Shown here piece by piece: positions 1 through 51,576 of a stretch of DNA of 51,576 nt. The position numbers and the translations under genes are program-made. The notes below the pieces were generated by a model that saw only the letters and a list, made by a program, of their open reading frames with translations, was not told the DNA's origin and searched no databases. Origin of the DNA: Candidatus Thermoplasmatota archaeon (lineage in GTDB: Archaea > Thermoplasmatota > SW-10-69-26 > JACQPN01 > JAJPHT01); assembly GCA_035540375.1 (NCBI GenBank), contig DATLGO010000080.1, forward strand, positions 1 through 51,576, in the 5' to 3' direction. Numbering within the stretch: the first letter of the stretch is position 1; every line of letters begins with the position of its first letter.

Positions 1-149
1 TCCATGAGGGGGTGAATAGGGGGTGAATAAGAATGCCGGACCCAGCCCTTGAGGCGCCATGGCGGCGAGGTTGCATAAGTGTTTGGAACCGCGACCGCCG
101 CACGCGGTTTGACCTGTGTTTCCTGTGGATTACGTGCGGCGGGTCCACG
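1..149. other. Intergenic edge with an 11-bp tandem repeat
   Basis: No convincing gene lies here. Bases 8-18 and 19-29 are two perfect adjacent copies of GGGGGTGAATA. Open frames crossing this stretch are antisense shadows of the M20 peptidase gene that ends at 150. The repeat lies downstream of that gene's stop codon, so it could belong to its 3' end or to a neighbour outside the window. Confidence 0.5.
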
Positions 150-1610
150 TCACCGGCGCCCTCTCGCGCGGGCCTTCTTTGGCCGCTTCGCGCGGCCCGC
201 AAGCGACGCGGGCGTCTCCTTCGCGAGCGCGTCGAAGAACCGGACCGAGGCCTCGATGCCCCGCTCGAAGTTCGCGACGCGGATGTGCTCGTTCGGCGCA
301 TGCAGGTTCTCGTCGTGGAGGCCGAAGCCCATGAGGACGGTGGGGACGCCGAGGACGTCCGCGAACGTCCCGACGACCGGGATGGAGCCTCCCTCGGCCG
401 CGAACACGACCTTCGTTCCCGGGAAGGCGCCTTCGAGGGCGCGCACGCCGGCGCCGAGCGCGCGATGGTCGATCGGCACCTTCGCCGGGGGGTTCGCGCT
501 CGGCTGCTCGACCTTGAAGCGGATGCCGGGCGCGCGCTTCTCGAAGTCCTTGACGAACGCGCGGAACCGTCTTCCGACCTTCTGCGGGTCCTGCCTCCCG
601 ACGAGACGCATCGAGACCTTCGCGTGGGCCTCGTTCGGGAGCACGGTCTTCTGACCCGCGCCGATGTACCCGCCCCAGAAGCCGTTGACTTCGAACGTCG
701 GCCGCACGGTGGTGGCCTCGATGGGCGTCCAGCCCTTCTCCACGAAGAGCTTCCCGAGACCGAGGGACCGCCGATACTTCGCCTCGTTGAACGGCAGCTT
801 CGCGAGGGCCTTGCGCTCGTCGGCATCGACCTCCGCCCCTTCGTAGAATCCGGGGATGAGCACGCGGCCCGTCTTCGGGTCCTTCGCGGCGGCGAGGAGC
901 TTCGCGAGCCACTCGACCGCGTTCGGGACGGCGCCGCCGAACGTGCCCGAGTGCAGGTCGCCCGCGGCGCCGCGCGCCGTGACGTAGAAGTAAGCGAGAC
1001 CGCGCAGGCTGTAGACGATGGAGGGGTGCTTCTCGTCCCACATGGAGGAGTCGGAGATGAGGACCACGTCGGCCGCGAGCCGCTTCGCGTGATCGCGCAC
1101 CGCCTGCTCGAGGTTGCGGCTTCCCACCTCCTCCTCGCCCTCGATCATGAACTTCACGTTCACCGGCAGGCGTCCGTTCGCGGCGAGGTGCGCCTCGACG
1201 CCCTTGATGTGCGTGAACATCTGACCCTTGTCGTCCGTCGCGCCGCGCGCGTACACCTTTCCGTCGCGCACCGTGGGCTCGAAGGCGGGCGAGTGCCAGA
1301 GCTCGAGCGGCTCCGCAGGCTGGACGTCGTAATGGCCGTAGACCAGCACCGTCGGGGCGCCCTCCGCATGGAGCCAGTCGCCGTAGATCCAGGGGTGGCC
1401 CCGTGCGTCGCGCGCGCCGGTCGGAACGACCTCGACGTTCTCGAGGCCCGCCCGCCGCATCGCATCCGCGACCCACGTCGCGGCGCGCTCCATGTCCTTC
1501 GCGCGCTCGGGTTGGGCGCTCACGCTCGGGATGCGCAGAAGCTCAAACAGCTCCGCGAGGCTCGTCTCGCGGCGCGCGCGGGCGTGCGCGACCGGGTCCG
1601 GCATGGACAT
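150..1610 (-). CDS. M20 family dipeptidase (CNDP-like)
   Basis: A 486-residue cytosolic zinc metallopeptidase of family M20, the group of carnosine dipeptidase-like enzymes that cleave short peptides. Visible metal-site motifs in order are GHYDVQP (about residue 91), TDDKG (about 125, bridging Asp), EGEEEVGS (about 158, catalytic and metal Glu), an SDSSMWDE Asp region, and a final HDENLHAPNEH near residue 437. Between the two halves lies the dimerisation insert (LHSGTFGG). The frame is open upstream to 1679, but a TATA-like box at 1630-1636 sits inside that extension, 25 bp before the ATG at 1610, so I use 1610. No signal peptide is seen. The gene is divergent from the antiporter at 1715. Substrate specificity cannot be told from sequence. 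Confidence 0.9.
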   Translation of the reverse strand: MSMPDPVAHARARRETSLAELFELLRIPSVSAQPERAKDMERAATWVADAMRRAGLENVEVVPTGARDARGHPWIYGDWLHAEGAPTVLVYGHYDVQPAEPLELWHSPAFEPTVRDGKVYARGATDDKGQMFTHIKGVEAHLAANGRLPVNVKFMIEGEEEVGSRNLEQAVRDHAKRLAADVVLISDSSMWDEKHPSIVYSLRGLAYFYVTARGAAGDLHSGTFGGAVPNAVEWLAKLLAAAKDPKTGRVLIPGFYEGAEVDADERKALAKLPFNEAKYRRSLGLGKLFVEKGWTPIEATTVRPTFEVNGFWGGYIGAGQKTVLPNEAHAKVSMRLVGRQDPQKVGRRFRAFVKDFEKRAPGIRFKVEQPSANPPAKVPIDHRALGAGVRALEGAFPGTKVVFAAEGGSIPVVGTFADVLGVPTVLMGFGLHDENLHAPNEHIRVANFERGIEASVRFFDALAKETPASLAGRAKRPKKARARGRR

Positions 1611-1629
1611 CGCCACGGCGCGGGGGCAG

Positions 1630-1636
1630 TATAAAA
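1630..1636 (-). promoter_or_regulatory. TATA box of the M20 peptidase gene
   Basis: On the minus strand this reads TTTTATA, an AT-rich island in GC-rich surroundings. Its centre is about 24 bp from the ATG at 1610, the usual distance from an archaeal TATA box to the transcription start, so the transcript is probably leaderless. Confidence 0.65.
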
Positions 1637-1714
1637 CCCCTCGACACGGACCGCGCCTTGGCGCGGGGCGCGCCTTCATGAGCCGGCCGACCGCTCGACG
1701 GGCGGGCTGACCCC

Positions 1715-2998
1715 TTGGCGATCGACCCGCTCCCGATCCTCGCGACGTTCGCCGGCGTGATCGCGCTCGGGTTCCTCGGCTACGTCCTTTTCGACCGCAC
1801 CCGCATCACGGACGTCCTGCTCCTCATCGCCTTCGGCGTCCTCGTGGGCCCCGTGTTCGGCGTCTTCGACGTCGAGGGCTTCAAGAGCGCGAGCGGTCTC
1901 GTGGGCACGCTCGCGCTCATCGTCATCATGTTCGATGGCGGGCTCGGCCTCCATCTCCGCGACCTCGTCTCGGGCATCGCGCGCTCGACCGTGCTCGCGG
2001 TCGTGGGCTTCGTCGCGACGGTGGGGCTCATCGCGGGCGTCGGCCATTTCCACCTCGGCCTCGATTGGCCGGCGGCGGCGCTCCTCGGCACCATCCTCGG
2101 CGGCACGTCGGGCGTCATCATCATGCCGATCATCTCGCGCACGACCGCCGCGAACGGCACGCGCGTCCTGCTTTCGGTCGAGAGCGCCCTCACGGACGTG
2201 CTCTGCGTCATCGGCACCGTGACGCTCGTCGCCTTCTTCACGACGACCGCCGACGCGAGCTCGGGCGAGCGCGTAGGCGGAGCGCTCCGGAGCATCGCCT
2301 CGCAATTCTCGACGGCGATCGTGCTCGGCCTCTTCGGAGGCGTGGTGTGGCTGCGTCTCCTCAAGCGTCTCCAGTCGATGCGCTACAGCTACATGATCAC
2401 GCTCTCGGCCATCCTCTTCCTCTACGTGGGCGCCGAGGCCGTGGGCGGCAACGGAGCGATCGCGGCCCTCATCTTCGGCGTCGTGCTCGGAAACGGCTTC
2501 ATCATCGCGAGGAAGCTCGCCTTCGAGGGTCTCGAGTTCAGCGACCAGCAGCGCCAGTTCCAATCCGAGGTGGCGTTCCTCATCCGCGCCTTCTTCTTCG
2601 TGTACCTCGGCGTCATCCTCGACCCCGCGCTCGTCCTTCAGACGAGGTTCCTCGTCGACGCCGCCGTCATCCTCGCGGCCGCCCTCGCCGCGCGCGTGCT
2701 CGCCGTCTCGCTCGCGACGCGCGGAGACGGCGAGACCTCGAAGGATCGCGGGCTCATCACGCTCCTCTTTCCCCGCGGCCTCGCGGCGGCGGTGCTCGCG
2801 GGCCTCCCGGCGGCGGCCGGCGTTCCCGGCACGGAGAGCTTTGTAGCCCTCGCGTTCATCGTCATCGTCGCGACGAACCTCGTGGGCACGGGGGCCGTCG
2901 TCGGCTACGAGATGAAGAAGCGGCGGATGGTCGACGTGCCTGTCGTCGCGCCCACGGCCGAAGCGCCGGCATCCGTTCCCGACGAAGCCGCCCGCTGA
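1715..2998 (+). CDS. Cation/proton antiporter (CPA1/NhaP-like)
   Basis: A 427-residue polytopic membrane protein with about 12 hydrophobic segments filling almost the whole length, typical of Na+/H+ or K+/H+ exchangers. The stretch MFDGGLGLHLRDL (about residues 71-83) matches the conserved region after TM3 in CPA1 proteins, and SVESALTD (about 153-160) sits where the ion-binding ND or DD motif lies; here the pair reads Thr-Asp. The C-terminal end (about 405-427) is a short soluble tail; there is no TrkA-C regulatory domain. The start is TTG at 1715. It exchanges monovalent cations for protons across the cytoplasmic membrane; the ion cannot be assigned. The next gene on the same strand begins 43 bp downstream. 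Confidence 0.85.
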   Translation: MAIDPLPILATFAGVIALGFLGYVLFDRTRITDVLLLIAFGVLVGPVFGVFDVEGFKSASGLVGTLALIVIMFDGGLGLHLRDLVSGIARSTVLAVVGFVATVGLIAGVGHFHLGLDWPAAALLGTILGGTSGVIIMPIISRTTAANGTRVLLSVESALTDVLCVIGTVTLVAFFTTTADASSGERVGGALRSIASQFSTAIVLGLFGGVVWLRLLKRLQSMRYSYMITLSAILFLYVGAEAVGGNGAIAALIFGVVLGNGFIIARKLAFEGLEFSDQQRQFQSEVAFLIRAFFFVYLGVILDPALVLQTRFLVDAAVILAAALAARVLAVSLATRGDGETSKDRGLITLLFPRGLAAAVLAGLPAAAGVPGTESFVALAFIVIVATNLVGTGAVVGYEMKKRRMVDVPVVAPTAEAPASVPDEAAR

Positions 2999-3041
2999 AG
3001 GGGCCACAAGGCATTCCCTTCGCGAACCGCCACGAAGGACC

Positions 3042-3413
3042 ATGCCCGAGCAGCCTTACGAGGAGAAGGACGACACGGCCGGGCCCGCGGCGAAGCGAGC
3101 CATCGGGACCGTCGCGCGCGAAGGGCGGCCCACCCCAGAAACGCGCACGGGCGAACCGATGGACCGCACGCTTTCGCGGCGCATCGCGCGATCGCACGGC
3201 ATCCCGACCGATCTCGACCTCCGGCTCGACAGCCTTCGGTTCCCCGCGGCGAAAGCCACGCTCGAGCGCGCCCTCGCGGACGCCGAAGGCGACGTCGGGA
3301 CGGGCTGGCGCCGTGTCCGCGACCTCGTCGAGCGCCTCCCCAAGGACGAGTACGCCTCCGGCAAGGAGGTCCGCCAGGCCCTCGCCCGCCTCGCCGGGGA
3401 GGACGTGCGATAG
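3042..3413 (+). CDS. DUF2795 domain protein
   Basis: A 123-residue soluble protein. The second half matches the DUF2795 pattern: a short strand and helix containing LDSLRFPAAKATLERAL, followed by a helix ending LVERLPKDEYASGKEVRQAL (about residues 62-117). In the family the signature is a YPA/FPA turn followed some 25-35 residues later by LPDREY-S. The first 45 residues are charged and probably disordered. The molecular function of the family is not established. It follows the antiporter by 43 bp on the same strand and could be co-transcribed with it. Confidence 0.75.
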   Translation: MPEQPYEEKDDTAGPAAKRAIGTVAREGRPTPETRTGEPMDRTLSRRIARSHGIPTDLDLRLDSLRFPAAKATLERALADAEGDVGTGWRRVRDLVERLPKDEYASGKEVRQALARLAGEDVR

Positions 3414-3485
3414 GTCGATGGGTCCGTTCGCCCGCCGCCCAACCTCAAGCGAGGGCAGAAGGCCACCCCGCGCCTCGTGGGGTCG

Positions 3486-4073
3486 ATGAACGCGCGAAAC
3501 CCCCTCGCGAAGCGCCTCGGAAACGTGACCGCCCTCCTCGCCCTGCTCGCGGCTGCGGGCACCGGGCAGGCCATGTACATCGAGACACCGCTCCTCATCG
3601 ACGCGCCCCACCGCGTCGACGTCGGCGACGTCATCGACATCACGATCATGCCCGCGAACGACACGCATCGCGCCGCCTTCGCGGGGCGCGTCGTGAGGAT
3701 CGTCGCCGTCGACTTCGAGACGAACACGCTCACCGTCATCGTTGAAGCGCTGACGCTCGACGCGTCCGCGAGCGCGAAGTTCCAGTGGACGGTGCCCGCC
3801 GAGCGCGACGCGCAGAATCTCGAGATCCGCGTCCTCGCCGCGAAGGAGACGGTCGCCTTCAAGCACGTCGTCGTCGGCGACGCGGAGGAGATGGCCTTCG
3901 CCCTCGGCAAGGGCAACCTCGAGTCGCAATCCGGCCCCGCCGGGGACAAGACGGCCGACCGCCCGGTCGACGAGCGGCCCGCGGCCACGCCCGGGGCGGG
4001 CCTCGTGGTGGCCCTCGCGGCCGGGCTCGTCGCCGCCGTCGCCGTCGCCGCCGCGACCGTGCGCCGCAGGTAG
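3486..4073 (+). CDS. Exported, C-terminally anchored surface protein (paralog 1)
   Basis: A 195-residue protein with an N-terminal hydrophobic signal (about residues 13-30), a beta-rich exported domain starting MYIETPLLIDAP, a Pro/Asp-rich linker, and a C-terminal tail of TPGAG followed by about 20 hydrophobic residues and RRR. This tripartite tail resembles archaeal sorting signals of the PGF-CTERM type, with Ala in place of Phe. The next gene is a paralog: both begin the mature domain with (I)YM-TPL-I and carry a VGD-I-ITV--ND block. ATG at 3486 is preferred; an in-frame GTG lies 9 bp upstream. Function unknown; an Ig-like fold is an inference. Confidence 0.75.
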   Translation: MNARNPLAKRLGNVTALLALLAAAGTGQAMYIETPLLIDAPHRVDVGDVIDITIMPANDTHRAAFAGRVVRIVAVDFETNTLTVIVEALTLDASASAKFQWTVPAERDAQNLEIRVLAAKETVAFKHVVVGDAEEMAFALGKGNLESQSGPAGDKTADRPVDERPAATPGAGLVVALAAGLVAAVAVAAATVRRR

Positions 4074-4086
4074 AGTGCCTCCAACT

Positions 4087-4114
4087 CCGGGCGCCCGGGC
4101 GACCGGGCGCCCGG
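4087..4114 (+). terminator. GC-rich hairpin after paralog 1
   Basis: CCGGGCGCCCGG at 4087-4098 and again at 4103-4114, separated by gcga, forms a perfect 12-bp stem with a 4-base loop, 13 bp after the stop at 4073. No T tract follows, so it may act as an RNA 3'-end structure rather than a classical terminator. Confidence 0.5.
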
Positions 4115-4156
4115 TCGTCTGGAGGGTGGGCGCGCGCCCAACCTGGAGCCAAATCC

Positions 4157-4163
4157 CTTATTC
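4157..4163 (+). promoter_or_regulatory. TATA-like element before paralog 2
   Basis: The AT-rich run CTTATTC lies 25 bp (centre to start) before the ATG at 4185 in a GC-rich intergenic region. Spacing fits a leaderless archaeal transcript. Confidence 0.45.
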
Positions 4164-4184
4164 TTCGACGCCCTCCCGGATCGC

Positions 4185-4757
4185 ATGAAGTTCCGAGCCC
4201 TGGCCCTCGCGGCCATCGCGACCGCGCTCTTCGCCGCCCCGGCGGCGCAGGCCATCTACATGGTGACCCCCCTCACGATCCAGGCCGACGAGGGGACCGC
4301 GAACGTCGGCGACGCCGTGCCCATCACGGTGACCGCCTACAACGACTCGACGCAGGCCGACTGGGCCGGCAAGACCATCGCCGTCCGCCTCTTCGTGGTC
4401 GAGACCGAGGAGGAACACCTCGTTCTCGAGTCCCTCGCGCTCGACGAGAAGGCGGCCGCCGCGTTCACGTGGGACGTCCCCGCGTACGCCGACGACAAGA
4501 ACGTCGTCCTCCTCCTCAAGAGCGACACGAACGAGACGCTCGCGCGGCGCGACTTCGCGATCGGGGACGCCGAGCCCATCTACCGCCTGATGGCGGAAAG
4601 CGGGCCCGGCAACGAGAAGGTCTCCCGCGACGACAGCGCGCTCGACACGGGCGCCCCGCCCGCCTCGCCCTCGCGCACGCCTGGCCCCGCGGCCCTCGCG
4701 CTCGTCGGCGCGGGCCTCGCGGCGGCGCTCGGCCTCGCGCTCGCGCGCCGCCGGTAG
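4185..4757 (+). CDS. Exported, C-terminally anchored surface protein (paralog 2)
   Basis: A 190-residue paralog of the preceding gene. Signal peptide about residues 1-22 (ending AAPAAQA), mature domain beginning IYMVTPLTIQA, a VGDAVPITVTAYNDS strand block, and a C-terminal TPGPA motif, about 18 hydrophobic residues and ARRR. The two proteins share domain order and tail design but are diverged. It has its own TATA-like element and start, and a strong hairpin separates it from paralog 1, so the two are probably separate transcripts. Role at the cell surface is inferred; no enzymatic motif is seen. Confidence 0.75.
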   Translation: MKFRALALAAIATALFAAPAAQAIYMVTPLTIQADEGTANVGDAVPITVTAYNDSTQADWAGKTIAVRLFVVETEEEHLVLESLALDEKAAAAFTWDVPAYADDKNVVLLLKSDTNETLARRDFAIGDAEPIYRLMAESGPGNEKVSRDDSALDTGAPPASPSRTPGPAALALVGAGLAAALGLALARRR

Positions 4758-4763
4758 GCGCGA

Positions 4764-5741
4764 TCAATGGGCGGCTCGCATGACGAGCCGCCCGCCCTCC
4801 TCGTCGAACCGGGATCCATAGGCGCGGGACCGCCGGTCGAGCGCGCGGCGGGTCGCCTCCGCGTCCTCGCCGGGCGCGAGGTCGACCGCCGCGCGTCGCG
4901 GGTCGATGAGAACGGGGGTGAGCCTCAACGCGCGCGCTTCGCCGTGACCGAGGTCCACCTCGTAGAGGAAAGAACGGTCGTTGCGCAGCCGTGGGTCCAC
5001 CCGATAATCGTCCACGAAATCCCCCGTGTCGTAAAGGATGAGCGAGCGGCGTCGCCGCTCGACGCCCTGGATGACGTGGGCGCTCGTCCCCCAGAAGACG
5101 GCCGCCCCCGCGTCCACGACGGATCGCGCGAAGGTTTCGAACGCGCGCGTCGGTCGCGTCCTCATGTTCGGGCCCCAGTGCGCGGCCACGACCAGCGCGT
5201 CGCATGCCCGGTGGGCGCGGGCCACGCGCGCAAGCAGCGAACCGTGGGCCCGCGACCCGGGTTCGATCGGACACCACGCGACGCCGGGACGCGAGGGCCC
5301 CGCGGCCCAACCGGGCTCGTTGTCGGTGAAGGCGAGGAGACCGACCCGCATGCCGCGGGATTCCACGAATGCGGGCGTCCAGGCTTCATCCGCGTCGCGA
5401 CCCGCGCCCGCGCGCGCGATCCCCGCGGCGTCGAGCCGCTCGAGCATGTCCACGAACGCTTCCGGTCCGTAGTCGAAAACGTGGTTGTTCGCGAGCGTCA
5501 CCGCGTCGATTGCGGCCGCGCGCAGCGCGGCGATCGCCTCGGGGGGCGCCCGGAAGTTGAAGGTCTTATCGACCGGGGCGCCCCGGTTCGAGACGACGCA
5601 TTCGAGGTTCACGAAGCGCAGATCGGCGGCGAGGAGCGCCGGAAGCGTCCCGCCCCAGACGTGCTCCGCGCCGGCCTCCCTCAGCCGTTCCCCGACATGG
5701 CGACCGAGCATGACGTCACCCGCAAGCGCGACCCTGGGCAT
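4764..5741 (-). CDS. CapA family protein (metallophosphatase fold)
   Basis: A 325-residue protein of the CapA/PGA_cap family. Diagnostic motifs in order are GDVMLGR (residues 8-14), FVNLE, TLANNHVFDYG, VAAHWGPN and GTSAHVIQGVE, matching the metal-binding loops of a calcineurin-like fold. The family is named from poly-gamma-glutamate capsule synthesis, but archaeal members occur without other capsule genes, and none are seen here. No signal peptide or membrane helix is obvious. It lies 49 bp downstream of, and on the same strand as, the M29 aminopeptidase gene, so the two are likely co-transcribed. Biochemical substrate unknown. Confidence 0.85.
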   Translation of the reverse strand: MPRVALAGDVMLGRHVGERLREAGAEHVWGGTLPALLAADLRFVNLECVVSNRGAPVDKTFNFRAPPEAIAALRAAAIDAVTLANNHVFDYGPEAFVDMLERLDAAGIARAGAGRDADEAWTPAFVESRGMRVGLLAFTDNEPGWAAGPSRPGVAWCPIEPGSRAHGSLLARVARAHRACDALVVAAHWGPNMRTRPTRAFETFARSVVDAGAAVFWGTSAHVIQGVERRRRSLILYDTGDFVDDYRVDPRLRNDRSFLYEVDLGHGEARALRLTPVLIDPRRAAVDLAPGEDAEATRRALDRRSRAYGSRFDEEGGRLVMRAAH

Positions 5742-5790
5742 GAGCGACCAGCGGGCGGCGGGACCGAATGTCTTCGCGCCGCTTCCTCGA

Positions 5791-6780
5791 TCAGAGGACG
5801 TAGCGCCCTGCTTGCTGGACCCTCTCGCCGTCGAGCCACACGTCGGTCTCGAGGATGACGCAGTCGACGTGGGTCTTCTCGTGCCAGGGCGCGCCCGTCT
5901 CCTCGGGATACGGGTTTCCGAACGCGACGTGGACGCCCACGATCTTCTCGTCCTGGAGGAGGTTGCCGACGAGCCGCGTGAGGCCCAGGTTCGTGCCGAG
6001 CGCGAACTCGCCCGCCCGCGCCGAGTTGGGCCCCGTCTGCAGATAGGCGCGGAACTCGGCGACGACCTCGGGGGTGCCGCCCGCGATGCTTTCGAGGTCG
6101 ACCCACGAATCGCGCACGTCGAAGCGCACCGGAGGCACGAGCTCCCCGTATTTCTCGGAGAAGAAGTCCCCGAGCAGGTTCGTGACGACGCGCCCGTTCA
6201 TGCGGTACGGCGCGGTGTACGTCTCGCCCGCGGGAAGGTTTCCCCAATCCCCCCTGCGGTGGAACTTGCCGGTGTCGGCGAGCCACTTCCAGTCGCTCTT
6301 GAACTCGACCGAGAAGTCCGTTCCGTTCGGGTTCGTGACGCGGGCGGTGCGCGCGCGCTTGGCTCGCTCGAACACCTTGAGGGTGAGCGCCTCGACGGCG
6401 TCGTAGTCCGCGTTCATGCCCTCCTCCATGAGGACGCGCGTGACCCCGGGCATGTGGCCGTGCCGGGCGCGACCGCGGATGTACTTGCGGAATTCCATCC
6501 GCGCGGGCAGCTCGCCCTTCACGCTCGCGGCGGCCCAGACGGTGACGTCCGCGCGGGAAGCGGCTTCGGCGAGCGCCTTGGGGACCTCCTTGAGCGGTCG
6601 CGCGCCGAGGTCGTCGAGATCGAAGCGCTCGACCGCGTCCGTCGCCGCGCGCGCGTGACGCTCGATCGCGTCTCCGATGTCGCGTGTCGATCCATCCGTC
6701 ACGAGGACGACGCGCTCGCCGCGCTTGACGGCGAGGCACGTGGTCACGACGTTGCGCGCGCCCTGGTCGAGGGAGCCCAT
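5791..6780 (-). CDS. M29 family aminopeptidase (AmpS/AmpT-like)
   Basis: A 329-residue cytosolic metallo-aminopeptidase of the thermophilic M29 family, which removes N-terminal residues from peptides using a two-metal centre. Supporting motifs are NLPAGETYTAP (catalytic Glu region), the FALGTN turn, EKIVGVHVAFG (metal His), and the closing THVDCVILE segment (metal His and Asp). Length is somewhat shorter than the usual 400 residues because the N-terminal domain is compact. The predicted start is ATG at 6780. With the M20 and M17 enzymes nearby it adds a third route for intracellular peptide breakdown. Confidence 0.85.
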   Translation of the reverse strand: MGSLDQGARNVVTTCLAVKRGERVVLVTDGSTRDIGDAIERHARAATDAVERFDLDDLGARPLKEVPKALAEAASRADVTVWAAASVKGELPARMEFRKYIRGRARHGHMPGVTRVLMEEGMNADYDAVEALTLKVFERAKRARTARVTNPNGTDFSVEFKSDWKWLADTGKFHRRGDWGNLPAGETYTAPYRMNGRVVTNLLGDFFSEKYGELVPPVRFDVRDSWVDLESIAGGTPEVVAEFRAYLQTGPNSARAGEFALGTNLGLTRLVGNLLQDEKIVGVHVAFGNPYPEETGAPWHEKTHVDCVILETDVWLDGERVQQAGRYVL

Positions 6781-6875
6781 CGCGCCCGGACCGGGAGGCG
6801 TCTGGATAAGGGTTCCCGTACGGGCCCCGGGCCCGAGCCGCTGGCTTCAAGGTCGGCGCCGCGCGTGGGCGCGCG

Positions 6876-7259
6876 ATGCGTCTCCTGTCCAGGCCCCGCG
6901 TGGCGGCCTCGATCGCGCTCGAGCGCGACCACGTCCGCGTCGCCCTCCCCCCCGCGGCGCGCGCGCTCGCGCTCAAACGGGACATCCTCGTTCCGTATTC
7001 GACGATCCGCGAATCGATCGCGACCGACGCCCCGTGGCCGGGCATCTTCGCGTTCAGGGTCGGAACCCACGTGCCGGGCGTCGTGTGCCTCGGCCGGTTC
7101 TGGATCGACGGCGAGAAGCGGTTCTACGCGTTCACGAAGGGCGATCGCGTGTTGACGCTCGCGCTGGACGGCCACGACTTCGACGCCATCGTCGTCGGGG
7201 CTCCGGACGCGGACGGGCTCGCGAGCGCCGTCCGGACGAAGCTCAGGTCGACTTCTTGA
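6876..7259 (+). CDS. PH-like domain protein
   Basis: A 127-residue soluble protein resembling bacterial/archaeal PH-like domains: an opening strand pair, LVPYSTIRES (about 47-56), a central G-H-PG--CLGRFW segment (about 69-80), FYAFTKGDRVLTLALDG and a final helix containing PDADGLASAV. These proteins are small beta-barrels with a capping helix, often with unknown ligands. The 3' end overlaps the 3' end of the convergent leucyl aminopeptidase gene by 17 bp. ATG at 6876 is the first in-frame start. Function not predictable. Confidence 0.65.
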   Translation: MRLLSRPRVAASIALERDHVRVALPPAARALALKRDILVPYSTIRESIATDAPWPGIFAFRVGTHVPGVVCLGRFWIDGEKRFYAFTKGDRVLTLALDGHDFDAIVVGAPDADGLASAVRTKLRSTS

Positions 7260-8817
7260 CCTTCGGCATGGGTTTCCAGTTCTGGGCGAGGTCCACGAGG
7301 AGCCGCACGCCCGCCCCCGTCGCGGGGCCGGGGCTGTACTCCTCGTTGTAGCCCGGGCGCGCGCCGTCGTCCCACGCCGTCCCCGCGATGTCGACGTGCA
7401 CCCACGGGTAGTCGACGAAACGCTCGAGAAACTTGCCGCCCTGGATCGCGTGCGCGGGGCGGCCGCCGGAATTCTTCACGTCCGCGATCTTCGAGTCGAC
7501 GAGCCGGTCGTACTCCTCGTAGAAGGGCAGCCGGAACACGCGCTCCCGCGTGCGCGTCGCGCTCGCCTCGAGGCGCGCCATCAGCTCCTCGCTGTTGCCC
7601 ATGATGCCGGAGGTCTGGTTGCCGAGCGCCACCACGACGCCGCCCGTGAGCGTCGCGAGGTCGACCACCGCGGCCGGGTCGTAGCGCGCCGCGTACGAGA
7701 GCGCGTCCGCGAGCACGAGGCGACCTTCGGCGTCCGTGTTGATGATCTCCATCGTCTTGCCGTTCATCGCCGTGATGACGTCGCCCGGCTTGAGCGCGGA
7801 CCCGGACGGCATGTTGTCCGTGAGCGGCGCGAGCCCGACGACGCGCTGGGGGATCTTGAGGAGCGCGCAGGCCCGCAGGAACCCGAAGACCGCGGCGGCG
7901 CCGGACTTGTCGCTTTTCATCTCGTCCATCTTGTCCGCGGGCTTGATCGAGATGCCGCCCGTGTCGAACGTGATCCCCTTCCCGACCGCGACGAACGGGG
8001 CGCCGGACTTCGAGCCCTCGTGCTCGAGGACGACGAAGCGGGGCTCGCGCGCGCTTCCCTGGTTGACGCCGAGGAGGCCGCCCATGCCGAGCTTCTCGAT
8101 CTCCTTCTTCGCGAGGACGGTGCACTTGAGGCCGACCTCCCTGGCCATGGCAGCGACGGTCTTCGCGATCGCTTCGGGATGCGCGTCGGGTCCCGAGACG
8201 GCGGCGATGTCGCGCGTGAAGTTCGTGCTCTCCGCGATGATCGCGCCGACGCGGACGCCTTCCTGGAGGTCCGCGAGCCGGCGGCGGTCGTTCTCGACAA
8301 GGATGACCTCGGCGAGCCGGCCGCGCTCCTCCTCGGCCTTCTTCTTCGTCCCCTCGCCGCGGTAGCGGTCGAAGCGATAGAGGCCGAGGAGGGCGCCCTC
8401 GGCAAGCGCTTGGCCCACGGCCTTCGCGGGGAGCCCCCCGATGCCGGCGCCGTGCGCGACCGTCGCGAACGACGCGACGCCGAGCTCGCGGGCGCGTTTC
8501 GCGGCGCGCGCGGAGACCTGGCGGACCTTGTCGAGGTCGGTCTTCGCGGGGTCGCCGAGGCCGATGAGCAGGATGCGCTTCGCGGCGCCTTCCCCCGGGT
8601 AGAGGACGAGCGTCTCCTTGAGCTTCCCCTTGAAATCGCCGGCCGCGAGCGCCCGGGCGATCGCGCCGCCCGAGGCCGCGTCCACGGCGCCCGTCGCGCC
8701 CGCGGGCTTCTTCACGCCTTCGAAGAGATTGACGACGACGAGGTCCGTCGGGACCTCCTGGACCTGACCCTGCCGGACGACGAGCTTGAGCGCGATGCGA
8801 AACCCCGCGTGGCGCAC
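7243..8817 (-). CDS. pepA: Leucyl aminopeptidase (M17, PepA family)
   Basis: A 524-residue enzyme with the M17 signature NTDAEGRL and upstream metal/catalytic block VGKGITFDTGGISIKP with the following KMDEMKSD segment. N-terminal residues 1-180 form the regulatory/macro-like domain, the rest the catalytic domain that forms hexamers in known members. It releases N-terminal residues from peptides using two metal ions. The start is GTG at 8817; an AT-rich run (8830-8840, reading AATCTTTTTC on this strand) lies 20-25 bp upstream and fits a TATA box. Convergent 17-bp overlap with the PH-like gene at the 3' end. Confidence 0.93.
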   Translation of the reverse strand: MRHAGFRIALKLVVRQGQVQEVPTDLVVVNLFEGVKKPAGATGAVDAASGGAIARALAAGDFKGKLKETLVLYPGEGAAKRILLIGLGDPAKTDLDKVRQVSARAAKRARELGVASFATVAHGAGIGGLPAKAVGQALAEGALLGLYRFDRYRGEGTKKKAEEERGRLAEVILVENDRRRLADLQEGVRVGAIIAESTNFTRDIAAVSGPDAHPEAIAKTVAAMAREVGLKCTVLAKKEIEKLGMGGLLGVNQGSAREPRFVVLEHEGSKSGAPFVAVGKGITFDTGGISIKPADKMDEMKSDKSGAAAVFGFLRACALLKIPQRVVGLAPLTDNMPSGSALKPGDVITAMNGKTMEIINTDAEGRLVLADALSYAARYDPAAVVDLATLTGGVVVALGNQTSGIMGNSEELMARLEASATRTRERVFRLPFYEEYDRLVDSKIADVKNSGGRPAHAIQGGKFLERFVDYPWVHVDIAGTAWDDGARPGYNEEYSPGPATGAGVRLLVDLAQNWKPMPKVKKST

Positions 8818-9000
8818 CGGGCGCGAGGCTGAAAAAGATTGCGCGCCGCGATGCCGTCTGGAGGCGGGGGAGCCGCGCGCGAGGGGTCACGAGGTCAGGC
8901 GCCCTCGACCGCACCCCTCCGGCGTCGCCGCGTGGGACCGGACGACGTCCGCTCGAAGGCTTGATGCTCCCGCCCATCCCTGAAGGCGCAGGGAGAGGAG

Positions 9001-9008
9001 AGCTATCG
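9001..9008 (+). promoter_or_regulatory. TATA-like element before giant PKD gene A
   Basis: AGCTATCG lies 25 bp before the ATG at 9026. A near-identical element, AGTTATCG, lies 24 bp before the paralogous gene B. The rest of the intergenic region from 8818 shows no gene. Confidence 0.4.
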
Positions 9009-9025
9009 GGCAGGCTCCGGATTCA

Positions 9026-12000
9026 ATGAGCGTGAGCGATCGACCGCCGCGAACCAAGGGTCGCCTCGGGGCCCTTCTCGTCGCCGCCCTGTTCGTCGCG
9101 CCGCCCCTCGCCGCGGCGCTCGAGGCCGAGGCTCCGTCCCTCGCGCGCGAACCGACCCCGAGCGACACCCTCCTGCCGCCTTTCCCCCTCATCGACCGTT
9201 CGCGCGATCGACCCGTCGCGGACGCGGGCGTTCACGGCGTCCTCCTCGACATCCTCCGCCAGGTGCCGGACCCGACGTCGATCGGCGGCACGATGGCCGA
9301 CCTCCTCCCGATGACGGTCGAGGAGACCATCGAACGCATGGCGACCGACCCCTCCGCGAAGGTGAATACGATCACGTTCCCGCCGCAACCCGACGTCTAC
9401 GTCATCACCGGCGTCCACCACGTGCACGAAAGCTGGGTCTTCCAGAGCGAAGTCCGATTCGAGAACGCGGAGATCATCTACCACAGCACCCGGGCCTCGA
9501 ACGAGCACTGGTCGATCCGGGGCGACCCGAACGTGAAGATCACGGTCCTTAACTCCCGCTTCCGGCAAGTGGACGGGGACCGGGCGGCGTACGGCACGCT
9601 GAACGCGCGCGGCGACCTCCTCATCCGGAATTCCCACTTCAGCGAGGTGACCGTGTATGCGGACGTCTATTACTCCAAGGTCAATGACGTCGTCACCGTG
9701 GCCTACGCGGGCAACAGCCGCATCGAGGATTCGAAGTTCGAGAACGCGATCACGGGCCTCACCGTCACCCAGAACATCACAGTCGAGCGCTCGCTCTTCA
9801 CGAAGAGCTACACGGGCATGCGCATCGCCAAACACGCCGCGATGCGCGGGATGGGCATCGGCACGGTCCGGGATTCCACCTTCGTGATGAACACGATCGG
9901 CCTCGAGATCGCCTCAGGCGCGGGCGGCACGTACGAATCGCTCCACGCCACGGCGAACGGCATCGGCGTCAAGTGCGCCTCGAACGGCGACCACGACGGC
10001 GTCACCCAGACCAAGGAGGTGCCGCCGCCGGTCGTCCGCAACTCGAACCTGATGGAGAACTACGGCGACGCCATCCAGGGCGTGAACGGCATCACGCTCA
10101 CGGTCGGCACCGTCACGGTCAACGTCCCGACGAGCGAGTGCGACTACCTCGACAACCACTACGGCGGAACGGGCGTCTATGCGGACACGGTCTTCGCGAG
10201 CAACATGGACGAGCTCAACGTTCGCCGGGCCACGGCATGGAGCCTCCCCAACGTCCCCGCCCTCCCGTTCGCGCTCCAGATCATCACGACAGCCGTCACC
10301 ATCCCCGCGAGCGGATCGCTCTCGCTCTCGGGGCCGCTCATCGTCAAATTCCCCGGTTCGCTCACCATGACGGGGACGCCCACGACGCGACCCCAGATGC
10401 ACGCGAACGGGTTCCCGTTCGGCGCGAAACCCAACGGCCGCATGACCCTCACGCGCACGGACGTGAACGGCGACACGAACCTGTTCTTGCGCAACGACAA
10501 CGACACGGTGACCGAGGTCGACCTCAAGGGCGGCTTCCTGTTCCACGGCGTTTACGCCCACCGCACAAACGCGACCATCTCGAAGCTCAACGTCCTGGGA
10601 GGCGGCCCGAACGGCTACGGTCTCTACTACATCGCGGGCACGCTCGTGGGCGACGCGGTCTACACGCACCTCGTGCAGGACAGCACGTTCAGGAACGCGG
10701 GCCTCGGCGGCATCGCCGCGCTTCTCGACGTGCCGACGATCCGCCGCAACACGATCGAGGATGTGGGCGGGTCGGGCATCATCATGGCGCTCGCCGCGAA
10801 TCCCAAGGTGGAGAGCAACACGGTGCGACGGGTCGGCTCGAACGGCATCGCGAGCCTCCTCAACACGAACACGCTCATCGAGGGCAATACCGTCTCGCAC
10901 GTCCCGACCGCGATCCTGCCCGCGCTCGACGTGTCGGCCGCGAACGTCAAGAACAACAAAGTCTCGCACATGCGCATCGGGATCGGGGCCGTCATCGAGC
11001 AGGTGACGACCGACGGCAACCTTCTCGAGAAGGGCCACCTCGGCATCCTGAGCGGCCTCAACCCGTCCATGCTTTCGAAGAACGACCGGTTCGCGAGCCT
11101 CGTCACAGGCTTCTTCAGCCAGACGGACCCGAACCCGGCCAAAGTCGAGAACGCCCTCTTCACCTACAACGTCATGGGCCTCGGGGTTCTCGACGGCACG
11201 GTGGATGCGAAAGACAATGACTTCCTCCACCACGCGGGCGCCGCGCTCTTCACGTGGGACGCGGAAGCCCTCGCGTCGATCAACTGCGCGGATTGCCACA
11301 TGACCTCGGGCGACACGGTCGACGGCACCGTCACACCCGCGGTGGCGACGTGGCGGTCGACGCCCGACGCCGGCAAGATCAAGCCCCAGTGGTGGCCGAA
11401 GGCCCAGACCATCAGCGCCGGGAAATACACGCCCCCCGCCCTCCTCGAAGGCCCTGTCTTCGCGGCGAACGGCGCGACGATCGAGATCCTCGACAAGACG
11501 ATCGACCTCGCGGGATTCGGCATCGCCGCGAAGGGCACGGCCACGGAGGGCAAGCTCGACGTCCGCCGCTCGGACCTCAAGGGAGGCGCCTTCATCGCCT
11601 TCGATTCCGCGGGGACGGTCTTCCAGGACAACGTGGTGACCGACTTCAGTTGGGGCACGTCCCTCTACGCCTACCGCAAGGCGCCCACGGCCTCGGTGTC
11701 CTGCAACTGGATCAAGAACACGCACGCAGCGCTCGCCTATGCTCGCGGTGCGTCGAGTTCGATCCTCAAGCTTGATCGCAATCTGTTCGAGAATTTCTCC
11801 GAATTCCGCCTCGGCATGGACCGCCGCATCGGGAGCTACGCCGAGAACGCCGAGGTGAAGAACGGCGCGTTCCTTCGGATCGGGAGCGCGTCCGTCTCGG
11901 GCGTCGACCGCGCGGGGAAAGGAACCCTCACGCTCACGGACAACAATTTCCTGAGCGGCCGCAGCGGCTTCGAGGACTACGCCGGCAATTCCGGGCACAA

Positions 12001-15000
12001 GGTGCCGGAGCAGGGCGCCCCGCAGGCCGACGTCCGCAACAACTTCTGGGCCCTCCCCGACGGGCCCCGCGTGATCGAGCGGAGATTCGTCCTCACGAAG
12101 ATCGAAACCGAAACGACGCGCAACAGCCCGGGCGCGGAGCTCAGCCTGTGGGTCGACTCGCAAACCGGCAAAGCGCTCTGGGAACCCTTCCGCGTCGCGC
12201 CCGCCTCGCAGCTTCCCTGCACGCGGCCATTCTCGTCCACCCCCGCGTCCGCAACCGAGCTCGACACGATCACGTTCACGACGCGGTCCTTCGACCCCTC
12301 GGGCTTCGGAACGACCTCGACGTGGGACTTCGGCGACGGGTCGGCGACGGCCGCGGGGGCAATCGTCTCGCATCGTTTCCTCGACGGCGGCCCCCACACG
12401 GTGACCGAAACGGTCACCACGGGACAGGGCCGATCGTCGACCGTGAGCAGGACGATCACCGTCGCCCACGTGAACCCGGTTGCTGACTTCGCCGAGACGA
12501 TTGTGAACGAACTCACGCCGGTGCCCTTCACGGACCTCTCGACGCACCCGAACCCGGCGGACGCGCCGCCCACCGGCTGGACGTACGCTTGGGACTTCGA
12601 CGCGAGCGGCACCACGGACAGCACGGTCCGCGAGCCTTCCCACCGGTATGTCGACGGCGGCCCCTGGACCGCGCGCCTGACGGTGACCGACAACGACGGC
12701 CGCACGCACGTCCGGAACAAGGCGCTCGTCATCCCCCACGTCCCGCCGGTCGCGGGCTTCTCGACCGCGGGCGCCCTCGAGACGGATGTCTGGGCCTTCA
12801 CGGACACGAGCACGCATCCCAACGCTCCCCGGGACGGGATTCAGGCGCGGGCCTGGAGCTGCACGGACGGCTTCACCGCGACGAGCGCGAACCCGACGCA
12901 CAAGTTCGCCGACGGCGGGACCTACGGCTGCACGCTCACCGTCCACGACAACGACGGCATGAGCGACTCCGAGGGCGCGACGCTCGCCGTCGCGCACGTC
13001 CCGCCCCTCGCCGCCTTCGACGTCGCGGGGGCGAAGGACAGCGACACGTGGACCCTCACGGACCGCAGCACGCACCCCAACGCGCCCACCGACGGCATCA
13101 CGACGCGGGCCTGGAGCTGCAGCGACGGCGCGAGCGGGTCCGCCGCGACGCTTGCGCACAAGTTCGCGGACGGCGGTTCCTACACGTGTTCGATCCTCGT
13201 CGGCGACAATGACGGCCTCACGGCCACGGCGGAGCGCTCGATCGCGGTCGCCCACTCGGCGCCCGTCGCCGCGTTCACGTGGACCGGCAGCCTAGAAACC
13301 GACACCTTCGCCTTCATCGACGGGAGCACGCACCCCAACGCCCCTGTCGACGCCATCGTCTCGCGCCTCTGGGAATGCGACGACGGCTTCGCGAGCACCG
13401 AGGCCGCCCCGACGCACCGCTTCGCGGACGGAGGAACGAAGCGCTGCACGCTCAGCGTGACGGACGATGACGGGATCGTGACGAGCGTCACGAAGTCGGT
13501 CGCCGTGGGCCACGTCGCGCCGCTCCCCGACTTCACGCACGCGGGCGCCACCGAGCTCGACACGTGGAGCTTCACCGACGCGAGCACGCACCCGAACCCG
13601 GCCGACGCGCCGCCCGCAGGCTGGAGCTGGTCATGGAATCTCGGGGACGGGTCGAGCGCGACCGGCGCCTCGACGACCCGCCGCTACGCGGACGGCGGCA
13701 CGAAGACGGTCCGCCTCACGGCGACCGACAACGACGGCGTCAGCGCCTTCGCCGAGAAGAGCCTCGTCGTCGCCCACGTCCACCCCGTCGCGGACTTCAC
13801 GTTCACGGGCGCGCTTGAGAGCGAGACGTTCGCGTTCGCGGACGCGAGCACGCACCCGAACGCGCCGCACGACGGCATCGCGACGCGCGCGTGGAGCTGC
13901 ACGGACGGATGGACCTCCACCGCCGCCGCCCCGACGCACAAGTTCGTCGACGCGGGGACGTACACCTGCAGCCTCACGGTGACCGACAACGACGGGCGCT
14001 CCTCAACCATCGCGAAGAGCGTTCTCGTGGGCGTGACGCGGCCCGTCGTCTCGTTCACCGTCCTCGGCGCGAAGGAGACGGACACGTACGTCTTCACCGA
14101 CGCCACGACGCATCCGAACCCGGACGACGCTCCGCCGACGGGTTGGACCTGGAGCTGGGCCTTCGGTGACGGCGGGACGTCGGCGATCCGGAGCTCCACG
14201 CGGCGATACGCCGACGGCGGCGAATACGTCGTGGTCCATCGCGCGACCGACAACGACGGCGAGGGCGGCGAGGCGACCCGTACCGTGAGCGTCGCCCATA
14301 TCGCGCCCCTCGCGGCTTTCAGCGTCTCCGATCTCGCGCCCGAGCTCGGCGAACTCGTGACCTTCACGGACGCCTCGACCCATCCGAACGCGCCGAACGA
14401 CGCGATCGTCTCGTGGTCGTGGACGTTCGGGGACGGCGCATCGAGCGCGGCGCGGAATCCGACGCACAGTTACTCCGCCGTGGGCTCGTACACCGTGCGG
14501 CTCGTTGTGACGGACGACGATGGAATGACGCGCGAGGCGACGGCGATCGTGAATGCAGGCAACCTGCCGCCGGTGGCGGACTTCACGTGGAGCCCCTTGT
14601 ATCCCGAGATGGGCCAGCGCACGAATTTCACGGACCTGTCCCACGATCCCGATGGCAGCATCGTGAACTGGACGTGGTGGGTCGGCGTCCCGCCGTACCG
14701 GTACCTCCAGCACCCGACCAACGTGACCTACGCCGCCTCGGGCGGAAAGCTCGTCTGCTTGACCGTGAAAGACGACGGCGGAAGGACGACCACCCGATGC
14801 AAGACCATCATGGTTGACGACAACCTCGTTGCGACCGTCCACTTCGACGCGCACCAGCAGAAGGTCTACGAGCCCGTTTCGGGCAAGGTCTGGGTCCGAT
14901 GGGACCGCTACGGGGGACTTCCCACCCAGAACGCGATGGTCCGATACGAGTCCTGGCTCAAGACGGACCACGCAAGCAACCCTCCCATCACGACCGAGTG

Positions 15001-15295
15001 GCCGGTCGAATGCGACGCGTACGATTGCCGGTTCGGAACGAGCGTATCGAGTCAACCATACTATCAGTACCAGGAAGGGTCCACCGACTCCGAGGGCAAC
15101 TTCTACTTCTGGTACTACGACCGCGAGGGCGGCGTCGGAAATTGGGACCTCCGCCGCAACAACGTCCCCGGCCAGCACGACTACCGCATCCTCGTCTGGA
15201 CCAACCAGGGGATCCTCGGCAATTGGGAGCGCGCCACCATCACGGGGAGCTACTTCGTCGGCGAGGACATCTCGCCGGTGATCAGCCACGGTTGA
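9026..15295 (+). CDS. Giant surface protein A: beta-helix plus 10 PKD domains
   Basis: A 2089-residue exported protein. Residues about 12-33 form a signal peptide (hydrophobic core LLVAALFVAPPLAAAL). Residues about 120-1050 have the repeating short-strand pattern of a right-handed parallel beta-helix, rich in N-x-F/N-x-V turns (for example IEDSKFEN, IEGNTVSH). Residues about 1065-1930 are ten PKD repeats of about 86 residues with W-FGDG or W-C-DG cores and TVTDNDG endings. Residues 1932-2089 are a C-terminal domain shared with protein B and containing a CDAYDC pair. No C-terminal membrane helix is present, so attachment is not explained. PKD and beta-helix domains are typical of adhesins, S-layer-like proteins and polysaccharide-active proteins; no enzymatic site is seen. 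A perfect hairpin follows the stop. Confidence 0.9.
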   Translation: MSVSDRPPRTKGRLGALLVAALFVAPPLAAALEAEAPSLAREPTPSDTLLPPFPLIDRSRDRPVADAGVHGVLLDILRQVPDPTSIGGTMADLLPMTVEETIERMATDPSAKVNTITFPPQPDVYVITGVHHVHESWVFQSEVRFENAEIIYHSTRASNEHWSIRGDPNVKITVLNSRFRQVDGDRAAYGTLNARGDLLIRNSHFSEVTVYADVYYSKVNDVVTVAYAGNSRIEDSKFENAITGLTVTQNITVERSLFTKSYTGMRIAKHAAMRGMGIGTVRDSTFVMNTIGLEIASGAGGTYESLHATANGIGVKCASNGDHDGVTQTKEVPPPVVRNSNLMENYGDAIQGVNGITLTVGTVTVNVPTSECDYLDNHYGGTGVYADTVFASNMDELNVRRATAWSLPNVPALPFALQIITTAVTIPASGSLSLSGPLIVKFPGSLTMTGTPTTRPQMHANGFPFGAKPNGRMTLTRTDVNGDTNLFLRNDNDTVTEVDLKGGFLFHGVYAHRTNATISKLNVLGGGPNGYGLYYIAGTLVGDAVYTHLVQDSTFRNAGLGGIAALLDVPTIRRNTIEDVGGSGIIMALAANPKVESNTVRRVGSNGIASLLNTNTLIEGNTVSHVPTAILPALDVSAANVKNNKVSHMRIGIGAVIEQVTTDGNLLEKGHLGILSGLNPSMLSKNDRFASLVTGFFSQTDPNPAKVENALFTYNVMGLGVLDGTVDAKDNDFLHHAGAALFTWDAEALASINCADCHMTSGDTVDGTVTPAVATWRSTPDAGKIKPQWWPKAQTISAGKYTPPALLEGPVFAANGATIEILDKTIDLAGFGIAAKGTATEGKLDVRRSDLKGGAFIAFDSAGTVFQDNVVTDFSWGTSLYAYRKAPTASVSCNWIKNTHAALAYARGASSSILKLDRNLFENFSEFRLGMDRRIGSYAENAEVKNGAFLRIGSASVSGVDRAGKGTLTLTDNNFLSGRSGFEDYAGNSGHKVPEQGAPQADVRNNFWALPDGPRVIERRFVLTKIETETTRNSPGAELSLWVDSQTGKALWEPFRVAPASQLPCTRPFSSTPASATELDTITFTTRSFDPSGFGTTSTWDFGDGSATAAGAIVSHRFLDGGPHTVTETVTTGQGRSSTVSRTITVAHVNPVADFAETIVNELTPVPFTDLSTHPNPADAPPTGWTYAWDFDASGTTDSTVREPSHRYVDGGPWTARLTVTDNDGRTHVRNKALVIPHVPPVAGFSTAGALETDVWAFTDTSTHPNAPRDGIQARAWSCTDGFTATSANPTHKFADGGTYGCTLTVHDNDGMSDSEGATLAVAHVPPLAAFDVAGAKDSDTWTLTDRSTHPNAPTDGITTRAWSCSDGASGSAATLAHKFADGGSYTCSILVGDNDGLTATAERSIAVAHSAPVAAFTWTGSLETDTFAFIDGSTHPNAPVDAIVSRLWECDDGFASTEAAPTHRFADGGTKRCTLSVTDDDGIVTSVTKSVAVGHVAPLPDFTHAGATELDTWSFTDASTHPNPADAPPAGWSWSWNLGDGSSATGASTTRRYADGGTKTVRLTATDNDGVSAFAEKSLVVAHVHPVADFTFTGALESETFAFADASTHPNAPHDGIATRAWSCTDGWTSTAAAPTHKFVDAGTYTCSLTVTDNDGRSSTIAKSVLVGVTRPVVSFTVLGAKETDTYVFTDATTHPNPDDAPPTGWTWSWAFGDGGTSAIRSSTRRYADGGEYVVVHRATDNDGEGGEATRTVSVAHIAPLAAFSVSDLAPELGELVTFTDASTHPNAPNDAIVSWSWTFGDGASSAARNPTHSYSAVGSYTVRLVVTDDDGMTREATAIVNAGNLPPVADFTWSPLYPEMGQRTNFTDLSHDPDGSIVNWTWWVGVPPYRYLQHPTNVTYAASGGKLVCLTVKDDGGRTTTRCKTIMVDDNLVATVHFDAHQQKVYEPVSGKVWVRWDRYGGLPTQNAMVRYESWLKTDHASNPPITTEWPVECDAYDCRFGTSVSSQPYYQYQEGSTDSEGNFYFWYYDREGGVGNWDLRRNNVPGQHDYRILVWTNQGILGNWERATITGSYFVGEDISPVISHG
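12217..14820 (+). repeat. Ten-unit PKD repeat array in protein A
   Basis: Ten coding repeats of roughly 258 bp. Units 2-9 share a hyphen-like STHPN linker, in two flavours: NAP-DGI followed by a Cys-containing core, or NP-DAPP-GW followed by a Cys-free core. Short DNA blocks such as GACAACGACGGC recur in register, giving scope for unequal recombination. Confidence 0.85.
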
Positions 15296-15303
15296 ACGCG
15301 CTC

Positions 15304-15329
15304 AGGTCGGCGCCCGCGGGCGCCGACCT
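15304..15329. terminator. 26-bp perfect palindrome between genes A and B
   Basis: Left arm AGGTCGGCGCCCG and right arm CGGGCGCCGACCT are perfect complements with no spacer, 8 bp after the stop of gene A. RNA from this site would fold to a very stable hairpin separating the two giant genes. Confidence 0.55.
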
Positions 15330-15358
15330 CGTCGCGAAGCGTTCAAAAGCTCATGAGA

Positions 15359-15366
15359 AGTTATCG
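15359..15366 (+). promoter_or_regulatory. TATA-like element before giant PKD gene B
   Basis: AGTTATCG lies 24 bp before the ATG at 15383, matching the element before gene A at one mismatch and one base different spacing. Confidence 0.4.
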
Positions 15367-15382
15367 CCTGCGGGAGTATTGA

Positions 15383-18300
15383 ATGGAGAGGCAGGCACGC
15401 GCTGCGGTGAGCGGGAGCTATCGAACGAAGGTCGCCTCGTGGGGAAGGGCGATCGCGGTGGCGCTCGTGGCGATTCTCGTGACGCCGACGGTGTTGGCGG
15501 GGATCGACGTGACGCGACACGAGACCCCGACATCCGTGCTCGAGGCTTCCGGCCTTCCTGAAGTCGCCTTCGAGAAGCTACGGGAGGCCCTCCCCGAAAC
15601 GCGCGGCCCCATCCTCGGGAGCCCTGTCGCCGAGGCGCTCGCCCCGCTCCTTGCCGGCATCGAAGACGAACGCCTCCGCGACGTTGTCCTCGGCCACCTC
15701 GGGCGCGGCGCCCGGGATGCCTTCGAGGAGGGCACGCGGCGGATCGAGACGCGCCGCTCGGACCCCTCCGTGGGGGGCCTCTTCGTCATCCCTTCCGGCG
15801 AAGCCGAAACCGTGCTGTCGGGAACGGTCTACATCGACGAGGACTGGGTCGTCCAATCCCCGCTCCGGTTCGAGAACGCCGACGTCGTCTTCCGCACCGG
15901 AAACGGCAAGCACATGATCCAAACGGATCCCGGCATCTCGCTCACGATCCTCGATTCGACGGTGCGGCAGGTGGACGGGCGACGCGAACTCTATGGCCTC
16001 ATCGTGGCGAACGGCCCGCTCGTGATCGAGCGCTCGACCGTGAGCGAGATCATGGTGACCGCCGTTGCCCGCGCGGGATTCCTGGGTGCAACGAGCCGGA
16101 TCGTGGACTCCAGGTTCGACAACGCCGTCACCGCGCTCACGCTTTCGCAAAACGCGCTCGTCGACCGGACCATTTTCACGCGCAGCTTCGAAGGGCTCCT
16201 CGTCGAAGGCACCGTGGTCGGCTCCGGCGTGCCCAAGGTCTGGCGGAGCGCCTTCGAAATGAATGAAAAAGGAATCGTGGTTTCCGCGGACGCGGGCGGT
16301 CAATTTGGAGCCCTCCGGATGAGCGCCAACGCGATCGGAGTCGAATGCAAATCGAGCGGCGAGCAGGACGCGAGCCTGCCTGGATATGAGATCGACCCGG
16401 CGCGCGTCAACGATTCGAACATCGCCGAGAACTACGGCGACGCCGTGAGCGGGTCGAACGGCATCTCGATCACAACGCCCTACGGCGAGCTCGTGGTCGC
16501 CGACAGTCGCTGCATCTACGACGGGAATTACTACGGCGGCGCCGGTCTCGCCGCGGATTCCACCTTCAAGAGCGACGGCGACACGATGACGAACACGCGC
16601 GACACCCCGAACGCCTTGCCCGGGACGCCCGCGCTTCCCTGGCCGATCCACCTCATCACGAGCACGACAACCTGGTCGAACAGTCAGCCACCGCCGACCC
16701 TTTCGGGCCCTGTGGTCGTGAAATATCCCGGCGCGCTCACCACCAGCAATCTGCAGATGGACCCACGCGGCTTCACGATCGGCGCCAAGAAGAACGGCGC
16801 GATCGAGGTCAAGAACACGGTCTTCAACGGCCGAACCAGCCTGTTCGTCCGCAACGACGGCGACAAGATCGAAAACGTGGACCTCACCCAGGAAGTTGTC
16901 TTGAACGGGGTCTGGTCGCACCGCGCCAATTCGGTCATCAAGAACCTCAATGTTCTCGCAGGCGCGCCCAACGGTTACGGAGTGTTCTTCTGGACCGCGC
17001 TCTTCAAGGGCGATTCGGCCTACGTCCGCACGGTGGATGGCGGCGTCTTCAAGAAGGCCGTCGGCGGCGTTCGATCCCAGCTCGACTCGCCGACGATCAA
17101 GAACGCCCGGTTCGAGGACACGGCCTATCCGGTGATCACGTTCCTTTCGACGCCCGAGGTGTCCGACAACGACATCGTCCGTCCGATCCTCGCGTTCACC
17201 ACGGTTCTGACGTCGAACCCGAAATACATCAACAACGACGCGGTCGGCGTTTCCGCGAAACTCATCCCGGGGCTCTCGCTTCCCGCCAAACCCGAGATCG
17301 AGGAGACGGACGCCTCCAAGTTCATCATGTCGGCGCTCGACAACAATCCGACCGTGATCGGCAATTCGGCAACGGACATGGATTCCGGCGTGATCGCCGC
17401 GCTCGGCGTCGGAACGGTCACGATTTCGGACAACGACTTCGTCCGCGTGCGCTCAGGCGTCATGTCGGTGCTCGCGAAGGTCGCAAGCGACCGCAACGTC
17501 TATGATCGCGGGATGTACGGGTATTGGGGACTGCTGAACCCGGCCGGGATCACGTTCACCTCGGACGTGTTCACGAACCAGGTCTTCGGCATCGCGTCAT
17601 GGGACCTTGGCGGACCCTCGATCACGTCCTCCTTGTTCGCGTTCAATTACATCGGACTTTCCGTCTCGAGCCTCGCGCTCGCGAACCCGCCTCCGCCGCA
17701 TTCGACGTCGATCACGAACTCCAACTTCATCCACAACTTCGGAGCCGGCGCGGTCATGTGGAACTTCATGGGCAGCGCAATGACGGCGACGTGCACCGGT
17801 TGCTGGAAGGAAACCGACGAATCCATGGAGATCTCCGCGACGAGCACCTATCGCGCGTCGAGCCTCGGACCCAACCCCGAGGTCCCCACGCCGTCGTGGT
17901 GGTCGAGCCGCGTCATCACGTCCTCGGGAACCACGACGCTGAGCGGCACCGTCAACGGCCCCGTCGTCGCGCGGACGGGAGGGAAGATCCAGGTCAAGGA
18001 CACGACGCTCGACATGAACGGCTTCGCGATCGGCGCCAAAGGCTCGGGGACCACCGCGAGCCCGACGGGCATCCTGGAAATCGTCCGCTCGGACATCGTG
18101 AACGGCGCCGTCATCGCGTCCAACAGCACCTCCGCCACGATCGAGCTCAACCGATTCGAGCACTTCAGGCGCGGCGTGGCGGTCGCGACCTTCGGGAACC
18201 CTGCGACGATCCGATGCAACAGCTTCGAGAACATCATGTCCCCCGCGTCGTTCCTCAAGGGAATGCCCGGGAAGGTCTTGACCTTCGAGCGCAACCTCGT

Positions 18301-20713
18301 GCGGGGCGCGACCTCGTTCTCGATCGGGCAGGGGCGATACCTTCCGGATTATCGGGAAGACGCCGTCCTGACGGGAAACGCCTTCATCAACATCCCGAAC
18401 CAGATTACCCGCCTCGGCAAGGGCTCCTTGACCATGACGGGGAATGCGTTCCTGGATACGGGCGCGGTCCGGGATTTCATGAGCGACCGGACGAACAAGG
18501 CCCCCAGCGCCGACTTTTCCGGCAATTACTGGAATCATCCTGATGGGCCCCGCGTGACCCGCTACCACGGGAAGTCCCTTCAGGAGGTCCTCCACGCCGG
18601 ACCCGGAACCCGCCTCAACCTGGGCGACGACAATTCGACGCCGCTTTCGACTTGGCAACCGTTCCTCTCGACGCTCCCATCGCCCGCCCCATGCGTCGAT
18701 TTCCGGTTCACCGCGGGCCCCCTCACCGAGCTCGACACGATGGTCTTCACGGACCGCTCGTTCGACCCGATGGGAAACACCCTCACGAGAACCTGGAACT
18801 TCGGGGACGGGACGATCCTGACGGTCGATGAGCCCACCGTCACGCACCGCTACGCGGACGGCGGAACCTACACCGTCACGCTCACGGCGACGACGAGCCA
18901 GGGCTCCACCGCGAGCGCCTCGAAATCGGTCCTGATCCAGCACGTGAATCCCGTGGCAGACTTCGCGGCGAGTGTCGTCGACGAGATCACCCCCGTCCAA
19001 TTCACCGACGCGAGCACACACCCGAACCCCGCAGACGCGCCGCCTTCGGGGTGGTCCTATGCGTGGTCGTTCAACAACGGCGAAGGCACCTCGACGGCGC
19101 GCCATCCGACCTTCAGGTTTGCGGACGGCGGCTCCAAGACTGCTCGCCTCACGGTGACAGACAATGATGGACGCACCCACACGAAGCAGATCACGATCGT
19201 GGTTCCGCACGTTGCGCCGATCGCGAACTTCGCTTTCACGCCGGCAGACGAAACGGAATCGGTGACGTTCACGGACACCAGTACCCACCCGAACGCCCCG
19301 ACCGACGGCATCGTCTCGCGATCCTGGTCATGCAGCGACGGCAAAAAGGCGACAGCGGCGTCGTTTTCGCATCGCTTCGCCGACGGCGGAACGTACGAGT
19401 GCTCGCTGACGGTCACGGACAACGATGGAAAGGCTTCGACCGTGCTGCGCTCCGTCCCTATCGGACACGTCGCGCCTGCGGCGAACTTCATCGTGTCCGG
19501 TTCGACGGAACTCGATACGTTCGCCTTCACCGACACGAGCACCCACCCGAACCCAGCGGACGCCCCACCTTCCGGATGGACATGGACGTGGGACTTCGGC
19601 GACGGGGGCCACGGATCGGCGCGGAACCCGAACCACCGGTTCGCGGACGGCGGAACCGCGCGCGTGGCGCTCACCGTCACCGACAATGATGGCCGGACGT
19701 CGACGTTCGCGCGAGACGTACCCGTCGCGCACGTGAGTCCCGTCGCAGCGATCGGCGTCGACACCTCGAAACTCGAGCCCGCAACGCCGATCGCGTTCAC
19801 GGACGCTTCGACGCACCCGAATTCACCGGGCGACGCCCTCGTTTCCTGGGCGTGGTCGTTCGGCGATGGCGCGACGAGCGCGGAAGCGAACCCCAGCCAC
19901 GTGTACGCGGCGATCGGGACTTACCTCGTCACCCTCACCGTGACGGACGACGATGGTCTGACCTCCACCGCGACCCGAAGCCTGCGCGTCGGAAACCACG
20001 CTCCGGTCGCGGCCTTCGATTGGACGCCCGCCATTCCCAACGCGAAGGAGGTCGTGGCCTTCCGTGACAACAGCTCCGACGCCGACGGCTCGGTCGCAAA
20101 CTGGTTCTGGACGTTCGGCGACGGCCGCTCTTCCTCGGAGCGGTCTCCTGAAGTGACTTACACCTCGCCGGGCGTCCGATCGGTGTGCTTGAGGGTCTGG
20201 GACAATGATGGAAAGTCATCCGCGCCGACCTGCCGCAGCGTCATCATCGACGATCGCCTCGAAGGGACGCTCCGGTTCGACCGGCCGCTCCGCACGGATC
20301 GCGAGATCAACGCGGAGCTCACCCTTCGCTGGGACGACGGGCGCCCCGTCCCGAACGTGTACGTCCGCTACGAAAAGTGGCTTCGGACAAATTACGTTCC
20401 GCCCCACAATCCTCCGCCGACGGACACGTGCGGAGGCGAGTCATGCCCCTGGAGCACCAGCATGGACGCCGCGCCCTATTACCGGTTGTACGAAGGCTAC
20501 ACCGACCCGGACGGCAGGCTCTACATCTACTATTACGACAATGAACCGCGTCTCGGAGCCTGGCAGGTCACCCCGAGCAACGTCCCGGGCAATCACGAGT
20601 ACCGCCTCTTCGCCTGGACGAGGGACGGCTACCTCGGCAACACGGAACATCTCTGGATCACGGGTAGCTACTTCGTCGAGGAGGACCGGATAACGGCCGT
20701 CTACGGGACCTGA
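15383..20713 (+). CDS. Giant surface protein B: beta-helix plus 6 PKD domains
   Basis: A 1776-residue paralog of protein A. Signal peptide about residues 22-40 (AIAVALVAILVTPTVLA). Residues about 140-1090 are a right-handed beta-helix homologous to A; shared landmarks include SEI/SEV strands after VIERSTV and NSNIAENYGDAVSGSNGI versus NSNLMENYGDAIQGVNGI. Residues about 1104-1622 are six PKD repeats; units 1, 2, 5 and 6 correspond to A units 1, 2, 9 and 10, while the middle block of A (units 3-8) is reduced to two. Residues about 1623-1776 are the shared C-terminal domain with a CGGESC pair and closing ITGSYFVEED. No membrane anchor. It probably arose by tandem duplication followed by repeat gain or loss. 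Ligand or substrate unknown. Confidence 0.9.
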   Translation: MERQARAAVSGSYRTKVASWGRAIAVALVAILVTPTVLAGIDVTRHETPTSVLEASGLPEVAFEKLREALPETRGPILGSPVAEALAPLLAGIEDERLRDVVLGHLGRGARDAFEEGTRRIETRRSDPSVGGLFVIPSGEAETVLSGTVYIDEDWVVQSPLRFENADVVFRTGNGKHMIQTDPGISLTILDSTVRQVDGRRELYGLIVANGPLVIERSTVSEIMVTAVARAGFLGATSRIVDSRFDNAVTALTLSQNALVDRTIFTRSFEGLLVEGTVVGSGVPKVWRSAFEMNEKGIVVSADAGGQFGALRMSANAIGVECKSSGEQDASLPGYEIDPARVNDSNIAENYGDAVSGSNGISITTPYGELVVADSRCIYDGNYYGGAGLAADSTFKSDGDTMTNTRDTPNALPGTPALPWPIHLITSTTTWSNSQPPPTLSGPVVVKYPGALTTSNLQMDPRGFTIGAKKNGAIEVKNTVFNGRTSLFVRNDGDKIENVDLTQEVVLNGVWSHRANSVIKNLNVLAGAPNGYGVFFWTALFKGDSAYVRTVDGGVFKKAVGGVRSQLDSPTIKNARFEDTAYPVITFLSTPEVSDNDIVRPILAFTTVLTSNPKYINNDAVGVSAKLIPGLSLPAKPEIEETDASKFIMSALDNNPTVIGNSATDMDSGVIAALGVGTVTISDNDFVRVRSGVMSVLAKVASDRNVYDRGMYGYWGLLNPAGITFTSDVFTNQVFGIASWDLGGPSITSSLFAFNYIGLSVSSLALANPPPPHSTSITNSNFIHNFGAGAVMWNFMGSAMTATCTGCWKETDESMEISATSTYRASSLGPNPEVPTPSWWSSRVITSSGTTTLSGTVNGPVVARTGGKIQVKDTTLDMNGFAIGAKGSGTTASPTGILEIVRSDIVNGAVIASNSTSATIELNRFEHFRRGVAVATFGNPATIRCNSFENIMSPASFLKGMPGKVLTFERNLVRGATSFSIGQGRYLPDYREDAVLTGNAFINIPNQITRLGKGSLTMTGNAFLDTGAVRDFMSDRTNKAPSADFSGNYWNHPDGPRVTRYHGKSLQEVLHAGPGTRLNLGDDNSTPLSTWQPFLSTLPSPAPCVDFRFTAGPLTELDTMVFTDRSFDPMGNTLTRTWNFGDGTILTVDEPTVTHRYADGGTYTVTLTATTSQGSTASASKSVLIQHVNPVADFAASVVDEITPVQFTDASTHPNPADAPPSGWSYAWSFNNGEGTSTARHPTFRFADGGSKTARLTVTDNDGRTHTKQITIVVPHVAPIANFAFTPADETESVTFTDTSTHPNAPTDGIVSRSWSCSDGKKATAASFSHRFADGGTYECSLTVTDNDGKASTVLRSVPIGHVAPAANFIVSGSTELDTFAFTDTSTHPNPADAPPSGWTWTWDFGDGGHGSARNPNHRFADGGTARVALTVTDNDGRTSTFARDVPVAHVSPVAAIGVDTSKLEPATPIAFTDASTHPNSPGDALVSWAWSFGDGATSAEANPSHVYAAIGTYLVTLTVTDDDGLTSTATRSLRVGNHAPVAAFDWTPAIPNAKEVVAFRDNSSDADGSVANWFWTFGDGRSSSERSPEVTYTSPGVRSVCLRVWDNDGKSSAPTCRSVIIDDRLEGTLRFDRPLRTDREINAELTLRWDDGRPVPNVYVRYEKWLRTNYVPPHNPPPTDTCGGESCPWSTSMDAAPYYRLYEGYTDPDGRLYIYYYDNEPRLGAWQVTPSNVPGNHEYRLFAWTRDGYLGNTEHLWITGSYFVEEDRITAVYGT
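18694..20250 (+). repeat. Six-unit PKD repeat array in protein B
   Basis: Six coding repeats of about 258 bp. Only unit 3 has the Cys-containing core (SWSCSDG with YECSL); units 1, 2, 4 and 5 are Cys-free, and unit 6 carries a different Cys pair (SVCLRVWDNDG and PTCRS) that is also present in A unit 10. Confidence 0.85.
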
Positions 20714-20718
20714 TCGGA

Positions 20719-21870
<1,152 letters not shown>

Positions 21871-21982
21871 GGGGGAGACCCGTCCTGGCGGATGCCGGAC
21901 GCCCCCATGAAGGTTTGGCCCCCGGGAAGCGCGCGCCGGACGGGACAGACCCGAAGGTCAAGCCTCTTGAGCGTGGAGCGCG

Positions 21983-22726
21983 ATGCAAGGCGCGATGCCC
22001 CGCGCCAGCGATCCGGAGAGCCGACGTTTCGCCGTCCTCATCGACGGCGACAACGCCCAGCCGCGCCTCCTCGCCGCGATGATGGAGGAGGTCGGCCGAC
22101 ACGGGTCGCCCACGGTCCGCAGGATCTACGGGGACTGGGCCTCGGGCCGCCTCAACGGGTGGAAGGACGACCTCCACTACCACGCCTTCCAGGCGGTCCA
22201 GCAGCACTCGTTCGCCCGCGGCAAGAACTCCACGGACGGTCGCCTCATCATCGAGGCGATGGACCTCCTGCACACGGCGCCCATCGACGCCTTCTGCATC
22301 ATCTCCTCCGATTCCGACTACGCGGGTCTTGCGAAGCGGCTCCGGGAATCCGGCAAGTTCGTGCTCGGCATCGGCGAGCGGAAGACGCCCGATCCCTTCG
22401 TGCGGGCCTGCGACCAATTCACGTTCACGGACCTGCTCGTGAAGCAGGGCCGGAAGGAGCGGGAAAAAGACGGCGGCGACGGCAAGAAGCGGCCCCGGGA
22501 CCGGGCCCTGCGCGAACTGCTCATCGAGGGCGCGGAGGCGATGGAGCGCGAGGACGGCTACGCGAACCTGGGCCGCATCGCCGAGTTCCTCCAGAAGAAG
22601 GACCCCGGCTTCGACCCTCGGTCGTACGGCCGCAGCAAGGTGAGCCAGCTCTTCCGCGAGTTCCCGGAAACCTTCGAGTTCGACCCGGACGATCCCAACT
22701 ACGTCCGCATCCTTCCCGAGGAGTGA
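21983..22726 (+). CDS. NYN nuclease domain plus LOTUS/OST-HTH protein
   Basis: A 247-residue protein. Residues about 15-150 are an NYN (PIN-like) domain: [12 protein letters not shown] holds the first acidic residues, and [17 protein letters not shown] the second acidic cluster, as in LabA-like proteins. A charged linker (about 158-172) leads to an OST-HTH/LOTUS winged-helix domain (about 180-235; [15 protein letters not shown] and [10 protein letters not shown]). Such proteins are thought to be RNA-targeting, with the NYN domain as metal-dependent ribonuclease and LOTUS binding RNA. Start ATG at 21983; a second in-frame ATG lies 12 bp later. The SDR gene begins 1 bp after its stop, indicating translation coupling. 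Confidence 0.85.
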
Positions 22727-22727
22727 C

Positions 22728-23456
22728 ATGGCGAAAGCGGTCCTCGTGACGGGCGCCTCGCGCGGCCTCGGGGCCGCCGCCGCGCGCCGGCTCGCGCGCG
22801 ATGGGTGGGACGTCGCGGTCCACTATCACGAGCGCCAGCGCGGAGCCGAGGAGACGGCCGCCGCGGTCCGCGCGGCGGGGCGCAGGGCGGTCGTCGTCGG
22901 CGGCGACGTCGGCGACCCGGCCGAAGCCGCCGCGCTCGTCGACGCCGCCGCCGAAGGCCTCGGCCGCCTCGACGCGCTCGTGAACAATGCGGGCGTCTAC
23001 AAACGCGCGACGATCGACGGGGTCAGCGTCGAGGACTGGCTCGAGACGATCGACACGAACCTCTCCGGCATGTTCTACGTCACCCGGGCCGCGCTCCCGC
23101 GGCTCCCGGACGGCGCGCGCATCGTGAACTTCACGAGCATCATCGGCGCGATGGGCTCGAAGCACGGCGTCCACTACAGCGCCTCGAAGGGGGGCGTCAT
23201 CGCGTTCACGAAGAGCCTCGCAAAGGAGCTCGCTCCCCGGGGAATCCTCGTGAACGCGATCGCGCCCGGCGCCATCGAGACCGACATGATTGCCGCCGAC
23301 ACGCCGGAGACGCGGGCCCAGCGGCTCAGGACCATTCCCCTGGGGAGGGTCGGCGAACCCGACGAGATCGCGGGCGTCGTCGCATTCCTCCTCGGCCCGG
23401 ACGCGTCGTACGTCACGGGGCAGGTCCTGCACGTGAACGGCGGGCTCTACGTCTGA
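22728..23456 (+). CDS. SDR family oxidoreductase (FabG-like)
   Basis: A 242-residue Rossmann-fold reductase. The nucleotide loop is TGASRGLG (residues 8-15), followed by NNAG, and the catalytic Ser-Tyr-Lys set is in FTSIIGAMG (Ser about 138), YSASK (Tyr about 150, Lys about 154). The closing [16 protein letters not shown] is typical of 3-oxoacyl-ACP reductase-like SDRs. NADP preference is suggested by the R after the glycine motif. Archaea lack type II fatty acid synthesis in general, so the real substrate may be another ketone or alcohol. Starts 1 bp after the NYN gene. Confidence 0.9.
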
Positions 23457-23512
23457 GTCCCGAGGCCCGGGATCGAAAGGGTCTTGACGCATCCCCGAGA
23501 GACGGGGGCGCC

Positions 23513-24454
23513 GTGTCCGAGGGCAGTCCCTGGATGGGCCACGTCAAGCTCGCCGCGAACGGCGCGAAGCCCGCCTCCGGGGAGGTCGTGCTCTCGGCCC
23601 GCGGCCTCGTGAAGCGCTACGGCGCGTTCGCCGCGCTCGACGGCCTCGACCTCGACGTCCGCCGCGGCGAGATCTTTGGCGTCATCGGGCCGAACGGCGC
23701 CGGCAAGACGACCACGCTCAAGATCCTCTCCGGGCTCCTCACGCGCACCTCAGGCGAGGCGCGCGTCCTCGGCTTCGACGTTTCCGACCCCGCCATGAAG
23801 GCGCGCCTGGGGTACCTTCCCGAGGAGTCGCCCCTCTACGACGACATGACGCCGCGCACGTATCTCGCGCTCTTCGCGGAGCTCTTCGCGGTTCCCAAGA
23901 AGGAGGCGAAGGCGCGGATCGAATCGCTGCTCGACGACCTCGCGCTCGACCACCGCGACCGCAAGCTCGGCGACATGTCCAAGGGCATGCGCCGCAAGGT
24001 CGCGATCGCGCGGAGCCTCGTGAACGATCCGGACCTCCTCATCTATGACGAGCCCGCCTCGGGCCTCGACCCCGTCGCGAGCGCGCACGTGCTCGAGATC
24101 GTGCAGCGCGTGCGCGACCGCGGCAAGACCGTCATCTTCTCCGCGCACAACCTCTACCACGTCGAGCGCATCTGCGACCGCATCGTGCTCCTTCACAAGG
24201 GCAAGCCCGCGCTCTCGGGCACGATGAAGGAGATCCGCGCGCGCGTCGGCGGCACGGAGTACGCGGTGCGTCTCTCCGTGGAGGTCCCGGGTTCCACGCC
24301 CGCGGAGGACGGCGGATACGAGGCGCGCGTGAAGAGCTTCGACGAGGTGCGCCCGCTCGAGGAGGCCGCGCGCGCCGCGGGCGGCCGGCTCCTCGACGTG
24401 AAGAACGTGGACGTCCCCCTGGAGGAGATCTTCCTCCGCACGACGCGCGGGTGA
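23513..24454 (+). CDS. ABC transporter ATP-binding protein (NatA/CcmA type)
   Basis: A 313-residue ATPase. Walker A GPNGAGKTT (about residues 62-70), Q-loop region GYLPEES, signature MSKGMRRK in place of LSGGQ, Walker B LLIYDEPASGLDP and a switch His in FSAHNL. The C-terminal 90 residues are an extra regulatory-type domain ending VDVPLEEIFLRTTRG, as in ABC-2 exporter ATPases. The start GTG at 23513 is chosen; ATG at 23534 is an alternative. It is followed on the same strand by two permease genes, so it powers an ABC-2 type export or membrane-remodelling complex. Cargo unknown. Confidence 0.88.
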   Translation: MSEGSPWMGHVKLAANGAKPASGEVVLSARGLVKRYGAFAALDGLDLDVRRGEIFGVIGPNGAGKTTTLKILSGLLTRTSGEARVLGFDVSDPAMKARLGYLPEESPLYDDMTPRTYLALFAELFAVPKKEAKARIESLLDDLALDHRDRKLGDMSKGMRRKVAIARSLVNDPDLLIYDEPASGLDPVASAHVLEIVQRVRDRGKTVIFSAHNLYHVERICDRIVLLHKGKPALSGTMKEIRARVGGTEYAVRLSVEVPGSTPAEDGGYEARVKSFDEVRPLEEAARAAGGRLLDVKNVDVPLEEIFLRTTRG

Positions 24455-24461
24455 AGCGCGC

Positions 24462-26255
24462 GTGGCGAACGGCTCCCTGCGACGCGTCCTCATCATCGCG
24501 AAGGGCGAGCTCAAGCGCGGCCGCGGCCAGATGGACCGCAAGAGCCTCGTCGCGATGGCGGCCGTCGCGCTCGTGGGCCTCCTGCTTGCGCCCGCCCTCA
24601 CGTCGCAGACGCTCGACTTCGACCATGGCCTTTACCGCGCGGCGGTCGAACCCAGCCATCCGATCCTCCCCGCCCTGCTTTCCGCGCCCGCGTTCACCGT
24701 GACCGTCACCTCCGACGCGGTCGGCGCGCTTTCGCGCGGCGAGGCGGATCTCGTGGTCGTGGGCAAGCACATCGGAGCCGCGCGCGGCGACAAGGGCCAG
24801 GCCGCGCTCGCGGCGCTCAAGGACGCGACGCGCTCGTACACGTTCCGCCTCATGGCCCTCGAGGAGGACGAGGATGCCGCGTTCCCCGTCCGGGTGACGC
24901 TGCGCTACGAGGAGGCGAAGCCCGCGCCCCGGACGGCAGGCGGCGCGCCCACGCCGATGCCCGCGCCCTCGACGCCGACCCAGGAGCCCGCAGGCGGCGT
25001 CTCGGGCGGCGGTTCCGGCGGCGCAAGCGGCGGCGAGGCGCCGCCCGTCGCGCCCGGCACCGCGCCCCCCACCGGCTTCAGCCTGCTCCCGCCCGCCGAG
25101 CGCACCGACGTGCCGTCGAGCCTCATGCCGCCCTTCCCGTTCCGGAGCCTCATCCTCTCCTACTTCTTCCTCATCCCGCTCAATTTCGTCGTGCAGTCGT
25201 ACGCCTCGAGCATGATCGCCGAGCGCCTCGGCCGCCGCGGCGAAGCCATGCTCGCGTCGCCCGCGCGGCCGTGGGAGATTGTCGCCGGAAAGACGCTCCC
25301 GTACCTCGCCGCGATGATCGCGGTCGCCGCGCTCGTCGCGTGGGCCGTGGGCGGGACGGTCGCCTCCGTCGCGGCCATCCTCCCGATCGCCCTCGCGTTC
25401 CTCGGCTTCGAGTTCATGGCCGCGCTCATGGCGCGGTCCTTCCGCGAGCTCACCTTCCTCACGGTGTTCGTGTCGGTCATCCTCACGATCTACTGCTTCC
25501 TGCCCGCCGTGTTCACCGACATCCACCCGGTCTCGCTCATCTCGCCGATCACGCTCGTCGTCTTCGACCTCAAGGGCACGGTCGCGACGCCGATCGAGTA
25601 CCTCTACGCGACCGCGCCCCTCATGCTCGTGAGCGCGGTGCTCTTCATCCTCGGCACGGCGCTCTGGCGCGAGGAGGACCTCTTCCACCAGAAGCCCGTC
25701 CCGTCGAAGGCGCTCGACGCGATCGCGCGCCAGGTCTCGCGCCCGCTCTCGGGCGCGAAGCTCGCGCTCCTCCTCATCCCCTTCGTCTTCGCGGCGGAGC
25801 TGCTCCTCGTCGCGTTCCTCTTCGCGTGGCCCGTCGGCCCGCCCCTCCCGCTCGTCCTCCTCATGGTGTCGCTCGTCGAGGAGACCTTCAAGGGCGTGCC
25901 GAGCTACGCCGCCTGGAGAGCGAACGCGCTCGGATCAAACAAGCGCGTGATCCTCTTCGGCGCGCTCACGGGCGCCGGCTTCTTCCTCGCCGAGAAGATC
26001 GTGATCCTCGCGAGCCTCGTGGGGCTCATGGACGTGAACGCCGGGAGCGCCGTCTTCCTCGACACGCCGCTCCCGTACCACCCCGCGATCCTGTTCATGC
26101 TGCCGCTCGTCCTCCACGTCGCGACCGCGACGATGTCGGCCTATGGCGCGACGAAGGGGAAGCGCGGCTTCCTTATCGGCATGGGCGCCGCGATCGCGGT
26201 GCACACGATCTACAACGCGTCGATGATCGCGCTTGCGCGGGGGTCGATCGCGTGA
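24462..26255 (+). CDS. ABC-2 permease fused to PrsW-type intramembrane protease
   Basis: A 597-residue membrane protein with two modules. Residues 1-420 resemble an ABC-2 permease: one N-terminal helix (about 30-48), an external domain, a Gly/Pro-rich linker (about 150-205) and five or six helices including the RRGEAMLASPARPWEIVAGK coupling-type segment. Residues about 425-597 form a PrsW-like (M82) module: EETFK at 473-477, GAGFFLAEK ending at 512, HVATATMSAYG from His552, and HTIYN at 581-585. These match the EExxK, G-F-E, H-x3-T-x3-G and HxxxN motifs of PrsW and related glutamic intramembrane proteases. Start is GTG at 24462, 7 bp after the ATPase stop. Cleavage target unknown; regulated release of a membrane protein linked to transport is an inference. 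Confidence 0.85.
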   Translation: MANGSLRRVLIIAKGELKRGRGQMDRKSLVAMAAVALVGLLLAPALTSQTLDFDHGLYRAAVEPSHPILPALLSAPAFTVTVTSDAVGALSRGEADLVVVGKHIGAARGDKGQAALAALKDATRSYTFRLMALEEDEDAAFPVRVTLRYEEAKPAPRTAGGAPTPMPAPSTPTQEPAGGVSGGGSGGASGGEAPPVAPGTAPPTGFSLLPPAERTDVPSSLMPPFPFRSLILSYFFLIPLNFVVQSYASSMIAERLGRRGEAMLASPARPWEIVAGKTLPYLAAMIAVAALVAWAVGGTVASVAAILPIALAFLGFEFMAALMARSFRELTFLTVFVSVILTIYCFLPAVFTDIHPVSLISPITLVVFDLKGTVATPIEYLYATAPLMLVSAVLFILGTALWREEDLFHQKPVPSKALDAIARQVSRPLSGAKLALLLIPFVFAAELLLVAFLFAWPVGPPLPLVLLMVSLVEETFKGVPSYAAWRANALGSNKRVILFGALTGAGFFLAEKIVILASLVGLMDVNAGSAVFLDTPLPYHPAILFMLPLVLHVATATMSAYGATKGKRGFLIGMGAAIAVHTIYNASMIALARGSIA

Positions 26256-27379
26256 GAGCCCGCTGGATCCTGGCCCGGAAGGAATTCACGTCCATCTTCA
26301 CGGAGAAGACGATCCTCCTCGCGGTCGTCATCCAGGTGTTCGTGGCGGGATTCTCGGGCTTCCTCGTCGTGGGCCTCGCGAGCCTCGTCGACCCCGACGC
26401 GATTCCCGCCGCGGGCGAAACGCGCCTCGCGCTCGTGGGCGACAATGGGCTCGCGGACGTCCTCGAATCCTACGGGATGAGGATCCGCAACGTGAACGCG
26501 ACCCTGGCCCACGAACTCTTCCGCGAGGGCCACGTCGAGGGCGTCATCGAGGTCGGAAACGCCTCGTGGGAAGGCTCCGACCCCATCCGCCTTCGGGTGA
26601 CGCTCCCCGACGGCACGCTCGAAAGCACGATGACGCTCGTGAAGGTGAAACGCGCGCTCGAGGACTACGAGCGCGCCGTGCGCGACGCGCGCGGCGACCG
26701 CCTCGTCGCGGAGCCGCTCTACGTCGAGGTGCCCGCGGGCGGCGGATCCTACGCGTTCGTGTACTCGCTCCTCGTGCCGCTCCTCGTTTTCCTCCCCATC
26801 GTCCTCTCCGGGGCGCTCGCCGCGGACAGCCTCACGGAGGAGGTCCACCGCGGCACCCTCCCGCTCCTCCTCACGACGCCCGCGACCGCGGCCGACGTCG
26901 TCGAAGGCAAGCTCCTCGCGAACGCCGCGCTCGCGCCGCTCCTCACCGCCGCGTGGCTCGGCCTCCTCAGCCTCAACAATCTGGGGCTCTCGTTCGCGGA
27001 CGCGGCGTGGATCACGCTCTTCGCCTTCGTGCTCGCGGTCGTCATGGGCCTTCTCGCGTGCCTCATCGCGATCCTCACGCGCGACCGCAACAAGGCGCAC
27101 ATGCTCTACGCGCTCGCCCTCATCGCGCTCATGGCGGGCTCCATGGCGCTCCCCATGTCGCCCGTGAACGTGGTCGCGCGCCTCGCGGCGGGGAGCGCCG
27201 ACGCCGCGGTCCACGCGGAGGTCGCCGCCCTCGCGCTTCTCGCCTTCGCCGGGCTCTTCGCGCTCGACCGCATCCTCAAGACGCGCGCCGCCGAGGTGCT
27301 GAGCTGGCGGTGGGAGGGCAAGCCGCGCGTCCGGCGTCGGCGCCGCGCGGAATCGGTCGAGCCCGCTTCGAACGAGTGA
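26252..27379 (+). CDS. ABC-2 type permease
   Basis: A 375-residue membrane protein: one N-terminal helix (about 20-45), an exported domain of about 140 residues (from TRLALVGDN to YVEVPAGGG), then five C-terminal helices with the LTEEVHRGTLPLLLTTPATAADVVEGK segment typical of ABC-2 permeases (NatB-like). The start is GTG at 26252, overlapping the previous stop in a GTGA; the long upstream open frame is a shadow of the preceding gene. It should pair with the fused permease and the ATPase as a heterodimeric transporter. Basic Arg-rich tail at the end (RVRRRRR). Confidence 0.87.
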   Translation: MRARWILARKEFTSIFTEKTILLAVVIQVFVAGFSGFLVVGLASLVDPDAIPAAGETRLALVGDNGLADVLESYGMRIRNVNATLAHELFREGHVEGVIEVGNASWEGSDPIRLRVTLPDGTLESTMTLVKVKRALEDYERAVRDARGDRLVAEPLYVEVPAGGGSYAFVYSLLVPLLVFLPIVLSGALAADSLTEEVHRGTLPLLLTTPATAADVVEGKLLANAALAPLLTAAWLGLLSLNNLGLSFADAAWITLFAFVLAVVMGLLACLIAILTRDRNKAHMLYALALIALMAGSMALPMSPVNVVARLAAGSADAAVHAEVAALALLAFAGLFALDRILKTRAAEVLSWRWEGKPRVRRRRRAESVEPASNE

Positions 27380-27392
27380 CAGCGCAAAAGCT

Positions 27393-27839
27393 ATGACCGG
27401 TCCGACCCCCGGAGACCGGGTGAAGCGCGTACGCCTCCACGGCGTCATCCTCCTCGCGGCCCTCCTCCTTGCAGGCTGCACCTCCGCGACGGACCTCCCG
27501 GGACAACGCCGCGTTCCGATCACCGCCGTCTGGGCCGAGAACGTGCCCCTCGACCTCGGGCCCGGCGAAGTCGGAAACGTGTCGTTCCGCATCTTCGAGC
27601 CGGCGACGGCGGCTTGGAACTGGTCCGCCGACGGCCCCGTCGAGGGGTGCCTCCTCCATGCGAACGACCTCGCGGCATGGACGCGCGGCGACGTCGCGGG
27701 CGAGGCGTGCCGGAGGTCGCGCGAGGCGAACGGGACGTTCGAACTTCTCCGCGGCGACTACGTCCTGGCGCTGCGCTGCGACGCCGCTCAACCGTGCGCG
27801 CTCCACGTGAGCCTCCAGGCGACGCCGCACGAAGCGTGA
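27393..27839 (+). CDS. Small lipoprotein
   Basis: A 148-residue protein with a signal peptide and lipobox LLLAGC (lipidated Cys about residue 29), so it is probably anchored to the outer face of the membrane. The mature part is short, with NVSFRIFEP and four further cysteines (two in EGCLL and EACRR, two in LRCDAAQPCAL), which could form two disulfides. It starts 13 bp after the permease stop and may be part of the same transcript as an accessory to the ABC system. No family recognised. Confidence 0.75.
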   Translation: MTGPTPGDRVKRVRLHGVILLAALLLAGCTSATDLPGQRRVPITAVWAENVPLDLGPGEVGNVSFRIFEPATAAWNWSADGPVEGCLLHANDLAAWTRGDVAGEACRRSREANGTFELLRGDYVLALRCDAAQPCALHVSLQATPHEA

Positions 27840-27852
27840 CCCCCGCCGCCCC

Positions 27853-27862
27853 AAATATATAT
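27853..27862 (+). promoter_or_regulatory. Strong TATA box for aIF2-beta
   Basis: AAATATATAT, the longest AT run near a gene start in this region. Predicted transcription start about 27883, leaving a leader of about 19 nt before the ATG at 27902. Confidence 0.75.
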
Positions 27863-27901
27863 GAACGCGCGCGTCTAGTCGCCCACCCCGGGGCCCCCCT
27901 C

Positions 27902-28555
27902 ATGCCGGACGAATACGAATCCCTCCTCATGCGCGCTCGCGCCAAGGTGCCCGCCATCGCCGGCACCGGCGAGCGGTTCCAGATGCCGCCTGCGGATATC
28001 CTGCAGGAAGGCAAGATCACCGTGGTCCGCAACTTCGCGGAGCTTCTCGAGAAGATGAACCGAACCGCGGACCAGGTCGTGCCGCTCCTCCTGCGCGAGA
28101 TCGGCATCGCCGGCAACTTCGAGCCCGGCGCCGGCCGCCTCGTCCTCCAGGGCCGCGTCCCCGACCGCTCCATCGAGGAGCGCCTTGCGAAGTACGTCGA
28201 GACGTACGTCATCTGCGGCGAATGCGGCCGCCCCGACACGCACCTCGTGCGCGAAGAGCGGACGCTCGTCGTGAAGTGCGACGCCTGCGGCGGTCACCGC
28301 CCCGTCCGCGCCACGAAGAAGGCGCAGACGCAGCAGAAGGCCGAAGCCGTCGAGGAAGGCAAGCAGTACGAGGTCATGATCGAGGACGAAGGGAAGCGCG
28401 GCGACGGCATCGCCCGCCGCGAGAAGTTCGTCATCTTCGTGAACGGCGCCAAGAAGGGCCAGGTCGTCAAGGTCCGCATCACGAAGGTCACCGGCACGCT
28501 CGCGTTCGCGGAGATGGTCCGCGAGCAGGGGCCGCCGAGCAACAGGCCCAGTTGA
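27902..28555 (+). CDS. Translation initiation factor aIF2 subunit beta with TRAM domain
   Basis: A 217-residue archaeal aIF2-beta. Residues about 5-30 are the N-terminal helix that contacts the gamma subunit; about 35-110 the alpha-beta core (KITVVRNFAELLEKMNRTADQVVPLLLREIG); about 112-140 a C4 zinc ribbon (CGECGR and CDACGG); about 155-212 a TRAM domain (YEVMIEDEGKRGDGIARREKFVIFV). The ATG at 27902 is chosen because the N-terminal MPDEYESLL begins as in family members; the frame is open further upstream without support. It joins aIF2 alpha and gamma to deliver initiator tRNA to the ribosome. The TRAM extension is known in some euryarchaeotes. Confidence 0.95.
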   Translation: MPDEYESLLMRARAKVPAIAGTGERFQMPPADILQEGKITVVRNFAELLEKMNRTADQVVPLLLREIGIAGNFEPGAGRLVLQGRVPDRSIEERLAKYVETYVICGECGRPDTHLVREERTLVVKCDACGGHRPVRATKKAQTQQKAEAVEEGKQYEVMIEDEGKRGDGIARREKFVIFVNGAKKGQVVKVRITKVTGTLAFAEMVREQGPPSNRPS

Positions 28556-28965
28556 GGACGGGGCTGACAGCGCGCACTCCGTGGCACGAGCCTGCGGGCT
28601 CGTGCCACTCCGTGCCAAGGGAGGGGCTATCCGCCCCCTCCCTTGGATCCCTCCCGTGGACCAGGGGGCTGCCGCCCCCTGGACCCCCGACCCAGACCCG
28701 CGTTTCCTTCTCGAACCGGGGTCAGGTTTCACGCCCCTCCTTTCTGGCGGTGCGGGGGCGGACGGACTGCATCTCGCGACGGCCGAACACGAAACCCGGG
28801 CGCGAACACCGCTGCGGTCCCGGCACCCGACGCCCGGCTTCCGATCCCCGTCCCGAGGCCCGCCGCCCGATCCTCGCGACAGCGCGCGAGTATCGCGCGC
28901 GCGGCCGCGATGAGCCAAACTCCATCGCAAGAAGATTCATACGTCCCTCAGGGCGTCCCGCGCCC
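28556..28965. other. Gene-free stretch with a three-hairpin element
   Basis: No gene is supported. The first 130 bp hold three consecutive perfect stem-loops (28581-28608, 28615-28646 and 28661-28682), described separately. The remainder (28683-28920) is GC-rich sequence with no recognisable motif. An AT-richer AAGATTCATA (28930-28939) about 30 bp before the ATG at 28966 may be the promoter of the lipoprotein gene. Confidence 0.6.
28581..28682. repeat. Three tandem perfect stem-loops
   Basis: Stem 1: GTGGCACGAGCC at 28581-28592 pairs with 28597-28608 (loop tgcg). Stem 2: CCAAGGGAGGGG at 28615-28626 pairs with 28635-28646 (8-base loop). Stem 3: CCAGGGGGC at 28661-28669 pairs with 28674-28682 (loop tgcc). 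CACTCCGTG occurs as a direct repeat at 28575-28583 and 28606-28614. It could be a terminator complex, a REP/MITE-like element or a structured RNA. Confidence 0.7.
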
Positions 28966-29982
28966 ATGGCCTCCCTGCGGGTCCTCGCCCTCGCGATGGT
29001 CCTTTCGATCGCCCTCGCCGGCTGCTTCGGCGCCAAGGAGGCGAACGTCTCCGGCTTCGAAGCCACCGGCAAGCAACCCAAGTTCGCGCGCGGATGGGCC
29101 TACAATGGCCAAGGGCTGCAGGCCGCCACGGGGACCGTCGAGATCGCGACCGACGAGGCCGCGAACACGGGCCTCGTGAACCTCAGCGTGAAGGTCGGCG
29201 CCGACGCCTACGAGGTCCGCTGGACCTCCTTCGTCGGCGACGCGTCGAAGCCCTTCCAATCGGGCGGCGTCGCGAAGCATCTCCCGGAGCACGGCGACAC
29301 GGGCAACGGCGACACGCTCTCGCCCAAGATCATCGCCGAGTCCGCCGCGTGGGGCGAGGCCGAGATCCTCCTGAACGGGCAGGTCCTTCCGGACCCCGTG
29401 ACGGGCCGCGCCCTCTGGAACGCCCACTACATGTACGCTGACGAGGGCTTCCGCGCCGCGGACGGCCGCATCCTGAATGCCGCGAAGAGCGCGCCCTACG
29501 ACCCCGCGAAGCCCTCGGACGGCTCGAACCCCGGCAAGCCCCAGCTCGTCGTCGTCTTCAAGTCCGGCGCCTCGAGCGACCCCGCGCTCTGGGGCGAGAA
29601 CTTCACCGAGACGGTGCTGAGCCCGACCTATTCGAAGGCCTACACCATCCCCGTGAACCGCGCGGGCGACCGCCTCGCGGTCAACCTCTCGATCGAAGGC
29701 CCCGCGGCGGGCGGCCCCGTCCCGGCGGACCTCACGTTCACGCTCAAGGGCCCCGACGGCGCGAAGCTCGCCGAGGCCAAGCTCGGCGGCGCCTCCGCGA
29801 CGCAGACGCTCAAGGGCCTGCTCGAGGTCCCCGCGCCGAAGCCGGGCGAATACAAGCTCGAGGTCGCGGGCCCCGGCGCCCAGGCGAAATACGTTGCCGC
29901 GGCGACGGTCCTGTATCCCACGTCCGCGACGCTGCTCTTCCACTTCGACGAGGTCGAGGTCCGGAAGCTGCCGGCGTCGTGA
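28966..29982 (+). CDS. Exported lipoprotein of unknown function
   Basis: A 338-residue protein with a signal peptide and lipobox SIALAGC (Cys about residue 20). The mature part is beta-rich: a first domain containing TGTVEIATDEAANTG and WTSFVGDASKPF, a middle aromatic segment (WNAHYMYADEGFRAADGR) and a C-terminal beta-sandwich-like domain (about 240-325) of the type found in surface proteins (TFTLKGPDGAKLAE and GEYKLEVAGPG). Start ATG at 28966 places the lipobox at the usual distance. Neither enzyme motif nor family recognised. It precedes the etf operon but a promoter lies between. Confidence 0.75.
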   Translation: MASLRVLALAMVLSIALAGCFGAKEANVSGFEATGKQPKFARGWAYNGQGLQAATGTVEIATDEAANTGLVNLSVKVGADAYEVRWTSFVGDASKPFQSGGVAKHLPEHGDTGNGDTLSPKIIAESAAWGEAEILLNGQVLPDPVTGRALWNAHYMYADEGFRAADGRILNAAKSAPYDPAKPSDGSNPGKPQLVVVFKSGASSDPALWGENFTETVLSPTYSKAYTIPVNRAGDRLAVNLSIEGPAAGGPVPADLTFTLKGPDGAKLAEAKLGGASATQTLKGLLEVPAPKPGEYKLEVAGPGAQAKYVAAATVLYPTSATLLFHFDEVEVRKLPAS

Positions 29983-30025
29983 TCGACGCTCCCGCGTCCG
30001 CGTGAAAAACCACGGCTCGCGCAAC

Positions 30026-30033
30026 GTATTTAG
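30026..30033 (+). promoter_or_regulatory. TATA box of the etfBA operon
   Basis: GTATTTAG lies in the intergenic region after the lipoprotein gene. The predicted transcript starts near 30054 and carries the ribosome-binding site at 30056-30064. Confidence 0.6.
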
Positions 30034-30055
30034 GAGGGCATCCTCTCCACCCCCC

Positions 30056-30064
30056 GGAGGAGAG
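30056..30064 (+). promoter_or_regulatory. Shine-Dalgarno sequence of etfB
   Basis: GGAGGAGAG ends 6 bp before the ATG at 30071. A strong anti-16S match like this is unusual in the window, where most first genes appear leaderless. Confidence 0.75.
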
Positions 30065-30070
30065 AACTCC

Positions 30071-30850
30071 ATGGCGAAGATCGTCGTGCTCGTGAAGCAG
30101 GTGCCGGACGTCGAAGCCGTCCGCATCGATCCCCGGACGAGCGAGCCCGATGTGGCGGGCGCGGGCCTCAAGGTCAGCGACTACGACAAGAATGCCGTCG
30201 AGGCCGCCGTCCAGCTCAAGGAGAAGAACGCCGGGAGCCGCGTCGTCGCGCTCTCGCTCGGCGGTCCGAAGGTCGAGGAGTCCCTCAAGGAGACGCTCGC
30301 GATGGGTTGCGACGAGGCCGTGGTCCTCCGCGACCCCGCCTTCGAGAAGGCCGACACGGCCGAGAAGGCGCGCCTCCTCGCGCTCGCCGTCGCGAAGATC
30401 GGCGGCGTCGACCTCGTGATCGGCGCCGAGGAGTCGGCCGACAGCCACTCCGCGCAGACGGGCCCGCGCGTCGCCGAGCACCTCGGCTGGGGCCTCGTCG
30501 CGTACGTCACGAGCCTCAAGCTCGAAGGCGGCAAGGTCATCGCGGAGCGCGACATCGACGAAGGCATCGACGTCGTCGAGGGCGCGACCCCCCTCGTGCT
30601 CACCGTCACGGAGTCGCTCAACGAGCCCCGCCTCCCGGCGCTCATGCATATCCTCCAGGCGAAGAACAAGCCCGTGAAGGTCATGTCCGCGGCCGACCTC
30701 GGCGCGGGCGACGTGAAGCCGCTGCTCGCGCGCACGCGCAATGTCGCGCCGAAGCAGGAGCGCAAGCAGCAGATGATCCCGGTCGAGAGCCCCGAGAAGG
30801 CGGCCGACGATCTGGTCAAGATCCTCGTCAAGGAAGGGGTGATCGGATGA
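30071..30850 (+). CDS. etfB: Electron transfer flavoprotein subunit beta
   Basis: A 259-residue EtfB. It opens IVVLVKQVPD, the canonical start, and carries YDKNAVEAAVQLKE, the LAMGCDEAVVLRD loop and the signature-like DLVIGAEESADSHSAQTGPRVAEHLGW. It binds AMP in the ETF heterodimer and accepts electrons from acyl-CoA dehydrogenases. Overlaps etfA by 4 bp (ATGA). The acyl-CoA dehydrogenase at 20719 is the likely partner in this window. A C-terminal Lys-rich stretch (KQERKQQ) is typical. Confidence 0.93.
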   Translation: MAKIVVLVKQVPDVEAVRIDPRTSEPDVAGAGLKVSDYDKNAVEAAVQLKEKNAGSRVVALSLGGPKVEESLKETLAMGCDEAVVLRDPAFEKADTAEKARLLALAVAKIGGVDLVIGAEESADSHSAQTGPRVAEHLGWGLVAYVTSLKLEGGKVIAERDIDEGIDVVEGATPLVLTVTESLNEPRLPALMHILQAKNKPVKVMSAADLGAGDVKPLLARTRNVAPKQERKQQMIPVESPEKAADDLVKILVKEGVIG

Positions 30851-31797
30851 GCGGCGTCGTCGTCTGGTCCCCCGAGCGCAAGTTCGCGTTCGAGCTCATC
30901 GCGAAGGCGAAGGAGCTGGGCCTCGGCCCCGTGACCGCGGTCGCCCTCGGCGACGCGGTCGCGAACCCGGAGGAGTTCGGGAAGCGCGGCGCCGACCAGG
31001 TGCTGACGTTCGAGGACCCCTCGCTCAAGAACCTCAACCCCGAAACGGTCGTGGACGCCGTCACGGCGGCCGCGAAGCAGACGGGCGCGACGCACGTCTT
31101 CACGACGGCGACGCGCCGCGGCAAGGAGGTCGCGCCGCGCGTCGCGGTCCGGCTCGGCTGGGCCGCCGTCTCGAACGCCGCCGGCGTCCGCAAGGGCGAC
31201 AAGGGCCTCGAGCTCGACCGCCCCTTCATGGGCGGCAAGACCGTCGCGACGGAGGTCCCGGCCGGGAACGCCGTCGTCGCCTTCAGCGCGCGCCTCTTCG
31301 AGCCGCTCCCGGAGAACGCGGGCGCGAGCGCGAAGGTCGCGAAGCTCGACCTCAAGCCCGCCGCGGCGAAGGTCACGATCACCGAGCGCAAGCCGCGCCC
31401 GTCCACCGGCGTCAACCTCGAGGAGGCGCAGGTCGTGATCGGCGCGGGCCGCGGCGTCAAGCAGAAGGACGACCTCAAGCTCCTGCAGGATCTCGCGGAT
31501 CTCCTCGGCGGCCAGATCGGCTGCTCGCGGCCGCTCGCGACGGACCTCGGCTGGCTCTCCGACGACTACTGGATCGGCCTTTCCGGCAAGGAGATCAAGC
31601 CGAAGCTCTACGTCGCGGCCGGCATCTCGGGGCAGATCCAGCACACGACCGGCATCCGCGGCGCGAAGGTGATCGTGTCCATCAACACGAACAAGGACGC
31701 GCCCATCTTCAAGATCAGCGACTACGGCGTCGTCGGGGACCTCTACAAGATCCTCCCGGCGCTCACGGCCGCGATCAAGAAGGAGCTCGGGAAGTGA
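30847..31797 (+). CDS. etfA: Electron transfer flavoprotein subunit alpha
   Basis: A 316-residue EtfA. The C-terminal FAD domain is clear: VVIGAGRGV (about residues 196-204), GCSRPLATDLGWL, then LYVAAGISGQIQHTTGIRGAKVIVSINTN, the family signature, and APIFKISDYGVVGD. The N-terminal domain is an alpha/beta fold paired with EtfB. The complex passes electrons from flavin dehydrogenases to a quinone oxidoreductase or, in bifurcating forms, to ferredoxin; no bifurcation partner is seen here. Start ATG overlaps the etfB stop; the cupin gene overlaps its stop by 4 bp. Confidence 0.93.
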   Translation: MSGVVVWSPERKFAFELIAKAKELGLGPVTAVALGDAVANPEEFGKRGADQVLTFEDPSLKNLNPETVVDAVTAAAKQTGATHVFTTATRRGKEVAPRVAVRLGWAAVSNAAGVRKGDKGLELDRPFMGGKTVATEVPAGNAVVAFSARLFEPLPENAGASAKVAKLDLKPAAAKVTITERKPRPSTGVNLEEAQVVIGAGRGVKQKDDLKLLQDLADLLGGQIGCSRPLATDLGWLSDDYWIGLSGKEIKPKLYVAAGISGQIQHTTGIRGAKVIVSINTNKDAPIFKISDYGVVGDLYKILPALTAAIKKELGK

Positions 31798-32213
31798 GCG
31801 GCATCCACCGCTGGCCCGACCTGCCCGCGATCGAATGCTGGAGCGAACGCGACCCGAACGTGGATCCGCCCGACTTCCGTGTCGCGGATGTCGCTGCCGC
31901 TGAGTCGTGTCTCGTCTATTGCGAAGTCCTCCCCGGCGGAACGGTCGGGGAACACACGGACAGCGCCGAGGAGGTCGTGGTGGTGATCGAGGGCGTGCTC
32001 GATGCATGGGCCGGCGATCGCCGGACGACGCTCCAGAAGGGTGACCTGCTCGTCATCCCCGCGATGCAACCCCACGGGCTCGCGAACCGAGGCAGGGAAC
32101 CTGCTCGATTCGTGGGCGTCTTCGTGGAACCTCGGGTCGTGAACACGTTCGCGAAACCGCTCATGCCATTCAATGAGCGCGTGCTCGAGACGCCCTCGCC
32201 ACCGCCGTCGTAG
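31794..32213 (+). CDS. Cupin domain protein
   Basis: A 139-residue single-domain cupin. The first cupin motif is around GGTVGEHTDSAEEVVVVIEG and the second around KGDLLVIPAMQPHGLANRG, with His, Glu and His residues able to bind a metal. Start is GTG at 31794 in a 4-base overlap with the etfA stop, so it belongs to the etf transcript. Cupins include dioxygenases, isomerases and binding proteins; the reaction is unknown. Confidence 0.8.
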   Translation: MSGIHRWPDLPAIECWSERDPNVDPPDFRVADVAAAESCLVYCEVLPGGTVGEHTDSAEEVVVVIEGVLDAWAGDRRTTLQKGDLLVIPAMQPHGLANRGREPARFVGVFVEPRVVNTFAKPLMPFNERVLETPSPPPS

Positions 32214-32228
32214 TTCCCCAACGTTCAT

Positions 32229-32243
32229 GGCCCCGACGGGGCC
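32229..32243 (+). terminator. Hairpin after the etf-cupin operon
   Basis: GGCCCC, gac, GGGGCC forms a 6-bp perfect stem 15 bp after the cupin stop, followed by a pyrimidine-rich stretch. Confidence 0.35.
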
Positions 32244-32254
32244 TCTCCGTCTCC

Positions 32255-32836
32255 TTGGACGCCGAAAGCGCGATCTACCTGGAGACGACCCTGGGACTCT
32301 TGCGGGTCCGCGCGTCGGCGAAAGCGATCGTTGCCGTCGAATTCGTCGACGAGACGGACGAAGGCCCCGAGCCCTCGGACCTCGCGATGGAAGCCGCGCG
32401 TCAGCTCGCCGAATACTTCACCGGGGTGCGGAGGAGGTTCGATCTTCCGCTCGCCCCGGAAGGGACCGCCTTCCAGAAACGTGCATGGCGCGAATTGCGA
32501 GCGATTCCCTACGGGCGCCGCACCACCTACGGCGCGATTGCCGAGCGGCTCGGCGACGGCGGAGCCGCGCGCGCGGTCGGGGCCGCGACGGGCGCGAACC
32601 CGCTCGCGATCGTCGTCCCGTGCCACCGCGTCGTGAGCGCGACCGGCGCGCTCACGGGCTACAGCCACGGGGTCGCGCGGAAGAAGTGGCTGCTCGTGCA
32701 CGAGTCGCGCGTCGCGGCGGGCGATCCTTACGTCACGCTCGACATCGGCCCGTCGCGCCGCCTCACCCCGCGCGGACCGCCGAGCGAGACCGCGCCCGCG
32801 CCGAGGAAGCGCGACCGGTCGATCGGCGAGTGGTGA
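32255..32836 (+). CDS. ogt: Methylated-DNA--protein-cysteine methyltransferase
   Basis: A 193-residue alkyltransferase. Active-site motif IVVPCHRVV holds the acceptor Cys (about residue 123); the helix-turn-helix is RTTYGAIAERLG and the Asn-hinge region is GAATGANPLAI. It removes alkyl groups from O6-alkylguanine in one suicidal step. The C-terminus extends about 40 residues past the normal end (after LLVHES), with a basic, Pro-rich tail; this extension is unusual. Start is TTG at 32255. Confidence 0.9.
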   Translation: MDAESAIYLETTLGLLRVRASAKAIVAVEFVDETDEGPEPSDLAMEAARQLAEYFTGVRRRFDLPLAPEGTAFQKRAWRELRAIPYGRRTTYGAIAERLGDGGAARAVGAATGANPLAIVVPCHRVVSATGALTGYSHGVARKKWLLVHESRVAAGDPYVTLDIGPSRRLTPRGPPSETAPAPRKRDRSIGEW

Positions 32837-32876
32837 ATCCCAAGCCTTGAAGTGCCGCGGGCGCGATCGAACGTCG

Positions 32877-33377
32877 ATGGACGGCTTTCGCATCCGGCGA
32901 CCGGCGAAGGCGGGCCGCACGAAAGTCGTGGACCTCGTGGAGGGGCTCGAGAACTCGCCCGCGCTCCACGCGCTCTGGGGCTCGCGCGAAAAAGCCGTCG
33001 AAGCGATCCGCGCGGCCGAGCTCCTCCTTGTCGACGACTGGGGCTACATGTGGGTCGACGACACGGATGGGTGCCTCTGCGCGTCGCTTCCCTACTGGAA
33101 CGAGGCCCCGCCGCACTTCATCTACCTCGACCTCGTGCACGAGCTCGTCCACGTGAAGCAGTTTCACGAGGGGCTCGATCTTTTCGACGACCGCTACAAG
33201 TACGTCGCGCGTCCCACGGAGCTCGAGGCCTACCGGGTCGCGGTCGCGGAGGCGAGGCGCCTCAAGGTCATGACGGAGGAGGAGCTGACGGACTTCCTCT
33301 ACGTCGAGTGGATCAGCAAGGCCGACCACGCGGAGCTTTGCGCGGCCTGCGGCGTCGCGCCCCCGAAGGGCGCGTGA
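32877..33377 (+). CDS. HExxH motif putative metalloprotein
   Basis: A 166-residue soluble protein. HELVH (about residues 91-95) and a downstream Glu in RPTELEAYRVAVAEARR fit a gluzincin-like zinc site, resembling small putative metallopeptidases; a second Cys pair occurs near the end (LCAACG). ATG at 32877 is preferred over the upstream in-frame TTG at 32847 because an AT-richer region sits about 25 bp upstream of it. Substrate unknown. Its stop is adjacent to the stop of the convergent membrane protein gene. Confidence 0.75.
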   Translation: MDGFRIRRPAKAGRTKVVDLVEGLENSPALHALWGSREKAVEAIRAAELLLVDDWGYMWVDDTDGCLCASLPYWNEAPPHFIYLDLVHELVHVKQFHEGLDLFDDRYKYVARPTELEAYRVAVAEARRLKVMTEEELTDFLYVEWISKADHAELCAACGVAPPKGA

Positions 33378-33881
33378 TCACGCCTCGCGCCGGCGGCGGC
33401 GAGGCTCGTCGTCCCCGTTCGCGCGGCGGCCCTCGGCGCGTCCGCCGGCGATCGCCTCGGATCCGGGGGCGGCGGGGCGGCGCTTCCGGCGGGCCTGGCC
33501 CGCGAGGAAGGCGAGGGTCTCGAGCGAGTCGCGGATGCGCCTGTCGAGGCCACGCTGCGTGTACCGCGCGACGACGAGGTAGACGAGGGCGGCGCTGAGG
33601 AAGAGCGTGAGCGCCTCGAGCGCGGCGAGGGCGAGCGGCAGGTCGTTGAGGCTCGCGGGCAGCACGCCGCGCGCCTTCATGAACGGGAGGAGGAGATCGA
33701 TCGCGGCGAGGATGAAGTACGCGAGGATGAGGTACGCGGGGGTCCTGAGCTCGCGGCCGCGCAGGTAGATGAGCTCCGGCGTGACCTCGCCGACCGGGTT
33801 CGAGCCGAGGATGTAGAGGACCCGGAAGAGGAAGAGGAAGAACAGGATGCCCGCGATGAACTGGAGGCCGTTCAGGACCAC
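33378..33881 (-). CDS. Membrane protein with three helices
   Basis: A 167-residue protein with three clear hydrophobic segments (about residues 5-24, 48-66 and 80-105) and a basic, Arg/Gly-rich C-terminal tail of about 50 residues likely in the cytoplasm. It lies 10 bp downstream of the roadblock gene on the same strand and is probably co-transcribed with it. No family recognised. Confidence 0.75.
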   Translation of the reverse strand: MVLNGLQFIAGILFFLFLFRVLYILGSNPVGEVTPELIYLRGRELRTPAYLILAYFILAAIDLLLPFMKARGVLPASLNDLPLALAALEALTLFLSAALVYLVVARYTQRGLDRRIRDSLETLAFLAGQARRKRRPAAPGSEAIAGGRAEGRRANGDDEPRRRRREA

Positions 33882-33891
33882 GACCGCGGAT

Positions 33892-34323
33892 TCAGAAACC
33901 AGGCGCGATCACCTGCCGCAGGCGGTCGAGGGCCTTTCCGACCTCGACGATGACGAGGATGTTGTTCGTGGAGGGCTGGAGGAGAACGATGAGGCTCACG
34001 CGCGCGGAGACGCGGAAGACCGCGATCGAGCCCTTGTCGCTCGTGAGCACCGTGTTGCGGGCGTTCCCGAAATCGAGAACCTCGGTCGTGCGGTCGGAGG
34101 CCTTGGTGAGGAGCGCGCCCGCGGTCGCGATGAGGGTCGGGTCCGCGCCGCCCTTGAGATCCCACGCGAGGGGGAACCCCGATTCGTCGACGAGGACGGA
34201 GCCCAGGATGCCGGAGAGGCTCGCCTGGAGGTCGCGCAGGATGCTGTGGAGCTCCTGGCTCACCTCCTCCGAGGGCGTGAGGCTCGCCTCGCCCTCCGTT
34301 TCCCGCACCGCCGTGGGCGCCAA
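33892..34323 (-). CDS. Roadblock/LC7 domain protein
   Basis: A 143-residue protein; residues about 22-138 form a roadblock/LC7 fold (LQASLSGILGSVLVDESGFPLAWDL, ATAGALLTKASDRT, VSLIVLLQPSTNNILVIVEVGKALDRL). Archaeal roadblock proteins often bind small GTPases or act in regulatory complexes; no GTPase is adjacent. Start TTG at 34323 is supported by a TATA-like CTTAAATGC 25 bp upstream. A membrane protein follows in the same direction 10 bp after its stop. Confidence 0.85.
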   Translation of the reverse strand: MAPTAVRETEGEASLTPSEEVSQELHSILRDLQASLSGILGSVLVDESGFPLAWDLKGGADPTLIATAGALLTKASDRTTEVLDFGNARNTVLTSDKGSIAVFRVSARVSLIVLLQPSTNNILVIVEVGKALDRLRQVIAPGF

Positions 34324-34344
34324 CGGCCGCCAAGCGGGATGACG

Positions 34345-34353
34345 GCATTTAAG
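34345..34353 (-). promoter_or_regulatory. TATA-like element for the roadblock gene
   Basis: On the minus strand CTTAAATGC, centred 26 bp before the TTG at 34323. Fits a leaderless transcript and supports the TTG start. Confidence 0.55.
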
Positions 34354-34439
34354 CGTAGCGGGCCGAAACCTAGTACGATCGTTATCCCTTCGTCGATTGC
34401 CCCGGAACGGTCATCCCGGCCCGCCTCGTCGCTCGGCCG

Positions 34440-35411
34440 ATGACCCGCAAAACCCTGCTCGTCGTCCTCGCGGCGGCGCTCGTCGCGGCCGCCCCGGCCG
34501 CCGCGGCCTCGGAGGCCGCCAAGCCCGCGTATCGCGAGGAGGACGATCGGCTCGTGATCACCAACGATCTCGTGACCTTCGCTTTCGAGCACAAGCGCCC
34601 GGTCGTGCGCGCCTCTCCCGCGGCGAACGAATCGACGGGATGGACGTTCGCCGCGAAGCGGCTCGTCGAGTTCTTCGACGAGGACGGCGACGGCGTGGTC
34701 GACCCCGGCGAGACGCGCGCGGTCCTGAACCTGTCCCGCAACGCGCCCTGGACGCTCGAGCATCGCCTCGACGAGAGCGTCGTCGAGCTCTCGATGACGT
34801 ACGTCGGCAGGCTCGCGATCGAATCGCCCGCGGGCGAGGTCCCGCTCGACCTCCCCGCGGCGGCGCCCACGGGCAACGTGACCCTCAGGTTCGCGCTCGC
34901 GGCGTCCCCGGCCGAGGTCGCCTTCGCGAACGGCACCTTGAAGGTGCCCGCGAGCGCGGCCCGCATGAGCGTCCTCGTGAACGCGTGGACGTTCATCGAC
35001 GCGCGCGACAAGCTCGCCTTCGTCGCGGACGTCGCCCACGGCCTCGACCGGATCGAAGGCGGCGTCTACGAGTCGGCGGCCGTCCTCGCAAACGACGCCA
35101 CCGTCGGCGAGCTTGCGTGGTCGCGCGAAGCCGTCGCGTCGACGGGTCGCGAGAACGCGACCGTGCCCGTCCGCGCCGACCTCGCGGCCGCGGGGAACGC
35201 GACGCGCGTCGTCTGGTCGTACGACGCGCCCGGCGCGGCGCGGCTCGAGCACGCCTCGATGCTCGCCGTCGCCGTCGCCGACACCGACGCGCCCGCGGGC
35301 GGCGCGCCCGACCTCCTCGGCGGCCTCAAGACGCCGGGCGCGGGCGCGCTCGCGACCGCGGCCGCCGTCGTCGCCACGGCCGGCCTCGCGACCCTCGCCC
35401 GCCGCCGGTAA
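34440..35411 (+). CDS. Exported protein with EF-hand-like loop and C-terminal anchor
   Basis: A 323-residue protein. Signal peptide about residues 1-23; a calcium-binding-like loop FFDEDGDGVVDPGET (about residues 78-92); beta-rich central region; a C-terminal TPGAG followed by a hydrophobic segment and LARRR. The tail is of the same type as in the two surface proteins at 3486 and 4185. The calcium loop resembles dockerin/EF-hand loops but only one copy is present. Function unknown. Followed by a long palindrome. Confidence 0.75.
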   Translation: MTRKTLLVVLAAALVAAAPAAAASEAAKPAYREEDDRLVITNDLVTFAFEHKRPVVRASPAANESTGWTFAAKRLVEFFDEDGDGVVDPGETRAVLNLSRNAPWTLEHRLDESVVELSMTYVGRLAIESPAGEVPLDLPAAAPTGNVTLRFALAASPAEVAFANGTLKVPASAARMSVLVNAWTFIDARDKLAFVADVAHGLDRIEGGVYESAAVLANDATVGELAWSREAVASTGRENATVPVRADLAAAGNATRVVWSYDAPGAARLEHASMLAVAVADTDAPAGGAPDLLGGLKTPGAGALATAAAVVATAGLATLARRR

Positions 35412-35429
35412 GCGGCCGGCCCCCCGGGC

Positions 35430-35459
35430 GCCCGCCGGTCGATCGATCGACCGGCGGGC
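35430..35459. terminator. 30-bp perfect palindrome
   Basis: Arms GCCCGCCGGTCGATC and GATCGACCGGCGGGC are perfect complements with no spacer, 19 bp after the stop of the anchored protein. Probably a 3'-end hairpin; a DNA-binding site is also possible. Confidence 0.5.
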
Positions 35460-35526
35460 CGCTCAGGGCCCGCGTTTCGCGGAGCGTACCAACACCTTGA
35501 GGCCGCACCGGCCTCGGCGCGGACAC

Positions 35527-35781
35527 ATGACGCTCCGCCTCCTTTCCCTCCTCCTCGTGGTCCTCGCCGCGGCGCCCGCCGCGCTCGGGCAGGGCAACGC
35601 GACGAACGAGTCGAACCGCTCATTCCCCGATCCCTTCGCGGACGACGAGCCGCCGCCCGACGAGGTCGTCGGGGAGGAGCGGCCCGTCTGGTCGTCGTCG
35701 GCGTTCCTCCTCGCCTCCCTTCTCGTCGTCGTGTTCGTGAGCGCCCTCCTCCTTGCGACGGGGGGACGCCGCCGACGTTGA
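35527..35781 (+). CDS. Small exported membrane protein, pair member 1
   Basis: An 84-residue protein: signal peptide (about 1-20, ending ALGQ), acidic and Pro-rich exported segment (about 25-55), one C-terminal helix (about 56-78) and a RRRR end. Topology: exported N-terminus, short cytoplasmic tail. Overlaps the next gene by 4 bp (TTGA). No family recognised; small size and pairing suggest a subunit of a membrane complex (inference). Confidence 0.65.
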   Translation: MTLRLLSLLLVVLAAAPAALGQGNATNESNRSFPDPFADDEPPPDEVVGEERPVWSSSAFLLASLLVVVFVSALLLATGGRRRR

Positions 35782-36008
35782 CGCGACTCGCGCCCCTCGT
35801 CGTCGCGCTCGCCCTTCTCGCCCCCGCGGCTGTCGCGCAGCGCGAGCCCACGGGCCCGCCTCCCAACCACGACGGCGCCCTTCCCACGCCGGACTTCGTG
35901 GACGGGTCGCGCGCGCTCCCCCTGTTCGCGCTGGCGCTTCTCGCGGGGCTCCTCCTCGCGCTCTGGGGGTTCGTCCTCTGGGCCGGCCGGCGGACGAAGC
36001 GAAGGTAA
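35778..36008 (+). CDS. Small exported membrane protein, pair member 2
   Basis: A 76-residue protein with the same design as the previous one: signal peptide (about 1-20), a short Pro/Asp-rich exported segment, one helix (about 47-67) and basic tail RRTKRR. Start TTG at 35778 overlaps the previous stop, so the two are co-translated. Function unknown. Confidence 0.6.
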   Translation: MTRLAPLVVALALLAPAAVAQREPTGPPPNHDGALPTPDFVDGSRALPLFALALLAGLLLALWGFVLWAGRRTKRR

Positions 36009-36326
36009 TTCAAGGAAGCCCGCGTACGAGCGTTGCCCTGCCACAATCACACCCCCGCGATTTGTGACCGGGGGACGGTGCGCGGGGCGACACGGGACGT
36101 CCGGCCAATGGGCCTTCGGACAAGCAAGGCCTTTCCGGCCATCGATGCGTCCGAAACAACCGGTCGTCCGCACAGCTCGTCCGCGAGCCCCGCTATCCCG
36201 GCCGGGTCAGGAAGGGGAGAGCCGCATCCGCGGTGTCGAGGATCCGCACTGTTAGCGTCGGGGCACAGGGGCTCGGGGACACCCTTCGGGGCAAAGCCTA
36301 TCGCCGGGCGCGCGCCTCGCGCGGCC
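36009..36326 (+). other. Gene-free stretch upstream of arsC-like gene
   Basis: The frame of the downstream phosphatase is open through here but lacks any conserved sequence before the GTG at 36327. Base composition is less GC-rich than the coding regions (for example ACAATCACACCCCCGCGATTTGT, about 36043-36065 in part), so it may hold a promoter, long leader or small RNA. I see no tRNA or known RNA fold. Confidence 0.45.
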
Positions 36327-36776
36327 GTGGATCGCCCGAAGCTCGTCGTCCTTTTCGCGTGCGTCGGCAACAGCGCCCGCTCGGTCATGGCCGAGGGCTT
36401 CGCCCGCGCCCTCGGCGGCGCGGCGGTCGAGGCGCGAAGCGGCGGATCGCGCCCGCTCGGCCACCTGCTTCCGGAAGCCGTGCAGGCGATGCGCGAGCGG
36501 GGACTGGACATCGCCGACATCGCAAGCAAGGGATTCGACGAGGGCTGGATCCGCGACCGATGCGACCTCGTCGTGACGATGGGCTGCGGCGACGATGCGT
36601 GCCCCGCGTTCATCGGCAAGCGCATGGAGGACTGGGCGCTCGAAGACCCGAAGGGAAAGGATCTCGAGACCTTCCGGCGCGTGCGCGACGAGATTGAGGC
36701 GCGCGTCCGCGGCCTCCTCGCCCGCCACGGCGTCGCGAAAGAGCCTTCCACGCCCGGCGACCAAACGCTCCCGTGA
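36327..36776 (+). CDS. Low-molecular-weight phosphatase / ArsC-type arsenate reductase
   Basis: A 149-residue protein with the P-loop CVGNSARSV (CX5RS; Cys about residue 12) and MAEGFARALGG, then SKGFDEGWI and VTMGCGDDACP, both typical of thioredoxin-coupled arsenate reductases; the DWALEDPKGKDLETFRRVRDEIEARV block is the usual C-terminal helix region. It either reduces arsenate or dephosphorylates tyrosine. Cys82-like and 89-like residues of classical ArsC are represented by the CGDDAC pair. Start GTG at 36327 is the first position with conserved sequence. Overlaps the CHAD gene by 4 bp, which hints at a role in phosphate rather than arsenic chemistry. Confidence 0.85.
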   Translation: MDRPKLVVLFACVGNSARSVMAEGFARALGGAAVEARSGGSRPLGHLLPEAVQAMRERGLDIADIASKGFDEGWIRDRCDLVVTMGCGDDACPAFIGKRMEDWALEDPKGKDLETFRRVRDEIEARVRGLLARHGVAKEPSTPGDQTLP

Positions 36777-37648
36777 CGCCCCGCATCTCCGGCCTGGTCG
36801 CCCGGGCGCTCGTGGAGCGCGACCTCGCGAACCTCGACCGCCGCTGGCGCGCGCTCGAGCGCGCGCCGCAACGACCGCGCGCGCTCCACAAGCATCGCGA
36901 GGCGTGCCAGCGCCTCCACGCGGCCGTCGGCCTCCTCGCCGGGTTCCTCGACGACCGGGCGATCGACGCGCTCGAGACCCTCGCTTCAAAACCCAAGCGG
37001 GGCACGGGTCGCTTCCGCGACGCCGACGTGCACGCGCGGCGCCTGGCGCGGCCGGAGGCGGAAAAGCCCGCTCCGGCCGCGCTCGTCGACGCCCTCGGAC
37101 GGATCGGCCGCGAGGGCCGCAAGCGGGCCTTGGCGCGCGCCGCGCGACGCGCCCGCCGGGTCGAGCCGAGGATCCGCGACGCGCTCGCCGAGGTCGATCC
37201 CGAGGCGCGCGCGGAGCCCCTCGCGCGATCCACGGCCGCCGCGCGCGCAGCCGTCCTCGCCGCCGCGGCCCACGGTTGGGACGACGCCACCCTCCACGGG
37301 GCGCGCATCGCGCTCAAGCGCCTGCGATTCGCGCTCGAAGCGCTCGCGCCCGCGCTCGACGGCGACGCGCTCGACGTCGCGCGGCGCGCGGCGGAGGAGA
37401 CGCACGACGTGACGCGGCTCCTCGGGATCGCGACGGACGCGCGCGCCTTCGCGGAGCGCTTCGCGGAAAATTTCCCGGCGGAGGGTCCGCTCGGCGAAGC
37501 CTTCGAGGCCGAGCGCGCGGACATGGAGGCGCGCGGATCCGCCGCCCGGACGACGTTCCTCGAAGGCCTCGCGGCGGACCGCTGGCCGACGCTTCGGGAA
37601 ACCCTCGGTCTCGATCGCCTCGACGCGCCCGCGCTAAGCGTCCGGTGA
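36773..37648 (+). CDS. CHAD domain protein
   Basis: A 291-residue helical protein of the CHAD family, which binds inorganic polyphosphate through basic grooves. Landmarks: HKHREACQRLHAAVGLLAGFLDD (about 40-62) with a conserved His and Arg set, FRDADVHARRLA (about 80-91) and a second half with RIALKRLRFALEALAP. Arg and Lys are abundant throughout. Start GTG at 36773 overlaps the phosphatase stop. Its 3' end overlaps the 3' end of the convergent kinase gene by 15 bp. The neighbouring Ppx/GppA and PhoU genes fit a polyphosphate context. Confidence 0.85.
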   Translation: MTPRISGLVARALVERDLANLDRRWRALERAPQRPRALHKHREACQRLHAAVGLLAGFLDDRAIDALETLASKPKRGTGRFRDADVHARRLARPEAEKPAPAALVDALGRIGREGRKRALARAARRARRVEPRIRDALAEVDPEARAEPLARSTAAARAAVLAAAAHGWDDATLHGARIALKRLRFALEALAPALDGDALDVARRAAEETHDVTRLLGIATDARAFAERFAENFPAEGPLGEAFEAERADMEARGSAARTTFLEGLAADRWPTLRETLGLDRLDAPALSVR

Positions 37649-38368
37649 CGGCGGCGGTTCGAGGCCGATCCTGTCGCCGGGAATGCCGAGAAGCGGCGCC
37701 ACGATCCGGCGGATCTCGAGCTGCGTGGCGGCGATGGAACGCGCGGCGTCGACGACTTTCCAACCGCGCGCCTCGGCGAGGCGGTCGTATTCGGAGATCA
37801 TCCTCCCCTGGTACTCGATGAACGAGTCGTAGATGTCCTCGCCCATGTGCTGATCCATTCCCGACTCCCAGTAATTGAGGCGCGTCCGGTCGAGCGTCCG
37901 CAGGAGGAGGGCGTCGACGCCGAGACGCATCTGGATCGTGAGGTCGGGCTCGGGCGCGAAGGCGTAGATGCCCTGCATCCACGCGCGGTCCACGCCCCTC
38001 ACGGCTCCGCGCGCGAGCGCGGTCCCGACGTAGCGGTCCGCGACCACCACCATTCCGGCCTTGAGGGCCGGGATGACGACGCGCTCGAGACGGTCCGCGA
38101 AATCCGTCGCGTAGAGGAGCGTGTACGTGACCTTGTTGAGAAGCGTCCCCTCCTTCGCGCTCGTGATGAGCTTGGAGACGAGAAGGGAGCGGTTCCAGCC
38201 TGTCTGGACGACGGCGTGGCCGCGCGTCTCGATCCAGGGCGCGAGACGCTCGATCTGCGTCGAGCGCCCGACTCCGTCCGTGCCTTCGATCACGATGAGC
38301 TTGCCGGGCGTCTCCTCCCGCGCGACACGGGGCAGGCCGCGTCTCGGACGCATGGCGTCCGGGCTCAC
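37634..38368 (-). CDS. Thymidylate-kinase-like protein with altered Walker A
   Basis: A 244-residue P-loop kinase of the dTMP kinase family. The Walker A reads GTDGVGRST, with Arg (codon 38264-38266) where Lys is normal. The DRY motif is kept (VVADRYVGTALARG) as is the LINKER-type WESGMDQHMGEDIYDSFIEYQ. Start GTG at 38368 overlaps the stop of the next gene upstream by 4 bp; ATG at 38353 is an alternative. It is a tandem paralog of the adjacent kinase. Loss of the Lys suggests weak or altered nucleotide phosphorylation, or a regulatory role; this is inference. Confidence 0.85.
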   Translation of the reverse strand: MSPDAMRPRRGLPRVAREETPGKLIVIEGTDGVGRSTQIERLAPWIETRGHAVVQTGWNRSLLVSKLITSAKEGTLLNKVTYTLLYATDFADRLERVVIPALKAGMVVVADRYVGTALARGAVRGVDRAWMQGIYAFAPEPDLTIQMRLGVDALLLRTLDRTRLNYWESGMDQHMGEDIYDSFIEYQGRMISEYDRLAEARGWKVVDAARSIAATQLEIRRIVAPLLGIPGDRIGLEPPPSPDA

Positions 38369-39060
38369 GCCGGGATCCTCCTCAGCGCGCGCTTCTCCTC
38401 GAGGACGCGGTCGGCAAGGCGCCTCACGTCGCGCTGCTGGGCCTCGATGCTCGTCGTTGCGTCGACGACCTCGAGGCCGTGCTCGTCCGCGATGCGCGCG
38501 TACTCGTCGAGGACCCGACCTTGGAAGATGCGGAAGGATTCGATCGTGTTCGACGCGAGGCCGAGGTCCATCCCGGCCTCGTGGTACTTGATGCGGGCCC
38601 GCGCCGTCATCAGGCGGTCGAGCGAGACGTCGATCGGCACCTCGAAATACAGCGCGAGGTCGGGCTTCGCGGCGAAGCGGTAGAGGTTGCGGACCCAATC
38701 GGCCTCCACGCCGCGCACGGTGTCGCGCGCGAAGGCCGTGTAGACGTAACGGTCCGCGAGCACGATCATCCCCGCCTTGAGGGCGGGGAGGATTCCGTAA
38801 TAATAGCGGTCCGCGAAGTCGGTCGCGTGGAGGAGGCTGAACGTCGTGGGCGTGAGGAGGTTCTTCTTCTTGCCGACCTTCATCGTGTCGCGCACGAGTG
38901 CGGACGAGTTCCATTCCGTGAAGAGTATCGAATAGCCTTGCGCCTCGAGATGCCTCCTCAGGAGCTTGAGCTGCGTGCTCTTGCCGGACCCGTCGATCCC
39001 CTCGACGACGATGAGCGCGCCCGGATACGGATGGGACCGCGCCGGCTCACGCGACGGCAT
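38365..39060 (-). CDS. Thymidylate-kinase-like P-loop kinase
   Basis: A 231-residue kinase with canonical Walker A GIDGSGKST (about residues 21-29), LADRYVYTAFARD (DRY motif) and a lid-like region rich in Arg. It should phosphorylate dTMP or a related nucleotide. It overlaps the Ppx/GppA gene by 14 bp and the second kinase by 4 bp, so the three are one transcript. The genomic link to Ppx and PhoU is unexpected for a pyrimidine kinase and suggests a substrate or role linked to phosphate metabolism. Confidence 0.85.
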   Translation of the reverse strand: MPSREPARSHPYPGALIVVEGIDGSGKSTQLKLLRRHLEAQGYSILFTEWNSSALVRDTMKVGKKKNLLTPTTFSLLHATDFADRYYYGILPALKAGMIVLADRYVYTAFARDTVRGVEADWVRNLYRFAAKPDLALYFEVPIDVSLDRLMTARARIKYHEAGMDLGLASNTIESFRIFQGRVLDEYARIADEHGLEVVDATTSIEAQQRDVRRLADRVLEEKRALRRIPA

Positions 39061-40594
39061 CGCTCGCCTCCCGCGCGGACTGCTCGATCGCCGCGTCCAA
39101 CCCGAACGCCTGCGCGAAGAGATCGGCCTTGCGGCGGGCGCCCCATACTTCGAGCTCCGCGGGCTCGTTTGCGCCGACCTCGATCCGCACCGCGTCCCCG
39201 CCCACCTCGACGGTCACGTCCTTCACGACCCTCCCGTGCGAGCGGTCGAGCCCGTCGGCGATCCTGAGGAGCGCCGCGGCCTTCGCGACCGTGACCCGAT
39301 CCGCCGCGCCGAGCGAGGCCCAGTTCTCGTGCCTGCGGCTCGGCGCGGCCTTGCGGTGGTAGCGGGCGATCGCGGCGATCATCCGGGTTTCCCGTCCCGA
39401 GAAGGCGCCCCCGAGGCCGTTCAGGATGAGATATTCGGAATGCTTGTGGTGGCCCCGCTCCGACACCGCGTAGCCGACGTCGTGCAGGAGCGCGCCGTAT
39501 TCGAGCAGCTCGCGCGCGTCCTCGTCGAGGCCGTTCACGGCGCGCGTCCCGTCGAAGAGGCGCACGGCCAGGTTCGCGACGTGGTGGGCGTGCGGGGCAT
39601 CGTAGCGGAAGCGCTCGCCGAAACGCAGCACCGCGCGCCGCCGCGCGTTGGGCTCGGTGAGGTCCCATTGCAGCTCCGCGCCGTGTCGCTCGATGAAATC
39701 CGCGAGGAGCCCTTCACGCAGCGCGCGGTCGGTCGCGTGGAGCGCGGGCGCGTCGAGGGTCTCCGCGAGGGCCCGGAAGAACGCCGCCGCCGGGACCACG
39801 AGATCGACGCGACCCGGTTCGAGCCCGGGGAGCCGGGCGCGACGCTCGCGCGGCATCGTAGCGAGGTCGTCGTCGAGGGCCGCGAGCGCCTTGCGCGGCA
39901 TGGCCGCGTCGTTCGACCCGACCTCCTGGCGGGCGCGGAGGAGCTTGAGGACGGCGCCGGCGCTCCCGCTCGTGACGAAGACCTTCGAGGGCCGGACGGC
40001 TTGAACGCGCTTCGCGACCGGCGCGAGCTCGCGCGCGAAACGCTCGCGGGCCTCGGCCCGCCCCTCGGGAACCGGCTCGCCCTCCGCAAGGAGGAGGTTC
40101 TCGAGCCGCTGGACGCCGAGCTTGAGGCTCATCGCCCAGGCAAGCTGCCGCGAGTTGCCGAAGGCGAACTCGACGCTGCCGCCGCCGAGGTCGACGACGA
40201 GGATCGGCGCCTCGTCGAGCGGAAGGGCGGCCTGGACGGCCTTGAAGACGAGCCGGGCCTCCTCGAGGCCGGAAATGACGCGCGGATGGATGCCCGTCGC
40301 GTCGAGGACCTCCGCGAGGAACGCCCCGCCGTTCTCGGCCTCGCGGACCGCACTCGTGGCGACCGCGATCCAGCGCTCCACGCCGCGCTTCTCGGCGAGG
40401 CGGAGGAAACGGCGAAGCGCTTCGAGGGCGCGGCGCTGCGACTCCTCGTCCAGCCGGCCGCTCTCGAAGGCGCCTTGGCCGAGCCTCACCATCTCCTTTG
40501 CGCGGTCGAGGACGTGGACCTTCAGGTCGACGTCGACTCGGACCACGAGCATGTGGATCGAGTTCGTTCCGATGTCGAGGACGGCGACGTGCAC
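39047..40594 (-). CDS. ppx: Exopolyphosphatase/GppA family protein with HD domain
   Basis: A 515-residue protein. Residues 1-300 are an actin-fold Ppx/GppA domain: LDIGTNSIHMLV (phosphate 1), TSAVREAENG, VVDLGGGSVEFA (phosphate 2) and FVTSGSAGAV. Residues about 320-480 are an HD domain (HHVANLA, LLHDVGYAV, HHKHSEY). This is the common architecture that hydrolyses polyphosphate or pppGpp. Start GTG at 40594. A 50-bp gap separates it from the PhoU gene upstream, containing a 6-bp stem-loop (40623-40638). It is 14 bp overlapped with the kinase gene downstream. Confidence 0.92.
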   Translation of the reverse strand: MHVAVLDIGTNSIHMLVVRVDVDLKVHVLDRAKEMVRLGQGAFESGRLDEESQRRALEALRRFLRLAEKRGVERWIAVATSAVREAENGGAFLAEVLDATGIHPRVISGLEEARLVFKAVQAALPLDEAPILVVDLGGGSVEFAFGNSRQLAWAMSLKLGVQRLENLLLAEGEPVPEGRAEARERFARELAPVAKRVQAVRPSKVFVTSGSAGAVLKLLRARQEVGSNDAAMPRKALAALDDDLATMPRERRARLPGLEPGRVDLVVPAAAFFRALAETLDAPALHATDRALREGLLADFIERHGAELQWDLTEPNARRRAVLRFGERFRYDAPHAHHVANLAVRLFDGTRAVNGLDEDARELLEYGALLHDVGYAVSERGHHKHSEYLILNGLGGAFSGRETRMIAAIARYHRKAAPSRRHENWASLGAADRVTVAKAAALLRIADGLDRSHGRVVKDVTVEVGGDAVRIEVGANEPAELEVWGARRKADLFAQAFGLDAAIEQSAREASDAVA

Positions 40595-40644
40595 ATCCCC
40601 GACTCTGAGGTACGCTCAAGCAAAGGGCTTGCGCCCTTGGGCGG

Positions 40645-41649
40645 TCAGGCGGGCGAGGACACCTTGTGGTTCATCGCGACCTCGCCGATGTCGGCCGCAT
40701 AGGCGGCCGTGCGGCCGATCGATTCCACGATGATCGCGAGGTGGGAGACGCTCGCGCCGCCGAATGAGGCGGCTTCCTCGAGGAGACGCTCGCGGCCCTT
40801 GAGGACGACGTTGACCTCCTCGATGATCGCGTTCGCGCGTTTCGCATCGCGCTTCGTGAACGTGACGAGGCTCGCGCGGAAGAGGTCCGCCGCGCGGCGG
40901 CCCTCCCTGTCGAGCTTCGCGAGGAACTGGTCGACGGCCTTCGAGCGGGGCACGAGGAGGGCCTGCTCGGCGATGCGGTCCGCGTGGTCGGCGGTGCGCT
41001 CCACGAGACGGGCGACAAGGAGGAAGTTCAGGGCCTGCGACGGCGTGAGCTCCATCTTGGCGGCATAGGTCGCGTCGCGCAGCATCGCGTGGTATTGCTT
41101 GTTGACGAGCCAATACAGCCGATCGACCTCGTCGTCGCGGTCCTCGACGCTCTTCAGCACGCCGGGATCGGGCTTTGTCAGCGCCGCGAACGCCTCGTCC
41201 TGCATCGCCTGCGTGAGGAGCGACATGCGGCGGAGCGCCTTGTCGAGGTGGAATTCGCGCGGGTCGAGGAAATCCTGGAGCGTGATCGTGTTCGCCTCCT
41301 CTTCCACGATCTCGATCCCGATGATGCGGCGGACGGCTTCGCGCACGGCGTGCCGCGCCACGGGGGGAAGCGGGCGCTTCGACGTGACCACGATCGCGTC
41401 GTATCCCATGAGATAGGCCGCGATGATCTTGCGGAAGAGGTATTCGCCCTCGCCCTCGCCGAAGTCGACGACATAGCGCTGGACCTTCCGCTCGCCCTTC
41501 GCGTGGGGAAGGATGGCAAGGCTGCCGTCGGGGAGCACGTCGCAGCCGACGACGTCGCCCGCCCGCAGCTCAACCTTCTCGACCCAGGCCTTGGGGAGCG
41601 TGACCGTGATGCTCGACCCGCCCGTGAGCTGCACCTTGCGAAGCTCCAT
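40645..41649 (-). CDS. AbrB-PhoU phosphate regulator
   Basis: A 334-residue protein: an N-terminal AbrB/SpoVT-like DNA-binding swapped-hairpin domain (about residues 1-48, GGSSITVTLPKAWVEKVELRAGDVV), a middle alpha/beta part and two PhoU-type helical bundles (about 120-330; repeats containing RRMSLLTQAM and DRLYWLVNKQ, then ARLVERTADHADRIAEQ). This archaeal architecture is thought to regulate phosphate transport genes directly. Start ATG at 41649, leaderless with respect to a TATA centred at 41677. Divergent to pstS and first of the phoU-ppx-kinase-kinase cluster. Confidence 0.9.
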   Translation of the reverse strand: MELRKVQLTGGSSITVTLPKAWVEKVELRAGDVVGCDVLPDGSLAILPHAKGERKVQRYVVDFGEGEGEYLFRKIIAAYLMGYDAIVVTSKRPLPPVARHAVREAVRRIIGIEIVEEEANTITLQDFLDPREFHLDKALRRMSLLTQAMQDEAFAALTKPDPGVLKSVEDRDDEVDRLYWLVNKQYHAMLRDATYAAKMELTPSQALNFLLVARLVERTADHADRIAEQALLVPRSKAVDQFLAKLDREGRRAADLFRASLVTFTKRDAKRANAIIEEVNVVLKGRERLLEEAASFGGASVSHLAIIVESIGRTAAYAADIGEVAMNHKVSSPA

Positions 41650-41726
41650 GATTGCTCCATGGAAGTTCGACGATTATATAATTCGTTCCCTGTTCTCCAT
41701 ATATCTATGGAGAAGAATGATTCTTC
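41643..41726. promoter_or_regulatory. Divergent promoter/operator between phoU and pstS
   Basis: ATTATATAAT at 41673-41682 is a perfect palindrome and may serve as TATA box in both directions, giving starts near 41652 (leftward, next to the phoU ATG) and 41702 (rightward). CTCCAT half-sites occur at 41644-41649 and 41655-41660, beside the leftward start, and as an inverted pair TTCTCCATA (41693-41701) and TATGGAGAA (41706-41714) on the rightward start. A second palindrome, GAAGAAT-g-ATTCTTC, is at 41712-41726. The rightward leader to pstS is about 160 nt and has no other clear element. Confidence 0.7.
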
Positions 41727-41865
41727 CGAGGGAATCCGTTTCCCCCTTGAGGTCGTCGCGCGGCCGGGCCTCCTGAGCGATCCGGAGCCGCGGGGAGAAT
41801 CCCAGGGCTCCCCTCAAGCATCGCCCGCGCCCTGCGAGCGCGGTCAAAGGCCTATGGTGTCTACC

Positions 41866-42804
41866 ATGAACTTCCGGAACCTCTGCATCCTCACCGCCCT
41901 CGTCCTCGCCGCGGGCGCCCTCGCGGGCTGCGTCTCGAACAACGGCGGCGCGGGCGGCGAGAAGCTCCAGCAGGCAGGCTCGTCCACCGTCTTCCCGATC
42001 GCGGCCGCCTGGGCCGAGGCTCTCGCGCCCGGCCTCCAGGTCACGGTCGCGGGCGGCGGATCCGGCGCGGGCGCCTCGAAGCTCTGCGCGAAGGAGATCG
42101 ACATCGGCACGATGAGCCGGCCCTTCAAGGACTCCGAGAAGGCGACGTGCGCGTCGAACGGCGTCACGGCCACCGAGTGGCCCGTCGCCTACGACGGCCT
42201 CACGGTCGTCGTCGCGAAGTCCAACGCCTTCATCGACCACCTCACCGTCGACGAGCTCAAGCACATCTGGCGCGCGAACGACCCGGCCCGGACCTGGGCC
42301 GACGTGCGCGCCGGGTGGCCCGCGGAGAGGATCGTCCTCTACGGTCCGGACTCGGACTCCGGCACCTACGAATACTTCAACGAGGAGATCCTCGGAAAGA
42401 ACTGCGGGGCCGACGGCAAGAGCATCTGCCCGCCGCGCTCCGACTACACCGCGAGCGCGGACGACAACCGGCTCGTGCACGGCGTCGTGGCGAGCCCGCA
42501 CGCGATCGGCCACTTCGGCTTCTCCTACTTCCACGAGAACCAGAACGACCTCAAGGCGGTCCCGATCGTCCCCCCCGGCGGATCGACGCCCGTCGCGCCG
42601 ACGTTCGAGACCATCGCGGACGGTTCGTACAAGCCGCTCGCGCGCCCGCTCTTCATGGTCACGAACGGGGTTCCGGCCTCCGGCACCCCGCTCCACGAAT
42701 ACCTCTCGTACGCCTTCGGCGACGGGCAGAAGCTCGTCCGCAGCGTCGGCTACGTCGAGCTGGACGCGGCGAAGCTCGCCGAGATGAAGGGACGGCTCGG
42801 CTGA
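41866..42804 (+). CDS. pstS: Phosphate ABC transporter substrate-binding lipoprotein PstS
   Basis: A 312-residue periplasmic-type binding protein, with lipobox ALAGC (Cys about residue 22). Phosphate-site segments are AGSSTVFPIAAAWAE, TVAGGGSGAGASKL, DIGTMSRPFKDSE and PDSDSGTYEYF. It captures phosphate at the cell surface and delivers it to PstCA. Start ATG at 41866 gives a signal peptide of normal length; an in-frame ATG lies 12 bp upstream. First gene of the pstSCAB-phoU operon. Confidence 0.93.
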   Translation: MNFRNLCILTALVLAAGALAGCVSNNGGAGGEKLQQAGSSTVFPIAAAWAEALAPGLQVTVAGGGSGAGASKLCAKEIDIGTMSRPFKDSEKATCASNGVTATEWPVAYDGLTVVVAKSNAFIDHLTVDELKHIWRANDPARTWADVRAGWPAERIVLYGPDSDSGTYEYFNEEILGKNCGADGKSICPPRSDYTASADDNRLVHGVVASPHAIGHFGFSYFHENQNDLKAVPIVPPGGSTPVAPTFETIADGSYKPLARPLFMVTNGVPASGTPLHEYLSYAFGDGQKLVRSVGYVELDAAKLAEMKGRLG

Positions 42805-42817
42805 GCCGCGAACGACC

Positions 42818-43780
42818 ATGAGCCCCTCGCCGCCACCTCCGGAACAGGCCGATCCGCCCATGCCGCGCTCGCTCGCGGCGACGGCCCTGCCCTGGGCCCG
42901 GGTTCCGCGCCCGGTCGAGCGGGGCGTCGAGGGGCTCCTCTTCCTCTCCGCGTTCACGGCGGTGTTCCTCACCGCCGGCATCCTCTACGTGCTCCTCTCC
43001 AACTCCTTCACGTTCTTCTCGTTCCCCGAAGTCTCCATCGTCGAGTTCCTCACGGGAACGGTGTGGAATCCAGACATCGGCGACACGAGCTTCGGGGTGC
43101 TGCCGCTCGTGAACGGCACGCTCATCGTCACTTTCGGATCCTCGCTCATCGCCGTGCCCCTCGGCATCGCGACCGCCATCTACCTGAGCGAATTCGCGAA
43201 CCCGCGCGTGCGCGCCGTGCTGAAGCCCGCAATCGAGCTCCTCGCCGGCATCCCGTCGATCGTGTTCGGGATCTTCGCGCTCATCGTCATCAGCCCGATC
43301 CTCCAGGAGACGTTCGGCGCGAACGTCTTCAACGCGGCGAACGCCATCATCGTCCTCTCGTTCATGATCCTCCCCATCATCACGACGCTCGCGGAGGACG
43401 CCCTCAGGGCCGTCCCGCAGGAGCTCCGCGCGGGCGCCCTCGCGCTCGGGGCGACGAAGTGGGAGGTCACCAAGCAGGTCGTCGTCCCCGCCGCCCTCTC
43501 GGGCATCGTCGCGGGGATCCTTCTCGGCTTCAGCCGCGCGATCGGAGAGACGATGGCCGTCACGCTCGCGGCGGGCGCGCGTCCCCGCATGGGCCTCGAC
43601 CTCTTCGAGCCCATCCAGACGATGACCGCGTTCATCGCCCAGCGCGCGCAGGGCGACCTCGTGCAGGCGGGGCCGCCGTTCTATACCCTGTTCGCGGTCG
43701 GGCTCCTGCTGTTCGTGATGACCTTCACGGTGAACCTCGTCGCCGCCCGCGTCCTGAAGCGTTTCAGGGAGGTCTACTGA
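42818..43780 (+). CDS. pstC: Phosphate ABC transporter permease PstC
   Basis: A 320-residue permease with about six helices after a cytoplasmic N-terminus of about 35 residues rich in Pro. The binding-protein-dependent transport signature EELRAG-type motif is ELRAGALALGATKWEVTKQVVVP (about 208-230), followed by SRAIGETMAV. Overlaps pstA by 1 bp (TGATG). Partner of PstA in phosphate import. Confidence 0.92.
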   Translation: MSPSPPPPEQADPPMPRSLAATALPWARVPRPVERGVEGLLFLSAFTAVFLTAGILYVLLSNSFTFFSFPEVSIVEFLTGTVWNPDIGDTSFGVLPLVNGTLIVTFGSSLIAVPLGIATAIYLSEFANPRVRAVLKPAIELLAGIPSIVFGIFALIVISPILQETFGANVFNAANAIIVLSFMILPIITTLAEDALRAVPQELRAGALALGATKWEVTKQVVVPAALSGIVAGILLGFSRAIGETMAVTLAAGARPRMGLDLFEPIQTMTAFIAQRAQGDLVQAGPPFYTLFAVGLLLFVMTFTVNLVAARVLKRFREVY

Positions 43781-44673
43781 TGGAGCTCAAGGCCCTTCCC
43801 TCGCACCGACGCCTGGAGGAGCGCATCGTCCGCGGCCTCCTTCTTGCCGCGTCGAGCTTCTCGGTCCTCATCCTCGCGTGGCTCCTCGTCCGCACGGGCC
43901 AGGTCGCTGAGCCCTGGGTCGACTGGCAGTTCCTCACGAGCTATCCGAGCATCCTGAGCGCGGAGCGCTCCGGCATCATGCCCGCGGTCGCGGGTTCGGC
44001 CTGGCTCGCGGTCCTCACGATGGCGCTCGCCCTCCCCACGGGCGTTCTTGCGGGCGTCTACCTCAACGAATACGCGAAGAACACGCGGCTCACGCGATTC
44101 CTCCGGCTCACGATCGCGAACCTCGCGGGCGTGCCGAGCGTCGTCTTCGGTATTCTCGGCCTCGCCATCTTCGTGCGCGGCTTCACCCTCGGCGGCGTCA
44201 CGTTCTTCGGCTACGGATACGTCCTTCTCGCGGGCGCCCTCACCCTCGCGGCCATGGTCCTCCCCATCGTCATCGTCGCGACCGAGGAGGCGCTCAAGGC
44301 GGTCCCGACGAGCATGCGCGAAGCGGCCTACGGCCTCGGCGCGACCAAATGGCAGGTGACGCGCGACCACGTTCTCCCGTATGCTTCCCCGGGCATCCTC
44401 ACGGGCAGCATCCTCGCGCTCGCGCGCGCGGTCGGCGAATCGGCGCCCCTCATCCTGGTGGGCGGAGCGAGCGTCATCTACTTCCTGCCCGACGGACCCA
44501 CCTCGCTCTACACGGCCCTTCCGCTGCAGACGTTCGTCTGGGCCGAGGACGCGCGCGCCGACTTCCAGTCGCTCGCGGCCGCCGGCACCGTGGTCCTTCT
44601 CGCGTTCATCCTGCTCGCGAACCTGACGGCGATCGTGCTCCGCAACCGGTTCCAGAAGAAGTACCGATGGTGA
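43780..44673 (+). CDS. pstA: Phosphate ABC transporter permease PstA
   Basis: A 297-residue permease with six helices. Permease signature [22 protein letters not shown] and [15 protein letters not shown]. Start ATG at 43780 in a TGATG overlap with pstC; the upstream open frame is a shadow of pstC. The pstB gene starts 4 bp after its stop. Confidence 0.92.
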
Positions 44674-44677
44674 ACCC

Positions 44678-45547
44678 ATGAGGCCCCTCCTCCCCGCGAT
44701 GGACGCGCGCCCCTCGGAAAAGGTCAAGGCCGAGGACAAGGCTGGAGCGCACGTGCCCCCCCGCGGCGACGCGCGCGCCACGACCGACAAGCCGGAGGCG
44801 CTCTTCCGGCTCCGGAACCTCAACCTCTGGTACGGCGAGAAGCAGGCGCTCAAGGACGTCACGCTCGACATCCCGAAGAACCGCGTGACGGCGTTCATCG
44901 GCCCCTCGGGCTGCGGCAAGTCCACCGTGCTCCGGTGCATGAACCGGATGAACGACCTCATCGACGGCGTCCGCATCGAGGGCAACGTCACGCTCGCGGG
45001 CCACGACGTCTACGGCAAGGGCGTCGACCCCGTCATGCTCCGCCGGCATGTCGGCATGGTCTTCCAGAAGCCGAACCCGTTCCCCAAGTCCATCTTCGAC
45101 AACGTCGCCTACGGCCTGCGCCTCGAGAAGCGCGCGTCGAAGGCGGAACTCCGGGCGCAGGTCGAGGAGGCCCTCAAGTCGGCGCATCTCTGGGACGAGG
45201 TGAAGGACCGCCTCGACGACGCCGCGACGGGCCTTTCGGGCGGCCAGCAGCAGCGTCTCTGCATCGCGCGCGCCCTCGCCGTGCGGCCCGAGGTCATCCT
45301 CATGGACGAGCCGTGCAGCGCGCTCGACCCGATCGCGACCGCGAAGATCGAGGACCTCATCACCGAGCTGCGCGACCGCTACACGGTCGTCATCGTCACG
45401 CACAACATGCAGCAGGCCGCGCGCGTCTCCGACTACACGGCCTACTTCTACCTCGGCGAGCTCATCGAGTTCGCGGAGACGAAGGCGATCTTCGAGAACC
45501 CGCGCGACGAGCGCACCGAGGCCTACATCACCGGACGGTTCGGTTGA
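44678..45547 (+). CDS. pstB: Phosphate ABC transporter ATPase PstB
   Basis: A 289-residue ATPase. Walker [10 protein letters not shown] (about residues 76-84), Cys after Ser-Gly as is usual in PstB, phosphate-family [22 protein letters not shown], signature [16 protein letters not shown] and Walker [13 protein letters not shown]. The N-terminal 40 residues are an extra charged extension. PhoU follows by 1 bp, indicating one operon. Confidence 0.94.
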
Positions 45548-45548
45548 C

Positions 45549-46229
45549 ATGAGCCCCCACGAGCGCCGATTCCACCACGACGTCGAGGACCTGGTCGCCC
45601 GCGTCGCGAAGATGGCCGACCTCAGCCGCGCGAGCGTCCACGACGGCGTCGAGGCCTTCGCGGCGCTCGACCTCGAGGCCGCGGACCGCGTCATACGCAT
45701 GAACCAGGAGATCAACCGCCTCGACGTCGAGATCGAGGCCCGCGCCCTCGACCTCATCGCGCTCCACCAGCCGATGGCGGTCGACCTGCGCACGCTCGGC
45801 GCGACGCTCAAGGTGATCACGTACCTGGACCGGATCGGCCGGTACGGCTACGACGTCGCGAAGGCCACGCACGCGATGGAGGGCAAGACCCACATCCGCC
45901 GGCTCGTCGGCATCCCGCTCATGCGCGACAAGGCGCTCGCGCTCCTCGAACGGGCCGTCACGTCGCTCAAGACCCGCAACGCGACGCTCGCCCGCACGGT
46001 GCAGCCCATGGACGACGAGGTGGACGGCCTCTACGAGCAGATCTTCCGCGAGTGCGTCACGCACATGATCGAGGATCCGCGCAACATCACCCCCTGCACG
46101 CAGTACATCCTCGTCGCGCGGCACCTGGAGCGCGTGGGCGACAACGCCGGCAAGATCGCCGAGAAGGCCATCTACGCGATCACGGGCGAGCGCCGCCTCG
46201 ACCTCGACGCAGAGCCCGCGGGTCCATGA
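45549..46229 (+). CDS. phoU: Phosphate-specific transport regulator PhoU
   Basis: A 226-residue all-helical protein with two PhoU repeats, each holding an E-x-x-D/N metal cluster: DLVARVAKMADLSRASVHDGVEAF and, in the second, LVARHLERVGDNAGKIAEKAIYAITGE (about 190-216). Unlike the AbrB-PhoU protein it has no DNA-binding domain and probably acts on PstB or signalling proteins. Starts 1 bp after the pstB stop; last gene of the operon. Confidence 0.92.
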   Translation: MSPHERRFHHDVEDLVARVAKMADLSRASVHDGVEAFAALDLEAADRVIRMNQEINRLDVEIEARALDLIALHQPMAVDLRTLGATLKVITYLDRIGRYGYDVAKATHAMEGKTHIRRLVGIPLMRDKALALLERAVTSLKTRNATLARTVQPMDDEVDGLYEQIFRECVTHMIEDPRNITPCTQYILVARHLERVGDNAGKIAEKAIYAITGERRLDLDAEPAGP

Positions 46230-46243
46230 CGCGGCGCGAAACC

Positions 46244-46251
46244 CGCAAATA
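46244..46251 (+). promoter_or_regulatory. TATA-like element for the MscS gene
   Basis: CAAATAGG lies about 25 bp before the GTG at 46273, which supports that start and suggests the channel gene is transcribed separately from the pst operon. Confidence 0.5.
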
Positions 46252-46272
46252 GGCCCGCATCCTTGACGGCGC

Positions 46273-47766
46273 GTGTCGGGCCGCTCGCTCGCTCTCGTCG
46301 CGCTCCTCGCGCTCCTCGCGCCGGTCGCCCTCGCGCAATCGTCGCCGGTCATCGTCCGCGACGTCTCGCCGAGCTACCACGTTCTCGTGGAGCGCGACGC
46401 GACGGTCACGCTCGAGTGGAACGTGCGCAACCTCAATCCGGCCGTGGTTTTCCTCGTCAACGTCTCCGTCGCGGACATTCCGGGCTGGCGCGAGTCGCTC
46501 GAGCCCGCGGGCGAGTTCTACATTGCCGCGAACAGCACGAAGAGCGTGGCCCTCCGGCTCGTTCCGGAGGACCCCACGGGACGCGTCGCGTTCAACGTCG
46601 CTTTCGCCATCTACGACCTCCAGACGGGCGCCGTGACGAACGTCGTCCGGGAGGCGAGCGTTTCGGTTCCCGAGGAGCCGCTCGTCTTCGGCCTCTTCGC
46701 GAACCCGCTCCCCGCGCCCTTCGACGGGTCCATGGGCGTCCTCCTCATCGACCTCGCGATCGTGATCGCGGCGGCCCTCGCGACGAACCTCGCGACGGAC
46801 CTCCTCATCCGGAGCCTCACGCGCGCGGCCTCGGCAACGACCACGCGCCACATCATCCAGAAGATGCGGCGCAGCGTCTTCCTCTTCGCCGTCTTCTTCG
46901 CCCTGCACCACGCGCTCGCGGGCCTCCCCGGCGGGACCGTCGCGGACGGCGCCGCGGCCCTCGCCGAGCTGCTCTACACGCTCTTCGGCGCCTTCGTCGC
47001 GTACAAGCTCATCGACAGCCTGCTCTACTACTACGGCGTCGAGATCGCGCCGCGCACGAGCACCGACCTCGACGACATCCTTGTTCCGACCATCCGCAAG
47101 GTGGCGCTCGTGGTCGTGTCCGTCGTCGGAGCCCTCGCGATCCTGAACGCGCTCAACGTCGATCTCACGTTCTTCGTGGCGGGCGGCGCCATCGTCTCGC
47201 TCGTCATCGCCTTCGCCGCGCAGGACACGCTCTCGAACTTCTTCAGCGGGATCTTCCTCCTCGTCGACCGACCGTTCAAGGAGCGCGACGACATCAAGCT
47301 CGAGAGCGGCGAGATCGCGCGCGTGGACCGCATCGGCCTCCGCTCCACGCGGCTCTACCATTATGCGAACCACGAGACGATCGTCGTACCGAACAACCGG
47401 CTCGCGTCCACCAAGGTCGTGAACCTGACCGAGCCCGACACGATGTACAGGATGAACGTGATCGTCGGGGTCGCCTACGACACGGATCTGCCCAAGGCCG
47501 AGGAGATCCTCCTGCGCGTCTCGCGCGAGACGCCCGGGGTCCTTCTCGACGCCGCGCGGCCGCCGGTCGTCCTCGTCGATGATTTCGCCGAGAGCTCGAT
47601 CAACATGAAGCTCGTCTTCTTCGTGACGGACTTCCGCCAGCGCTTCGCCGTCGCGACCGAGGTGCGGAAGCGGATCCACAAGGCGTTCGACGCGGAAGGG
47701 ATCGAGATCCCGTTCCCCCAGCGGACGCTCTGGATCAAGGACGGTCGCGCCGACGTCCCGCGGTGA
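46273..47766 (+). CDS. MscS family mechanosensitive channel with exported N-terminal domain
   Basis: A 497-residue protein. Signal peptide (about 1-22), a beta-rich exported domain (about 25-150), then helices (about 157-180, 200-225, 235-250, 270-290) and the pore-lining TM3 with GGAIVSLVIAFAAQDTLSNFFSG (about 298-320), followed by the MscS beta domain with VDRIGLRSTRL and VVPNNRL. It should open when membrane tension rises and release solutes. The exported Ig-like domain (ending about 150) is not part of classical MscS. Start GTG at 46273 has a TATA-like element at the right distance. Confidence 0.88.
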   Translation: MSGRSLALVALLALLAPVALAQSSPVIVRDVSPSYHVLVERDATVTLEWNVRNLNPAVVFLVNVSVADIPGWRESLEPAGEFYIAANSTKSVALRLVPEDPTGRVAFNVAFAIYDLQTGAVTNVVREASVSVPEEPLVFGLFANPLPAPFDGSMGVLLIDLAIVIAAALATNLATDLLIRSLTRAASATTTRHIIQKMRRSVFLFAVFFALHHALAGLPGGTVADGAAALAELLYTLFGAFVAYKLIDSLLYYYGVEIAPRTSTDLDDILVPTIRKVALVVVSVVGALAILNALNVDLTFFVAGGAIVSLVIAFAAQDTLSNFFSGIFLLVDRPFKERDDIKLESGEIARVDRIGLRSTRLYHYANHETIVVPNNRLASTKVVNLTEPDTMYRMNVIVGVAYDTDLPKAEEILLRVSRETPGVLLDAARPPVVLVDDFAESSINMKLVFFVTDFRQRFAVATEVRKRIHKAFDAEGIEIPFPQRTLWIKDGRADVPR

Positions 47767-47769
47767 CGG

Positions 47770-50517
47770 TCACGGTCCGGGTTCCCGCACGCGGACGACC
47801 CTGACGACGCCCCGTTCGGTGACGGTCTCGCTGACGGTGATCTCGACGCGGAACTCGGTTCCGTCCGCTCGGAGCCCCGCGGCGTCGACCACCTTCGGCC
47901 TCCGCGGCTCGCGCCGCTTCAGATCGGGCGGGCCGAGCCCCGGAAGGATCGTCGTCACGGGGGACCCGACGAGCCGCGCAGGTTCGATTCCGAACACGCG
48001 CGCCGCCCTGCCGTTCGCGAGAAGGATCCGACCGTTCTCGTCGACGAGCAGCACGGCGTCGGACGAGGCCTCGAACACCTCGCGCAGCTCGCGCTCCAGG
48101 CGACGTTGCGGGCCCACGTCGTGGAACGAGACGACGGCGCCTTCGCCTTCGAGGAACGGCGCCGCCGTGGCCGCGACCTCGAGCGATGGTTTCCCGGGAC
48201 AGGTCGCGACCGCGTCGAATGCGGCGGCGGCGCGCCGTTCGCGCAGGACCGCGCCGATCGGGTCCGTCCCGGGCTCCTTGGGGACGAGCCAATCCTTCCC
48301 ACGGGCCCGAAGCTCCGGCGCCGCGCATCCGAGCATGCGTTCCGCGGCTGCATTCGTGAAGGTGGGCTGGCCGCCGGCGTCCACGAGCACGATGCCTTCG
48401 GCCACGGAGGCAAGGACGCTCGCAAGCCGCGCCTCGCTCGCGAGGAGCGCGGCCTCGGCCCGGCGCCGGTCCGTGATGTCCTGCGCCATGACGGCGGCGA
48501 GGTTCGGCGCGCCCGCCGCGTCCCGGATGAGGCTCACCATGAGGTGGATCCACACCACGCGGCCGTCCTTGCGGACGTAACGCTTGTCGATTTCGTAGGT
48601 GTCGATCTCGCCCGCGACGAGGCGCCGCGCAAGCGCTTCGTCGGCGTCCAGGTCGTCGGGGTGGGTGTAGTCCGCGTAGGTCATCCGCGCAATCTCCTCG
48701 GCCGAATATCCGAGAAGGCGTCGGAAGGCGGGATTCGTCTGGAACAAGCGTCCCTCGAGCGTCGCGATCGCGACGCCGACGCTCGCGCGGTCGAACGCGG
48801 CTCGGAAGCGCGCTTCGCTCTCGGCCAACGCCTCTTCGATGGCGCGCCGATCGGATTCGTCCTGGGAGGTTGCCGTCAAACGCAGGGCGCGCCCCGTGAC
48901 GCGGTCCACCGCCACCTCTCCCCGGGTGTGGAACCAGCGCACGATCCCGTCCGGGCGGACGATGCGATGGTGGTGGTCGACCGGGGCCGACGTGCGAACG
49001 CTCCTAACGAGGAGGTCGCGCAGCGCGAGTCGATCGTTGGGATGGACGAGCAGGAGGAGCGCATCGAAGTCGGCGGGCATCTCCGGAGGGGCGAGACCCG
49101 CGATGCGCGCGAACTCCTGGCTCACGGCGACGGCCCCCGTGGCCGGGTTCCATTCCCAGCTTCCGATGCGCGCGAGCGCCTGGGCCTCGGCGAGGCGACG
49201 CCGCGAATCGCGCAGCGCCGCGTCCGCGGCCTTCCGTTCCGTGATGTCGCGGGCGGAGATCGAGGCGGCGACCACTTTTCCGGTCGCGTCGCGAAGCGGC
49301 GAAGCCGTGAGGGACACGGCAATGAGGCGTCCGTCCTTCGTCCGCCGCTCGGTCTCGAACTGCTCGATGCGCTCGCCGCGTTCGATGCGGGCCAGGATCT
49401 CCGCGGGCTCGTGGACGCGGTCCTCCGGGATGATGATCGCGAGCGGCTTCCCGACCGCCTCTGAGGCCTCGAAGCCGTACACCCGTTCGGCGCCGGGATT
49501 CCAGCTCAGGATGATCGTGTCGCGATCCCAGGCGTAGATGGCCTCCTCCGACGTCCGGATGATGGAGGCGAGGAAGCGCTCGGCCTCCTCCGCGCGCCGC
49601 CGCGTCGTCACGTCGCGCACGACCGCGATCACAAGGGGGCCCCGCGGGGTTTCGAGGGGGCTGAGGCTGATCTCCACGGGGAACTCGGTGCCGTCGCGCC
49701 GGCGGGCCCAAAGATCGAGGCCCTCGCCCATGGGCCGCAGGCGCGGGTCCCGCCCGTATCGCGCGCGGTGCGAGGCGTGGGTATCGCGGAAGCGCTCCGG
49801 AACAAGGTGTTCGATCGCGACGCCGGGGAACTCGTCCTTCGAATAGCCGAAGAGCGCCTCGGCGCGGCCGTTGGCGAGCGCGATGCGGCCGGAGCGGTCG
49901 ACGGCGAGGATGGCGTCGGGGGCGGATTCGAGAAGCTCCCTGAACAGGGCCTCGGAGGCGCGGATCGCCTCCTCCGCGCGCCGACGTTCGGTCACGTCGC
50001 GGAAGATCGCGACCAAGCCCTGGACCTCGGCGTCCTGGATGACCGGCGAGGCCGTGAGCGAGACATCGAAACGAGATCCGTCGGCGCGCGCGAACGAGAG
50101 GTCGTCGAGCCGGACGGTCACGCCGCGTTGGAGCACCTCGCGGAACGGGCCTTCGTCCTCGGGGATCGGATGGCCGGCGACGTCGTGGGGCGCGACGACC
50201 TCGTGGCCGCCGCGTCCGACGAGGGACGCCACATCGACCCCGAGGAGGCGCTCGGCAGCGGCGTTCACGGTGAGGATGGCGCCGTCGCGATCGAGGGAGA
50301 GGACGCCCTCGCCGAGGTTCGACGCGACGGCCGACATGCGCCGCGTCCGGTTGTGGGCCTCGGTCGCAAGCACGTTCGCGAGGTAGGGATCCCTGCGACG
50401 CGAAGCCTCCGCGAGGGCCGAGATGACCTCCTCGTCCGTGAGCCGGCGCAGCTCGACCATCGGATTCTCGGCGTCGTGCACGCGATCGTAGTGCGATGCG
50501 AACCGCGTGTCACCCAT
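47770..50517 (-). CDS. Seven-PAS protein without an output domain
   Basis: A 915-residue cytosolic protein. Seven PAS domains follow each other: about 60-178, 186-308, 316-436, 445-565 (PAS_3 type), 572-690, 698-800 and 808-912. Each of the first six is followed by a linker of the D-TERRRAEEA type. The protein ends directly after the seventh PAS with VREPGP; there is no histidine kinase, GGDEF or HTH. The first 55 residues are helical. Sensing of redox, ligands or light is typical of PAS, but the output partner is not in the gene. ATG at 50517 lies directly after GGAGG (minus strand), too close for a normal Shine-Dalgarno; a TATA-like TTATCAAC upstream (about 50540-50548) fits a leaderless start. 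Confidence 0.85.
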   Translation of the reverse strand: MGDTRFASHYDRVHDAENPMVELRRLTDEEVISALAEASRRRDPYLANVLATEAHNRTRRMSAVASNLGEGVLSLDRDGAILTVNAAAERLLGVDVASLVGRGGHEVVAPHDVAGHPIPEDEGPFREVLQRGVTVRLDDLSFARADGSRFDVSLTASPVIQDAEVQGLVAIFRDVTERRRAEEAIRASEALFRELLESAPDAILAVDRSGRIALANGRAEALFGYSKDEFPGVAIEHLVPERFRDTHASHRARYGRDPRLRPMGEGLDLWARRRDGTEFPVEISLSPLETPRGPLVIAVVRDVTTRRRAEEAERFLASIIRTSEEAIYAWDRDTIILSWNPGAERVYGFEASEAVGKPLAIIIPEDRVHEPAEILARIERGERIEQFETERRTKDGRLIAVSLTASPLRDATGKVVAASISARDITERKAADAALRDSRRRLAEAQALARIGSWEWNPATGAVAVSQEFARIAGLAPPEMPADFDALLLLVHPNDRLALRDLLVRSVRTSAPVDHHHRIVRPDGIVRWFHTRGEVAVDRVTGRALRLTATSQDESDRRAIEEALAESEARFRAAFDRASVGVAIATLEGRLFQTNPAFRRLLGYSAEEIARMTYADYTHPDDLDADEALARRLVAGEIDTYEIDKRYVRKDGRVVWIHLMVSLIRDAAGAPNLAAVMAQDITDRRRAEAALLASEARLASVLASVAEGIVLVDAGGQPTFTNAAAERMLGCAAPELRARGKDWLVPKEPGTDPIGAVLRERRAAAAFDAVATCPGKPSLEVAATAAPFLEGEGAVVSFHDVGPQRRLERELREVFEASSDAVLLVDENGRILLANGRAARVFGIEPARLVGSPVTTILPGLGPPDLKRREPRRPKVVDAAGLRADGTEFRVEITVSETVTERGVVRVVRVREPGP

Positions 50518-50615
50518 CCTCCTTTCCTGGGGCGCTTCGGGTTGATAAGCGCGGCGACACGCCTCTTAGCGCCCCCGCCCGCCACATCCATGCCTCGCGC
50601 CGGCCATCACGGGCC

Positions 50616-50941
50616 ATGCAGGCCGACCTCGCCTCCGCCGTCCGCGAGGACGGGGCGGGCGCCGCCCTCGTGGACCTGGAGGTGACGCCGGGGGCGAAGG
50701 GGGCGATCGCTTCCCCGCCGGGTTCAACCGATGGCGAGGGCGCGTGACCGCGCGGGTTGCGGCTTCGCCCGAGCGGGGAGAAGCGAACGCGGCCCTCCTT
50801 GCGCTCATCGCGCGCGCGTTCGCCGTCGAGGCCGCCGCCGTCACGCTCGTCGCGGGGGCGACCGAGCGACGCAAGACGGTCCGCGTCGCGGGCCTTCCCC
50901 GCGCGCGGGCCGTCGCGCTCCTGCGGGAGGCCCTCGCGTGA
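50616..50941 (+). pseudogene. DUF167/YggU family gene with a broken frame
   Basis: Frame 1 from ATG 50616 gives the family start (AALVDLEVTPGAK) and then runs to a stop at 50745-50747 through non-family sequence. The reading frame of the second half, starting before 50744, continues family sequence: FNRWRGRVTARVAASPERGEANAALLALIARAF and a VTLVAGATERRKTVRVAGL end. Joining the frames at the G5 run (50699-50703) restores a full DUF167-type protein of about 107 residues. The break needs one added or two removed bases and may be a sequencing error, a real mutation, or frameshifting. The GTG at 50744 may also serve as a start for the second part. Overlaps the TOPRIM gene by 4 bp. Confidence 0.75.
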
Positions 50942-51342
50942 ACGACGAGGAGCGCCTCGAGGCCCTCGAGAAGGTCCTTTCCGCCCTCGACGAGCGGGAC
51001 GAGACCATCATCGTCGAGGGTCAGCGCGACGAGGCGGCCCTGCGCGTCCTCGGGGTGGGGGCGCCGGTCGTCCAGGTGCAGACCGCGCGCGGCGTCACCC
51101 GCCTCGCGGAGCGGCTCGCCCGCGCGGGCATCCGGCGCGTCGTGGTCCTCGTGGACTGGGACCGCACCGGCGGTCGCGTCGCGCGGCTTCTGGCGGACGC
51201 GCTGCCCGCGAACGGCATCGCGGCCGACCTCGCCTGCCGCCGGGAAGTCGCCCGCCTCGCGAAGAAGGGGACGCGGGCCGTCGAGGAGCTGCCCGCCTTC
51301 ATGGCCGCCCTCGAAGCCACGCGCCGCCCGAGGCACGGGTGA
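50938..51342 (+). CDS. Small TOPRIM domain protein
   Basis: A 134-residue protein with a TOPRIM fold: the Glu motif IIVEGQRDEAALRVLG (about residues 20-35) and the DxD-type VLVDWDRTGGRVARLL (about 76-91). It resembles the archaeal stand-alone TOPRIM family (UPF0292-like), related to primases and RNase M5. Metal-dependent nucleic acid cleavage is a family-based guess. Start GTG at 50938 overlaps the previous stop in GTGA. Confidence 0.82.
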   Translation: MNDEERLEALEKVLSALDERDETIIVEGQRDEAALRVLGVGAPVVQVQTARGVTRLAERLARAGIRRVVVLVDWDRTGGRVARLLADALPANGIAADLACRREVARLAKKGTRAVEELPAFMAALEATRRPRHG

Positions 51343-51576
51343 GGGATCCCTGCAATTCCCCCGGAAATCCCCCGGAAAAAACACGGGGGCGCCCCTTCTC
51401 CCGACCTCCAAAGGTATAAGAATGGGGCGAAGGATAAGCGGCGCGTCGGATCCAGGATATCCGTGCATGTCCTCCCCGCTTCACGCTCCTCCGTGAAAGG
51501 CCGGCCCGGCCGCGTTGCGCCCCCCTCATGGCGCCCGGCTCCCGCCGTCCGATCCCGGCCCCCCGCGTCCCCCGGA
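51343..51576 (+). other. Unassigned end region with repeat and promoter-like element
   Basis: TCCCCCGGAAA occurs twice in tandem at 51357-51367 and 51368-51378, and CCCCCG (51369-51374) can pair with CGGGGG (51384-51389), a possible terminator for the TOPRIM gene. GGTATAAGAAT at 51413-51423 resembles a TATA box; a transcript would start near 51442. Downstream, TTCACG (51480-51485) pairs with CGTGAA (51492-51497). A frame from GTG 51461 is open to the window end but has no recognisable sequence, so a partial gene or small RNA are both possible. Confidence 0.4.

Follow-up and report, generated by a model that had tools for sequence, protein, structure and literature searches.

A gene of a Candidatus Thermoplasmatota archaeon encodes, in one reading frame, an ABC-2 permease fused to a PrsW-type intramembrane protease. 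The gene lies in the window, by which we mean the whole 51,576-nucleotide stretch of DNA analysed here, and the features of its locus are listed in Table 1. At the level of sequence, the one-frame fusion, the conserved operon and the intact motifs are established. We propose, with moderate confidence, that the gene belongs to a heterodimeric ABC-2 exporter in which permease A carries the protease, such that a substrate would be processed and exported, or cleared, in one complex.

Table 1. Features of the fusion gene and of its operon, in coordinates of the window
Feature	Position	Strand	Basis
ABC ATPase, DrrA/NatA-like	23534..24454	+	PF00005, E 3e-30; first in every locus examined
Fusion gene, ABC-2 permease and PrsW-type intramembrane protease, 597 aa	24462..26255	+	translation and homologs
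ABC-2 permease half, residues 1-425	24462..25736	+	PF12698, PF12679 (ortholog), hhalign
PrsW-type domain, residues 431-597; five TM helices, four forming the motif-bearing core	25752..26252	+	hhalign, AF2 model
Motif 1, EETFK (E473, E474, K477)	25878..25892	+	E, E and K invariant in nine members
Motif 2, E511-K512 (within FFLAEK, 507-512)	25992..25997	+	invariant in nine members
Motif 3, H552, PrsW-specific histidine	26115..26117	+	invariant in nine members
Motif 4, HTIYN, 581-585 (H581, Y584, N585)	26202..26216	+	H, Y and N invariant in nine members
Second ABC-2 permease	26252..27379	+	PF12679, E 4e-16, over cut-off; third in every locus examined
Small predicted lipoprotein, co-directional	27393..27839	+	lipobox LLLAGC; outside the conserved module

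Layout of the locus

Translation of the window gave a fusion frame of 597 codons with no internal stop. The original prediction, which had read this gene as an ABC-2 permease joined to a PrsW-type protease, holds: the frame is single, the motifs are at the residues it named and the homologs carry both halves in one frame. The start of the upstream ATPase is uncertain (GTG at 23513 or ATG at 23534), and its match to TIGR01188 has an E-value of 7e-67, below that model's cut-off. Seven nucleotides separate the end of the ATPase from the fusion, and the start of the second permease (GTGA, 26252) overlaps the fusion's stop codon. The gene for the lipobox protein begins 13 nt past the second permease. 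The sole run of at least seven A/T between 21.5 and 28.2 kb is AAATATATAT at 27853, just before the gene that comes next, whose product has IF2B/IF5 and TRAM domains. Thus, the operon probably ends at 27839. There is no AT-rich promoter-like run between 21.5 and 27.85 kb and hence none inside the fusion gene, the interior of which probably lacks a promoter-like element.

The ATPase, the second permease and the lipoprotein had all been predicted to be operon partners of the fusion. The first two are conserved beside it in nine organisms, whereas no equivalent of the lipoprotein occurs at the other loci. Elsewhere in the window's phylum, the second permease of the module is not followed by a lipobox. 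The lipoprotein has only two weak relatives, the first in its own genome and the second in G001, and neither is a neighbour of this transporter. We therefore rejected the lipoprotein as a conserved partner or cargo.

An SDR gene precedes the operon. Directly upstream of the SDR gene, at 21983-22726, the window encodes a protein with an NYN nuclease and an OST-HTH/LOTUS domain. Further away, at 15383-20713, is a predicted surface protein of 1776 aa with a beta-helix region and six PKD domains.

Distribution and conservation of the module

A protein search of relatives yielded full-length matches at 48-56% identity. When a five-member fusion profile was run over 390 genomes of the window's phylum, the fusion was found in eight genomes from six families, besides one degraded copy. 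Within the window's order, four of five genomes carry it, and the fifth, which lacks it, is 76% complete. Coverage beyond this phylum came from a plasmid collection, in which tblastn found a relative with 98% coverage. This relative is carried by a Haladaptatus salinisoli plasmid; the species is a haloarchaeon that has been cultured. The Haladaptatus copy is one CDS, annotated as 'ABC transporter permease subunit', and is flanked by genes for an ABC ATPase and an ABC permease, with overlapping ends. It is possible that the module spread horizontally between archaeal phyla.

A survey of the neighbourhoods of similar fusions had been suggested as a check, and its outcome agrees with the prediction: in nine organisms of two phyla, the ATPase gene is directly followed by the fusion and then by the second permease, all on one strand. 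The flanks of the eight loci of the window's phylum (a few kb) share no other genes. The original prediction had suggested that such a transporter could release cargo or a signalling protein on export; no conserved gene for a cargo lies next to the module. Pairwise distances of the ATPase, the permease half, the protease half and the second permease correlate with r of 0.75-0.92, as expected of parts inherited together, although kinship of the organisms alone gives such correlations too. In one genome (G213) the fusion's N-terminal part is read in a different frame, probably because of an assembly break; there too, the permease half runs into the protease half without a change of frame.

The degraded copy (L101, G005:C42:49000-58500, at about 3645-5630) retains the ATPase, the N-terminal part of the fusion and the C-terminal part of the second permease. 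Its middle, including the whole protease domain, is missing, and it contains a stop and frame changes. Either genuine decay of the locus or a faulty assembly could account for this. The haloarchaeal module (L115), on a plasmid of 539,871 bp (NZ_CP085330.1), has as neighbours a DUF4112 gene and one whose annotation reads 20S proteasome subunit A/B.

The permease half

The permease half begins with TM1, followed by a large outer domain with a Pro/Gly-rich linker and then five TM helices. The window protein matched PF12698 (ABC2_membrane_3) with an E-value of 0.003, below the cut-off, and the Haladaptatus ortholog passed PF12679 (ABC2_membrane_2) with 30.9 bits against a cut-off of 27.2. In hhalign, the permease half scored 38.4 against the second permease, whereas the column-shuffled maximum was 22.3. 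The assignment to the ABC-2 permeases also draws on the cognate ATPase gene, which is directly upstream in all loci examined. The locus resembles two-permease ABC-2 exporters of the NatAB/DrrAB type (PF12679/PF12698) in its DrrA/NatA-type ATPase, its two ABC-2 permeases and the large outer domain after TM1. It differs from them in that one permease bears an intramembrane protease.

The protease half

Each of the seven PrsW motif positions (E473, E474, K477, E511, H552, H581 and N585) is invariant in all nine members, which share about 40% identity. K512 and Y584 are likewise invariant, and every charged or histidine residue that is invariant in the domain is a motif residue. In an eight-member alignment, 22 of the 167 C-terminal positions were invariant; the chance that all seven motif positions fall among these is about 3e-7, a rough figure that treats positions as independent. 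In published models of PrsW, helix 3 bears EExxK, helix 5 an extra histidine that type II CAAX proteases lack, and helix 6 HxxxD (PMC4602095). The fusion has EExxK, the extra histidine and HxxxN, with N for D. The protease is apparently complete, with its catalytic residues intact, and is predicted to be active.

All of the fusions have E-K as motif 2, whereas 27 of 30 stand-alone PrsW loci from the phylum have E-N. Thus, the original prediction was correct that the asparagine of E-N is a lysine here, and this lysine is a property of the whole fusion family. The change to E-K could alter catalysis. In the remaining three stand-alone PrsW-like proteins (L029, L032 and L033), motif 2 reads E-T or E-A; departures from E-N after the glutamate are thus not limited to the fusions. 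A stand-alone PrsW with E-N is also found in genome G000 (C102:2270-2794), and the fusion is therefore not that genome's only PrsW.

We compared the C-terminal domain with stand-alone PrsW proteins and CPBP proteins of the phylum, gathered by PF13367 and PF02517 respectively. In hhalign, the fusion C-terminal profile matched PrsW motif on motif with scores of 53.5-55.2 (E 5e-8 to 9e-8), whereas 60 column-shuffles scored at most 19.0 and reversed profiles 14-15. The score against CPBP was 23-24 (24.1 with a nine-member profile). When the fusion profile was run against every open frame at the PrsW and CPBP loci, mainly PF13367 loci were retrieved, the best at 28.8 bits, and reversed decoys reached at most 5.6 bits. 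When the nine motif columns were masked, the profile match to PrsW vanished. This result indicates that the homology signal rests on the motifs, their order, their spacing and their placement in the membrane. Motif spacing counted on the sequence is 33/39/28 in the fusion, close to the 31-33/29-35/31-54 seen in PrsW, barring two outliers. The Pfam PrsW model (PF13367) exceeded its cut-off in one ortholog only (G003, 24.3 against 23.5 bits) and was listed by hmmscan for none of the fusion members; by Pfam's own PrsW model the protease half is borderline. Motifs, spacing, profile-profile score and the retrieval of PrsW proteins together support a PrsW-type domain, and the profile comparison that had been proposed came out for PrsW (55, E 5e-8) and not for CPBP (24).

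Structure prediction had also been proposed. Models were built from a shallow alignment of P0001, L002 and L003 only. The AF2 model of the domain has a pTM of 0.74, five helices and core blocks with pLDDT of about 86-97. Given a cytosolic linker ahead of the domain, a topology read from helices and loop charges, the motif residues would lie near mid-membrane or toward the outer side. Foldseek returned no significant match for the whole model (mean pLDDT 54) or for the domain model, and a sequence search against solved structures returned no relative.

In sum, the domain is like the PrsW family (PF13367, MEROPS M82, including B. subtilis PrsW) in its EExxK, motif-2 glutamate, extra histidine and HxxxN, which have a similar order and spacing on the core helices. 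It is unlike the family in being joined to an ABC-2 permease, in having five helices rather than about eight and in having E-K rather than E-N in motif 2.

Discussion

Two kinds of known fusion resemble the one described here. The NCBIfam family NF041647 (ABC transporter permease subunit/CPBP intramembrane protease) also has an N-terminal ABC-2 permease and a C-terminal protease of the same superfamily, but its protease is CPBP, whereas ours is PrsW-type. The window fusion did not match NF041647 (cut-off 435 bits). PrsW-toxin fusions have been described in polymorphic toxin systems, where the PrsW domain is likewise proposed to be a built-in processing protease in an export context (PMC3482391). 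Those proteins have PrsW N-terminal to the toxin domain and include no ABC transporter, whereas the window fusion has no toxin. In the non-subscription literature that we searched, mostly by titles and abstracts, no account of PrsW joined to an ABC permease came to light. Thus, a permease-CPBP fusion is known already; what appears to be new is a PrsW-type protease in such a fusion, kept in two archaeal groups. The occurrence of ABC-2 permeases with PrsW as well as with CPBP attached points to more than one origin of the pairing and to a functional meaning.

We considered processing during export or clearance first, a sensing or immunity device second and a non-catalytic scaffold third. In the second of these, the transporter would sense or expel a membrane-active peptide, and the PrsW domain would degrade the peptide or cleave a membrane-bound regulator. 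B. subtilis PrsW, which cleaves RsiW in the antimicrobial-peptide response, ties the founder of the family to such peptides (PMC4602095). CAAX/CPBP proteases such as SilX occur in bacteriocin gene clusters (PMC9298176), and in Haladaptatus the module is on a plasmid. However, the eight loci have no regulator or toxin-immunity gene in common next to the module, the presence of the module in most genomes of the window's order is as for a housekeeping function, and the fusion had no match to the PADLOC defence-system models. We regard a sensing or immunity role as less likely than processing during export or clearance.

It is less probable still that the protease domain is a non-catalytic, structural or substrate-binding part of the transporter, comparable to APH-1. 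APH-1, a distant relative, is a subunit of gamma-secretase. Such a role would fit the replacement of the motif-2 asparagine by lysine in all members, and APH-1 (5a63_C) was among the weak fold matches, none of them significant. In contrast, all other motif positions, including both glutamates, are invariant across two phyla, and a scaffold would be free to lose them.

Two further readings were rejected. Assignment of the domain to CPBP, the sister family (type II CAAX-like), is very improbable: related glutamate and HxxxN motifs are common to both families and the NF041647 model offers a precedent, but the profile score is far below that for PrsW, motif 1 is EExxK instead of the arginine motif of CAAX proteases, the PrsW-specific His552 is present and none of 145 genomes of the phylum exceeded the NF041647 cut-off. 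Hardly credible is a joining of two genes by a sequencing or frame error, or a protease made from an internal start, both of which had been named as outcomes that would undo the prediction; in-frame ATG or GTG codons do occur at 25509-25638 and 25863-25896, but the fusion is in one frame in independent genomes and two phyla, the candidate internal start at M388 falls where the other members of the eight-member alignment have no methionine and no promoter-like AT-rich run lies within the gene.

Based on these results, we favour a model in which the fusion joins processing to export or clearance. In the first part of our model, the two permeases would pair and be driven by an ATPase dimer. The six permease helices of the fusion would lead through a cytosolic linker (about residues 404-427) to the five protease helices, and the attached protease would sit beside the permease in the membrane. 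The active site may be formed by two glutamates, a third glutamate, two histidines and an asparagine in the middle to outer half of the membrane. The second part of our model concerns the substrate. We propose that the protease may cut a membrane-anchored peptide, lipoprotein or single-pass protein from the outer side. The substrate may be captured or extruded by the exporter, so that cleavage and export (or clearance) would occur in one complex.

The final part of our model is more tentative. Intramembrane proteases must bring their substrates into a buried active site, and the route by which they are fed is usually unknown. One possibility, which we hold to be doubtful but worth stating, is that ATP-driven extraction feeds membrane-anchored substrates directly into the covalently attached protease; the module would then be a self-contained archaeal machine for processing or clearing membrane-embedded peptides or lipoproteins. 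A protease built into a transporter would allow the question of substrate feeding to be tested within a single complex. No function is known for the PrsW-like protein of Haloferax volcanii, a model archaeon (PMC9263693). Since the fusion family also occurs in a haloarchaeon that can be cultured, testing by gene deletion and point mutation is practical. If our model is true, one machine may both cut a molecule and export it.
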